Positions 1 to 64,000 of a stretch of DNA of 64,000 nucleotides are shown in pieces. The stretch is taken from assembly GCF_000002865.3 (NCBI RefSeq), contig NW_001865070.1, forward strand, positions 8,012-72,011. The letters run 5' to 3'. Position 1 is the first letter of the stretch. The number at the start of each line of letters is the position of its first letter. The DNA is from Monosiga brevicollis MX1. Taxonomy: Eukaryota > Opisthokonta > Choanoflagellata > Craspedida > Salpingoecidae. The translations under genes were made by a program, and so were the position numbers. The notes under the pieces were generated by a model, which saw only the letters and a list, made by a program, of their open reading frames with translations, was not told where the DNA came from and ran no database searches.

Positions 1-2130
1 AGCTCACCTCGCATCCGTCACGCGCTTCTGCTGCTCGATATGGAGTCCTCATCCACCGTCGGCAGCACTGCGACCCGCCAGCCTCAACATTAGTACCCCC
101 CTCGAAACGGCTCAAACAAGAAAAAAGGTGCGCTCCTTGGCCAACACCAAATGGCAGCCGGCCCCCTGGTCACAATTTTCGGCGCACGTCACAACAAAGC
201 TCACCTCGCATCCTTCACGCGCTTCCGCTGCTCGATATGGAGTCCTCATCCATCGTTGGCCGCCCTGCGACCCCGCCAGCCCCACCATTAGCGCCCCCTC
301 GAAACGGCTCAAAAAAAACAAAAAGTGCGTGGGCTCCTTGGCCAACACCAAATGGCAGCCGGGCCCCTGGTCACAATTTTCGGTGCACGTCAAAACAAAG
401 CTCACCACGCATTCTTCGCACGCTTCCGCTGCTCAATCGGAAGTATTCATCCACCTGTGACTATCCTGTGACACGACAGCCCAACCATTAGCACCCCCCT
501 CAAGGGCAAAAAAAAACCAAAGGCGCGCCTTGGCTCCTTGGCCAACACCAAATGGCAGCCGGGCCTCTGGTCACAATTTTCGGCGCACGTCAAAACAAGG
601 CTCACCTCGCATTCTTCGCACGTTTCCGCTGCTCGATATGGAGTCTTCATCCACCGTTGGCCGCCCTGTGACCCGCCAGCCTCACCATTAGTACCCCCCC
701 TCGAAACGGCGAAAACAAAGCAAAAGGTGCGCTCCTCGACCAACACCAAATGGCAGCCGGGCCCCTGGTCACAATTTTCGACGCACGTCAAAACAAGGCT
801 CACCACGCATTCTTCGCACGTTTCCGCTGCTCGATATGGAGTCTTCATCCACCGTTGGCCGCCCTGTGACCCGCCAGCCTCACCATTAGTACCCCCCCCT
901 CGAAACGGCGAAAACAAAGCAAAAGGTGCGCTCCTCGACCAACACCAAATGGCAGCCGGGACCCTGGTCACAACTTTCGGCGCACGTCAGAACAAAGCTC
1001 ACCTCGCATTCTTCACACACTTGCGCTGCTCAACATGGGGTCCTTATCCACCTACGGCTACCTTATGACATGTTGGCCCCATCATTAGTACCCCCCTCAA
1101 GGGCAAAAAAAAACAGAAGGCGCGCCTTGGCTCCTTGGCCAACACCAAATGGCAGCCGGCCCCCTGGTCATAATTTTCGGCGAGCGTCAAACAAAGCTCA
1201 CCTCGCATTCTTCACACACTTCCGCTGCTCACCATGGGGTCCTCATCCACCGGCGTCTTCCCTGTGGCACGTTAGCCCCACCATTAGTACCCCCCTCAAA
1301 GCGGCCAAAAAAAAAAAAAAAAAAGGGGCGCGCCTGGGCTCCTTGGCCAACACGAAATGGCAGCCGGGCCCCTGGTCACAGCTTTTGGCGCACATCAAAA
1401 CAAAGTTCACCTCGCATTCTTCGCACGTTTCCGCTGCTCACTATGGAGTCCTCATCCACCTGTGGCTATCCTGTGACCCGCCAGCCTCACCATGAGTACC
1501 CCCCTCGAAACGGCCAAAACAAACAAAAGGTGCGCTCCTCAGCCGACACCAAATGGCAGCCGGGCCAGTGGTCACAAGTTTCGGCGCACGTCAAAACAAA
1601 GCTCACCACGCATTTTTCGCACGCTTCCAGTGCTCAATGGGAAGTATTCATCCACCTGTGGCTATCCTGTGACACGACAGCCCCACCATTAGCACCCCGC
1701 TCAACGGCCAAAAAAAAACCAAAGGCGCGCCTTGGCTCCTCGACCAACACCAAATGGCAGCCGGGCCCCTGGTCACAATTTTCGACACACATCAAAACAA
1801 AGCTCACCTCGCATTCTTCACACGCTTCCAGTGCTCACTGTGGAGTCCTCGTCCACCGTTGGCCGCCCTGTGACCCGCCAGCTCCACCATTAGTATCCCC
1901 CCTCGAAACGGCCTAAAGGTGCGCTCGTCAGCCGACACCAAATGGCAGCCGGGCCCCTGGTCACAATCTCTGGCGCACGTCGAAAAAAAACACACATCGC
2001 AGTTTTCTCGCGTGCTCGGTCTTTATCATAAGGTCCTCATCCACCTGCGGCTACCCTGTGACACAGCACTACCGTCAGAAACGCCCGGCGATTCGCGCGT
2101 CAAAAATCGCAAAAATCACTCTTGCTCTTG
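1..2130. repeat. Tandem array of about 200-bp repeats (minisatellite/satellite)
   Basis: A unit of about 200 bp recurs head to tail. The anchor ATGGCAGCC lies at 151, 352, 552, 750, 949, 1149, 1357, 1552, 1753 and 1942, so spacings are 189-208 bases; a partial unit fills 1-138 and the array runs off the left edge. Each unit ends in an A-rich tract and often holds GGCGCGCC. Units fall into types: those at 151, 552, 750 and 1753 share a GTTGGCCGCCCTGTGACC block, while those at 352 and 1552 share GAAGTATTCATCCACCTGTG. Units 552 and 750 differ at only a few positions, so amplification is recent. The last unit (1942) is degenerate. Reading frames are open on both strands but unit lengths are not multiples of three, so I read it as non-coding. 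Confidence 0.93.
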
Positions 2131-2709
2131 ACTCTGGCAGCGGGCAACATGGATAGCATCTTCAAAAGCGGGCCTAAGATCGGTTTCTCACCTGCATTTG
2201 AGCGGGAGTGCTTCGTGCCGGATCTGACCAGGCTCCGTGGCTCTTGGGCCTAGCTAGCGCGTCCATCAGCGCACGAGCCATCGCGGCTCTTCATGGGCAG
2301 ATCGAGGAATTGTCTTGACAACAAATGGCAGCCCAACACGAGATCAGCAAGAATGGTCCATCCACGACGGTCACGCGGCAATGTCGTTTGGCCACCCGTA
2401 CATCCATGTCGTCGCTTGCACCTCGGCAGCACTTGCCCGTCGCGCCACAACGACGACAACGCACCGCCCCGCCCATGGCCCGCTTCATCGTGGCGCGTCA
2501 GTGAGAAAAAAAATGAAGCCAAAAGCAAAGGGAGGGAAGAGAGGCAAGAGGTTAATGAAGCAAAGTTTCAATTAATTGAAGCAGATCATGGCCATTCCAA
2601 GTAAAAAGATGCAGTCGATTCAGCAGTTATTGAAGATACTAAAAGATGATGACATTCTGACATTCGGTTCTGTGTTCTGATTCTCAAAAAGAGCTTCCTG
2701 TGTGTGTGT
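2131..2709. other. No recognisable gene
   Basis: Unique sequence between the repeat array and the zinc-binding ORF. It has short overlapping ORFs on both strands without recognisable domains or convincing splice patterns. I see nothing else in it. Confidence 0.5.
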
Positions 2710-3501
2710 TTAGCAAAAACTGTCAGGGCCGACTTGGGCTTTCGCCGCACTGGGGAGCAGGATCCTCGCACTTTCAAACACAAATTCCACAAGACGCCAA
2801 TGCCCATCCCCCGGAGATAGACCAGGAACGGACGAGTACAGCCACTCGACAAACAAGTCGCGCGTTTTTAAATCCTTCAATGTCTGTACCCTCAAGTTGT
2901 AGCCCATCCGCTGGGCCAGGTCGCGCAGCCCCGAATGACAGTCCGAATAAAGGAGGAGACAGCTCAGGCCCGAATCCAGTCCTTGAGACTGCCTGCAACG
3001 GTAATTACGTGTATCCCATCCACGAATCCCCTTTGGCATTCCACAAGCGTAGCAGCACGTCCATTTGGGATATTTGAAGCCCACGAAACATTCACTTGTC
3101 TCGTGTCCTTCGAAGTGACACCGCTCACAACCAGGATTAGATACGCATTGATCTCCAGCCTTCAGGACGGGTTTCGCCTGTCGAATGGTACATCGCATGC
3201 AGTAATCATCCATCAACTTCAGAACGCCAATAAACTTGTCAGCCGCCGCGTAGTTCATCAGATATTTTTTTTCTGTCCCCGACTTCGACCGAAATATTGG
3301 CGCGACGTTGTGCCGATTCGGTGGCGTAGCCGCAGCAGATACCGGGGCTTCAGAGCGAGTGGTAGCAGTAGCGGCAACGGTAGCGATGCGCGTGCCACTT
3401 AATGCTGCTCGTTTTGCTGCGGGAAGAGGCGACTCTGCTGCTTGAACCGCTGTTGAAGAAGCAAGAACCAGGTGAGTTGCTGAAATCATACGATGTGGCA
3501 A
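2710..3501 (-). CDS. Cys/His-rich zinc-binding ORF, resembles tail of RecQ-like helicases; probably partial
   Basis: A 263-residue open frame. The first 70 residues are Ala/Thr/Ser-rich. From about residue 95 there is a cluster of Cys and His: CMRC, GDQC, CERCHFEGHETSECF, then KWTCCYACGMP followed by GIRGWD. Spaced Cys pairs with a CCYACGMP element recall the zinc-binding tail of RecQ-type helicases found in fungal subtelomeres; that likeness is from memory and weak. No helicase motifs are seen in this or neighbouring frames, so this would be only a C-terminal piece. The apparent start is arbitrary: it lies in an intron or last exon of the LRR gene on the same strand, and a splice acceptor at 3480 could join the two. 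Whether it is a separate gene, a fragment, or a 3' exon is unresolved. Confidence 0.4.
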   Translation of the reverse strand: MPHRMISATHLVLASSTAVQAAESPLPAAKRAALSGTRIATVAATATTRSEAPVSAAATPPNRHNVAPIFRSKSGTEKKYLMNYAAADKFIGVLKLMDDYCMRCTIRQAKPVLKAGDQCVSNPGCERCHFEGHETSECFVGFKYPKWTCCYACGMPKGIRGWDTRNYRCRQSQGLDSGLSCLLLYSDCHSGLRDLAQRMGYNLRVQTLKDLKTRDLFVEWLYSSVPGLSPGDGHWRLVEFVFESARILLPSAAKAQVGPDSFC

Positions 3502-5229
3502 TCAGTGCCAATCTGAAGACTTCGACTCTACACGCCCACATGTCGTACTTCGCAAAGCAAGTCGCCGCCGACGCTTGCAACACTTGCAAAACCATTGACA
3601 TTGCTCAGGGCTTCATTATGCTACCCTCCACAGCAAAACGACCAATGAGATGCTTGACATCACACAATCATTCTATGAGCCAACGCCAGGCGCTGACAAC
3701 ATACACTGAGGCCCAAGTCCCCGCCAATGCTGGTAAGACTCTGGAACCCATTGACGTTTGTCAGTTTGCGATTATACTGTTCGTGTTGACAGAACGTCCG
3801 ATGAGTCAGCAGACCACGATCCCAATGATTGAGTTATGGACGCCAAGTTCCGACTGAGCGTGCCGGCGCAACGTACGCCCAAGGAAACGTCGCCGCCGAC
3901 GCTTGTGATATTCGCAAGCCCGTCGATGTTGATCAAGCCATTATTGTCCTGCCCATCACACAGAAAAAAAAATAAAAAAAAAATTAAAGGTTGAGATTGA
4001 CCACAATCTCAATCGAAGCACGCCAGCATGCGACCTTGACGCTAAGCTTGCAAACGACTTACATTCAAGCAGACATTGCCAGGAATGCTTGTAAGACCCG
4101 AAAGCCCATCGACATTGATCAGATCATCATTGGACTACTCAAGTTGGCATGTTACCCATTGAATCTCTGCGATGGCACGCTAGATCCGCAATCACAAAGG
4201 ACACACCGACACGTGCATGCAGCTCCAAGTGGCCACCGATGCTTGTAAGACTTCTCAACCCGTCGACATTGGTAAGAGCGTTATTGTGCTAACAGAGGCT
4301 TGAGGCACATTCCAATGCCACCGAGTTTACGCAAGGGCCAAATCTGCGACCTCGACATACGACGTACTGCCAGGTTCAAAACGCCGCCAATGCTTGTGAT
4401 GTTTGCAAGCCCATTGATGTCGACAAGGCCAGAAATATACTGTCCAAGCAAGACAACCAATGACCACAAGCCCAGCCGATCATTCCCCCCCCAAAAAACC
4501 AAAGGGTTTGACTTACACCGAGGCTAAAGAAGCCACCAACAGTTAGGGTTCTTTTCAATCCATCGACATTGGTAACTGCATCATTGAACTGCCGAGGCGA
4601 GTAGAATGACTGATGAGACGTATCCAAAGACAGCCAAGAGGGTTGGCTGCTTATGCTTGAAGCTCACGCGTCTTTCAGATCCTCTCCTCAACTCGAAAGC
4701 CGATCATCCAGTGAGGTCAAATCCAAGCACACGGCGGCGCCTCGTCACTTACATAGATTCGAAAGTTGCCACTCACGTAAACAAGCTTGCTGAAAATGAG
4801 CAGATCCGTCGACCTCAGTTGTACACACTCATCAAGCAAGAAGCTGCCTTGAATATGTGTCACGCCCGAGGGAACATTCTCCAGCTGACATCCAACTGTG
4901 CCAAAGTGTGTCACGTTTGTGTTTGCGGGCGCGGTCGTGGTGGTGAGGACCGTGCTGGCAGTCGTGGTAGTGGAGGCCGTGGTGGGGACCGTTGTGGTGG
5001 AGGCCGTTGTCGTCCTGCCAGCATAGAGCCTCCGCAGATCAGCCAACTCTTGGATCACATCAACACCGTTGAGCAGCAGCCGCGCATCCCCGCCCGAGGA
5101 TGAGCTGTTGATGAAAAGGTTGCCATCCACATCGACTCCAATGGTTGGCTCGGCACTAGCCAGATTGGCGCAAACCACGCCCTGAACCAGTACTGCAACC
5201 AGGCAGCGCACGATACCACGCAACACCAT
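3399..5229 (-). CDS. Secreted or membrane leucine-rich-repeat protein with one-LRR-per-exon array
   Basis: Exon 1 (5229-4753, 159 codons) starts with a signal peptide (MVLRGIVRCLVAVLVQGVVC), then a Thr-rich stretch and an LRR cap, and ends at a GTAAGT donor. Seven more exons follow, each exactly 72 bases and in phase 0: 4588-4517, 4439-4368, 4288-4217, 4134-4063, 3948-3877, 3776-3705, 3620-3549. Each encodes one 24-residue repeat of the form xNxxLxNVDGLxxLTSIGGxL, as in receptor-L-type LRRs. Introns are 77-164 bases. All begin with GT except the one after 4217, which reads GCACGT. A ninth exon from 3479 gives a short tail to a stop at 3399, but this 3' end is uncertain. No membrane segment is visible in the confirmed part. 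Likely a cell-surface or secreted recognition protein; ligand unknown. Confidence 0.8.
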
Positions 5230-6379
5230 GCTAGCCAGCCTGGAAAAAACGTGCAAAAAAAAAAAAATCACATGTCACGTTGCAGCTATCACACAATGAC
5301 CCACACTTTTTATACACTTTCGCACACAACGACCCACCCAAAAATGTCATAAAAATCCAAAAGTGACCAAAAAATCGCGATAAAGCCTGGCACTTACGAG
5401 ATGGTCGTTCTGAAATGTCGATTCCGGTGCTATGGCGCTCAATAGGGCCACCATCAGGCTCACTCAGAGTAGCGAGAACATGTGTATCATCTGATTCTGG
5501 TTTCAAAACATTTTCGCACGATTTTCGTGCCACATCTTGCTGCAAACCATCCAACCATGCCAACGGCAAAGTACCCGTAATTGCACCTCCAGCTTGCACT
5601 GTGACCGAGGTCACACGTGTGTGCGCGCCCCCGTCACCATCTGGCTCTGTTTCGTTGTTTCTCTCGTCGGTTCTTCCTCAATTTTCTTTTCGTCTGTTTG
5701 GGCTCGAGAACAACTTCACTCAAGCAAACCCATGTGGGGACGTCGATTGAAACAAGCCAGTCATTCCTCAAGAACATGGATTCTCAACACTTGGTCTTTC
5801 AATCCTGATCAAATAGTTAGCCAATGATTCAACCCCTTTGAGGAATGACCGGCGAACAAAATGAAATTTCCACACGTCACGAGTTTTAAGAGCGCGCCCT
5901 TCAATCATACACATTATCCGAGTTTGCTCGGATTGTTGTCCATTCTAAACGCGCGCCTCAAAACAATTAGTTTTCCATGCTTGTGGTTTGATCATCATGT
6001 AGCTCATCGATGACAGCCACTTGGCACGAATAGCCGGCGCGAGTACTTACTTGGCTTAGAACTTTGCAACAATTGGCCAGAGATCATCAAACGCGCGCGA
6101 TTCAAACACGGTTGGCTCGCGGCGCCACCCGATGCTAAATAGGACGGGCAGTGCCGCCCGGCAACGCTTCTTGTGCTCGCTTAGAATCACGGCTTGAACT
6201 GCAGTCATTCATGTCCGATTGTGAGCGACGTCATGCCCCAAAGCTCGAAACGGCATTCATGCATTGTCAGCACACCTTCAGGGCTCCAGCTCTGATACGA
6301 GCCAGGTCGACAACTGCTGCGAATCATCCTGATCGCCAGCTAATGGCCGTAGTCAGAAGCATGGGTTGTCGGATGAGAG
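5230..6379. other. Intergenic; no gene recognised
   Basis: Lies upstream of the minus-strand LRR gene and downstream of the ankyrin gene. It holds an A-run at 5256-5268 and only short unrelated ORFs. It may contain 3' exons of the ankyrin gene, but I could not recognise any. Confidence 0.4.
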
Positions 6380-6664
6380 TTACTTTGTCAAGCCGATGAA
6401 GCATTCTAAACAGTCGTACGTGTTGGTTCCTCCAATATTGCCCGAGGCTATAATCAAGCGGACTTTCACCCTCCTATCCCAACCAAAGAAGGGGCAAATC
6501 GAGTGCGAGACAAGAAAAAAATTTGTGAGAATTTGAGCATTTTGTTCTAGCAGCATTGATTGTGCTGCAGCAACGAGGATTCGCGAAACATAAATCTCAG
6601 CAAATTGTACATCAAAGCTCAAAGGACACATCAATCAAAAGCCTCAAGCCATCGGAAACCAGAC

Positions 6665-7912
6665 CTCATTCATCGCATCAACATCCGCACCATGCTCCAG
6701 AAGCATGTCAACCACTGCCTCGGAATGCTCACGGCACGCAATGTGAAGCGCGGTCATCTGCAGCCACATTCGTCATCATAGGAAGCTGAGCGCATTGTCA
6801 TGCGACAGTTTACGCAGGAAACTCGTGCCCGGCTTCTTTTTTTTTGTTAAAATCATGATCAAGCAAACCCTAGGTGTCTATGACGACTATGGTCTCACGC
6901 GAATGGGTGTGCGATTGCAAGACATGGATGCGTACTTTGCCTTGGGCGTCAAACGCAGCGGCGTAGCCTAATACCTTCTTGACCACTTGCACGTGGCCAC
7001 GTTCGCAGGCCAGTTGCAGCGGCTTTTCCAAGGCATACTGCCCCGCAGAGGCAATGGAATGAGATTTGGCTATCATTCATATCAGTGTGCAACTTTTGCG
7101 CAAGCGCTCTTTGCAGACCAACCATGTGTTCGCCGCAGCAAGCATGATGGACTCGTATTGGCTTCCATTTCGCGAGAATTTGCAGCGCCGGCTGCGGATG
7201 GGGCAACCTGCACGCAGCTGCAAGCTTGAGAGTGTCAGCGATGCGCAAAAGTCTTGGGATATTTATCTTGCTTGAAAAATGCACGTACGGGCGCTCAAAG
7301 GGGATGTTGTCAAGAGGCGTGATGCCAAACTGAGAGTACACAATCATGGGGCACGGGGCACGAGAGGCACAAAATCATCGTCATTTTTTTCAAGATTTGC
7401 CGGTCAGAACCAGGGAGCAAAGAATATTATGAGACTGACCCAATTCTCAATTTTGATGTCCGCCCCGAGGAGCATCAGAGTCTCAATGTCGGACAGGTTA
7501 TGGTGGTAGCAGGCTTCGTGCAATGGCGTATCTCCAGTCTATACCAACACGGCAAGGTTTGTCGTTTCAATTCCATCAGGTCCGTTACAAAGATACCAAG
7601 CCGGTAGCACACTCACATACCCGAGGGTTGCGGTACTGTGTTGCAGATCGCAGACGGTCCTCTTCCCAGTGCTCGAACAAGTACGCCACAGGCTGTCCGT
7701 CTGGCTTGCAGCATGCCCTGTATAGCCTTTCTCCATCTGAGCTCATCGTGAACCAGCCCCTAGAGATGCAGCAGGTGAGGACAATGCCGTTCTCTGGATA
7801 AACGTAAGTGACGGCCATTTTCGTACCAGGCCAGCGAGAATAGAGTCACGTCGACGAGCGGCAACAGCTCGCCCTGGAATACGTGAATGTCTACTCCAAG
7901 ACTTTCTTGGGT
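6665..7912 (-). CDS. Ankyrin-repeat protein (core exons; ends unresolved)
   Basis: Spliced minus-strand gene. An exon starting at 7912 (after TTTTACCAG) encodes a strand-rich segment ending LFSLA; it joins through a 70-base intron, in phase, to a segment reading WGWFTMSSDGERLYRACC and ending RNPR. The next exon, 7538-7440, is exactly 99 bases and encodes one full 33-residue ankyrin repeat (TGDTPLHEACYHH... LLLGADIKIENW). A short exon with GITPLDNIPFERP follows. Further on, an exon near 7026-6925 encodes EKPLQLACERGHVQVVKK, and 6757-6665 encodes a canonical repeat (MTALHIACREHSEAVVDMLL, then EHGADVDAMNE). The segment 7060-7240 is probably another, more diverged repeat. The N-terminus (up to about 8125) and the C-terminus (down to about 6380) are not resolved. 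Ankyrin repeats mediate protein binding; the partner is unknown. Confidence 0.7.
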
Positions 7913-8129
7913 CTGGTAAAATAACACGCGCCAGCAGCGGCACGCGCATGCGTACACTGGGACACAGAAACTGATACAAATATCAACAAGCAGTCCGACT
8001 TTTCTCTCACACAAGCACAAGCACGACCCAAACAACGCCCGTTTGTTACAAGCAGGAGCAGAGGAGCAGAGGAGCACAAGAATTGTTAAGAACTGTTGTT
8101 GAGGATTTGGGTGAAATGTTGTCATCTCT

Positions 8130-9114
8130 CTTTTTCAGCACCAATCATGTCTGCAACAGCTCATAGAATGTCTTCACATCGATTTGTGCTTTTGAGTGTT
8201 TGTCTGTCAACGCCTGTCTCCGGCACCGACCCCTCTGGATCCAAAAGACCTCAATAAACTCATGGCTTGGCGAGAGGGCCTTGCCCGTCGTCGATAACCT
8301 CGAGCACCATGCGCAATGGTGATGGTGCGCCTCTTCTTTAAAACGATGTTTTCAAACCGGCGGACATGCGACCACGGCGCGCGACGAGATTCGCCATAGT
8401 CTCAATGCTGCCCCGCCCACAATGGCAGGCGCAAGAAAGGGGGGCCGAGGAGCGAGGCATGGGCAAAGCTCTTGATGATGACGCTTCAAAGGGCATGCGT
8501 AACCATTGCCATCACACACGTTACGTTCGTAATGATGAGGACCATCACCACGAAAAGCAAGAACTTGTTCGCAGGTCGTCGCAAAAGGACAGAATGTCAG
8601 ATCTTGTCCACTCATTAAGGTCAGATGTAGGATGCAGTGTCAATCCTAGATGAATCGTGGCCAATCCTCTCCTCAGCCTTGAATGGCTCCTAGACGAGTC
8701 GTGGTCAAGGATAGGACACATATTACCGTCGTTTCGAGACTTGCTCGTGTTGTTGTGCTGCAGATTTGTGCTTGCCTTTGCATCCGGGGCGGACAAGGGC
8801 AAGGACCTGTGTGGCTTTGCGCACGTTCAACTGTTCTTGACGGCGCACCTTGGTTTTGTTCAAGCGTAGGATGGCGCATGGCGCGAGAAGGTGCATGCAT
8901 GACCGCCAACTTTGAGCCTGGGAACGCGATGCGGAACCGGCGTGGCTCGGCGCACGCGCAACGTAGACGACCAACCTGGGTATAAGTGGCTGCGGTCCAG
9001 TTGGGAGAGGCATTTTACAGCGCCTACCATCAGTCACCAGCTAGCAACAATCTGCTCCACACCCCCGCCTCAAGTCGTTCTGCCCCGCATCGGCTTTCTT
9101 TGAACCTCGTCATC
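8130..9114. other. Intergenic, 5' region of the secreted-protein gene
   Basis: Between the ankyrin gene and the gene starting at 9115. No ORF here has a recognisable domain. The right end holds the likely promoter and 5' UTR of the downstream gene. Confidence 0.45.
8981..8986 (+). promoter_or_regulatory. Possible TATA box
   Basis: TATAAG lies 129 bases upstream of the ATG at 9115 in a GC-rich setting, which would suit a start of transcription near 9010. This is sequence resemblance only. Confidence 0.35.
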
Positions 9115-10179
9115 ATGAAGCTCGCCATCCTCGTCTTGGCCCTGGTGGCCACCAGCGCTTCGGCGTGCAACATCAGCGTCACCATCAACTTACTGGGCAA
9201 CATCATGGTAGGCTTATCACCTAAACTCATGTCGCTCGATTTCCAAAGTGCCCATCGAGGTTCTCACTCCTGCTCGCGTCCTGGTTGACAACATGGCCAG
9301 CCCTGCATCAACAGCTTTAGCAACGAAGTCTCCGAGTGTGATTCCATCCGTGACCGCGACTGCATCTGCCCTCTCCTTGAAGATTATCTGGAGGTGCGCC
9401 AATGTTGTCTACGCATGACTGAAGCCAGCCGCCCGACAGCACTCACACACCGTTTCCTCCACAGTGCACTGTGGACCAGTTTGCCCAGGTTGACGGCTGC
9501 ATTCCCGAGGGTGTTTCCAATGCCATGCGCAACGTGTTCAGCAATGCCACCCAGGAGCTCTGTACCTTCCGTTTGCGCTTCGAGATTGATGTGTCCGTGA
9601 ATGTTCCTGCTAGTAAGTTTGCCCTAGGAGCAATGCCGCGACGCACGTGTTTCAACAAGCCGGCAGCTAGCCTTTGCGTAATCCTGATGGTTGCTCTTCC
9701 CTTTTGTACGATCTGCTTGATAGACTTTGAAGCCTTTACCGAGGTCCAGGCCCGCGCCTTTGGTCGCACCATCCTCGTGACAGGTGGCGTTGAAAACTTG
9801 GAGAATGGCGCTTTTGCTGTCAGCGTAAGTCGATCTTGATCCCAAAAGCCGAAAGCTGTCAAAAAAGCCGCTTCTCTAAGCACTGCCTTACACTGCCTTC
9901 TTCTATGTATAGTGGAGCCGCGGCGACGAGAACCGTGTCATGTTCAAGGTGACCTATGTTGGTCTTGTGGCCCCCACGACGGTCCAAATGCAGACCACTT
10001 ACAACGACGTGGATTACCAGAATGACGAGGGCAACAGCGACAATGACAATGTCGAGGCCGAGGATGTGACCATGAGCTCGAGCGTGAGCGATGGCGAAGA
10101 CCCTGATGGTGGTAGCGCTAGTGCCGCAGTGCCGGCCTTGGCCCTCGGCGCGGCTCTCATGGGCGTTCGTTACCTTTAA
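9115..10179 (+). CDS. Small secreted Cys-rich protein, probably GPI-anchored, CFEM-like
   Basis: Five exons, frame-checked: 9115-9207, 9301-9393, 9465-9612, 9724-9824, 9913-10179, giving 233 residues. Exon 1 encodes a signal peptide (MKLAILVLALVATSASA). Exons 2-3 encode a Cys-rich segment, starting PCINSF, with a DRDCIC core and later Cys in ECTVD, DGCIP and ELC. This recalls the CFEM pattern (a C, then DxxCxC, then three spaced C) but lacks part of the full Cys set. Exon 4-5 encode a beta-rich region, an acidic Asn/Asp/Glu tract, and a Ser/Gly stretch followed by a hydrophobic end (AAVPALALGAALMGV). That ending is typical of a GPI-attachment signal. Function unknown; a surface protein is inferred. 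GPI-anchor genes PIG-F and PIG-C are also in this window. Confidence 0.8.
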
Positions 10180-10627
10180 GTGACATGTAAAATGGCTTCA
10201 ACGATCCTTGCGTGCACTTGCCAATGAATGTGTTGCAACGAGTTTTGCAATCAGCCTATCATTGCCCACCAGCGTATGATGCGAGTCGTCCAGCCATGTC
10301 TGTCCGTGTTTATTTTGCTTCTTTCTGTTTGTAAACTTGCCGGCTCCCTTGTTTATGCAGCAATCGAGCCATTCCAAGTGTCAAATCAACAATAACTTGG
10401 ATTTCTTGCCACTCTTAGCATGTAACTTGTCGTGGTCATAATATCATGTGAAAACGGGTCAAGAGTTGACACGCGAACAAACAATCATTGGCCCACCGAT
10501 CTGCGCCAAAAGCAAATTGTTTAAGCTCGCACAAGGACAAACAAAAAACACACAAGCCATCGGACATTTCACCGAGAAAATTGGCATGGCATGACTGGCT
10601 AGGTCGCGATGCGCAGCCGTTCACGTT

Positions 10628-10747
<120 letters not shown>

Positions 10748-10778
10748 TCCTAATTTGCATAAATTGTCACTACATGGG

Positions 10779-13700
10779 TCACGAGTTGGCATGCAACGTG
10801 TCCAGAAGACGCTCGCGTTCGCGAAGCAGCTCGTCGCGCAGGGATTGCAGCAAGGTTTCCTCTCGCTCCAGCAGGTCAACCTCACGATTCAGATTGGATT
10901 GCTTGGCCTTGTTGCGTGCCCGGCGGCGTGCACAGTCCTGGCGATTGCGCTCTCGCTGCTCCTCAGTCCAATGTTTGCTGCGCTTGCCTGTGAGAACGGG
11001 CCGATCTTGAGTCTTGGCTGTGCCAGCAGTGCTGTGGTTGCTGCTGCGGCTGATCTGGCCACCGCTAGCAGGCGTGGCCGTGCCTGGAGGACCATCATCG
11101 CTGAGCGTGCTAAGGCTGGCCCCCGGCTCCACGGGTGCGGGTGGTGGAGGCGCTGCATCAAAGGGTGAGTTACCCAGGTGTGGGCTCAACTCGGGCGATG
11201 CCATGTGAAGCCACTCTGTCACAGTATCGGACAGCGGACCATTACTTGCATGCGCCTCGCTCATGCCGGCGTCTGACAACACGTCTGAATCTGAGGTGTA
11301 GAGCAGAGCACCAGGGGTCACGGCCAGTCCGCCATCGCTCACACTGCTCTGCGGCTGCAGGCTGGCCCGGGCACTGCTGCCAGCACTCGAAGGGTCGGAC
11401 ACCTGAGCCAAGATTTGCTGCAGCTCAGTGTGGCCTTGCAATTCGGCAAGTTCTGCAGGTTTGTAGCCGTTGCGATTGGCAGCGAGCAACCGACTCAAGG
11501 CCCCAACGCGGGCACCGTGTGCCAGTAGTATAGACACACAAGGCGAGTTGCCTTCGCGCACTGCGGCGTGCAATGGTGTTTCGCCATCGTCGTCCAACGT
11601 GTCCACCTGAGCGCCTCGCTCCAGCAGCTGCCGCACGGCCGAGGTATCATTGACACTCGCTGCCCAGTGCAGGGCCGTCCGTCCGTGCGAGTCTCGGGCA
11701 TTGAGTCGCTCCGAAATTGGCGTCGGGCCCGCCAGTTTGCTCAGCAAAAGAGGCAACGCTGCTGGGCGATCCATAATCACGCTGAGCATGAGCAGGGTTC
11801 GACCGTCGTGATCTTGTAGGTGCAAGGCGTCACAGGTCTCGAGGCCCAGACGTAACAGCGGTAACGCGTCAAATAGAACGGCATAGTGCAAAGGCGTCTG
11901 GCCGTCATTGTCGCACTTGTCACAGCGGCTGCCCGACTGCAGCAGCGCAGCACCCGTGGCTTCGGCCATTGGATTTTCGGCAGCATAATGGAGGGGCGTC
12001 CGTCCACGGGCATCAACGGCGTTGGGATCAGCGCCATGGCGAATCAGGTTTGCCACGGCAACTTCGTGATTGCCAATCACCTATGCACGGAAATCATCCA
12101 GTCAGCGCAGTAACAAAATGATCACATGAAATGAAAACGTAAAAGAAAAGATGGAAAAATAATTTAAAAGCATCAAAACATAAACACGCTCAAGTCAACT
12201 GCTTGTCAAGCCCACACACGTCGAGCAAGCCAAAACAAGGTCTGTGCTTGACGTACCGCACAATGAAGCGCAGTGCGCCCGGCGTCATCGCGAGCATTGA
12301 TGGGCAGCACCGATCCAACGGCACCCGAGGAGCCGGAGCCCGTCCCAGCCCCACCTGGTGAAACTGCCGCGCTCGAGGAGGCTTTCGCGGACTCGGCCTG
12401 GCTTTGAGACACAGGTGCAAGCAGTTGTTCAAGTCGGTGTTGGTCACCACTCAATGCGGCCAAATGGAGGGTTGGACTGTCGAGAGCAGGCCCTGCGCCA
12501 ATGGCCGGGGCCACGGTCGTCGCCGTGGTTGAGGAAACCTTGAGCACATGCAGCTCAGTGTCTGCTGCACCATGCAAAGGATGGCCTTCGTCGTGAACAT
12601 TGGTGTAGGGCGTATTACCGTCCTCGCGTTTGGCCCGCTTACGCATCAGGGTACCAAATACGACGAGTAATAGGATCAGAACCAGGGCGGCTGCTACAAT
12701 GATGGCAATCACCATGCTCGGGGCTATAGATGACTTTTCTTCGCCATCATCGCTAGGGGGTGACGTGGCTGAGGCTGAAACAAGAACATCTTCGTAGTAG
12801 AATTCAATCTCACCACGCTCAATGGCAGTGTCCAAGCGCGTTTGCGCTGGCTTGGAGCCGAGGGCCACCTTGGCCCGCACGTCCATTGTGCCCAGCTCGC
12901 GATACAACAATAGACAAGTCACGTCCTTAGCAAGCACGCCCACGTTGGCCAGCGAGGCGCGAAGGGTGCGCTCAAACGAGCGGCGGATAGCCGCGGCGCT
13001 CAGATCGACGTCGTCCGTACCGTTGAATATGAGATAGCTGATAAAGGAGCTCACGCATCCGTCCAAATATTTCTTGACGTTAGCACCTTGCAGATCGTCA
13101 ACATTGTCAATCGGGGCGGCAAGGTCGTCGTCGTCGTCACTGCCGTCGGCTGAGCCGCAATGCGCGAGGGCGAGGCTGTTGCAGCCGCTGGCCTCACGCA
13201 CGATAGCACACTGACAGGCAAAATCCACGAGCCCTCGACTCGAGCTGCAATAACTACCGACCTCGCGGCAGCAGGCCTCTGACGGAAGCCAGAGCGAGGC
13301 AGTGCCTTGACACGCGTCTACATGGCAGGGAGAGGCGGGGCTAGCAGTGGTAGCGTCGTCGAATGGGCACGAAACTGCGCCACCTGTTGCTGCCAGACAT
13401 AGGTGAAACAGGCCGTCTGTGGTTCGGCGCGATTCCACCGTGGCGGATGTGCAAGTTGAAACGGCCTTTCCGATTGTCGAAGTCACACGAGCCCCCACCC
13501 ACACGGTGGCGTTGCCCGTGGCCAAGATGGGTGGCACAGTACAGGAGAGCCAGCCGTTGGCGGTGCGATTGGCGACAACAAAGCAATCGGAACCGACACA
13601 AGAGTAGCCACCTTTGGAGTCCAGCGTCCAAAAGCTGCAACCAAAGGTGTACCGGTCGCCAGTAATGTCAACTTTCGGGGCCGAGGGGTACAGGACGGCG

Positions 13701-15856
13701 GTGGCGGTGGGCTCGTCAAGGCGCGCGACACACGAGTCTTCAGGCTGATTAATTACCAGCTCGTTCCAAGAACAGGGCATGTCTAGACACAATAGGGTGC
13801 ATAGATGCCATTGAGAGGCGCGGGTCAGATTGACGGCTATTGGGATGGACCTTCGCCAAATACAGCAAGACTCACCTAGATCTTCTTCAACACGAATGCC
13901 GTAGGTACAGGTGGGGTTGGATGCACCACCGGAAACCCAGAACCCCGTGGATGCCACGTCAACGCCCAGATACAACGAAAGGAGCAGAGTGGCACTGCTT
14001 TCTGGCGTGGTCACCGAGTGTGTGTCGTCGTCATCCGTGGCTGTGGACCACTGGTGTGGTACGAGCCAAGCCCAAAGCGTTTGGTTGGCAACTGCCACGC
14101 GCAGAACTTGTGCATCAGCTGCCGCAAAAGCAAAGGGTGATGCCCCAGTATGGCTATTGATGTCGTCTCGAGCGAAGGTGAGCGTGCCCGAAGACTCGTC
14201 GAGCGCCAAGCTGACGCCGATGTCCAGCAAGCTCTCATTAGCAAGACGAAGCACTATGCCAGCTTGCAGTTCGTTCGTGGCGTAGAGTCGGAGGCTGATG
14301 GCAAAGTCGTCGAGTGCAATTGGGGCCAGAAGCTCGGCCCCTATATTGCCGTAGGTGCAGATAACGCGCTCTCCAAAACCAGGGAAGAGTTCCGTGTTTG
14401 CATGAGCCGCACCCGTGAGTGGGCTGTAGGCGGTCATGGGGAAGGAGCTGGGCTGAGCACACGGGCGATCCAAGAACACCGTTTTGGGTAGGGGTACAAA
14501 AGTACAGCGCAGCCAAGGCAAGGGCTGTCCCTCACACTGGAGAAAGCAGCGCGCCAGGTCGAGGAAAAGAGCGGCAGCGATCGGATCGGTTGAGATATTT
14601 TCGGCGCATGCGGCAATGGCGGAGTAGGAAAAGTCGCTTGATTGGGCACCATCTTCTGCTGTAGCCGAGGCGCAGGTGAAGGCATCGACACAGCCCTGAT
14701 TGGTTGAGCAGGCCGCTGTTGTTGCATTGCAGCGTTCCTCGCAGGTCGAAACATCGGTGCAGCCGGCGACCCAGGTGCACGGGGTGAAGCAGTCCTCAGT
14801 CGCGGTGATGCTGGAGCAAGTGTGACGACTTGTCAGACAGGCCTTGGCAGTGGGGTTCCAAGCGCAGGATTGAGGGCCAAAGTCATCAAAGTAGGTTGAG
14901 CCCAGGCACGCATCGATGGTCACGTGGTCAAGGCACGGGTCGCTGGCCAGCTGGCAATAACCAAAAGTACACGCACGCGCAGAATCACATTGTGCCTCCT
15001 CAAGATCGGGACAGCTGCCGGCGGTCAGGCGGCAACCAGCATTCCATGCGCAACCGGCGGTGCGACAGGGATTCTCATCAGTCAGAGCAAAGCAATCATC
15101 CGTGCTATCGTAGCACAGATTGAGTGCAAAGTCCGCGGTACAGGGGGCCCCCTGAGTGGTTTGTAAAGCATCACAGGTGCTGGCGTTGTTCGCAGAGCAA
15201 GGATCGTTGTCCGAGTAGCAAACACGATACCAACTGCATCGGCCGTGAGGATCACAAGAGCTTTCATCGAGCTGGGCGCAGGTGGTATCCGCATCGTCGT
15301 CAACCCTGGCATCACAAGTGTAAAAGGCAATACCGAAGCCCTCCACAATGCTCTCAGGCGTGCTCAGAAACTGGCCATCCTGTCCGCCGGAACAACCTGT
15401 CTGGCTCCAATTGTCAGTTGTATCTGTGTTGTAGCAGTAAACCTCGGTCTCCGAGCTGTTGGGGCTGTGCATGGAACACACAAAGGGGCGGTGTGAGGAA
15501 GGGAAGGGGGCGGCAGTAAGGGGGTGCGGGGCGGGCGAGGACGAACCGGTAGCGGTAAGAACCGCCTGAGTAAAGAAGAAGCACGCCAGTACCGATGGTA
15601 GCCACGGGCACGGCCGATTCGTTGAAGGTATCATCTTGCAGCTCACTGGGCGAGGTGGCCACGCTCAGCAGGCCATCAAAACGCGCATCACCCTCGTCAT
15701 CGGTGTAGACGCTGCCCAAGTACTGTTGTCCTTCCCGTGTGTCTGCACAAAAGTTGGTCAAAACATGCCAATTTGGCAGAATAGGGAGATGTACATGAGG
15801 CATGAAAATGTTGGATCAAACAACCCCCACACCACCCGCACACCCCTGCCCTTACC

Positions 15857-15892
<36 letters not shown>

Positions 15893-16269
15893 GCGCCCGT
15901 ACCTGGGTACCAAAAGACGAAATAAACGGTATTGTTTTCGGTGTGGGCGAGCGACACATGGGGAAGGCGGTCGTCATCCACTGTGAACGAAGCAGCTTCA
16001 AAAGGGGCAGCATTGCAGTTCCAGTCTTGGTCGGGGTACCAGGCGGCGACACAGGATGACACGGGAAAGGTTGTGCCTGGTTTGGTGGTGATGGGAGAAC
16101 ACGATGCGTCGCGGCGCCACCGCTGAGGCAAAGCGCCATAATCGGCTGGCATTGGTGCACAGGTGGCACAGGTAGCGAGGCCAAGGAGCAGGCCAAGCAA
16201 CGGCCCCAGAGGCCGAGGGCGTGTGGGCGGGCCGGCCCGCTCGTGGTAGCCTAGGCGCAGAGACGCCAT
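10779..16269 (-). CDS. Single-pass receptor with intracellular ankyrin repeats and C-terminal bZIP domain
   Basis: Five exons, frame-checked: 16269-15903, 15742-15547, 15464-13876, 13782-12257, 12080-10779, giving 1659 residues (an upstream in-frame ATG at 16284 would add five). Signal peptide GPLLGLLLGLATCATCA. The ectodomain (to about 1070) has five or so PSI-like Cys modules (CxWxxxC, for example CAWNAGC and CTWVAGC), a LamG-like region and, next to the membrane, a SEA-like segment. Membrane helix MVIAIIVAAALVLILLLVVF at about 1073-1096, then MRKRAKR. About seven or eight ankyrin repeats follow (for example GRTPLHYAAEN, GRTALHWAASVND, GETPLHAAVREGN). After a Ser-rich linker, the C-terminus is a bZIP: basic region NRQDCARRRARNK with Leu at +18, +25, +32, +39 and +46 from the Asn, the exact register of GCN4. 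The layout resembles Notch; release by proteolysis is inferred only. Confidence 0.88.
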
Positions 16270-16284
16270 GGCACGCGGGTGCAA

Positions 16285-18097
16285 GCAAGTGCCTTGACCC
16301 TCCCTGCTCCCTGTGCGCAGTGCATGCAGGACTCAAACTCAAAGCGATGGGGCGCGAAGGTACTCAAGACATGGGCGCGGCTGGGAGGCAAGAACAACCG
16401 ACATGCTTGATGGATAAAGGCCAACCAGAAGGAGGTGGTGAAGGGCAGGTGAGAACCATTGGCGAAACAAACAACGATACCAAGCGAACCTTTCATCAAT
16501 GCTTACCCAAGGCGGCAGCACAAAGCCGCAGGCCAGGTCGATGAGAACCGTAGCGTGAAGTGGCGTGATATATAATGCCCGCGCGCCAACCGGAAGGGTG
16601 TTGACGGCGCCTCTGCACAATGACCGCCGTCCTGCGGCCCAGGAGGGAGGAAGGGGCGGATGAATGGAATGCGCAAGGCAAGAGGTTGCGTTTGTTTCAA
16701 AACTCTCACAATGCCACGTCGCCTTTGCCTGCCCACCCGTGTCATGCAAAGCATGCGCTCACTCAACCCCCCCCCCGTCTCGAGCCAGCAAGCAGAGCTC
16801 CTCGCGCAGCGGCAGGGGCCTCGTCGCCGTCGCACACTCACACACTCACCAAAAACACACACACGGATCAGTCTGACGAAACGGAACAACAGAGATATGC
16901 GTATGAGGGTTATACAGTCAGAGAGAGGGGTTAATGTGAATTATCAGCTCTTTGAAAACCCGTGGGTGAACAGAGATGCGTGACGTTGTGTGTCAAAAGT
17001 CAGAGAGTGGTGTTGCTTGATGCTGAAGCGGTACCGTCCACGGCGCTGAGACCTTTCTCCGCACCCTCCCTCGGCTTGCTCGTTTCATTGTCTACTAACG
17101 CAGATGTGGTCGGGAGGCTACGTATGTGTTGGCTCATTGAAATTGCGGCAGTCGTTGTCCTGTCGCTGACGAGCTTGATCTCAAAGTATTCTTCTTATGG
17201 GCGTGCGGGAGTTATCTGCTTTCCGAACATCTGGCTCCACTGCCATCGGGGAAGCTTGACCCGCGCGGCCCAGTTGGCAACAACCCGGCACAGAGTGGCG
17301 CAATGCCATCCGTAGCTGCCTGCAAACGATCCGCTTTTTGGACCTGGACCAGCACCAACATCAGCTCCGACAAGCTCGACGAGCTATCGACGATCCATCC
17401 TGATTGCCACGCCGTCAACTTCCCACAAATAGTACCAAGAGCTTAGAACGCTTCACCAACCTCGCCTCGCCATCCACCCATCATCCTACCTACCATCAGC
17501 ACCCGGCTGCCATATCGCCAGCCAAACCAACAACCCCGACCCGACGTCACCCCGCCCCTTTCGACCGTGTTGTGTTCCTATGGACGACGCGCGCAACCGA
17601 TGACGACGGACCCTGAGAACGCACTCCTCAAATCTCCACGGAGACTCGCACGACGCCGCCATGTGTGTGTGGCACTTTGGGCGTACACGTAGATAACTTA
17701 AAGGCACGGTTCCCCTTGCAAAGTTAACACCGCGTGTGGTAACTTCATTACGACCGTATGACCATTCTTTTGTATGTCAGAAACAAACAAAAAGGGAGCA
17801 GAAATGTCATACGAAGTTAGAGTCTCCTGGTCGCAATGAAGACCAGAAGACTCTCAACCTGAATTGTCAGCACGAAACATCACGATTCGTCATTTCGAGT
17901 CCCACACACACACGCAGAACGGTCGGACACGACGACGGGCGGCGACGCGACGACTTCTCGGACCGTGGTTGCTCGTGTCAGGGGTCAGAGTACGTCGATG
18001 GACCCATCTTGGCTTTTGAAAAGAGGCTCTTGTGTACTGGTTGAGAGGGGTTGACGTGGGGTACGCGAGCGCTGCTGGCGCACCGGCGACTGCGAGC
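16285..18097. other. Divergent intergenic region; no gene recognised
   Basis: Separates the minus-strand ANK-bZIP receptor from the plus-strand ABC transporter. A TATATAA motif lies near 16568. A possible donor (GTAAGC near 16501 on the minus strand) with an acceptor near 16315 could mark a 5' untranslated exon of the receptor. The rest holds only short ORFs without recognisable domains. Confidence 0.4.
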
Positions 18098-21000
18098 ATG
18101 ACTGATTGGTCGTATTGCGGTGCACACGTGCATGCGCACCCCATCGCGACATCGGAGGGGCTCAGCCGCTGCTTTCTTCTCTCCCTCAGCTGCCTGGTCC
18201 TGTTCTTTTACAGCTTTGTCTTTAATGGCATCGCGGGCGTGCTCGCCAAAAAAGACCCTCATCCTGCGGCTCTGCCTGCAACGCAAGCGCGTGTCACCGT
18301 CTTTGCCGCCGCCCTCATCGCGCTCGTCTACCTCGCCGAGGGCATTGTCCTTACGGTCCAGGATGGCCCGATTGAGGTCGTTATTGTCACCTCCACCTTT
18401 CACCTAGCTGCCTGGCTCTTTGCCATTCTTCCCCTTCGACGAGCGCACCGCCTGGCTCAACCCTTTCCTCCGGTGACTCTGCTTTTCGTCGGCTTGGCCG
18501 TCGTCTTTGCTGCTCTCGAAGCCGCCTCCCACAAGCGTCAACACTACTTTTTCTCCGACCTTCAACACAACACCGACCATGACGTGCTCCTGGCCGGCTT
18601 TGCCACGCGCGCTGCTGTTCTCCTGCTTCTTTTTCTGCTTGGCTTGAATAACCTGTACCAGCGCTATCGTCAGAAACAGGCTGCCTTGCCGCAGGGCTCC
18701 ACTTCCATCAATGACGCCGACGAAGCAGCCCCCCTGCTCAAGAGTGAGGCCACGGTAACAGTCCCCGCGCAACCAGATGGCACCGTCAAGCAACGCGAGG
18801 GCTCTACCTTCCGTGGCCTAGGTTCCCGTGCGGCTGTCATCTGGCCCTTTATCTGGCCGCGTGCCCAGCGCTTGCTACAACTTCGCGTGCTGCTCTGCCT
18901 TGCTCTCCTTGCTGCCGGCCGTGTTGTCAACCTCTACGTGCCCATCACCTACAAGCGCATCGTCGATGCTCTCACCCCCGACACGGACAATAACGATCCT
19001 CACCCAGCCTCCAACGCCACCCAGCTCCAACACATCCTCCCCACGACCCTCATCAATCTGAGCGCCCGTCTCGGAGCCGACCCCTCGACGCCCGTCACCG
19101 TGCCTTTCCCTGTCACAGCCATCCTCATCTATGTGGCCATGCGCTTTCTCTCCGGCGGCGGATCCGGGGGCATGGGCTTGCTCAACAACCTCCGCACCTT
19201 CCTCTGGATCCGTGTGACGCAGTACACCTCGCGTATCGCTCGAACTGACATGTTCAGACACCTTCACTCCCTCTCCCTCCGCTGGCACTTGTCTCGCAAG
19301 ACCGGCGAAGTCTTGCGCATGGTGGACCGAGGCACCGACTCGGTCAACAGTCTTCTCTCTTATGTTCTCTTCAGCATTCTGCCCACTCTCGTGGACATTG
19401 CCATCGCCTGTGTCTACTTTACTTCCGAGTTCGGCCCCTATTTTGGCCTCATCGTCTTCACCACCATGATGCTCTACATTTACGCCACGATTGCCATAAC
19501 CGAGTGGCGCACCAAGTATCGCCGCTCAATGAACACCCACGACAACCGCCTTCGCCAAATGGTAAAAAGCCGCGAGCTTTGGCGCGTGCCATGCTCCTTT
19601 CCTTTTCCTCCCCTTGCTCACGCCACCTCTGCTCTCCCTTTACTTTGCCTCTGTGTCAGGCCGTAGACTCGCTCCTCAATTTTGAAACGGTCAAGTATCA
19701 CAACGGCGAGCAATTTGAGCTTCAACGCTATGACGACAAGATGATCGACTACTTGCACCACTTTTGGCTCTCCAATGCCTCCCTCAGTCTCTTAAACACG
19801 GTTCAGAGTGTCATCATCATATCAGGTCCGTTCACCTTCCCAACACGCCAAATTCAATCCGCGCCCCGCGTCGCTGTCTCGTACCACGTGTTTTGAGCCA
19901 GAAAGGTTGAATCAGATGACACGTGAACAAAATTTGATGTTTTGGGCGGCTCTAGGCTTACTGGGCGGCACACTGCTCTGTGGTTATCTCGTTTCCATTG
20001 GACGTCTTACTGTTGGCGATTTTGTCCTTTACGTCACCTACGTCGTGCAGCTCTACAGTCCGCTCAATTACTTTGGCACCTACTATCGGTGGGTCATCTC
20101 AAGCACAGATTCTGGTTGTGCTGGCATTCACGATCGATTGGCCAACCCGTCTTTGAAGCCATTACATCCTCGATACCGCCCTCACCTCTTGCTGCGTGAC
20201 AAATGGATAATGTTGTAGAATGATCCAGAGCAGCCTCGTCGACCTTGGTACGAGAGGATTGCCTTGCCACTCAACCTGGTCTCCGACAGTATTCAAATGA
20301 TCTGACCGATCTTGCCAACCCCATTGCTAGAAAACATGTTTGATCTCCTTCATCTCAAGCCCGAGGTGAAAGACAAGCCCGATGCGCGGAGCTTGGCACC
20401 CGAGCACCCGGAGCGTGGGTGCGCTATTGAATTCCGTGACGTTACGTTTGCTTACAGCCCTGAGCGCCCCGTCCTCAAGGGCATCAGCTTCAGTGTCCCT
20501 GCCGGTTCCACGCTCGCTGTGGTGGGGCCGACTGGTAGCGGGTGCGTCGTTGTGCTGTTTTGTCATTTCCGTATCAACCTGATCTTGAATGTGATTTGTT
20601 CGTCAAGCCTTGTCTCTGTCTTATTTCACTTGTTTTTACTGTCTCATTTCCATCTGCTGCAGCAAGAGCACGCTGATGCGGTTGCTCTTCCGCTTTTATG
20701 AGGTCGGTGGCGGCGCCATTCGAGTCGATGGCATGGACATCAGAGATCTCACGCAAGACTCTCTTCGCCGTCAAATGGCAGTCGTGCCTCAGGACACGGT
20801 TTGTCATGGTCGCTGTGGTCGCTGTGGTTGAGTGTCTGCGTGTCTGCGTGTCTGCGTGTCTGCGTGTCTGCGCGTCTGCGCGTCTGCGTGTCTGTCTGTG
20901 TTTTGGGTCATTTTGAGCTCCTTGTCCCTTTGCTTTGCGCACCATGGCTTGATTTCACAAGCAGAATGATTTCGGACCTGCTTAGGTGCTGTTCAACGAT

Positions 21001-21610
21001 ACCATCGCCTACAACATTGAGTACGGTGCTCCCGGGGCTCCACGCGTTGACGTTGAGCGTGCTGCCGAGGCCGCAGAAATCCACAAAAGCATCCTCACCT
21101 TCCCCAAACAATACGATACGGTGGTGGGCGAGCGTGGCCTGAAGCTCTCGGGCGGCGAGAAACAACGCGTGGCGATTGCCCGCGCCATCCTCAAAAATCC
21201 AGCCATCATGCTCCTCGACGAGGTACATCTTTTGCGTTTTTCATTCTTGCAGCATGGGTCCCGGTGACAATTTGACCCGCGGCCCGCCACTCAATTTTGC
21301 GTTTGCCCTTGCGTAGGCTACCAGTGCTCTCGACACAGCGACAGAGCGCTCCATCCAGGGCTCCCTGAGCCGCGTTTGCCAGGGTCGTACCACGGTCTCC
21401 ATCGCGCATCGGCTCAGCACCATTGTCGGGGCCGACCAGATCATTGTGCTGCAGGATGGTTTGATAGTGGAGCGAGGCTCACATGGCTCTTTGCTCGAAC
21501 AAGGCGGGCTGTATGCCGAAATGTGGCATCGTCAGCTCGAGGCTGAAGAGGAAGCCCGCACTGGCGCAGGTGCCAAGGAAGACAGTGAGGATGCCGTCAC
21601 TTCTGCTTGA
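18098..21610 (+). CDS. ABCB6: ABC half-transporter of the ABCB6/HMT1 type
   Basis: Eight exons, frame-checked: 18098-19561, 19660-19825, 19956-20088, 20219-20247, 20331-20541, 20663-20798, 20986-21222, 21317-21610; 889 residues. The start (MTDWSYCG... EGLSRCF) matches the opening of ABCB6, and the N-terminal hydrophobic region has several membrane segments. The membrane domain shows family-specific stretches ([41 protein letters not shown]). The nucleotide-binding domain has Walker A GPTGSGKST (split by intron 5 in the last Gly codon), Q-loop VVPQDT, signature LSGGEKQR, Walker B IMLLDEATSALD and switch IAHR. Relatives move heavy-metal conjugates or porphyrins across vacuolar, mitochondrial or plasma membranes; the substrate here is not shown by sequence. 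Confidence 0.95.
20825..20895. repeat. 8-bp minisatellite (GTGTCTGC) in an ABC-transporter intron
   Basis: About eight copies of an 8-mer near GTGTCTGC stand in the intron 20799-20985. No effect on coding sequence. Confidence 0.85.
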
Positions 21611-21718
21611 GCGCTTTAGCGGCGACACGGCACGCAGTCGGCCTCGTGCCCTGAGTCGCTTATCATGCCAATTAGAACAAAGGAATCGATAGTTTACAAT
21701 GAGCCCTCTTCCTTGCTT

Positions 21719-21750
<32 letters not shown>

Positions 21751-21841
21751 CCAAAAGCACAGCATGAGAAAAATGAGAGATTGCTCAATTGTTCATGCAG
21801 GTCGACATGTCTCAACCTTGTTTTTGGAGGGCTGAAGAGAA
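21611..21841. other. Convergent 3' region with long T tract
   Basis: The ABC transporter and the EDC4-like gene end tail to tail. A run of 32 T lies at about 21719-21750. No other feature seen. Confidence 0.7.
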
Positions 21842-23716
21842 TTAAGCAGAAGGAGCGGGAAACATTTCGTTGATGAGCTGGAGGAGAAATTGCAAACGCG
21901 CATGATGATGCTGCAGATTTGGAAGCTGCAAGGCCTTGATGGTATTGCTGCGCACCGACTGCAACACCTGCACGGCCATGCCGTGCGCCTCAGACGGCAC
22001 GTTCAGTTGATGGACGCCCTTGATGAGAAACTCGACCACGCGCTGATTATCAGCGCCCTTGGCCAAAGCCACGGATAGCTGCTGCAGCAGGGCTAGCCGT
22101 GTCTGCGGTGTCAGATGCTGGATGACCGTGGGTTGCAGCGCACCGCATAGTTGACACACCAAACTCAAATTGCGCTGGCTCAAAGCGCGGCTGAAGGCCA
22201 TCTCCGTATCACCGCGGCCTGCCAGCTGCACCAACTCTGTGAGCAGCTGCTGCGTTGTTGGTGCGGCCTGCGCAGGAGTTGCCCGAGCACTGCTTGGAGT
22301 AGACCCTGCGGTACCGGGTGTTGCAGCAGAAGTAGCACCCTCGGGGGCTGCAGGCAAACGAGCAATGGTTTGGCGCAGGCTAGCCATTTGCTCTTCCATG
22401 CGCTGGATGGCCGTGAGGACATGCTTGAGCTGCTCGTCAACGCCGTTGCCCAGGACGACGCCAAGCCCGCGCTGTAGCGCGCGCTCTTGAGGACCACCTT
22501 CAATCCACTGCTGGGCGATTTTGGTTTGAACGTCGCTCAGCAGCGAGGTCAAGCCCTTGGAAACCACGTCTGCGACTTGACCCAGCACGGTTTCGGCGGC
22601 CACCGTCACCTTTTTGTTCAGTTCGGTGCTTACCATGGGAGCAAGCACGTCCTTGACCGGCTTCTTCAGGCTGCTGGCCAGGTCGGCGGCATTGAGTTGA
22701 GCGTGTTCCACGCGATCAATGCTCTGCTGGCAGCTTTGTACAAGTTTCTCAACCTGAGAGCGTGAAGCCTTGATTTCTTTCGCCAGGCGCTGTGAGTGCT
22801 CTTGCAAAAGCTCGGGTGTGACTTGATTGTCTCCCGAGCGTTGAGCCATGACCTCCAGCAGACGACGCAACTTTTCGTCAAACATGACATTGAGGTTGCG
22901 ACGCGAGACCTCGGCTTCAGAGGAAAGACGCTTGGTAGCCAGCGACATGTGCTGGTCCAAGCGACCCACCAAACGACCCTCCAGACCCACAAGGTTCATT
23001 CGCTGTGCCAAGCGATCAGCGAGGCGATCGAGTGTTGCGTCATCCAAGGTGACTGAACCGCCAAGGGGCGCCGCGGGCATGGCTGCGGACGTAGGTGGGC
23101 GAATGCCCGGTGGGACGAAAGAAGCCTGCTTTTGGCTTGGGGCGGGAGCTGAGCCTTGCGATTGCGGTGGGGCAGCAGCGACCATTGGCTCTGGTGCAGC
23201 TGCCGGGGTGGACGTTGCAACAGCGGTCGGGCTTGAAACCTCTACAGCAGGGGCAGGGGCCGTTGCGGGTGTAGGCACGGCAGCGGGTGTGGATGTTGAT
23301 GCTGGCACGGGCGCGGATTCTGAGCTAGTAGCTTGAGTCTTGGCTTTGTTGAAGAGGGCCAAAAGACCAGCACCAGCGTCACGCGGCGCACTTGGGCCAC
23401 TAGTTGTTGTGACGACGGTACTAGAAACCGAGGCAGAGCGAGACGTCGTTGGCGACGTTGAAGTTGCCGCCTCGGGCGTCGACGCGCTGTTCCGCAGCAG
23501 CGCCAACATGCGCGTCTGCGCTGAAGCACTGGAAGGCGTGGTGGGTGGGGAAGAGGCAGCCGTGATCCCGTCTGTGGTTGTAACTGAAGACGACCGCGAC
23601 ATAAAAGTGCTGCTGGGACCTGCGCTTGCAGCGCCCTCTACATTGTGCGCCACACCAAAGGAATTCTTGAGAGACAAAACAAAGACAAACGTTTTCTCGC
23701 CTTGCTCCATCCCAAC

Positions 23717-23799
<83 letters not shown>

Positions 23800-26374
23800 C
23801 CAAGAATGCAAGAATAGTCGCTGGTCAGACAGCAACATGATATAGGGACAACATACCAGGGCCATTGACAGACTGCTCGGCTTGAAGCAGCGCGACCGAC
23901 AATAGGTTATTCGAAAAGTTGTTCGTCTGCATCAAGCAAACGCCACCCACAAAGTAAGGACACAGCGCAGCAACACCAAAGAGCAATGAATAAAATATGT
24001 CTCACCGGCGACTGGGACTGGAAGTTGAAACGAAGGTTATCCTACATCGTAAAATGATCACGATGACTATTGTGAGAGCTTTAAAAGCAGGGTGTGGAAG
24101 GCAAACGACTAGGTTTTCGTACCTCGACGACTTCGGCATGCAAAACGTGCAAACTCGTAAGGTTTTGGCGTACTGGATAAATGCAAAGCTGCTGTGCAGA
24201 CAAACCTGCAAATCAAAAGTGAAATGAGCCGGGGGCTGGGGCACTCTTTACAAAGCGGGGATGGGTGTGAATGCAAGCCGTACCAGCAATGTCAAGAGTC
24301 AGAGCACAAATGTACGAATGGCCGACCAGTTCCTGGAGTGCAGGACTGAGGCCATCAAAGAGATCGTCACGATCCACGGCACCCAATTGCTTGGCTTCCT
24401 CGGTTAGAGCTGGGTTGTTGCGCAGGGCCGGAGCCACACCCTTGACCCAGAGCAGATGAAGCGCGCCGCCACGCTGCACCGCATTGATGGTGCGTGGCTC
24501 CTGTACAGCAGAGGGCACCCATGGAGGAATATAAGATACAGGGCGAAGGGTCACCAGAAGAACGAATCGAGTACAGAGTCAAACACGAACCGCTCCGTGG
24601 CCATGAAGGCCGAATGTCCGCACGTCCGAGGAGGTGAGGTTCCACAGCACGATGCGTGAGGTGGCAAAATCCAGGGATTGAATGTAGAGCAAGACAATAT
24701 AGTCGCTGGGACCACACACAACGTGACCATAGGCAATCGTCTCCTGCCCATCCTCCTGTGCAGGCGAGTGATGCAGAAGCGTCATCAGGGTGAGCGTCGG
24801 CGACTGATTCAATCCAGTTGGCGCATTTGCAACCCACGGCGATGAATTTATAAAAAATAAATAAATGAAATAATAGAAAAGAAAACTGACCAACTGCAAG
24901 GGATAGGACACGGCGTCCAGAAGCTGTGTGCCAGTACCGACGCAACGACGCAGGTGGCCAGCCGAATACGTATAAAAGGCGGTCTGGGGCGTGTCAGAGG
25001 GTTCGACAAAGAACACGGTTGTCTACGAGTGGAACGGGTGGTGCAGTGCGTGAAGGTCAGAGGGAAAAGTCGGCACAAGGGTGGAGGTAGGTGGAAAAAC
25101 AAAGCCCAAGTGGGCGGGCTTTGCTTTGGCAACTTACCCGGGCGTCAGTGGAAGGCGCAGCTTCAGTGTGCTCTTGGGGCGTGTCGGGCTGCAGGGCATC
25201 AAGCCGGGCCACAAAAACGTCTTCACCCGACACTTTGACAACATGGGCAGGCCCAAAGGCCAGATCATCATCCTTGGAGGGGGGTATGCAGAGGACAATT
25301 GTCAGGTGCACACACAGTATTGGCAGTGGCGGCAGCAAGAAGCTGGCAGGATCCTCTTCACGCCAGCGCAGTAGCAAAAAATAGTGAAGAACAATGTCCC
25401 TACCTGGCCCTTGGTGTTGGTCGAGCTGCTATTGATGGTGAGCAGCAAAGCAGGCATCATGCTGGCAGGATCGATCAAGTACACCTAAGCAAGCAAACAT
25501 CAGGGCCACAATCAGCATCATGTGCCCAAGGCCAGGCAAAAATTTGATATTTTTCTGGGACGACATGCCTGCCACTTTTGCGGAGTTTGCACGGCCAGAA
25601 AGGGCTTTGAAGGATGAGCGCGCAGTGCTAACACCGTGGCGGAGCTAAGGGTCAAAAAACAACATTGAAAAGTGAGGGGTCGGAAGAGACGAGGCCGGGT
25701 CCTCTTGCTGAGCGTGTCACACGCGCTGCGCAATCGGGGGCGAACATACTCGGCTTCAAAACGCAAAAGCTGCTTCTCGTTGGACTGCTGGGCTTGCACG
25801 CGTACGGCTTCCCCACCGCTCTTCACTGTAGCATCCAAAACAAACACACGCAAACACGCATTGTAAAATGGGAGTGGCTGGACCGCTGGAGAATGGTTGG
25901 CAGGCACCTCTGCGATTGCACTCACTGCTCAGCTGATGTGCACGAAACACATTGTTAGCGGCAAAGGCGTGACTTTGAGCAAATGCAACCAAGTCCAAAG
26001 AGCTAATCTGTCGAGTCGGAGACCGCGCATTTCCAGTCATGGTGGCGATGAGGCGTTGATGAGAAGACGGACAGCTAAGCGACGCCCATGGCTTGCGCTT
26101 ACGTTGGCACTGGCGCGAGACCGGATGTGGCTTGGTGGCAGCTTGTAGGCAAATCCAGTTCCCCGTAGCTCAGGCGGCGTCACCACCACCTGCTCATCGG
26201 GTGACGCATCGTCGATGCGGCCCACCTCCAACCTACAACCCAGTGTCGAACCCCAGATAGCAACGTGCATGTGAGCGAGCGGTAATGTTGCTCCACCCGC
26301 CTGCTAACCTGACACAAGCCAATCAATCCCTCGCAAGTACCCTCTGGTAATGGAACCGACTTTCCCACAGCCAC
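21842..26374 (-). CDS. EDC4: EDC4/Ge-1-like mRNA decapping scaffold (5' end unresolved)
   Basis: The large last exon (about 23640 down to the stop at 21842) encodes a Ser/Thr/Pro/Ala-rich linker, a coiled-coil segment and a C-terminal helical domain. The latter reads GDTEMAFSRALSQRNLSLV, then LQQLSVALAKG, and matches the Ge-1 C-terminal domain (compare GxxNxAFxxALxxxDLxLV). Upstream minus-strand exons encode WD40-like blades: GGEAVRVQAQQSNEKQLLRF, SATVLALRAHPSKPFLAVQ, VYLIDPASMMPALLLTIN, HVVKVSGEDVFVARLDALQ, TVFFVEPSDTPQTAFYTY and VLLYIQSLDF. EDC4 holds DCP1/DCP2 together in P-bodies and stimulates decapping. The start and the first exons (about 26100-26400) could not be phased. Head to head with PCF11. 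Confidence 0.75.
23711..23797. repeat. (CA)n microsatellite in an EDC4-like intron
   Basis: About 85 bases of CA, read as (TG)n on the coding strand, in the intron just before the last EDC4-like exon. Translated frames through it are artefacts. Confidence 0.95.
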
Positions 26375-26397
26375 CCTCCCCTTTGCTCGAACGCCCT

Positions 26398-26450
26398 GTC
26401 ACTGCCACCGCCACTGCCACTGCCACTGCCATTGCCACTGTCACGACCAC
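26398..26450. repeat. Hexamer (CCACTG)n repeat
   Basis: About seven imperfect copies of CCACTG, just upstream of the EDC4-like exons. If translated on the minus strand it gives Gly/Ser repeats; whether it is coding is not known. Confidence 0.75.
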
Positions 26451-26689
26451 TTACGCTGCCATTGTTCCTTCTCGACACGCACACACTCAACACAACACGA
26501 CACACACAAGAGAGGCAGTCAAAAGAGCTATCAAACTACAACACAGAACAGCAGTTGAAAACTCTCTCAGTCTCGAGGGCTTAACGCTGAACGCTTTGCT
26601 TTCCCCTTCTTCTCTCTCCTTTCTTCTCTCGCTCCATGTTCAGTGGCTCATAAGTGTGACGTTTTGTTACAGTTTGACTAACGCGAGGT

Positions 26690-26692
26690 CTG

Positions 26693-26723
<31 letters not shown>

Positions 26724-26730
26724 GGCATTC
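26690..26730. repeat. T tract between divergent EDC4-like and PCF11 genes
   Basis: About 28 consecutive T, in the region shared by the two divergent 5' ends. The rest of 26450-27085 has no recognisable gene. Confidence 0.85.
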
Positions 26731-27085
26731 ACTCTTTGAGGTCAGAGGGCAGCCAGCCAGCCGGTTCGGATGTGCGCGCAGTCGCTGGGGACGTAGGGGT
26801 GGGCACATTGAGTTGGAAGACGTGCTCGTGTGGGTTTGACATATCCTTTTGTATTTTACCAATGCTGCAGACTCACTGTCATGTCTTCTTTGCTTGCTGT
26901 CGACCCAACTTTATGATCACCAGGTAGCCGTGACGCCGCAAGACTTCCCAAACGTCGGGCCGAGCCTGGGACCTGACCGAGCGGTGTCTCGCTGCTGTCT
27001 GTACGCCTGCAGTCCACATTTAACCACAGCGTTTCTTGCCCTCGCCGGTGCACCGCCTTTGCGGCGGCGGCTTGCCATCATCGCC

Positions 27086-30000
27086 ATGCCCAATTCCGTG
27101 CGTGCCGAGTATAAGCACAAGCTGGACCAGCTCATCTCCAATCGACTGGTCCGTCCAATCGCGCGTCAAGCCGCCTCCTGCCCCTCTTCCCACGCCTGCG
27201 CACGCCTTTTCTCGTACACTCATGTTCATTTCGGTATGATATATATCTTGGCGCGCGCATGCACGTCACTGGCTGTTCCTCGAATAGGATCAAATTAAGC
27301 TCCTGACCATGCTCGCCGATGACAATCGCAGCGAAGCCTCCACCATCGTCCAAGCCATCGCTGAGAAAATCCTGGTGCGTCCCTTCACTCGGCTTCAAAC
27401 ACTACGGAACAAATTGAAAACTCAAGCATTCGTGAACCTCGTCGGTCTCGGCCATGCGCTGGCATCGATATGGAGCTTTGGGCTCAGTGACGAAAAACTA
27501 TCGCTTGATCTCCTGAGAGGGTTGTTTTCAACTGTAACTGATGCCGAGAGCCCAAAGCCTCCCCCTTCAATACTTTCCCTTCACATTCCCACGTATTTGT
27601 ACCACACTGGCCTCAGAGCATCTTAACTGCTTGCTCCGTTCCATTCGTGCAGCGCACGCCTGGCGCCAATCTGCAGTATCTCTTTCTTGTCGATTCCATT
27701 TGCAAAAATGTGGGCGGCGAATACATTCCCCTCTTCAATCAGCAACTTGTTCGCCTTTTTCAAGGTGTCATGGGACCGGTATGCCTTCCTTACCCTTCAA
27801 CTCTGCTGGAATCCTGATCGCGGACTTTGTCGCTTCACACAGCCGTCTTTTTTCCCGCCTTCACATTAGGGCTCACATGACGTCCGCATGAATGCGATTC
27901 GAGTGCGCAACACCTGGAGCGACCTCTTTCCTTCCTCCACTCTCGCTGACATTGACAGATACATCCGATCTGTACGCTCAAGCACCACATGTCTGCCCAT
28001 CGCCAGCCATTCATCTCCTTTAAACCGACTGTTTTCAATCCCTTTTGCGATTCCATTCTCAAATACCCTTTCAAAGTTGCTCAATTCCATGTTTTTCTCC
28101 TCTTTTCCTTCGACGTCCGATGCACATACACCCTGATCTCTTCAAATAGGTGCCACGTGAAACAGGTGGCGCCCCAAAGCCCAAGTTTGCGCCGCCGTCC
28201 GTGTACGAACCCGACTGCTCTCGCATCTTCTTGTGCACCCACTTTTGAAGCTGACCATGCACGCACACCTATCTGTCATTCACGTACCTTCCGTCATTCT
28301 GGGTTACAGAACTCCAGCCGCAGCACGACCACAGGTCGCCGCTCCGGCACCTACTCACCCAGCTGCAGCAGCCTGTACGTATATGCACTGCGCCTTGGCC
28401 TGTGTACGATCGGGTAACGCTCACCCTCGCCATCACACTTTCCAGATCATGACCCTGAAGGCTTGCGCCGCGCTCAGCAAGCCCTCCACGATGCCGAGGA
28501 TGAGCTGCGCTACAACCCTGCTCTTGTCATGGATCATGTTCGCCGGAGCCGGCTTGAGGATACAGCTCGCCGCTTGTACCACGAGGTACGCTTGTATTTC
28601 ATACTGTCCCTTTGCCCTGACCCTGATGAACTTTGACCCATGCTCGCCATCGCCCTCGCCTTCTGTCCTGCAGATTCAATCGTGGCCTTTGGCTCATGAA
28701 GTTGCACAAGCACAACCAGCAACCAGCTTTGCCCCAGCCTATCATCAATCGACGGCAGACCCACGCAGCAACGCTGCGCCGGCTGATCCTCGCACCGCCC
28801 ACGTTGCAGATCCACGTCGGGTATGTTGATAGCATTCAGCTTCGACATCTCAGACCATGGTCATTGCATGCATCGTGTGCCAAATTCACCATGCTTCCGT
28901 ATCCGCCCTTTGGCTTGAAATTTCACTTTGGACAGCCTCCGCCCGTACCACCACTTTCGAGTTTGCCTGCACAGACGCCTCCTTCACAAACGTCCTCGGT
29001 ACGAAGCCAGCTCTCTCATGACTTGATGCTATTTAGCATGCATGATGAATCGCTTTGCCGAGCCACCATCTCTGCAATCTCGACCTTCTCTCTCATCACT
29101 AATCTCGTCCTGTTCAACCATAGGCTCCCAAAACACCGCTCTCGGCGAATTCGCTGCTTTCCAAGGTTCTTGAGACCGGTGGCCTAAGTCTCCTATTACC
29201 TGGATTGCAGTCGGCCAACCCGGCTGTCAACGCAAACGCTTCCGAGCCCACGGCTTCACCAGATGCCATCCCCTGGCGTAATCTTGCCCCCATGGCCCTC
29301 AACACACGGGACATTAAGCAGTGCGTTTGCCTTGGTTAAACTCGAATGCGCTTTGTGTGCACACGATCAAGACACTCTGCCCTTCAACGAGACGTGACTC
29401 GTGGCACACATTGGCATATAATCAGTCATCCTGGCTGCGCAAAGCGAGGGAATCACAGGGGACCACCTTGAGGATGGATAGAACGACCACTGCAGGACAT
29501 TGCGGGATGTTCTGTGCCGGTCTTTTGCAATTACTGACCGGTCCCATGCCACTGCTTGGTGTGATGCTTTGTGCCCAGACGAACCGATGACGCATATGTA
29601 GCAGCTCTATACAAGCAACAGCCCCTGCAGTGCACCAAATGCGGCAAGCGGTTCCGTAAGGCGCTCGGCAAGGCATTAGAGCGCCACTATGACTGGCATT
29701 TCATGCGGAGCGAGACTCGCGATGCGCAAAAAATCATCTCTCGTGGCTGGATGCAAACTCGAGCTGATTGGCTACGCACCAAGGCTGCCTCAGTTGCGGA
29801 GCTCAACCGGTAAGTGCGCTCGACAAAACAAAAGGTTTGCCTGCAAACTCGCCCGTCAGTTTCAACTCTGCGCACCGCACCCCATGTAGAGAGGCAGATC
29901 CCGAACCGGCGCCAACCGTCACAGCCAGCGTTGATGACGTCGAAGCCTCTATTCAAGTGCTGCCAGCAGCCGAGGCACAAACGTGTGCTTTGTGCGGGGA

Positions 30001-30429
30001 CTCCTTTGAAAAGTTTTACGACGACGACGAAGGTGTGCGAGGCGCAACTTGTTTCTTTTGCTTCTCACGACGCGATGCACGCGGCTCGGTCGTCACGCGC
30101 CATACTCTCAACGTCTTTCTCGACGTTGTGCTTGTTCCCTGCTGACTTTTACAGACATGTGGGCTGTCCGCGCGGTGCAAACGCCAAAAGGCCCGATGCA
30201 TGTTCATTGCTTTCGCGAAGCTGCTGACGTATGGCGAGCGCGCATCTCGACCATTGACTTGATTTGCTTTAAGCACGATTGTTTCTTGCCCCTCACGTTT
30301 TTGTGCTTGTCATTGGCACAGCAACATGCGCTGGTCTCACCGCCAGACAGTCGCCGCGTCTCGACCAGCGAGGAGCAGCCTCTTTCCAAGCGTAGCAAGC
30401 CCATGACAAACGCCGATGCTGACAAATAG
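27086..30429 (+). CDS. PCF11: Pcf11, pre-mRNA cleavage complex II subunit
   Basis: Fourteen exons, frame-checked: 27086-27148, 27288-27374, 27653-27778, 27870-27971, 28150-28196, 28310-28374, 28446-28585, 28674-28820, 28975-28998, 29124-29320, 29579-29809, 29890-30032, 30155-30228, 30322-30429; 517 residues. The first four exons form the CID domain that binds the RNA polymerase II tail (LLTMLADDN, then YLFLVDSICKNVGGEYIPLF and VRNTWSDLFP). A middle helix-rich part follows. Near the C-terminus are the two Pcf11 zinc fingers that flank the Clp1-binding region: CTKCGKRF with HYDWHF, then SRGW, and later CALCGDSFEKFYDDDEDMW with HVHC. It couples 3'-end cleavage to transcription termination in the nucleus. 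It is shorter than yeast or animal Pcf11 but has the key domains. Confidence 0.93.
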
Positions 30430-30768
30430 GCCATCCGACCAACAATCATAATGGATCAATAAGAAACCGCAACAGATTGACGTGTCATCGTCATTCCCGC
30501 TGCTCTTCGACTCTGATACACTCGGCCTTAAAAGGGGAAGGAGGAGGGATGTAACGCCCCCAGTGGGGGATCAATGACCGGACTGGTACCTCAAGGCTGA
30601 AGCTCTCTCAGTTTTTGATTTTTTTACTATAGCTTGACACACTGGCATGACGCGACGTGCGCATGTGGTAGCGAGTGCGAAAAGCTGAGTCATTGGTGGT
30701 TGAACATCGATTATTGTGCAGTCACGGCTCGTTGACCTCCCGGGGCCCCACGAGTGCGCTCACACACT

Positions 30769-32534
30769 TTACTGGGGAAACTCGTTAAGCTTGAGCAGCA
30801 TTTTGCCTGAATGCTTGCCGGCGAAAAGATCGGTGGCAGTGTCAACATACTTGCCGGGTCCACCCTCGCGCAAATCCACGCTCCACTTGAGTTTGCCGGC
30901 ATCGACCTGTGTTGCAATTGAGAATCAAAATTCATGTCAACCTACATTCAGACACTGCAAAGCAGAGGATGCCAGCACACGCTTACCAGAGGCTTGGCCC
31001 ATTGAACAAACTCGCCATACTTGTCAATGTGATCGGAGACCTGCGGAAAGAGAGTCGTGCAAAGAAGAAGGCGCGAACAGGCATTCAAAATATGACATAA
31101 GAAATTGCGTGCATCGCTCTGATTGCTGTCGACCTCAACCACGACACGAAACACACCAGGAAGCCGGTGATGGTGATGCGGCTCTTGATGATCGAGGCCC
31201 ATGAACGGATGCCATCAGGCTTCTCCTTGTTGTAGTCTGCAAAATATATGGTCCGAACGCATGAGCTCAAGCAAACCGATAGCCACACGCTGTGGGATTT
31301 GAACGCGAGCCAACCACGTTGACAAGGACAGAGCCGATGATCAGCGTGAAAAAGACGCACCGGAAATGGCACCGCAAACTGCATGCTTGGCACCAGTGGC
31401 AGCGTTTTGCAAAAAGGCCTCTGCGCAGTACACCGAGCAAAGCCAATCGTAAGGACTTGAGTGCTCAGTCTTTGAGACGACACTCGCAATGAAGCCATGA
31501 GGCAGGTGCCCAGAGTCCTCAGAGTCCAAAGCAAGTACAAACCGGTGATGGGGCCAGCAGTGTTGTCAAAGTAGTGGGTGATGCCCTTGGGCGCCACACG
31601 CTTGAACTCGGCCTTCAAGTCGTCGGTCTTGTAGTTGAAGACGTGGTCAAAGCCCAGCGATTTCATGTAGTCAAGCTGTTGAAGCAAGATGTCGGTATTA
31701 GTTTGAAAAAAGTACGAAACAACTGGGTGGCCATCTTCGAGCACACGCACCTTTTCGGGCTTGCCGGCCACGCCAATGACAGTGGCGCCGAGCTCTTTGG
31801 CAATCTGACCCGACAGGCTGCCCACGGCACCAGCGCCGGCAGAAACAAGGAAAACGCTATCCTTGGAAGGATTGAGAATGTGCTTGGTACCCACGTACGC
31901 AGTGAGGCCAATGACGACCGAGAGCACGCTCATGGCCTTGGAGATGTCCTCCAAGTTCTCCGGACGGGGCTGCAGCTTGTTCTGCAGGTTCTCACCGGGC
32001 TTGCCCACATAGTAATCCTGCACGCCACCAAAGCCATTGACAAAGTCGCCCTTTTCGTAGCCTTCGGCCTTGCTCTCAACGACAACGCCGACCGTGCCCA
32101 GGCGCATGGGGCTGCCAATCTGAACAGGCTCGGCATAGCTCGGGCTGTACCATCACCATCATCGTTGCGTGTGAGAAAAGGCTCGGCGATACCCAAACTG
32201 GCCGTCAGCGAGGGCGAGCGGCTCTGGGTTGCGTGGTGACCAACGAGCCACGTACCCTGGGCTGAGAATGCCGCGCTGGTACGGGTCCACGCTCGCCACG
32301 ATGTTCTTAATCAGGACCTCGCCATCCTGGATAGAGGGAATGTCCGACTCCTCCTACTCACAATCGACCAGCGACCACGGCATGAGACCATGGCACCAGT
32401 CAGTGGAAAAAACACTCGCCTGGCCTGGCAAAAGAGGCAGAATGAGGCAGCCGAATACGAACAAGCTTGAAGCTATCGGCAGTGATGTTGTCCTTGGGGT
32501 ACTCCTGCAGCAGCAATTGGCGGTTCTTCGACAT
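30769..32534 (-). CDS. NADPH-dependent alkenal/prostaglandin reductase-type MDR enzyme
   Basis: Seven exons, frame-checked: 32534-32463, 32353-32256, 32144-31751, 31675-31543, 31236-31157, 31040-30987, 30906-30769; 322 residues, close to the 329 of PTGR1. The N-terminal MKSK-like start reads MSKNRQLLLQEYPKDNITA; then VDPYQRG (family VDPYMRG), MRLGTVGVVVESK, GLTAYVG, the cofactor loop SAGAGAVGSLSGQIAK, LGFDHVFNYKT, HYFDNTAGPIT and a C-terminal GKMLLKLNEF. It lacks the zinc ligands of alcohol dehydrogenases, as expected for this zinc-free branch. These enzymes reduce the double bond of alpha,beta-unsaturated carbonyls in the cytosol. The exact substrate (15-oxo-prostaglandin, alkenal, curcumin-like) cannot be told from sequence. 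Confidence 0.9.
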
Positions 32535-32857
32535 GATGGATGGTTGAACTTGGCGTACACAAACGGCAGGCACGCTACTAATGTGATTCGCACTGGACTT
32601 CAAGGGCAGAAGGGCTTCAGCTCGGTTCTTGGAGGTGTTGGTGCTTCTTCAAGCAGTTTCTAAAAAGAAAATGCGTCCCCCCAGTGGTTGTTCACTGACT
32701 CGCTCGAATTTTCTGCTCACATTACGACAGAGTGATGTTATTTGGTCTCACAGCTTTCCTCTCGGGTTGGCCCGAAGGTGGCTGCTCGCACGTGTCTGGC
32801 AACGTATCAGAATGAGCAAGGCCATCACGCGCCCTTTGAAATGTGTGATGGGCTCTT

Positions 32858-32860
<3 letters not shown>

Positions 32861-32917
<57 letters not shown>
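32861..32917. repeat. (CT)n microsatellite
   Basis: Pure CT for about 57 bases, between the reductase and the Rap-like gene. The rest of 32535-33514 holds no recognisable gene. Confidence 0.97.
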
Positions 32918-32919
<2 letters not shown>

Positions 32920-33514
32920 CTCATTGCTTGCTTATCCGACGTGGTTTTGATGGCACAATGCCAGACTCGAGAAGGAAGAGCACGAAGACTGTTTGGCTGC
33001 CCCCTTTTTTTTTTTCCTTCTGCAAAACGTTTTTCTTGTTTGGGTTCCAAAAAGGGCTCCAAGCCGAGAGTCTCAAGTCAGTATGGTCGGGGTGAGGGGT
33101 AGGGCGAGATGATGAATTAAAATTTGGAGCGTTGGTTCCCGCCTTGCTCGCTTTCCATGGGTGGAGACGACGATACGCTGCGTTTCGTAATATCGAAGCC
33201 ACGCTGGCGCTGGGCGCGGTCAAGCATCAAGTCTCTTTTTACAAACTGGCTAAACACCTAACACGAACGAACTACGCGGCTGAAGTTTGAAGTCAAAGAC
33301 AGATCAAAATTTAAAGCGTACGAAGACAAGCACGCCAGCACGCCTACAGCAGACTACTGCGCCTCAAGCTCTTTAACGAGGCATACAGCCCCCGAAGACT
33401 CGGAACCCAAAGAAAAAAAATCCACGATGCAAAGCAAAGCCAAAAGGTAACAAAAACACGCGCGCGCGTGCACGCGCCATGGCGCAAAACGGTTGAGAGA
33501 TGGGCATGTTTGGT

Positions 33515-34648
33515 CTATAGCAGCACACACTTGCCGCCGCCACCGCCAGGGTTCTGCAGTTTGTCAATCATCCCTGTGAAGGCATCTTCAACGTTGGTCT
33601 ACAAATACACCAACACCATTGGGCAGCAAGGTTGAAAGATTGGCAAGGCGTCAGCGCACTGGGACAGGTTCTCATAGGAGCGCATTGGGGCAGGTTCTCG
33701 TGGGAAGCACAGTTAATCCATACCTTGGTCTTGGCGCTCGTCTCGATGAAAGCAGCTCCCCAGGCCTTGGCCTTGGCATGGCCCGCAGCCAGCAACACCT
33801 GCGACAACCGAATCGTGAATGAACGCATTGGCGTGGAAGCTGCTAGCAGATATAGCTTTGACCACCATCACCACCTCCTGGAGGCATGCAAACGAAGTTT
33901 GAGGACCCACGGGCGTGGATGAGAAACCCACCTCACGAGAACCAACATCGGTCTTGTTACCGATCAACAGGATTGGGGCGGGATTGCGCTTGCTGCTCTT
34001 CTTGATCTTCCACACCATGTCCTTAATCTCGTCGATATCCTCAAACGTGGTTTTCTTTGTCACGTCATAGACCAGTACAAAGCCCTAGGCGCAGCATGAA
34101 AATGAATGCCACCGCCATGGCCAGGCATGAACACGACGCATGCCAAGGGCCAAGGGGGGTGTGGTTGAGCCCGTTCTGCCCTTGGCTGCGGGTTTGCGGC
34201 GACACAAAGCACTCACTTGACAGTTTTTGATGTAAAGCTCGACCAGCGACGTAAACTGCTCGGTACCGGCGGTATCAATAATTTCCAGCATTACCTTGCC
34301 ACCCTTGTACTCGACCTCCTTGCGATAGCAGTCCTCAACTGCCATTCCACCCAAGCACCAACGAGGTCAGGCGCGCAGGGAGAACGCCAAGCAAGGAGAA
34401 GCAAAGAGACACACAACGTCCTCGCCCGGGATGGCATGAACGCACCAGTTGGATCATAGGACTCAACAAAGCGATCCTCTGTAAACTACGGGTACGAGGG
34501 GCGATACAGTAGGTGCCGGTGCAGGTCACAGCAAGACGCGAGACGCGATGATGGGCGTGTGATGGGATCCCGCACGACGCACCTGAATGGCGAGCGCTGA
34601 TTTGCCCACACTGCCGCTCCCAAGGAGACAAATTTTGATTTCACGCAT
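33515..34648 (-). CDS. Rap-like small GTPase
   Basis: Six exons, about 179 residues. Exon 1 (34648-34583) reads [20 protein letters not shown], with the P-loop. Switch I/effector [13 protein letters not shown] is close to Ras/Rap YDPTIEDSYRKQV. G3 is DTAGTEQF, where Thr in place of Gln 61 is the Rap signature. G4 is GNKTDVG, G5 is ETSAK. The C-terminus after GGGGGK is CVLL, a CAAX box ending in Leu, so geranylgeranylation is expected. Odd point: the P-loop has Ser at the position of Gly 13 (GSGSVGKS against GSGGVGKS). Rap proteins act at membranes in adhesion and polarity signalling in animals. Assignment to Rap rather than another Ras-family branch rests on the Thr and is fairly but not fully sure. 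Confidence 0.88.
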
Positions 34649-35409
34649 CCTGGCGGTTGTTCACCCTGCAAGCCAGACCCCGATTTGAATGATATCCGCG
34701 ACTTGCGCAGATGGCTGCTGTCACGCGCGGTGCCCGGAGCAACAGGCAAGGTCCTCGCCAATAGCTGTGACTTGCTTCCAACACACAGCTCACAAAGACA
34801 CAAGACAGCTTACCTCTTTCCCACTCTCTCCGCAACGCCTACACCTATTCGCCCGTCCCCGTTCAAGACGTCCAGCACCCTCCTCTTTCGAGATTAGAGA
34901 GCCGAGACGGCGCAACCCAGACCAAGACCGAGAGGGCGGAGACGAGCAGCAACAGCCCCAAGATGCAAATTCTCTCTCTCTCTCAAACTCTCTCTCTCTG
35001 TGTCTCTCTCTCCTCTCTCTCTCTCTCTCTCATGTGGTAGTTGTGCTTTTCCTTTGTGTCTTTGCTCTTTACTTCTCTCTTCTCAAACCAATTCATCTCT
35101 CTCTCTCTCTCTTTCTCTCTCGCGTTGAAGAGTCAAAACAGAGAAAATGTCAGAAAAAAGGGTGGGCGTACAGCCAAAAATAAATAAAAAAAGAACGTGC
35201 GCGGAGATGGGCTGTGGGAGGGAGGGGCTTTTAGTAGTGGGGTTAACACGGCGAGCAGGGGTGATGGAGGTGGGGTTCAAGAACAGAATAAACATGCCAG
35301 GAGGGTCGATTTGTTGATCGTTTTCAAGGCGTCCTGCGCTCAGCCGCTCCGATGTCTAACTACTAACTTTGCATCTTCCACGAGCCAGAAGAGCCGCTCA
35401 AAAGGACCG
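34649..35409. other. Intergenic with CT tracts
   Basis: Promoter side of the Rap-like gene and 3' side of the AKTIP-like gene. Imperfect CT repeats lie at 34972-35029 and 35095-35120. No gene recognised. Confidence 0.6.
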
Positions 35410-36477
35410 CTATTCGTCCTCCTCCTGATCAAGTGCTTCTGGATTATCGTACTCCAGAGCTGTGGAGAAACGAGGAAAGTTGACAATGATGTGCTCTGGA
35501 CTTGCGCGGCCCCGAAACTCAGACAGACGCTTTGGCGCTTCGCTTTGACGGGGCCGGGGAGTGGCACCGGGTCTAAGGGCGCCCTCCGCTTCGACCTCGA
35601 GCGCCAAGGGCGCGGGGCGAGCAGGATCATACGTAACACGTGGCTGTAACGCATTTTTGGGTCGGGATCGAGGAATGGTGCGCGAGGCCGAGGGAGCTCG
35701 TGACGGTGCAACTGCCGTCCCAGTGGCGCTCCAAGAGGCATGATAACTGGCAAAGTCAAAGGCTTCACGCGCGCGCGCCGATGCCGTGCGCTCTGCTTGC
35801 TGAGCAGCAGCCTGCGATTGGGCGGCATCAGAAACCACTAGATGCCGAGGCAAACTGGCAAGGGCGCGAGCAAAGGGGTCGTCGGGCTCTTCGCTCGCGC
35901 CGGGCATTTCCTGCACCGTGACCCGGCCCGACGTAGCCAATTCCTCCAAGCTCGCTTGGCATTGCCCCATCAGGTCCCAATAGAGGTCTGGATTGTGTAC
36001 GTAGGCCTCACACGCCTCTGGGTGACAACTGGCGCTTGGATCTGGATCCTGCAACACGACCACGGCACGCCGCAGCACGTCTACAGCTTGCGAGACTGCC
36101 ACCTGACCCAGGCTCATCTAAAACAACCCAACAATCAGCCGTCAGCACCTGTCGGTGGATTTGACACGGGTCACTTGCATACATACCTCGCCTGTTTCCG
36201 GATGCACGTTGGGATGAAAGAGCAGGGCACGTGCGTGCAACGAGAAGGCATCCTGCTTGTCATCGTAGGTGAGCTCCACGGGGAGCGCCACCTGCGGCCA
36301 GTCGGGATGCAGGTGCACCCGTAAATGGCCGCACCATCGCCGCCAACCCAAAGCCCCACTTACGCTAGGGCCCAAGTATGGCTTGATGGCTAGCGGTGCA
36401 ATGTCGACCCCGGGAAGCGCTGCGCGCTGGACCAAACGAAACTCTTTCCGCAGCCGCAATGTCTGCGGACTCTCCAT
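35410..36477 (-). CDS. AKTIP: AKTIP/FTS-like E2-variant (UEV) protein
   Basis: Three exons: 36477-36364, 36291-36187, 36117-35410; 308 residues. The fold reads as a ubiquitin-conjugating domain: LRKEFRLVQRAALPGVDIAP (AKTIP has LVVKQKLPGVYVQP), a beta region, LLFHPNVHPETGE, then helices VDVLRRAVVVLQDPDP, HPEACEAYVHNPDLY and DDPFARAL (AKTIP: LNPEAAVLYEKD, DDPYA). With the canonical GTATGT donor after HPETGE, the E2 catalytic Cys is absent, as in AKTIP. AKTIP links Hook proteins to the FHIP/HOPS vesicle machinery. The tail is Ala/Pro/Arg-rich and acidic at the end (DQEEDE), without clear homology. Both introns are near 70 bases and the first (72) is stop-free and in frame. A different UEV or divergent E2 remains possible. 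Confidence 0.7.
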
Positions 36478-37091
36478 CGCAGTCGTCTATCTCACTCGGC
36501 CAAGCGCGGCCACATCAACAAGCCTCGGTGACACCGGCGGACAGCCAGACCAGCAGGTTGTCATCAAGTCACCCCCCACGGTGGTCAAGCCACCCCGTCG
36601 CTGCTCCCTCCCTTCACACCGACGAGTCAACCGTTCCAGGAAACCCAGCACAACCTCGAACAAACACCAAGCTCGCCGTTGCCACCGACGTCGAATGCTA
36701 CGCTTTCGTCGTAAATTTCCTCCTGCTTCACAACTGCTTCTCTGCAAGTTCATCTCACACGGTAGCCATCTCTGCTGTGGCTTGACTTTTTTACTTTAGC
36801 AGTTAGCTTCCCTGTCACACTCCCTTGTGTCAACCTGCAAATCGCATCATCCTCTCTCAGCGAAATTTTCCAAACCTAGAGTTTCAACTTGGAGGGTATT
36901 TTTCAATTTTGCATGTGGTGAAAGTGTCACGCAGTTTGCAGGAGGCCGTTTCGTGGCCCCCCGAAGGCACTTGATGGCAGGGGTCGACTGCACTCTTCAC
37001 CGGGTCGGGTCGCTGAGCACGATCCCTGGCACATGTGAGAGACAAAGAGACGGACATAGACGTTGATTGATAGGAAGACAAGGGATTCAGG
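36478..37091. other. Divergent intergenic region
   Basis: Lies between the AKTIP-like and DNAJC28 starts, which point away from each other. It has no recognisable gene. Confidence 0.5.
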
Positions 37092-38909
37092 ATGTGGAAA
37101 AGGTGGATGGGGACGGTGCGAGGCGTGGCGCAACGCCGCGCCGCAAGCGCATTTGCAAACCCCTCGCTCGTGTTTCGAGACGCAGATCTCCACTTGCTAG
37201 GCTTGTCGGCAGCCACATGCACCCCAGAGGCAGCAGAGCAAGCCTACCGCCGCCTTTCACGCATTTATCACCCCGACTCCAGCCACCCCGGTGCTCAGGC
37301 CGACGCCGGCAAATTTATCCAGGTGGCCGAGGCCTACAACCGTATTCGTACCACACTGGAAACCCGGCAGCCTTCGCCCTTGCTCGATGAAAAAGCCGAC
37401 CCCCAGCAGCCTGCTGGGCCTGATATTCGACATACAGCCCCCCAACACCGCCGGTATGATCCATAGGGCTTGATTTCGCCGCGCCTGCCATTACTTGACA
37501 AAGTCAATCAATGCCCAACCTCATCAACGCCTATTTAGATTTCTGGACACGGACAGCAATCGAGCTGGTACCATCTTCCAGCGTGCGCGCTGGAAGATGC
37601 GCACCGCCCTCCATCGTGCCGTTGACACGGTACGCGCTTAAAAGGCATTTGCCACCTCCGTGTTGCCAGGGCCAGAGTCCAGTTCGTCTGGAGAAGACTC
37701 AATGCGCTTCTCTCTCTTGATCTCTCTTGAGCTCTCCCATGTTCGTGAAGTGGCCGTCCTCAGTATTCATGTTTGATGTAATGGTAGGTCACCGACTTTT
37801 CGATTCAGCAATCCCTGGCCAAGTCCGGCCAAGGCCATACCGAGGTAGGCTCGAAGCAATGCTGCCCTACCTGATGCTGTTTCTCGCACCCCGGGTCATC
37901 GAACCACTGGTGGTGAGGGCTCGTCATTTTATTCTGGCCTTCCCTCCGCCCTGTGCAGGTGGCACCTCGCGCAGATGTCTCCGAACCACGCCACGGCGAC
38001 TCTTTTGAACGTGTGTTGCCACCGCTCAAAGCTGGCAGCACCCATGCCACGCTGCGCGCTTTTGCTTTTTGTTTTTATTTTCGTTTTTATTTTTGTTGTC
38101 TTCAAGGGTAGAGGGGTTATTTCTTGCACCGGTACACCATTGCACTTCGATTCACTTCAAATGGTTATGAAAACGGAGCACGGCAGGCATGGCAGCTCAG
38201 CAGCTGGACGAAGCTATCCGCCGTGGCGAGTTTGACAATTTGCCTGGCGCAGGCAAGCCCCTCAAGACGCGCGTGGATCATGCTCCAGGGATGGACAGCT
38301 ACGACTATCACCTCAACAAAGTTCTTATCAATGCCGACTACACGCCTGATTGGATAGCCGCTCAGCGCAGTATGGATTATCTTCGCCACAAGCACTCCCT
38401 GCAGAAAGTCTGTTGCCCCCGTACTCAACCCCGCACCCTTTGACTGCATGGCTTTGCAGCTATCCGGGGTATGAAGCAGCGCTTTCGTGACCAGCTTGAG
38501 ACTGTCTTGGCACCGCAATTGGCGGCCTTGAGTGCCAAGACGGACGACTGGACTTGCCTACGTGTTGAGCCCGATTTAGAAGCTCGTGCTCGCGAGCGAA
38601 TCCTGGCCATTAATCGTGAGATTGAGAGGTGGGTTCAAACGCAACCGTATCCGTGACCGAACCCGTGTCCGTATGCCACGATGCCACGGTGCCGCGGTGC
38701 CACCCATTCTCGATAAATCAGTACTTTTTATTCCTGCGCCCGGCGCCGAATGCGATAGATACAACTTGATCGTGCCGCTGCTCCAGAACCAGCAATGTCA
38801 CGTGCGGATGGATTGGGAATTAAAGCGCCTCTGGCGCCGACATGCAGGGCAGGACGCGGCTGCAAAGCCCGCCCAGCCGCCAACTCAACGTGTTGATAAA
38901 ACGGGGTGA
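37092..38909 (+). CDS. DNAJC28: DNAJC28-type J-domain protein
   Basis: About six exons. Exon 1 (37092 to about 37452) has a basic, probably mitochondrial leader (MWKRWMGTVRGVAQRRA) and a J domain with YRRLSRIYHPDSSHP, so the HPD motif that stimulates Hsp70 is present. It joins in phase to FLDTDSNRAGTIFQRARWKM, then to a short exon from 37961 (VAPRADVSEP). The DUF1992 region follows: LDEAIRRGEFDNLPGAGKPL with LNKVLINADYTPDWI, exactly the DNAJC28 pattern, then IRGMKQRFRDQLETVL and finally YNLIVPLLQNQQCHV, ending at a stop at 38907. The exact bounds of the third exon are unsure. The role of DNAJC28 is poorly known; a mitochondrial or Golgi co-chaperone is suggested for relatives. Confidence 0.9.
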
Positions 38910-39064
38910 GAAGAATTTGTATTCTTGCCTCGGACTGCATAATAGACGATTTAAAAGACTCTCTACTTGACGCACACGTGGCTGCTTCGGCCAATACCCA
39001 GCGCATGCCTACGGCATCACGCCCAGCAACACGGCCGCATAAGCACAGTACCACTTGTTGAAAA

Positions 39065-40118
39065 CTACAAAACAGATGACTCATATGCTTCATCGTTCTC
39101 GTCTCGACCTTCTTTTGCTGCCGTTTCCCCTCGGACACGGTTTGGCAAGTTTGGAAAGGTCTTGGATGCGAGGGGCGAGACGACGTACCCAAGACCAGCA
39201 CCAATCAGAACGGGCGCTGGCCATGTCTGCCAGGGACTGCGCCAGTCGAGTGGGAGAAGAGCGCATGCCACCCAAGCGCCGGCCAACGTCCAAAGGGCTT
39301 GTGTTCGCAGTCGCCGCAGAGAAGCCACGGCCTCTGCACCTCCCGGAGCGGACCAAGATCTGGACAGAGAGGAAGCAGTGAAGACACACGGGCCCGCCAG
39401 TGTCCCAGTGCACAAGCCATGGCAAAGAGCACGTACGGAAAAGAGTTGGCATAAAAAGCGGCCCAATTTGCTTGTCGAGTACCCAGGGCCCAACAGACAG
39501 GTAGGACCACGAGCGTAACGAGCGCGACCGTCACGTGCACTGTTCCAGCCAGCCCAACGCTGCCAGCACCGACGGGCACAGGGATGATGCTGTTTGTAAG
39601 ACTCAAGCTGAGCACAAGCAAGGCAGTACAAAAGTTTGTCAAGCCTCTTGAAAGTCAAAAGGCACATACCCATGCAGCGGCGCGCCTAGCGCAGCTAGGA
39701 TTAGGCCGCACGTCACTAGCATGCCTGGCACCAGCACCGCTAGCGCCATGATGCGCCGTGCTCCCTAGAATCGAATCCAACACGAGTGGATGCAAAAGTG
39801 AAACAGCCGAGGGAAGGATAGGCAAAGCAGTATGCAGCGGCATCTACAACCACAGACCTGTCGCATTGATTCCGCCCGAGGGGCACCTCGCTTGCCACTG
39901 GAGAGTAGGGCCAGTGCCAGCGCGAGGAAAAGCAGGCTCGTCGCGACCAAGTTCAGCAGAGTGTGCCCCAGCTCCATCTCCAAAATAGATTCACGACCAT
40001 TCACCGCCGCGGCTGCCGCTTCTTGTCGCCAGCAACACCATGCTGTCACAACCGCCAGCCCCACTCCCGCCCCCGCCCGCGCCACCTCCGCGCCTCTCAA
40101 GCCACCATCACGCCCCAT
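39065..40118 (-). CDS. PIGF: PIG-F, subunit of GPI ethanolamine-phosphate transferase
   Basis: Four exons, frame-checked: 40118-39858, 39764-39670, 39601-39437, 39359-39065; 271 residues. Several hydrophobic segments (LLNLVATSLLFLALALALL; MALAVLVPGMLVTCGLILAA; VTVALVTLVVLPVCW) span the membrane. The C-terminal family signature is clear: ALWTLAGAWVACALLPLDWR followed by SPWQTWPAPVLIG and GYVVSPL (human PIG-F: IPLDWDRPWQVWP). PIG-F stabilises PIG-O and PIG-G, which add ethanolamine phosphate to the GPI anchor in the ER. It lies head to head with PIG-C, 327 bases apart. Confidence 0.9.
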
Positions 40119-40229
40119 CGTCTGTAGCGTACCACCCCCCAAAAAAAAAATTCGAAATTTAAAAAAAACACGAAATTCGTAACACCATCATTTGAAAATT
40201 CAAAAACGAACGTTAAAATTTTGAATTCC

Positions 40230-40269
<40 letters not shown>

Positions 40270-40445
40270 TTGACATCGCCAGTGCCTCCGATTGACGTTG
40301 GGAGCGGTGTGTGCCGTGTGCCAGGGCAGGGCATTGGCGCAAAGCTGGCTGGCAGCGTTGGCACGAGTACTGCTTGTATGAAGGGGAGCCAGCCGCATTG
40401 CAAAAGGACGCGTGGAGATGGCCGGAGCATGAGAGCGCGACGATC
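40119..40445. promoter_or_regulatory. Shared intergenic (probable bidirectional promoter) of PIG-F and PIG-C, with (CA)n
   Basis: Only 327 bases separate the two divergent start codons. The interval has A-rich stretches (40139-40205) and a (CA)n run of about 37 bases (40232-40268). Promoter function is inferred from the layout. Confidence 0.5.
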
Positions 40446-41645
40446 ATGACCTCAACACCCAGCACGACCTGGCGGCGGGTGCTGTATGTCCGACAAGCCT
40501 TTCCCGACAACTATGTCGATCCAAACTTTCTCGCACGCTGCCAACGCCAAGGTCAGTTTGCTTTGGTGGCTCTGTATGTTACGTCCGGTCCCACTGCATG
40601 CACTTGGCTCACCTACCCCGTGCCTTGTTTTATCCCAGCGCCGCGCCTGATGCCCTGGACAGAGCTGATCTACACGCGATGCTACGCCACCCTCAATCTG
40701 GTCGCCATCTGCCATATCGTCCTGCATTTTCTTGAACTGGATGGCCATGTCATGACCACAGCCTCGACAGCACCTTGGCTAGCAAGCTGTTGGAGCTGGC
40801 TGTTATACGCCGCCAGGTACGCGCGCCTTGGCGATCGACCTGCCAGCACATGATCAGTGCTGCGCTCTCTCAGCGTAGCTCATGTCCATGCTCCAATCGC
40901 TGAATCGTGACTAGCTCTGGCTGGCCCCAGCACCGAGCCCGACTCCTGGCTACAACCCTTTATGTCATCATGCTGGTGCTTGGCGAGCCAGCGCTGCTGC
41001 ACCTCACGGTAAGGCAGCAGGGTTGCGCATCCACAATACTCTGGTGACGCCCTTCTTTTACGCATGCTCCACTGAACCCACGTCCACCTCTGCATGCCAG
41101 GCCTCAATCAGCTCGGACACCATCTATTTCATGACGGGGGCGCTACTGGGCCTGCAAACGCTTATCCTCCCCTTGCAGTCAGACGAGACTTTGGCTGTTC
41201 TAGCCAACAACGTGGGGCTTTTTGCCATGGTCTGCTTAGCTTCGCGCCTGGCCTCCCCGTCCACTCTCGTTTTTTTGGCCACCGCACTGCCCCGCCTCGT
41301 GCTACTGCCCAACACAGCCCGGACCCTCCTGGTACGCCACGCCATCGCCCTTGTACCTTGATGCGGGCCCTTTGACTGGCACTGGATACCTCACACCACC
41401 GTGGCTTGCAACCGATGAATGGGCTGCAGCAACGTCGAGCAACCCGTTTGCCCTGGTTAACCTTGCTGGATGCGTTGGTCCTTTTAGCACGCTCCACTCA
41501 GATCGTTGTGCCTCAGGCTTGGCGGGGCACTCCGACTCTGGGGCTTGGTACTGCACTAGCTCTGTGGCACTTTGGGGCATCCGTGTTGTACAACAACTGG
41601 CAGACAAACCTCGAGACCCGTACCCAAGCGGCGCTGTCCCCCTGA
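40446..41645 (+). CDS. PIGC: PIG-C, subunit of GPI-N-acetylglucosaminyltransferase
   Basis: Five exons, frame-checked: 40446-40551, 40639-40816, 40915-41008, 41101-41331, 41430-41645; 274 residues (human 297). The N-terminus WRRVLYVRQAFPDNYVDPNF matches the PIG-C signature (VLYERQPFPDNYVD). Later come ISSDTIYFMTGALLGLQ (human VSTDTIYAM) and NNVGLFAMVCLASRLASPST (human LNMAIFASVCLASRLP). Several membrane segments are visible. PIG-C is part of the GPI-GnT complex that starts GPI-anchor synthesis on the cytosolic face of the ER. The gene is adjacent to PIG-F, a late-acting subunit of the same pathway. Confidence 0.93.
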
Positions 41646-41969
41646 GCCGCGCTGGAACCACAGCTCCTCTTCTTCCCAACTCCTTCCCGCTGCGCGGGCC
41701 TTCTTTCCTCTTTTTGTACAAGTGTCACTGCCCTTGAGCAGTGTGCATGCTTTGACTGAGGTTGACCATAAATCGCTCGGCCAACCATAAATTGCCCTGC
41801 CTGCACCCCCTGTCCCTTGGAGCTCGCTGGACTCAAACCAGCACGCAGACGCAAAAATTGCTTTGTTTTTTTTAATTTGATTCAAAGTTTGCAATCGGTC
41901 GAAAAACAAAACCGCCGATTGGAACACAAAAAGCGGCCCAGCCGCGTGCAGCAGAACAACGTGTGATAC

Positions 41970-43401
41970 TTACGCCAGCTGGTCGATACCTTTGAGGACG
42001 AGCAGCTCATGCAGCAGGTCACGCTGCATTGCATTGAGACGTGGGTAGACATCGAGCTATCACAAAGACAAAGACCAAGGACAAGCATAGGGTGCGTGAG
42101 CACGCGACCATGCGTGCACACGCAGAGCAAAAGCCGGCGCTGACCTGTGCCTGCTGTATCGACTCGGCATCATCCTCCTGAAACATAGTCATCAAACGTG
42201 CGTACATGAGAGACAAATCATGCCGTCGAAGGTGGCACGCCTGCGACCGTGTTACTGGATATACGCACCGCCAGGGCCATGACAAGATGGCGCAGTTGCA
42301 GTTCAAGGTTGACATCGAGGTGCTGAGCAATCGGGGACATGCTCAAGCTTGTGTATCTGCCACAACATTTCACAACCAAGCGGCCGGCAGGGGCACGGGG
42401 CAGATTGAGACGGAAAGCCATCACCAAAGGAAAAAACGTGATCAAGCCGTCAACGTGCGACGGACCTGAGGCGAAGACCACGGAAGATGGTGGCTTGATC
42501 CGGATCGGTCAGGTGTAGGCAAAACATGAGCAGGAGAGCCGTGACTTCAGCATCAATGGCCACCTGACGCGCTGCACCATAGGTGGCCAGGCGACCAGCC
42601 AGCAAGAAGGGGTCCCCGTCCTCGGTTGAAGCTGATTACTCATGCAAAGTTAAAAAAATGATGAGGAGTGGGGTGCAATCGTTGATACGCGCTGCGCGGC
42701 TCACGAGCCAGGAAAGCAATTTTGGTGACCCGCCTTTCTCTCGGTGCATGATCCTCATACCATTGGAATCAAACATGGAGACGACTGTGTGGACGATGTG
42801 AACGACTGAGTTGGCAGCGCGCCGATACCACTTGAGGCGGAGCTGCCAGGTTGGGATAACACCACAACGTCAAAGGTCAGGACATCCGCCCGCACATCCT
42901 TGAGCCTCTTTCGCAAGTCGAGCGAACAAAACAACCGAGAACATGGCTGTACCTCGCACTCCAAGGCATCAAAGAGACACTGAATGGTCATGAGCGGACT
43001 CTGAGCAAAGGTAAGCACGCCCGCAGCCACAGGAAGCGTGAGCATAAACCAGCAAAAGTGGCCAGCAAGTTTTTTTGTTTTGCTCGGCAGCTACCTCGGT
43101 CAGCATATCACTGGCTTTCAAGTAGTAGCGAACGGCATCTTCTAGATGTGAGAAAATCTAGATGGTGGTCAAACACCTTGAGCGCTGGACCTCACCACGA
43201 CAAGGGGACAGCTCGTACCCATCCCTATGCTGAGGTGAGGGCTTGAGCGATGAGTAGCATCAGCAATTGACACAGGCTGACCTTCATGACATGGGCTAGC
43301 TCAATGCACAAGGTAGTGGCATAGGCAGCCAAACCGAGCTGAATATACAACTGCTCGAGGCAAGGAAGGGAGGTCATGAGCAAGACGGCAAGTACGTTGC
43401 T

Positions 43402-43435
<34 letters not shown>

Positions 43436-44086
43436 AAGGAGCTGCAAACATGAACCTGAATGGCCAACAGGTAGCAGTTAACGCCGTCTTGGTAATCGCT
43501 CTCGTCGGTCACCGTCAAATGCGCCCGATCGGCGGCCTCGGCCGTAAACATGAGCTGGCCTACGACCAATCAACATGTCGAGCGGTATGTGGCAGTGAGC
43601 CGGTCGGGATGCAAGGAAATGTCGGTGCAGTCACTGCAAGGCGGGGGCGCAAGAGCTCAAGGCCACGGTCAAACCACCTACCCGCCTTGACCAGCGTGTC
43701 CGCCTCTTTATCGTGTTGCTTGACGGCGGCTTCACAGCTAAAGGCGCAAAGAGTGAAGCCAGCGAAACTACACGAGCTGTACCTGCTCACTCGCAATACG
43801 CGCAACATACCGTGCGGCAGCAAGTGCACAAAAGGCAGCATAGCTATTTTTGCCCTCTTCGGCAAGCTGTCCCTGAAGCTCGTGGAAAGACAGCGCCGCC
43901 TCGCCATGGTTCGGCCGGCGCATGAACCGCCTGCGCCAGTGCGCGTGTGTCGCCAGGATCGGCGGGAAGAGCAGGGCATGAATGACCGTTGCCCCGACTT
44001 CATCACGGCCAAGCTCAACCCATGACGTACTTTTTCAATCGCCCTTGAATCGCGCGATACGACTCGTAAAAGTCGGGCGCCTCCAT
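41970..44086 (-). CDS. F8A1: HAP40/F8A (huntingtin-associated protein 40) homologue
   Basis: About a dozen exons. Exon 1 (44086-44031) reads MEAPDFYESYRAIQGRLKK and joins in phase to exon 2 (43930-43811) RFMRRPNHGEAALSF, then SYAAFCALAAAR; exon 3 (43737-43682) CEAAVKQHDKEADTLVKA. Human F8A has KLKKRFLRKPNVAEAGEQF then PYAAWCQLAVARC, a clear match. TPR-like helices continue: AAYATTLCIELAHVMK, DAVRYYLKASDMLTE, SPLMTIQCLFDALECE, LRLKWYRRAANSVVHIVHTV, GDPFLLAGRLATYGAARQV, HLDVNLELQLRHLVMALA. The last exon LDVYPRLNAMQRDLLHELLV matches LLTAEQNHLLHLVLQ. HAP40 binds and stabilises huntingtin. An A-run of about 32 lies in the intron at 43401-43432. Confidence 0.85.
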
Positions 44087-45049
44087 CTTCACCAAGTCAC
44101 CAGTTCACGCCCGACCCCACGTTGCCTTTTGCGCTAGTCGGCGGAAAACTACTCACACCCGAAAAGTTTTATAATTTGTCGTGTAAATTTTCACAAGATT
44201 TTACGAATAACCTTCAAAAATTTAAAAAGATTTCAGCTTCATAACAGCTGCTCGAATCGCAGATTTACGGACAAAAGTGGAAGCGACGCAATCGTACGCA
44301 CTGTGCATGTGTTCTCTGTGCTTGGTGCCATGCGCTGCATGTCGACGCTTCTGCCACTGAATACCATATACATATAACCTGTTTTTTTTTTCTGGTTTTT
44401 TTTCTGGTTTTTTCTGTTTGTTTGTTTTTTTCGTATTTTTTCTGTGCGGATCCAAATATCAATTGCTGCTGCTGGCCCAGCCAGCCAGGGAGTTGCCTGA
44501 CCCAGAACAACGGTCGAGAAGCATTCATTCATAAAAAGATGCCAGTGAGACACTTGGATCTCCCACCATTTTATTTAAAAATTACCTAGTTTTTGGTGTG
44601 CTATGGGGGGTCAGAGGATGGCTATGAAGCTGACTGCTCTTTACTTTGCCGATAGAGTCTCCCCACAGTGCTCTGTGATTATGGCCCCGCAAGTCTTTGC
44701 ACTGCCCTTGCATGCATATCCGCCTCCAGTTGTTGTACAAATTGTGGCTTCATAAAATCATGATTAATTTTTGAAAAGCGCCGCTTACACCGACCAGCAG
44801 GTCGGATTGCTTCCTCATTAAGCCTGGGCCACCGTCATGATATGGCATGCACTGTGCAGCACGGTCAAACAGTCACTCGGTCGAAACGAGAAAGAACAAG
44901 TCAGAACACAAGCACCGCAGCAGCCCACTCCTCTACCCAAAAAGAGTCACGCAAAGAAGTAACAGCAATGAAGGCCCAACGAACACGAGTGCTTGAGCCG
45001 AACTGCAGTCCTCGTTCTTATCCTACAAACACCGGCCCTCACGTGAGGT
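44087..45049. other. Intergenic, A/T-rich
   Basis: Between the HAP40 start and the 3' end of the next minus-strand gene. Strings of T mixed with CTGG at 44380-44450. No gene recognised. Confidence 0.55.
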
Positions 45050-45286
45050 TCAACTCGTTGTACGCGAGAGAGTAAGCTGTGGAGTTTTCAAGGGCCTCAC
45101 CGGATCGCAGCGCGCCAGGTACAGGGGCGCCGTGTGTGACCACAGCATCTGCGCGCCCCGTTGAGTCAAGTCGGCACGCAAAACTGCAGCTTCATTGGAC
45201 GAAGCCAGAATAGCATGAACTTGAACGATGGTGGTACCCGATGCCGCGTCCTACTCGTGACAACGAGAATATCATTGGAAAAGGCA

Positions 45287-45329
<43 letters not shown>

Positions 45330-45727
45330 AGAGAGAGCGTGCGTTCGCGCGCGCAAAAGTAAAACATCCAAATGGAATCGTTTGGACTTGTCCAACATAC
45401 CTCTGCGAGACTGAAGGTGGTCACGCTCGAGTTGGCCAGCCCAAAATTGCGCAGCACATCAGCCCGCGCCGCTGCAAGGACACCTGCCATATCATGTGCC
45501 GCTCAGTACGTGTATTGACTTGCACAGAAGCGGGCAGAGCGGGTGCAATCAATCTTTGGCTGTCTGCCATGTAATCAACACGAGCTCACTTTGTCGATGA
45601 TCAAGCGCCCACGAGAAAGCCATGTTGGCAGGCAGCGTCAAGTTGAAGGAAACCTATTCTCATGTTGACACAAGTTCTGATGAGGGTCAAACTTTGAATG
45701 TGTTGCATTTAATTGTGATGTTGCAAG

Positions 45728-45758
<31 letters not shown>

Positions 45759-47151
45759 CCAGCACGCATACCTGGCCAGGGGAAAAGTCGAGGCACGCAT
45801 CGTAAAGTTCTGCACCACACGGCGAGCCTTGAATGCCACAGCAACTGTTGGATAGGAACTGCAATCGCCGAAATAGGTTGCGAGCGACAGATGCTGTTGT
45901 TGCCATTTCCTCATGAACGAGGCGCTGAGAGTGAAAACAGCAGTTGAGACTTGTCACCTCGACTTGCATGCTCTTGGCGCAACCATCCACACAGGCCGAT
46001 GGCGAGTTCCAGACGGAGCATAGCTCCTGGTATGACAAAAGAGTTTGTGAACAAAAGCATCCGCACTCAAATCTCTGGGAAAACGATCGGCTTTTGAGCG
46101 GCCAACTATAGCCAAGCTAGCTCACCGGCTTGGCACAGCTTCCATCCACATCCGTTGGCGCACAAGATCCTGAAGGTTCCACAGCTACAGGCACGAGGGG
46201 TGAATGGACGGACACACGACCAATATTGAGTGGCCCGCCCGAGAGCACAAGAATCCGTCAAGGACATCAGCGCCTTTCGATCACTGGTGTAAGCAACTTA
46301 CGCTCGAGATAGTACCGCTCCACCGTGGGTTGAAGCTGTGCTGCACATTGCCGGCCTATAGCCCAATGGGAAAGAGGCAGTAGAATAAGACGGCAAGAGG
46401 CAAAATGCTGTCACCCATGTCATACAGGTGCTTTAACCAACCGTTACCATCCACAGCGCAAGCATGCTGCAGGAGGGCCTGATAAGCAAATGAAGCTGCT
46501 TCGCCAGTGTGCTCGCGATCGGCTTCCCAGGCCCAGTCAAGTGCGGCACATCGTCCCAGCTGGGAGAATGCACATACTTGCTCCAACTCATGGTTGAGAC
46601 CCACGTTGGCAGCATCTGCTTGCCGCAAACCACCATCGTATAAAGCATGAGCCGGAGAGGAATAGTATGGTATCAAAATGACATCGTGCAGAGACCCATT
46701 TGCTGCACTCACCCAATTCTGGATGTGTCATTAGGGCTGCAGCCGTGCTTTCGGCCCCGTGGGACCGAGCTGACGTCAAGTCAGAGGAGCAATATCTAAG
46801 CAGAACGGGCCTTTGCATGAGCGATTCAGGTGCACCAGATCCCAAGCACAGTTCGTGACGCAACGTTGCTCATACCTGTCCCGCGAGCGAATGCAGACAA
46901 AGGCGTGGTCGGTGTTGATGGATAAAAGCTGGGCATATTGCGTTTGAAGAGCAAGACGACGGTGATGGCAGAGGGTGCATAACCGGGCCAGGCGTGCTTG
47001 CTGCGAGGTCAAATTGCCCTGCTGAACCATGCTCGCTTGCAGCAAAGCAAGATGCTCCGCGGCCTCGGCGGAGCACCATGTTGCTCCATCCTGATTAGGG
47101 TTGTGACCAAGGAAGGGACAGGCGTGAGCATTTCATCGTTGCGCAAAATGG

Positions 47152-47204
<53 letters not shown>

Positions 47205-48210
47205 AGGGAGAGAGCGCGCGCGAAGGGAGAGAGAGAAATTGAATAGCAGGCCATCGCTTTTGGAGCAAGCAATTGCACCTGTAAACATGTCAAAGCACTG
47301 GAGTACTCGAGGTGTTGGTAAATGGGCCAAATGCGACAGCCTTCGGCCGCCATGGCGGCCAAGCGCCGAGCTCGCTCCTCTTGGCAGGATGCTAATAGTA
47401 AAAATCAGGGTTGTGAGCCTGAAACTTGATGAGATCAAAGGACACGACAAGGGCAGCAGACCTGCACAAGTGAGCTCGAGGTAGGACGAGGACATCATAG
47501 AGGCGGGCTCCGTCAGGCAGGTTGAGCCGCCTGTTTGAATACATGGAGTTGGAACGTGTTCAAAAGTCGGGTGAGAACCGGCATTCCTCCTTCTGCAAAG
47601 GATCTGAGCACGGAGCGGAGGCACACACCGGTCAGTTCCCATTGCTTCCAATCCTGCAAGAGCTCAACGCATTGTTGGCGCGGAGCATTGCACTAAGGTC
47701 ACAGGTTGTGGAGCCGGGCGGCCAAAAGCACGTGTGTGAGAAGCGGCGGGGAGATACTCGAAACATGAACAAGAGTCAGTTCAAAGGTGGCTCAAAATGG
47801 TTGTCACCTCGAGCTGGCGCACGAAGAGGCTACGGTGCAGCGCTGCACTGGTGTCAAAGCCGCAGAGAACATTCGAGGCGGCTTGAATGGCAGCTATCGC
47901 GGAAGTGCAATTGCTCGAGCAAAACTGGGTCACAGACAGAGCTAGGTGAGTCTGCCGAGGGTCTGAGCCACTAGCGATCAAGGCCGGACGCCTCGGGAGA
48001 ACAGCCCACCTGCTCGTTGTCGGCGGTTTCGTTATTATTATCCGGGGGTACAAGACGCTCGAGGGACGAGACTCCACATGCCGCTTGCGCGTGCACCACC
48101 GCAGCGTCAACAGCATCCAAGTCACATGCGGCAGGTAAATTGGCAATCGAGGCGCCACAAGCGGCCGCCAAGAGGGCGAGCACCAAAAACCGACCCGCCA
48201 ACCCTAGCAT
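45050..48210 (-). CDS. Unrecognised secreted Cys-rich protein, intron-rich
   Basis: Exon 1 (from 48210) encodes a signal peptide (MLGLAGRFLVLALLAAACG) and a Cys-containing segment ending ETADNEQ at a GTGGGC donor. Downstream exons found by splice sites and open frames read HLALSVTQFCSSNCTSAIAA, CNAPRQQCVELLQDWKQWEL, CQEERARRLAAMAAEGCRIW, a longer exon ending VCIRSRDR (47075-46878), RQCAAQLQPTVERYYLE, PSGSCAPTDVDGSCAKP, a longer exon with CVDGCAKSM, CCGIQGSPCGAELYDACLDF (46027 to about 45770), and two last exons to a stop at 45050. Cys spacing suggests repeated helical disulfide modules (CxxxC pairs about 40-60 residues apart). I do not recognise the family. No membrane segment is seen at the end. 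GA repeats and an A-run lie in its introns. Confidence 0.65.
45289..45335. repeat. (GA)n microsatellite in intron
   Basis: GA repeat of about 45 bases, read as (TC)n on the coding strand, between two 3' exons of the secreted Cys-rich gene. Confidence 0.95.
45727..45757. repeat. A tract in intron
   Basis: About 30 consecutive A, poly-T on the coding strand, in the same gene. Confidence 0.95.
47155..47215. repeat. (GA)n microsatellite in intron
   Basis: GA repeat of about 60 bases with GGGA interruptions, in an intron of the secreted Cys-rich gene; again (TC)n on the coding strand. Confidence 0.95.
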
Positions 48211-48847
48211 CTTGATCTTTCAAATCACACGCCTGGTTTGATGCTCGGTGATTATTCAACTGGCGACACGCCCCGGTGGCCTGATCCTGGGATCCAAGGA
48301 TCCGACGGCAAGGCCAAAAAGCCAGGTTCTTCGATGCCTCTCCTCTCCCCAATGCGCGCTGCGCCGCTGCGTTCTAAAAAACACACCCACCTCAAAAGTG
48401 TTGTTGGCAAGCCCTGCCATGCATGCATGTATGCATTTGTCCCCTCTCTTGAGGCTTTGCAATAAAAAAAAAAAAAAAAAAAAGCACTCAAGTCCCCCAA
48501 GCCCTCTCTGCCTGCGCATCCCTGAGTCACAAGGCCTGGCTTTTTCAGCCTCGTGGCTCTCGCGTTGTCTCTCTCCCCCTCTCCCTCCTCTCTCATGTGT
48601 CTGAACAGAGATCTTACGCTACTTTCAGTAAAGCCGCGGCCACAAAACAAGCTGTGCATTCTTTGCCTGGTGCCTGCCCTTCTGTGCGTGCTGTCCTTCA
48701 AACAACACAGGCCGAAACCAGGCAGACCAAGAAAAACCGGGAGTAGGCATTGAAAAGAATCGGTCTAATTGGGTCGGCGATAGGAGAAATTGGTGTCATG
48801 GGTGTCAAAAAAGGGGAGGGGGCAAAAGCAGGATCTAGTCGGGACTC
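48211..48847. other. Intergenic; A tract
   Basis: Between the start of the secreted Cys-rich gene and the 3' end of the CapA-like gene. A run of A at about 48463-48483. No gene recognised. Confidence 0.6.
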
Positions 48848-50346
48848 TCAGGAAGAAAAATCGGCAGTCCAATCATGCGGACCATCTAGGGTATAGGCGA
48901 GGCGATGTTGCTCAGGACACCAGTCAATCCATTTTGTGGTGTAGTCAAGCATGCCGTCGGGCTGCAAGGTTAATTGCAGACATTGGCCTACATTAACGTG
49001 GCGCAGGTTCACAAAACTCTCGAGGCCTTCGAGGCCCATGCCATTGAGGTCGCCGAGGCTAAAGGCCACCAAGTGTTGGCGGGCCCCGCGACGCACTTGC
49101 ACTGTAGGCTGAACGGTGTGGGGATGTCCACCTAGCAAGCAGTCAAAGCCGGCAGCAAGAAAGGCCTCAGTGTCGTCCAGCGTCTGCTGATTGGGATACC
49201 ATTGAAATTCATAGCCCCAGTGTGGGAGGCCCACGAGAAAATCGAGCTCATGCTTGCGACGCTCGGCCAGCCAGTTGTGCTCGAGCACTTGGGCATAGCG
49301 CTGGACCTTATGACAAGGATGATTGGGTTCCGGGTCCAGATTGAGCCAGTGGGTCCAAGCCGCAAAGCCCAGACGAAGACCATGAACGTGAATCACAGAG
49401 AGGTTTGAGGGCCCCACGCCCACCACATGGATGCCCGCTTGCTGTAGGACGCGAACAGTGAATTGCACGGAAGAGTTGGTCACATCGTATTCCTGGTCCA
49501 TGGTGTGATTGTTGGCGAACGAGGCCACGATGCATTGATGTTTGGGGTCGAGATCCAGGTCGTGCACAAACTGGAGAAAGATGTCGGCGGACATGGCGTG
49601 CATGCAAAAGGCACGGCGAGGAGCCGGCAGCAAGGGGGTCTCCAAGTTGAAGAGAATCACATCGGCGGCTTTGAGGTCGGCTCGCATGACCGGATCCACA
49701 TGAGTGGGAAGACGATCCAAGGGCATGAGGTCGCCCAAGGCCACCACGCGCACGGGTTGGCGCCTTGGACGTGGGCGCAGACTGTGCGCGTAGCTGATTG
49801 GCGTGGCGGCGGCAGCATCTGATTCACGAGGTGCTACAAGATCTTCGGGGGACATGGCACGCAGGCGGCCGTCGAAAGCCAGAGTAGCCATGTCCTGGCG
49901 CAACCAGGCCCGGAGCGGCCCCGTGTTGGTCTCAGGCTGCAAACAGCGAAATGGCCAGCGTGGGATATACCACCAGGGAAAGCTAAGGTCACGGCTTAAA
50001 TGAAAGGGATTAAATAATCGGCAGAGATATTCTCCGAGCTTGAATGGCAGCTGTCGTGGCGCGGCCCCACCCGCGCTCAGCGGTCCGACCGTCATGTCAG
50101 CCAGGCTCCGCCCCCACGCCAGAAGCGACACACGGCGCACCTGCACGCAACAACAAAAGACACTATCCCCACGCCATACACCCTCTCGCACCCTCTTACA
50201 CCAGACCTGCGGCGGGCGCGCGCGGGAACCTCACGCGCATTGGTGAGGCGACGTGAAGGCCGTGCGCCAGAAAGTGAGGCGTTGTGCCGAAAGAGAGAGA
50301 GAGAGAGAGAGAGAGAACGTGCATGTGGACTTACTTTGTCTGACAT
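48848..50346 (-). CDS. CapA/PgsA-like calcineurin-fold protein (PGA_cap family), likely of bacterial origin
   Basis: Exon 1 is only MSDK (50346-50335, GTAAGT donor). It joins at a strong acceptor to one long exon, 50140-48848; 434 residues in all. The long exon carries the CapA metallophosphatase-like motifs in order: VVALGDLMPLDRLP, VILFNLETPL, VASFANNHTMDQ, GLPHWGYEFQWYPNQQ, LLGGHPHTVQP and AFSLGDLNG. In bacteria such proteins take part in capsule or poly-gamma-glutamate synthesis, and the fold is that of metal-dependent phosphoesterases; the role here is unknown. A 1.29-kb uninterrupted coding exon is unusual among these genes and suits acquisition from a bacterium with a later short 5' exon. 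That origin is inferred. A CT tract lies in the intron. Confidence 0.85.
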
Positions 50347-50460
50347 CTTGCCACCTGGGGTTGTCGGGAGTCATGATTTACTATTTTACTTTCTATCTAA
50401 TGATGTGAGGATGTTGTAGCATTTTTTTTTTGTTTTTTTTTGTTTTCAACATTGAGAACA

Positions 50461-50462
<2 letters not shown>

Positions 50463-50532
<70 letters not shown>

Positions 50533-50865
50533 NNNNNNNNNNNNNNNNNNNNNNNNNNNNNNNNNNNNNNNNNNNNNNNNNNNNNNNNNNNNNNNNNNNN
50601 NNNNNNNNNNNNNNNNNNNNNNNNNNNNNNNNNNNNNNNNNNNNNNNNNNNNNNNNNNNNNNNNNNNNNNNNNNNNNNNNNNNNNNNNNNNNNNNNNNNN
50701 NNNNNNNNNNNNNNNNNNNNNNNNNNNNNNNNNNNNNNNNNNNNNNNNNNNNNNNNNNNNNNNNNNNNNNNNNNNNNNNNNNNNNNNNNNNNNNNNNNNN
50801 NNNNNNNNNNNNNNNNNNNNNNNNNNNNNNNNNNNNNNNNNNNNNNNNNNNNNNNNNNNNNNNNN
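50463..50865. repeat. (CT)n microsatellite running into an assembly gap
   Basis: About 70 bases of CT end at 50532 where 333 N begin (50533-50865). The gap probably reflects the repeat itself. The 5' end of the SH3YL1 gene must lie in or before it. Confidence 0.98.
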
Positions 50866-50906
50866 TCACGGGGCACTCGCTGCCGAAACGACGGTGCTGG
50901 TATTAG

Positions 50907-53157
50907 GAGTGTCGGCGGGCGGCAACCATTTTGAACGAATTCACCATCCCATCCGCGAATCGCGGCCCGGACAAGCTCATCCCTCAAGGTATCGCGGTCT
51001 GCTCTTCGCCAAGCCGTCGAATCAGTCCCATCAAGTGCAGGCCATCATCAGCGCCTTTCACAGGCCAGCTCACGCAGCCCTTGCCTTGCTGCTTCGCAAT
51101 ATCTTCCACCTGCTCCATAGGCATTCTGGCAGCCGCCAAGGGGTTGGCCATTATCACCGTCTTTCGCATTGGCTTTGTCGTCACGGTGCGCGCGGGCAGT
51201 GGTCTTGTGGTGGCTCGCGATGGCAGCGGTAATTGGTCAGCGCCCACTTGCATTGGCATGGGCGGTATGGGTGGTGGTCTCGAGATTGGTGGCGAGGTAC
51301 GCACAGCCCGATTGGTGCCTCTTGCGTCTCGCCCCCGTCGTTCTTCTCGCACTTCTCTCATTGATCGGGATCTCACCACCATCGCTTGTGCCTTCCCGCC
51401 GCCGCTCTCACCGGGCTCCGTTGAATCTCTATTTCTCGACTTTGGGCTAGATTACCAACTTTGTCATTGTTCTCAACTCTGATCGCGCCGTGCGAGCCTT
51501 TTCACAGCGCGGTCAGGTGACCCTGGGCGGCTCCCTGAGCGTGGCAGCCGGTCCCCTTGGTCGCGCTGCAGAGGCAGATGTGGCACTCAACAAACCTGCT
51601 GCCTTTTACACGTACTCGCGCACACGCGGCCTCTATGCAGGTTAGATGCCAGTGCCTCTGTCGCCCCTGTTAAAACTATTAGGCGCAGCACACGCATGTC
51701 AATGAAGGCCCGGGCTTGAAGTGTACCGCATCACCCCGTCCGTGGTCCATTCGCGGTAGGATTGACCATCGAGGGAGCCGTGATTATGGAACGGCGCGGC
51801 GCCAATCGCAAAGTCTATGGCACGGATGTTCGCTCCGCTGATTTGCTCAATGGACGCGTGGGCCGTCCTCGCGAGGCCATACCCTTGTATGCAACTTGCG
51901 TTCACACCACCTCGCTGCTCGCCCAGCTCCCCAAGCACGAGCACTCACAGTATGCTGCGTCACCTTTGCACGGTTCTCATTTCAATTCTCTCTTGTTCCC
52001 TGTGCATTTGAAGGTACTCTGCACTCGAGGCTGCGACGGGCGGTCGCCTGGGCTCGGTAGTGCATGGCGTTGACAACGCGTTACGCAACGGCACATCGGC
52101 CGCAGATACCATGTCCCGGCTTAAAAGTGTCGCGCACCGGCCAACAGCAAGCTCATCCAATTCCTCGAGTACCAAAGAAGCATCCACGGCGCGCCACAGC
52201 CGCAGCTTTAGCTTCCGGTCGAAAAACAAGGACTCTGATGGCTCCACGCATGCCCAGCGCAAGTCGTTCTTTTCTCGTGGCTCCCACCATACTTCCAAGT
52301 CCAAGCACCGTGCGTTGAATCACAGGCAATGTTCGACAGTCTATCCGCACGACCCCTGACAACTAACCTAGCGTCAACTGGTAGGTGATCAAGCCGATGT
52401 GAGCAGCAATAGTACAGGTGGCAACATGTTGTTTGAGCAGGATGTCAAACTCAGTGTTCGGCCCGTTCGCGGCGCCCCTGTGCGTGCTACTTCCGGTACG
52501 AACTTGACGTTGATTCTTGCTCTCTTCTTGCCCATCTTGTTACACTCTTGTCCTCACGCCGGCTGTTTGGTGCCCCGCTGCGCACAGCAAAATCAGCCTC
52601 AGCGCAAGCCAGCAAACCAGCGCGCCGGTCAACCAAAAGCAACAATAGCGCGGGCAGTGCCTCCGCTGCTGCTTCTTCAACCGCAAGCACAATGGCCGAT
52701 CTTCCATTTACTCGACACTCGTACGCTTCGTTTTTCGTCTGCGCGTAACACTGTGCCGAGATGTGGAAACAAGGGGCGAAAGAGGAGAAGGCCAATCAAG
52801 GAAAAAAACAAACATTAATCCATACCCCGTTGGAATGTATGTGGTTGTGGTCGTTGTGTTTAGGAGCATGGCACGGGAGCCCGATATTTGGGACGACGAT
52901 GTTGAAGTCACAGTACGTCACCCGAGTTGAAGCTACGATAGCTACGCATCGCCTCCCGCTGATGCGTGCTGTCTGGTTGTGGTTAGGCATTGTTCGACTA
53001 CCAAGGAACTATGGATTGCGATCTCTCATTTCGCCAGGGTGACCGCATTAAAATTATCACTCGCACCGACTCACGACATGACTGGTGGGAGGGTGAACAT
53101 GACGGTCGCATTGGCATTTTTCCTGCCAATTTCACAAGTGACATTGGGAAGCAGTAG
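50907..53157 (+). CDS. SH3YL1: SH3YL1-type SYLF-SH3 protein (5' end lost in gap)
   Basis: The first visible exon (50907-50988, after TATTAG) reads ECRRAATILNEFTIP and RGPDKLIPQ, like the SYLF start of SH3YL1. Later exons give ILAAAKGLAIITVFRIGF, GSGLVVARDGSGNWSAPTC, GGMGGGLEIGGE, VIVLNSDRAVRAFSQRGQV, SVAAGPLGRAAEADVAL, YSRTRGLYAGLTIEGAVI and KVYGTDV. A long Ser/Lys-rich linker follows. The last exon encodes an SH3 domain (ALFDYQGTMDCDLSFRQGDR, then WWEGEHDGRIGIFPANF) ending at 53155. SYLF domains bind phosphoinositides; SH3YL1 and yeast Ysc84 link membranes to actin assembly. The missing N-terminus should be some ten residues plus the start. Confidence 0.92.
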
Positions 53158-53556
53158 ACCTTGGCCCGCGCTTCCTTTGCGATTGTGTATTCATACTTAT
53201 GCGTGTCACTAAAATCTGGATGTAAGAATATTATTGCTCGTCTCTGTCAGCGCTCAAATCGAATTGTTGACGCATCGCGACACTCGTTGAGACAACCGGT
53301 GCAGACAACGTACATGCACGCTGAGCTTCATCACGTGGCAGTTCAACTGCGACTTGATGTCAAAGGAAGGACTTTAAACCCCAAACACACAACGCGTAAC
53401 AGACAGCTCTCTGAGCCACACGTGTCAACCCCAAAAAGGATCACCATAACAAATCAACAGGTCAAAGACTCTTAAAAAAAAAAATAACGTAAAGGGCTGC
53501 ACGCTTTCTGAAAAGTGCCAGGTTCAAGATTAGCAAGAATTGGTGAGCTCGCTGTG
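53158..53556. other. Convergent 3' intergenic
   Basis: Between the tail-to-tail SH3YL1 and SH2-receptor genes. An A-run of 12 at 53474-53485. No gene. Confidence 0.6.
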
Positions 53557-56500
53557 CTATGCCAGGCTTTGATCGCCGCCAAAGTACTCGAGGTAGGCGG
53601 CCTGAACATCCACTTTTTGCCACGTGTTACATTTGCGTCGCGCTGCAACGCTTAGTTTGAGCCCAGCATTGATGACAGCCGACTTGTCGTGACAATTGGG
53701 ACGTGCTTGGCTTTCCAGGTAAGCCAGGTGCTTGTCACAGCAGTTTTGAAGCTGCACAGCTCCTTTGGAGCCAAGTCGCCCCTGGTACAAGTCGTGCTGA
53801 CAAAAATGTTCGACCAGCGCACCCAGGCTGGCAAAGTCCATGTTTAATATCGCAAAGCGGCCATCGGCTCGTTGGTGGATGCGCTCCTGTTGCAAAGCCT
53901 TCTTACTGTCGATGAATGATAGCGCTCGCATGGAAGCCTCCCCGCTGGCGCTGGGCCGAATCAAAAAGCAGCCACTGCCACCTGGTGCCTGTAGCCAGCG
54001 TCGCGCTCGTTCCGAGTCAGGGCAACGGGTCAGGCAAACAATCAGATTGAAAAATACATCGGTGTGCCATTCCATGCGCGCTGGATCACTGCTCAGTTCA
54101 TGCTCTGATGTCGCCAAGAGTGCCATGGCGGACGGCGGCCCAGTCGCATCAGATGCGCTAGATACACCAACAAATCCGTAGACCTGAGACGGTGGATGAT
54201 CGGGCACTTGGTACTCTCCTTCCGGAGCGCTATACATGCGCTGGGGAGCCGTGGTAGTTGTTGCCAGATAGTAAGACGGATCTTCACTGGCCGTCAGGGG
54301 AGAAATGGGAACGTCGTAAGAGGCTTTGAGGCTGCTTGATTTGGCCTGCTTAACCAGCTGTCGAGGCGCATCATACTCATTCTCCCCCTCTTGGTCTGCG
54401 CCGCGACGATACACCATGGCAGGGACATCATAAGCGTCCTCCGACGGCTCGTCTTGGCGTTGCGCGACTGCCGTCTTTCGTGTCTGTTGGCGTACTGCAT
54501 CAGGCACATCATAATTGGCGTCGAGTGCCGACTGCACTTTGTCAAAGGGGAAAGAGGTTTGAGCTTGCCGGCGAACGGCTTCTGGAACATCATAGTCGGC
54601 GTCGAGCGCCGACTGCACTTTGTCAAAGGGAAAGGAAGTGTCCACGTATCCTGCATTTGACACCACGGAACCTGAGGCAAACGCCCCTCGGGTCTTCTTG
54701 GGCAAGGGCACAGGTGTGTCATAGGCGTGGTTATCCGCCGAGTAACCCGGAGGTGCGGTGCTGGCAGTGGAATTGCCCAGCGGCATGGGCGTTCCATAAG
54801 GGTGATAGGCGTTGCCTCTTGCCTTGAGCTGCGGGTCGCCATAGGAATGAATGCCATGCTCCGGTTTGAGCGGCGCATCGACCGTGCCATATTCGTGCAC
54901 GGCCTCGCCATACTCGGGTGGCATGTCGCCTTGTTCAATGGGGTTGCCGTAGTCGTCGACAAGACCGTGTTGGTGACTGAGCCCGTTGTAGCTGTGAACC
55001 GTGGATATGGCCGGGTCGGTGGCGCCGTCCAAACGGTCATACGAGGCTTGGGCTCCCGTAGGATGCTGAAGGTGATTGTAATTGGGTTGTGCGGTAGCGC
55101 TGGCGGTGCTACGATCCTCCATCTCCGTGGAACCTACAACAAATCCGTGAGGAGGTGGCGTGAGCTGGCAGGAGAAACGAGTGACTCGTGGAACATTGCG
55201 CGGATGCATTGGTGCACGTGAGTCTGGAGTAACTCTATCACTAACCGAGAGTCTCATCGCCGTAGAGTGGGTTGGATGACATGGGAACGGCGTCCGGTGC
55301 TACACCAAACCGGTGAAAGGAGGTGGCGTGAGCTGGCAGGAGAAACGAGTGACTCGTCGAACTTTGCGCGGATGCATTGGTGCATGTGAGTCTGGAGCAG
55401 CTCTATCACTAACCGAGAGTTTCATCGCCGTAGAGTGGGTTGGATGACATGGGAACGGTGTCCGGTGCCACGAGCGGCTTGCGACCACGTGTGGATCGAC
55501 GATATACAACCACAACCACGATCAGCACAAGGGCCATAACTGCGACAACTATGGGGACGATCATGGAGGCCTTGTTCTTTCGGTCTTGACTGGCGGCGGC
55601 ACCTTTGGTCGTCATGGCCGGGTCTAGCGTTGTTGGTGGTGGAACGGCAACGTAGAGGCGCACAACGGTGACGGCCTGCACATTGGCGCCCATCAGTTCA
55701 GATACGTTGCTCGGGCAGACCAAGGGTAGCGTGATGTTACGACCCTCGGTGCCTCCAAAAGCAAGCATAAAGGCATGGCCAAACTCGCCAATGACGGTGA
55801 GTTGAGCTTGGACTTCAACTTCCTCGGGCATGGCCTCATCGCCACGGGTAAGCTGATCCCCGACGAGCCAGCCTTGATCAAGGCGGCCGAGCTGCGTGGC
55901 TGGAAGCGTGCCGTTATTGATGGCAAGCCATTGAAGAATGGATTGGCTGACCCATTGCGCAAAGACTTCTGAGGCTGTGTGCTCATCACCACGACGACGT
56001 TGCGCCCCATCCAGACTCGCATTGACGCGGGCCCCGATGGTCAGCGTGGACCAGGTGCAAGGTCCGGAGCGGAGAGCGTCTCCTGAGCAATTGCCGTGAC
56101 AATTGGTTTGGCAGTCCCGAAGCCACGGCCGGTGGCTCTTGCCTTGGGCGCTGGGCGTAGCGCATTCAAGCCGGGGCGACCAGGGGGACCAGGTGGCAGG
56201 TGCACCGGAGACACAGGGACGAGAGTCTGACTCCTGCTCGGTGCCATCCAGGGAGCAAGAGCGGGACCAAGTCTGTTGGCCCGATCCACAGGTGGATTGG
56301 CTGCAGGGAGAAGCAATGTTCCAGGGATTCCAAGAAGCGCCGCCGCAAGCACGCTGGCTGGCGTCAACGGAGCCGGGCGTGCATTTTGAGAGGCCAGCAG
56401 CTACACACTCGCCCACGCAGGGGCGCGAGCGCTGCTGGCCGGCTGCCACGATGGGGCCACAGTCGGACTTGCAGCTGGACCAAGGTGACCAGGTCGCCCA

Positions 56501-57477
56501 TGCGTAAGGGGTTACATAGCAGTCGCGCTCTTCGCTGTCAACCTGCCCTGCGGTGCAAGAGCCAGGGCAAGTTCCCGGAATGCAGGAGCGCTCTCGGGCC
56601 GCGGTACCTGAACCACAGGCGGCGTTGCAAGACCAGGAGGACCAAGACCCGTAGGCGCTTTTGGAGGGGGCGGTGCACGCGTCCTCGGACTGCGTGTTGC
56701 ACTTGCTGGAGGAGCGAGATCGCCGACCGTCACAGTTACAACTCGACCAAGAAGACCAAGCAAAGGGATCGCAAGTTCTTGATTGTGAGGTTCCGCATCT
56801 ACTAGAAGTGCGGGTGCTCCTCTGAGTAGCGCACGAACAATCGGACCAGCTGGACCAGGAGAAGGGGTCACACGAATCGGTCTGCGTCTTGCCACAGCGG
56901 CTCGAGCTGCGAGTGCGCGTGCTCGAGCTGCACGAGCAGGAAGACCAGCTGAGCCAAGTGTAGGCGGTGCAGCCGCGTGTTTCAGAGCCACAATTGTTGG
57001 GTTTGGTTCGCGTCTGCGTTCCGGCGCAAGTGCAGGAACTCCAGCTACCCCAGCTGCAGTACAGACAGGTGTTGACATAGCCGAGATTGTTACGCCAATT
57101 GCTGGGCCTGGTGCATACGTTTCGAGTGTTGCAGCAGGTCGTCCCTGAATTGGACGAGTCTGGATAATACCAAGTGTCTTTGGGCAGGGTATGGAGAGGG
57201 CGCCCAAGCGGGAGGTGCAACAAGTCAGCGGAACAGGCGAGGAGGGGCAGTCAAGCAAGGGGCGGCTGGGGGTCAGTTACTTACACAATTGCCCGCAGGC
57301 GCAATTTTTGTTGGAGGCGCCATCAACCCAAGACCAATGGCCGGGGGAGGCAGGGGTACAGGCGTAACTGTATCCCCAGCTTTTGCATTGTGCATTCGTA
57401 TAAGCCAAGGTAACTTGTGGTAGCAGGGCCGTGCCAAGCACCAGGATGGTGGTTGCCAAGTGGAGGTGGGTGAACAT
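53557..57477 (-). CDS. Receptor: TSP1 repeats, one membrane helix, two NPLY motifs, 11 YxxP motifs and a C-terminal SH2 domain
   Basis: Four exons, frame-checked: 57477-57285, 57177-55414, 55299-55246, 55133-53557; 1195 residues (the 5' edge of exon 2 could instead be near 57160). Signal peptide HLATTILVLGTALLPQVTLA, a small Cys module, then about eight thrombospondin type-1 repeats (WSSWSDCSC, WSSWSSCNC, WSPWSSCKSDCG and others). Membrane helix MIVPIVVAVMALVLIVVVVV followed by YRRSTRGRK. The tail has SSNPLYGDETL twice (NPxY class), then 11 YxxP sites including YDVP four times, YDTP, YDAP, YGNP, YGDP, YGTP, YSAP and YQVP, as in p130Cas/Crk substrates. The C-terminal SH2 domain has the phosphotyrosine-binding FLIRPS (FLVRES) and the following HQRADGRFAI strand. 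No kinase domain is present. A partner kinase must act in trans; this is inferred. Confidence 0.87.
55133..55468. repeat. Tandem duplication of about 168 bp that duplicates an exon
   Basis: Copies at about 55133-55300 and 55301-55468 match at all but about seven positions over the alignable 147 bases. Each covers intron sequence plus the 54 bases coding APDxVPMSSNPLYGDETL and the same GTTAGT donor. The left copy has gained a usable acceptor (GTGTAG before 55299), so it forms a separate in-frame exon. Confidence 0.9.
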
Positions 57478-58675
57478 GATGGTCACTGCCGAATGGCAAA
57501 GTCGAGAATCAGTTGGGTTGATGTCGGTTGTGCCTGAGACGCACAAGCGTTTGTGGAGTTGCACAAAAAAAAAAAAACTAATGCCAAGACGACATCCGGG
57601 AAGGGCTTTGGGCCACCACGATATTGATCGAGGCCGAACGGGACCGCGGGACTGGAAGAGCCACAAAACTAACGGTTGGCAAAGTGCGTGCGTGCGTGTG
57701 TGAGTGCACGTCAGGTACAAGGCGATCTCACGCGCACGTGAGACACAGCAGGGGGGGGGGAGGGGTGTGAGCTTATCCAAGGCGACCACGTCTGTTTGCC
57801 CACCTTGACTAGCACGGCAGTCGGGGATGAGGACTAGACCAAGGATCCTGTTATTTTCCTTGTTCAATCCGTGCCTCTGGTCGGAGCTTGGGCCGATGTC
57901 CAAGTCCTAAAAGCCCCCTTCCCTCTTGGCTGCCAAATCAACACGGAGAGACAAACAGGGGGAAAACACACATGAGCAATATGAGTCCATGTGCGCGTGT
58001 GAAGGAGACAGAGACAGGAGTAGCGGTACGCAGCACACACACGCGCGCGCACACACGCACTGGGTCAGCCAGACACAGAGCCATACGAACAGATGGACAG
58101 CAGCTTGAAGCAAAACGACACCCGCTGCCACCAAGAGAGAGTGACAGAGAGAGTGAGACAGAGAGAGAGAGACAGAGAGAGAGATAGTTGTACCAACCTG
58201 AACAAAAGAAAAAAATACAAGAGGCAGAGAGAGAGAGAGAGCATACTAAGCATAGGAAATCTATCGACGAGGACTCGAATGTACACAATCTGTGGGAATG
58301 GAGGTGTTCGTCACGCTCAACACAACACACACGGTGTTGTGTGCCATACTTCGTAGGGTACGTTTTAAGCCTCTGGCTCTGTTCTGTCTCTGTCTCTGTC
58401 TCTCTGTCTCTGTCTATGTGTCTCTCTGTCTCTGTCTCTGTCTCTGTCTCTCTGTGTCTCTCTGTTTCTGTGTCTCTCTGTCTCTCTGTCTCTCTGTGTC
58501 TCTCTGTCTCTGTCTCTCTCTGTCTCCCGCCCCGACCCAGCGTAGGACTTTTTCACACACCAAGGGTGTACAGTTGGTAGCAGAAAATTTGTGTCTCGGA
58601 ACTTAAACGCGCCCTCGGTTTTGGCGCCCGCTTATTGTCAGACTTTTTTGGCTGCTTATGACGACGTGACAGAGG
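57478..58675. other. Divergent intergenic region rich in simple repeats
   Basis: Between the SH2-receptor start and the choline dehydrogenase start. Contains an A-run (57566-57577), a G-rich stretch (57751-57765), CA stretches (58036-58058), GA repeats (58136-58186 and 58222-58242) and a CTCTGT-type tract (58384-58528). No gene recognised. Confidence 0.7.
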
Positions 58676-61338
58676 ATGGCGTCGACGGCGGCGACGGCGG
58701 CCGTGGTGGCACGCAGTGGGTGGCGGGCCGGACGCGCAAGGCGTGCGCTGGCCGTGGCGGCGGGGCGTCGTCAGGAGCCACTTACGCATTTGATTGTTGG
58801 GGCGGGCTCGGCTGGCTGTGTCCTGGCGAACCGACTGACGGAGAACCAGAACCATCGCGTCGCGGTGCTGGAAGCCGGTCGCTCCGACCGTCACCAATGG
58901 GATTCGTGGAAAATACAAATGCCCGCTGCCCTGACCTACAATCTTGCCGATAACCGATACAATTGGTACTATTACACTACGCCACAGCCCGAGCTCAAGG
59001 GCCGGCGACTGCCCTGGCCTCGCGGCAAAGTCCTCGGCGGCTCGAGCAGCCTCAATGCCATGGTCTACATTCGTGGTCATCCGCTCGACTATGACGGGTC
59101 AGCTCCGACCTCCCGAGCCCCAGTGCCCCCTTGCCTGCTTGCTACGCCCATGTCCTTCCTCTGTTGGTCCATATGGGTCTTGAAAATATTGTCGCTTCAA
59201 TCGTACCGTCCGCTCACTCTGTCCGGTTTTCCCGTTATCACAGGTGGGAGTCGCGCGGGGCGCGTGGCTGGAGCTATGCCGAGTGCCTGCCCTACTTTCG
59301 CAAAGCTCAGACCCATGAGCTCGGCCCTGATGCTTATCGTGGGGGTGATGGTCCCCTTCACGTGTCCCGGGGCAAAGAAGACTGCGAACTCTTTGAAGCC
59401 TTTATCCAGGCTGGTGTTGACGCTGGGTACGCCCGAACCGAAGACATGAACGGCTATCGTCAAGAAGGCTTTGGTCCCATGGACATGACCATTCATCAGG
59501 TACTCGGGCGCATCGTTCTTGACGCCATGTATTAGCTCTGCCCTTGGACGGGCAGGCCACCCTGTACTTGCAGCTTGCATTCGAAGTTCGATGATGCTTA
59601 TGCACCCGCTCGCCCGGTCCTCTCCAGGGACAGCGGTGGTCTGCAGCCAACGCCTACTTGCGGCCCGCAATGCAGCGCTCCAATTTAAAAGTGATTCCCA
59701 ACGCCCTGTCCCACCGCATCCTTTTTGATGGCAAGCGGGCCATTGGTACGTTCACCATCGTCCCTCAAGAGAAAACGCGCCCCAATCCCCAATTTCTTTT
59801 TTTTTTATCGACAAAATGAAAACATGGAGCTGCGCGCACAGCGGCCAAGGCTCATCGACCCATGGCGTGTGATCATCATTCCCTGTTGAGCAGGGGTGGA
59901 GGTGGAGCGAGATGGCGTGCTTGAGCGCGTTTACGCTGATAACATCATCCTGGCAGCTGGTGCCATCAACAGCCCTCAGGTCCGTACCTCAACCGGCCCT
60001 CTTTTGTTGCTCTCACCATGGTCGCCACCGCCGCCCTGGCTTGCCTCTGATGATGCGTGTCATAATTTTCCGGGCCCTTTTGAAACATTTAGCTTCTCAT
60101 GCTCTCGGGCGTGGGTGAGCGCGCACATCTCGAAAAGATGGGCATTGAATGCCACCATCACCTGCCAGGTGTAGGCCAAAACCTCCAAGATCATCTTGAT
60201 CTCTACATCCAATACAAGTGCGCATCATCGGTGGTCAAAGGGGACGCCTGGCCTTTGAGGCTGCATTGCATCTCATTGACGCCTTTCCTTTTTTTTTTTT
60301 GCCCGCTGTGCCGTGCCATCCCACGATAGATGCAAAGAGCCTATCACGCTCTTTGATTACACCTGGAAAAATCCGCTGCGCATGGTCTCCACGGGCCTTC
60401 AATGGTTTCTTACCAAGTCTGGCAAGGCTGCTTCTGCACATCTCGAGAGCGGGTCTGTTGGATGTCTTTCATTCCTGCTGGTGCTCGGTTGCTGAATAAC
60501 CTGCTTCTTTGCGCCCGTGGTGCGGTCGCTGATGGGATCACATGGTACTTGCGTAGGGGTTTCATCCGGTCCCGAGCTGGCATTCAGTTTCCAGACATTC
60601 AGGTGAGCCTGCGAGCTGGCTCTGTAGCCATTTTTTCAATTTTTTCAATCCATCACGACCTTGCTGTTCCTTTTGATCACGCATACTCATCGGATATCCT
60701 TGTGATGCTTCGCTTTTTTTTTTTCGGGCCTCTTCTCTCTCCCCACGAATTAGTACCACTTTCTGCCGGGAGCCTTGACGGGGCAGCTCATTCCTGGACA
60801 GTGTCACGCATACCAGGCTCACTGCTCAACCATGCGCCCGCTAAGTCGAGGCTATATTCGCCTTGCCTCGGCAGACCCGCGCGCTGCTCCGGTGATTGAA
60901 CCCAACTACTTTCAGCACCCACAAGACTTGGAGGATTATATTACCGGCGTCAAGCTGACCTTTGAAATCCTGGAAGAGGCTAGCATGGACCGCTTTCGGG
61001 GTGAACGCCTGGCCCCCGCCCCAGATGTCACCTCCGACCGCGCCATAGCCGAGTGGATCCGCGAATCCACCGAATCGGCTTACCATCCATGTGGAACCTG
61101 TCGCATGGGTGAGGATGAGAAGAGCGTCGTCGACCCCGGCACATGTAACGTGCACGGGCTGGAAAATCTTTCAGTCGTTGATGCCTCCTTGATGCCGGAT
61201 GTCATTTCTGGCAACCTCAATGGTCCGACCATCATGATGGCTGAACGTGCCGCTGATCTTCTGCAAAACAAAGCTACCCTGCCAGCCTCGGATGCCCCCT
61301 ATTTCGTTCACGAGCACTGGCAAACACAGCAGCGATAG
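58676..61338 (+). CDS. CHDH: Choline dehydrogenase-type GMC flavoprotein
   Basis: About nine exons; exon 1 is 58676-59097. A basic Ala/Arg-rich leader suggests import into mitochondria. The FAD-binding motif [16 protein letters not shown] follows, then the GMC signature stretch [20 protein letters not shown]. Later segments: [106 protein letters not shown] and the catalytic region HPCGTCRMG with the distal [17 protein letters not shown]. The order and motifs match mitochondrial CHDH, which oxidises choline to betaine aldehyde. Another GMC alcohol substrate cannot be excluded. One intron (60599-60753) holds a T tract. Confidence 0.93.
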
Positions 61339-61709
61339 AGCCGAGATGGCCTGTAAGCTGCAAAGGCCCTTTTGATTCGAACGAGAGTCCTTTTGATTTG
61401 ATTGTTTTGCATCTGATTTGGAGTGAGATTTTAACATGTAAAATCGCCTCGCGAGCCCTCCTCCACAGGCAGCAAGAAGCTAGACTCGGGAGCTATGCTA
61501 GTGCGGCTGGCTATAAATTTAACATGGATCATGAGTTGAAGAATAATAAAACAAAAAAAAAAAAAAACCAAGCGTTTGCAATGTTCAAAGGCCGTCAAAA
61601 TTTGCAAGAGACCAGATCCATGGCAGCCTTGCTCAGCAAGGGCCGGTGGCCAGCTCAGCACTGATGGACTTGGCCGGGACAACGCCAGTATGATAAGTCT
61701 AGGTACACC
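61339..61709. other. Convergent 3' intergenic
   Basis: Short stretch between the choline dehydrogenase and kinase 3' ends, with an A-run at 61553-61566. No gene. Confidence 0.6.
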
Positions 61710-62945
61710 TTAGATGACGGTGGAACGATCCCGCTCCGGGAGCTGAAAGACGAGGTCGGACCCAACTGGGATGGTCACGGTTGGCAGAACGACGTGGCTG
61801 CTGGTGTAGGCCCGCTGGATGTCGCCTTGACCGGGGAAGAAGGCCGCGGCCTTTGCTTCAATGGCCGTTTGCACATGACCGAGGTATCGCTCGTAGTCAA
61901 GCTGCACCTCAGAACCAGGGCGGCAGTAGTCTTGCATCCAGGGGTGCGCGAGAAATTGGGCACAGCTCAGGCGGCTATGCATGTCCCTCCGCACCAGGCC
62001 CAAGAGGGCGCTGAGGCTGGCATTGCTCACTCGCTTGGTGAGGCCGGCGGGAAGGGGGCCCACGTATTCGCGCACGCGCTGCTCAATCAGCTCGGTGGTG
62101 GGCGCGGAGAAGGGCAGGGTTCCAGTCAGGAGGACGTAAAGCGTGATGCCCAGACTCCAACAATCTGCCTTGGCGGGATGGTAGCGGTTTCGGAGGACCT
62201 CCGGGGCGAGGTAGTCGGGACTGCCTGCAAGCTGGTCACAGACGGTGTCGCCATCAAAGGCTACGGCTTCTCCAAAGTCGATCAACTGGGGATAACAGGG
62301 GTGCCGATGAGCGTGGGGTCCGACCAGGGAGGCACCATCGAAGCCGCGGACATCGGCCAGGCTGGTTGCATCCACCAGCACCACGTTTTCGGGTTTAAGA
62401 TCCAAATGGGCCACGCCGCGCTGGTGGCAAAAGTCGAGGCCTTTGGCAATGCCATGCATCAGGTGCTGTACCTCGGCCTCAACGAGTTGACAGTCCTGCT
62501 CCTCGAGGTACGAAAAAACGTCTCCGCGTGTGCTAAAGGGCATGACCAGATGTGGGACACGGTCTACGAGGACGGCGTTGATAATGGGGAGGACGTGGGG
62601 GTTTTCATCGGCTGCATCCAAGACGAGCAATATCTGAATCTCGGATAGGCTTTTCTTGCAACGACGCGTCTTGGCGATCTTGATGGCGACGGTCTCGCCA
62701 GTCTCCTGATCTTCAGCACGCAGAACGTTGGCGTAGGCCCCGGCACCCAAAGAGTCGAGAATGCGGTACTTGTTGGCCAAAGTCGCCCGAGACCACGATG
62801 GGAGACCCGCAGTCTGACCGCTCAACGAGCTGGAGAGGCTGGTGTTGAAAGGAAGTGCCTCCACCAGAAGATGGTTGGTTGAGCGCTGCCGAGGCTGGTT
62901 GGCCAGCATGGGCACAGACATGGATGTGGAGGGCGTACAGCCCAT
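61710..62945 (-). CDS. Protein Ser/Thr kinase with N-terminal MGC (myristoylation-type) start
   Basis: Uninterrupted frame of 411 residues from an ATG at 62945; the frame stays open upstream to 63113, but MGCTPSTS at 62945 is a good N-myristoylation and palmitoylation signal, so I prefer it. Kinase domain from about residue 55: glycine loop LGAGAYANV, VAIKIAK (Lys), LVMPFSTRGDVFSYL, HLDLKPENVVL (catalytic loop; HLD in place of HRD), LIDFGEAV (DFG), GSPDYLAPEVL, DCWSLGITLYVLLTGTLPFS and HPWM. HLDLKPEN is seen in DAPK/MLCK-type CAMK-group kinases. The tail (about 80 residues) has no domain. Single-exon coding is unusual here. All catalytic residues are present, so it should be active. Confidence 0.88.
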   Translation of the reverse strand: MGCTPSTSMSVPMLANQPRQRSTNHLLVEALPFNTSLSSSLSGQTAGLPSWSRATLANKYRILDSLGAGAYANVLRAEDQETGETVAIKIAKTRRCKKSLSEIQILLVLDAADENPHVLPIINAVLVDRVPHLVMPFSTRGDVFSYLEEQDCQLVEAEVQHLMHGIAKGLDFCHQRGVAHLDLKPENVVLVDATSLADVRGFDGASLVGPHAHRHPCYPQLIDFGEAVAFDGDTVCDQLAGSPDYLAPEVLRNRYHPAKADCWSLGITLYVLLTGTLPFSAPTTELIEQRVREYVGPLPAGLTKRVSNASLSALLGLVRRDMHSRLSCAQFLAHPWMQDYCRPGSEVQLDYERYLGHVQTAIEAKAAAFFPGQGDIQRAYTSSHVVLPTVTIPVGSDLVFQLPERDRSTVI

Positions 62946-63194
62946 GTTTGGTGTGAGCGAGGTCCTTGTGGCTCGTGCTTCCAACTGCCGTAGGGCAGCT
63001 CCAACAATATCAATGCATCCGCTCACGAGATGTGAGTGGCCAGATTCAAGTGTGCAAAGCACATGGCGGTTGGAAGATCGAGCATTAAGAGGAAGGCAAC
63101 TTGGTGAAGTCACAGCGGAGCCTTACACTGAGTTGGCCGCCTCTCTTTTCTCGGTGTCATTCATCGACCAGAACCGATGAGCCTCGTCCCGACA

Positions 63195-63354
63195 GCCACA
63201 CAGCCACACAGACACACAGACACACAGACACACAGACACACAGACACACAGCCACAGGCCGAGATGTATACCCCAGCGTCGGCCGAGAAAGGCAGTGAGG
63301 CCCGTACCGTCAGGCTACCGAACAGGAAGGTCTCGAGCGATCAAATGTCCGCGA

Positions 63355-63402
<48 letters not shown>

Positions 63403-63565
63403 GTCAAGCAACAAACAGCAAACACACCAACATGAACTTCAAAGAGAGGTGTGTGTGTGTCTGTGTCTATGTCTGTGTCTATGTCTATGTCTGTGTCTAT
63501 GTCTGTCTGTCTGTCTGTCTGTCTTTCTGTGTGTGTCTGTCTGTGTCCGTGTCCGTGTCTGTGCA
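63195..63565. repeat. Cluster of simple repeats
   Basis: (CACAGACA)n at about 63195-63255, (TG)n at 63359-63401, and a mixed TGTCTATG/TGTC tract at 63448-63562. Non-coding; it lies between the kinase 5' side and the lipoyl synthase 3' end. Confidence 0.9.
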
Positions 63566-63689
63566 GGTTGGTGTCGTCTCGATAAGAATAAAAAATACGT
63601 CGACTGGATTTCGCATCACAGCGCGGGAGGATCAGAGAGGGAAAAAAAAGAAAGATAAAAGAGTCGAAAAGCGAATGAGACGCAGTATT

Positions 63690-64000
63690 TTAGGCGCTTG
63701 GCGCCGCGGCTGCCTGAGACTGGCGCGCCTTGAGAATATTGGTGAGGAAGAACTCGCCGGCCTTGTATGACGAGCGCACCAGCGGGCCTGGAACAGGCGG
63801 GAAGAGAAAGGCCAGCTGAGTGAGTATGCAATGAACCAAGACAGGCCATGACATTTCTGGTGGGTCGGAGCCATCACGTACCGCTGGCCGTGTAGAGGAA
63901 ACCATGCGCATCGCCCCGAGCCTTCCAGTGATCAAACTTTTCGGGCGTGACGTAGTCCAAAACCTTGAGATGGCGCTTGGTGGGCTGCATGTATTGCCCA
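63690..64000 (-). CDS. LIAS: Lipoyl synthase, C-terminal part (runs off the window)
   Basis: Two 3' exons. 64000-63882 encodes [20 protein letters not shown] then [19 protein letters not shown]; 63787-63690 encodes [19 protein letters not shown] and a short Ala-rich tail. These match the C-terminus of lipoyl synthase ([22 protein letters not shown]). The radical-SAM Cys motifs lie beyond the window edge. The enzyme inserts sulfur into octanoyl groups on mitochondrial dehydrogenase subunits. Confidence 0.93.

Follow-up and report, generated by a model that had tools for sequence, protein, structure and literature searches.

A candidate membrane-tethered regulator with Notch-like ankyrin repeats and a bZIP-like tail in Monosiga brevicollis

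Results

The window, which is the whole 64,000-nucleotide stretch of DNA that was analyzed, carries a gene of the choanoflagellate Monosiga brevicollis on its minus strand, composed of five exons between positions 16269 and 10779 (Table 1). Joined, the exons give a single frame of 1659 amino acids (aa) with no internal stops, all four introns have GT and AG at their ends, and codon usage favors the sense frame in each of the three parts of exon 5. An earlier reading made from the sequence alone (hereafter the sequence-only reading) had proposed one frame-checked gene at this location, and the exon chain bears this out. We infer that exons 1-5 form one mRNA. The junction of exons 4 and 5 falls at aa 1226/1227, inside the best Pfam Ank stretch (aa 1219-1249), and because intron 4 splits an ankyrin repeat and this stretch bridges the junction, a chance join of the exon with the membrane helix to the one encoding the bZIP-like tail is unlikely. 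Searches of its own genome with exons 3 and 4 returned only self-matches at E≤0.01, and the best match to the last 206 residues, besides self, had an E of only 0.27. Searches of viral contigs with exons 4 and 5 gave 18 and 1 pattern matches, respectively, and of prokaryote genome contigs with exon 5 gave 32, none of which was confirmed; as these collections contain few eukaryotes, the results say little about relatives.

Table 1. Location of exons and protein features in the window
Feature	Position	Strand	Residues (aa)	Description
Exon 1	15903-16269	-		Start codon, signal peptide (aa 1 to ~38), start of ectodomain; open frame and GT donor
Exon 2	15547-15742	-		Ectodomain; frame kept, GT/AG introns on either side
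Exon 3	13876-15464	-		Ectodomain, including Cys-rich aa 189-470
Exon 4	12257-13782	-		Remainder of ectodomain, membrane helix, juxtamembrane region, ankyrin repeat 1, start of repeat 2
Exon 5	10779-12080	-		Ankyrin repeats, linker, bZIP-like tail, stop codon; 433-aa open frame
Cys-rich region	14618-15463	-	189-470	32 Cys in aa 190-470
Pre-membrane segment	12734-13120	-	939-1067	Earlier labeled SEA-like
Transmembrane helix	12647-12715	-	about 1074-1096	KD19 up to 3.58; basic RKRAKR after
Ankyrin repeats	11403-12481	-	1152-1452	Interrupted by intron 4; Pfam Ank_2 2.8e-33
Linker	10989-11402	-	1453-1590	About half Ser/Thr/Pro/Gly
bZIP-like tail	10782-10988	-	1591-1659	Basic-region Asn at aa 1605 (10946-10944)

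Hydrophobic windows at aa 20-42 mark an N-terminal signal-like stretch, within which, by our own reading, the signal peptide would end. Apart from this stretch the protein has one strong hydrophobic span, matching the single membrane helix proposed previously, and the predicted topology is that of a type I single-pass surface protein. The best Pfam match to the Cys-rich region of exon 3 had an E of 0.12 and was far under its cut-off, and no EGF family, LNR (Pfam Notch), NOD or NODP domain was found in the protein up to an E of 10. Viewed by eye, the segment that precedes the membrane has a helix-strand-strand-helix-strand look, with Gly-Thr at the position of a SEA-type cut. The SEA-like label that the sequence-only reading gave this segment finds no sequence support: Pfam returned no match up to an E of 10, PDB sequences gave a single irrelevant match (E 1.2), and its alignment to the MUC1 SEA domain scored no better than shuffles, as 895 of 2000 shuffles in local mode and 307 of 2000 in semi-global mode reached the same score. 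A search of the genome with the Pfam SEA model found nothing, but neither did its controls, which makes the search uninformative.

Nine ankyrin pattern starts were found, the ninth of which overlaps the eighth, and therefore we count eight repeats. When the genome was searched with the fly Notch ankyrin domain (E≤1e-8; 150 of 191 candidates scored), this gene ranked first of 14 with 91 bits, followed by a runner-up at 68.8 bits. With the control query NompC (E≤1e-6; 150 of 156 candidates scored) it ranked 11th of 27, with 45.8 bits. In the reverse comparison, made among 17 sequences including this gene itself, the best single-domain scores were 90.0 for fly Notch, 74.8 for human NOTCH1 and 59.1 for the LNR-bearing gene described below. 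The domain is collinear with that of fly Notch (PDB 1ot8) and 41% identical to it over the matched stretch. By summed score, long ankyrin proteins outrank Notch in the PDB, and chain 7ptx, which has one passing stretch only, also reaches a higher total, at 115.4 bits. In a tree of 15 rows, from which two of the 17 had been dropped (L029, which belongs to the gene already present as the LNR row, and L034, a copy of L033), the sole starred grouping was that of fly and human Notch, and therefore we make no claim of orthology. The Notch-like layout described from sequence, a membrane span and then ankyrin repeats, is confirmed, and the likeness is not merely one of domain order; as judged by these searches, the ankyrin domain is the most Notch-like found in the M. 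brevicollis genome. The linker that follows (Ser/Thr/Pro/Gly fraction of 0.49 over aa 1456-1590) has no match in Pfam and, from its sequence, is possibly an activation or PEST-like region.

Counted from Asn 1605, the tail has Arg at +8 and Leu at +18, +25, +32, +39 and +46, the bZIP register that had been reported, and the Asp and Cys noted at +3 and +4 in place of Ala-Ala are likewise as described. All 19 PDB matches to the tail are bZIPs, the best being c-Fos (E 0.0089), and none is a plain coiled coil. Setting the threshold at nine basic residues, equal to the number observed in the tail, the full pattern of Asn, Arg, five Leu and basic residues arose in 0 of 1,000,000 full shuffles, in 12 of 200,000 that kept the heptads and in 10 of 200,000 half-wise shuffles; among 63 sequence sources it occurs at one other locus (L002), a bZIP over the Pfam cut-off. 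The zipper is identical to FOS at 20 of 54 residues, with V, E, R and R at its a-positions and E, E, L and E at its g-positions.

Profile methods are less favorable. The Pfam model bZIP_1 does match, with 15.9 bits for the tail alone and 9.7 bits for the whole protein, but under the curated cut-off of 27.6; the same is true of four further loci whose basic region is canonical. In a search of its own genome with bZIP_1 at E≤10, the tail was absent among the 35 places listed, 31 of which scored above 15.9 bits. A home-made HMM with composition correction gave the tail 0.8 bits, and 187 to 504 of 4000 shuffles scored at least as high, compared with 3 to 26 of 4000 when the correction was omitted and 37 to 194 of 4000 when, in addition, FOS was removed from the model. 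The hhalign probability was 20.6%. The +4 residue, Cys in the tail, is Ala in 10 and Val in one of the 11 other motif matches. Given the Asp and Cys in place of Ala-Ala, which may spoil DNA binding, contact of the tail with DNA is uncertain. The assertion that the tail is not a chance coiled coil therefore has moderate support: the rarity of the pattern and the bZIP identity of every PDB match uphold it, whereas the Pfam score and some of the shuffle tests do not. Overall, the tail is probably a bZIP, and it passes in part the profile test that the sequence-only reading had proposed.

A DNA-binding domain of CSL (LAG1-DNAbind, E 1.3e-31) and presenilin are both encoded in the same genome. The former makes a CSL partnership possible, and it cannot be concluded that a receptor of this kind could dispense with a CSL-type partner; the latter makes release of the intracellular part by cleavage possible. 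LNR domains were found at four places in the genome, on two contigs (C55 and C43). A frame on C55 (L024) of 1015 aa has two LNR, an EGF-like region and membrane span recognized by eye, and ankyrin repeats that are less Notch-like than those of the present gene (56.4 versus 91 bits with the fly Notch query). The frame ends with its ankyrin repeats and no bZIP follows them, although further exons are possible. In our view it corresponds to the "Notch-like" gene that Gazave et al. 2009 describe from M. brevicollis, with a signal peptide, one EGF, two LNR, a transmembrane region and three ankyrin repeats (PMC2770060). The frame with the second LNR pair (L025) was rejected as a receptor candidate, since by eye it reads as a Stealth-type phosphotransferase, and among the LNR proteins that Richter et al. 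2018 name is one from M. brevicollis that has Stealth domains (PMC6040629).

Discussion

That the gene's ankyrin domain ranks first in the genome with a fly Notch query is new here. We put at roughly one in two the probability that the gene encodes a type I surface protein that works like Notch, with an intracellular part that would be cleaved, enter the nucleus and act on transcription; the product is best read as a Notch-like, membrane-tethered regulator that is probably cleaved. An extracellular event would lead to cleavage inside the membrane or close to it. The part set free, consisting of the Notch-like ankyrin repeats, the flexible linker and the bZIP-like tail, would move to the nucleus to affect transcription. 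The tail itself would supply the DNA contact, most likely as half of a Fos-like heterodimer, and the ankyrin repeats would act as a platform for co-factors. We infer cleavage, nuclear entry, heterodimerization and DNA binding from sequence. We advance tentatively the full form of this proposal, a Notch-type receptor that shares its ankyrin domain with Notch by descent, has a DNA-binding domain of its own in the bZIP and thus acts as its own transcription factor, signaling from surface to promoter as one polypeptide.

A surface receptor or adhesion protein, whose basic coiled-coil tail does not bind DNA and instead dimerizes the protein or binds an acidic membrane partner, is a somewhat unlikely alternative. 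The sub-cut-off Pfam score, the large share of the profile score that composition accounts for, and the Asp and Cys that set the tail apart from the 11 other motif matches all point this way. However, such a tail would not be expected to have Asn and Arg at both key positions of the basic region with five Leu in register, a full pattern that so few half-wise shuffles attain, or to match bZIPs exclusively in the PDB. Less probable still is a proto-Notch whose released ankyrin domain binds the CSL of the genome, the tail adding only dimerization or nuclear import. The Notch likeness of the ankyrin domain and the presence of CSL would suit it, but EGF and LNR matches are absent. In addition, a RAM-type motif contains Trp, and as there is no Trp between the membrane and the second ankyrin repeat, a RAM-type motif is absent from that stretch. 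That a membrane protein and an ankyrin-bZIP protein are made separately, via an alternative promoter or splicing, or were wrongly joined is highly improbable, since although intron 4 (12256-12081) is the longest of the four at 176 bases, ankyrin repeat 1 shares an open frame with the membrane helix and repeat 2 is split in frame by the intron.

A Notch-like regulator of this kind would bear on how Notch signaling arose. If the tail binds DNA, the protein would be a switch leading directly from receptor to gene, in an organism that is a single-celled relative of animals. The division of labor between Notch as receptor and CSL as DNA-binding partner would in that case be one of several arrangements to have evolved.

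Similar to the gene of Gazave et al., the present gene combines an ectodomain, a membrane span and ankyrin repeats; the former differs by its two LNR and EGF-like region, and its 1015-aa frame, unlike that of the latter, has no bZIP-like tail. The Notch of Mylnosiga fluctuans is also a choanoflagellate protein with a membrane span and ankyrin repeats but, as given in the part of Richter et al. 2018 drawn on here, its EGF and LNR domains are present and follow the canonical order (PMC6040629). The choanoflagellate survey in that paper, as described in the same part, required an LNR ("Notch") domain, and therefore a gene without LNR would escape it. With animal Notch the present gene shares the order of signal peptide, Cys-rich ectodomain, one membrane span, ankyrin repeats and flexible tail, and it differs in having a bZIP-like end and neither a RAM-type Trp nor an EGF, LNR, NOD or NODP match. 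The yeast proteins Mga2 and Spt23 are membrane-tethered transcription regulators of the ER with ankyrin repeats, an IPT/TIG domain and a C-terminal span; they share the membrane tether and ankyrin repeats with our gene, but are not known to have a bZIP or an ectodomain. CREB3 has its bZIP in the N-terminal cytoplasmic part, and we know of no tethered bZIP of the ATF6 or CREB3 type with ankyrin repeats. Like the present protein, ATF6 and CREB3-like proteins combine a bZIP and a membrane span, and the bZIP of ATF6 likewise lies in the N-terminal cytoplasmic part, according to the excerpted source (PMC13294678). In the present gene this order is reversed, with the bZIP-like tail located C-terminal of the span.

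Gene structure and topology

The M. brevicollis gene in the window is Notch-like in its layout and in its ankyrin domain, and its C-terminus is bZIP-like. The window corresponds to C25:8012-72011 of the assembly. A Munc18 fragment from the same genome matches PDB 2xhe chain A, the M. brevicollis Munc18 (PMC3693963), at 44 of 44 residues, which places the source as this choanoflagellate or a very close relation. The five-exon model proposed in the sequence-only reading holds at the sequence level: all four introns (160, 82, 93 and 176 bases) have GT/AG ends, the predicted 1659-aa product contains no internal stops, and the start codon is the first in-frame ATG downstream of the preceding stop. 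The membrane helix and the first ankyrin repeat (aa 1153) share one open frame, and the exon junction at aa 1226/1227 falls within Pfam's best Ank stretch (aa 1219-1249). That an intron interrupts an ankyrin repeat is the best argument that the membrane exon and the ankyrin-bZIP exon belong together. In a codon-usage model trained on aa 189-1226, the sense frame of exon 5 beats the other five frames across the ankyrin (0.096 bits per codon), linker (0.163) and tail (0.100) portions, the nearest rival being an antisense frame of the tail (0.017). Searches of the species' own assembly (39.47 Mb, 57 contigs) with exon 3, exon 4 and the last 206 residues found no paralog.

Location of the window gene, nearby features and the LNR-bearing gene (LNR, Pfam Notch repeat)
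Feature	Location	Strand	Description
Window gene	window 16269-10779	minus	five exons
T run in intron 1	window 15858-15891	minus	~34 T
(GT)n run	window about 10630-10745		long, nearly pure; starts ~35 bases past the stop codon of the window gene
Neighbouring gene	window about 9117-10179	plus	tail to tail with the window gene (from frames, by eye); product with signal-peptide-like N-terminus and hydrophobic C-terminus resembling a lipid-anchor signal (by eye)
LNR-bearing gene (L024 frame)	C55:1214000-1223999, 3853-6897	minus	1015 aa; signal-like start, EGF-like region, two LNR, membrane span, ankyrin repeats

At its N-terminus the product is hydrophobic over aa 20-42; its one strong span, at aa ~1074-1096, precedes RKRAKR, and this arrangement suggests a type I membrane protein. 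Twelve of 14 N-glycosylation sequons lie N-terminal to the span, and 32 Cys fall within aa 190-470 of the ectodomain. Searched against Pfam whole and as six pieces, the ectodomain came near the cut-off of no family (best, a_DG1_N2, E 0.12).

The ankyrin domain

When the genome was queried with the ankyrin domain of fly Notch (1ot8), the window gene ranked first among 14 matches at E<=1e-8, with 150 of 191 candidates scored (91 bits, E 1.7e-24, 41% identity), followed by a match of 68.8 bits and, in third place, the LNR-bearing gene at 56.4. A control query from the NompC ankyrin domain, of 205 residues versus 238 for Notch, placed the window gene 11th of 27 matches at E<=1e-6 (45.8 bits; 150 of 156 candidates scored), and therefore it is not the top match in all ankyrin searches. 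In the reverse search against 17 sequences, the best single-domain scores after the window domain itself were fly Notch (90.0) and human NOTCH1 (74.8), then the LNR gene (59.1, with a second row at 56.2), L032, another locus of the genome (57.7), and others lower.

In PDB, 1ot8 aligns to the window domain in one stretch of 91.0 bits; for five of the ankyrin chains that rank higher, one of them designed, the listed single domains reach at most 41.3 bits, obtained with a shorter query. By summed score 1ot8 ranks last among the 60 matches listed in both PDB searches, and chain 7ptx, with one passing stretch and a total of 115.4 bits, exceeds it. In an ankyrin tree the window row is closest to fly Notch by path length and belongs to no supported group. 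Within the genome and PDB comparisons, these scores support a domain that is Notch-like beyond generic ankyrin resemblance. The alignment also shows an insertion between two repeats that is common to the LNR-bearing gene and the window gene and absent from fly and human Notch.

The bZIP-like tail

The claim that the C-terminus is a bZIP was only partly upheld by the profile check: bZIP_1 is the best Pfam family for the tail (aa 1591-1659), but its score of 15.9 bits (E 0.015) is below the cut-off of 27.6, and against the whole protein it falls to 9.7 bits (E 1.3). The tail is missing from the 35 genome places listed for bZIP_1 at E<=10, 31 of which score above 15.9 bits; among the rows below locus L008, 18 of 27 start at profile position 17 or later and match mainly the zipper. 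We also built an HMM from seven own-genome bZIPs and FOS, excluding L004, and compared the tail with 4000 shuffles of each of three kinds. Without composition correction the tail scored 18.0 bits, reached by 3, 13 and 26 shuffles; omission of FOS gave 12.9 bits (37, 118 and 194), and composition correction 0.8 bits (504, 187 and 274). By hhalign the tail has P 0.0011 and a probability of 20.6%.

On the other side, all 19 PDB matches of the tail at E<=10 are bZIPs, the best being c-Fos (E 0.0089). The full pattern (Asn with Arg at +8, together with five Leu and at least nine basic residues, nine being the number observed) never arose in 1,000,000 full shuffles; in 200,000 shuffles each, it arose 12 times when heptads were kept and 10 times when the halves were shuffled separately (half-wise). 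With four Leu the three counts are 39, 259 and 295. A looser version, asking for three Leu and seven basic residues, was scanned in six frames over 566,072 residues from 63 sources, a non-random set in which many were chosen as bZIP or ankyrin matches, counting overlaps with the window gene once. It gave 12 distinct matches, and the five Leu are complete in two, the window tail and L002, a bZIP above the Pfam cut-off. The other 11 all look like true bZIPs; seven (L001-L007) score above the cut-off and four (L044, L048, L051 and L054) below. These four have a canonical basic region, and the cut-off therefore seems to miss M. brevicollis bZIPs, such that searches relying on it may undercount the set in this genome. 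Two of the other bZIP genes, L001 and L006, have by eye a hydrophobic stretch C-terminal to the zipper, like tethered factors of the ATF6/CREB3 type. Taken together, the tail is bZIP-like and probably a real bZIP.

The basic region departs from the usual form, with Asp at +3 and Cys at +4, where the 11 other scan matches have Ala (10) or Val (1). The a-positions of the zipper are occupied by V, E, R and R and its g-positions by E, E, L and E; FOS, identical to the zipper at 20 of 54 residues, has T, K, I and K at its a-positions. These features would speak against a homodimer and for pairing in a Fos-like heterodimer whose DNA choice may be altered or weak.

Function and comparison with known genes

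We consider a membrane-tethered regulator the best reading of the product, at roughly even odds; a receptor that binds DNA by itself is the bold case. The genome encodes presenilin (best exon 6.0e-20; 208.7 bits including neighbouring exons) and a CSL DNA-binding domain (1.3e-31), making Notch-type cleavage and a CSL partner both conceivable. Cleavage as in Notch is thus possible, and the protein may partner with CSL.

Our search of the open-licence literature found no description of a membrane span, ankyrin repeats and bZIP in one protein; the gene may be described elsewhere. In the passages available, Lee et al. 2026 (PMC13294678) count ATF6, CREB3L proteins and Notch among known membrane-bound factors and name Monosiga MYRF; a 2016 bZIP survey covering M. 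brevicollis (PMC4736632) lacks the words "ankyrin" and "transmembrane" in its main text; and PMC7649014 claims Notch proteins for protists and bacteria, with Monosiga unnamed in those passages. According to PMC4810162, King et al. 2008 reported that the Notch cassettes EGF, LNR and ankyrin are spread over three genes. The ankyrin-cassette gene could be the window gene, in which case novelty would be limited to the bZIP-like tail. Strong evidence for Notch, as worded in passages of Richter et al. 2018 (PMC6040629), is a protein with EGF first, then LNR, a membrane span and lastly ANK; the window gene has neither EGF nor LNR. Gazave et al. 2009 (PMC2770060, in part) described an M. brevicollis Notch-like gene with a signal peptide, one EGF, two LNR, a membrane span and three ANK, which is very probably the L024 frame. 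Unlike the window gene, that frame includes no bZIP; it ends downstream of its ankyrin repeats.
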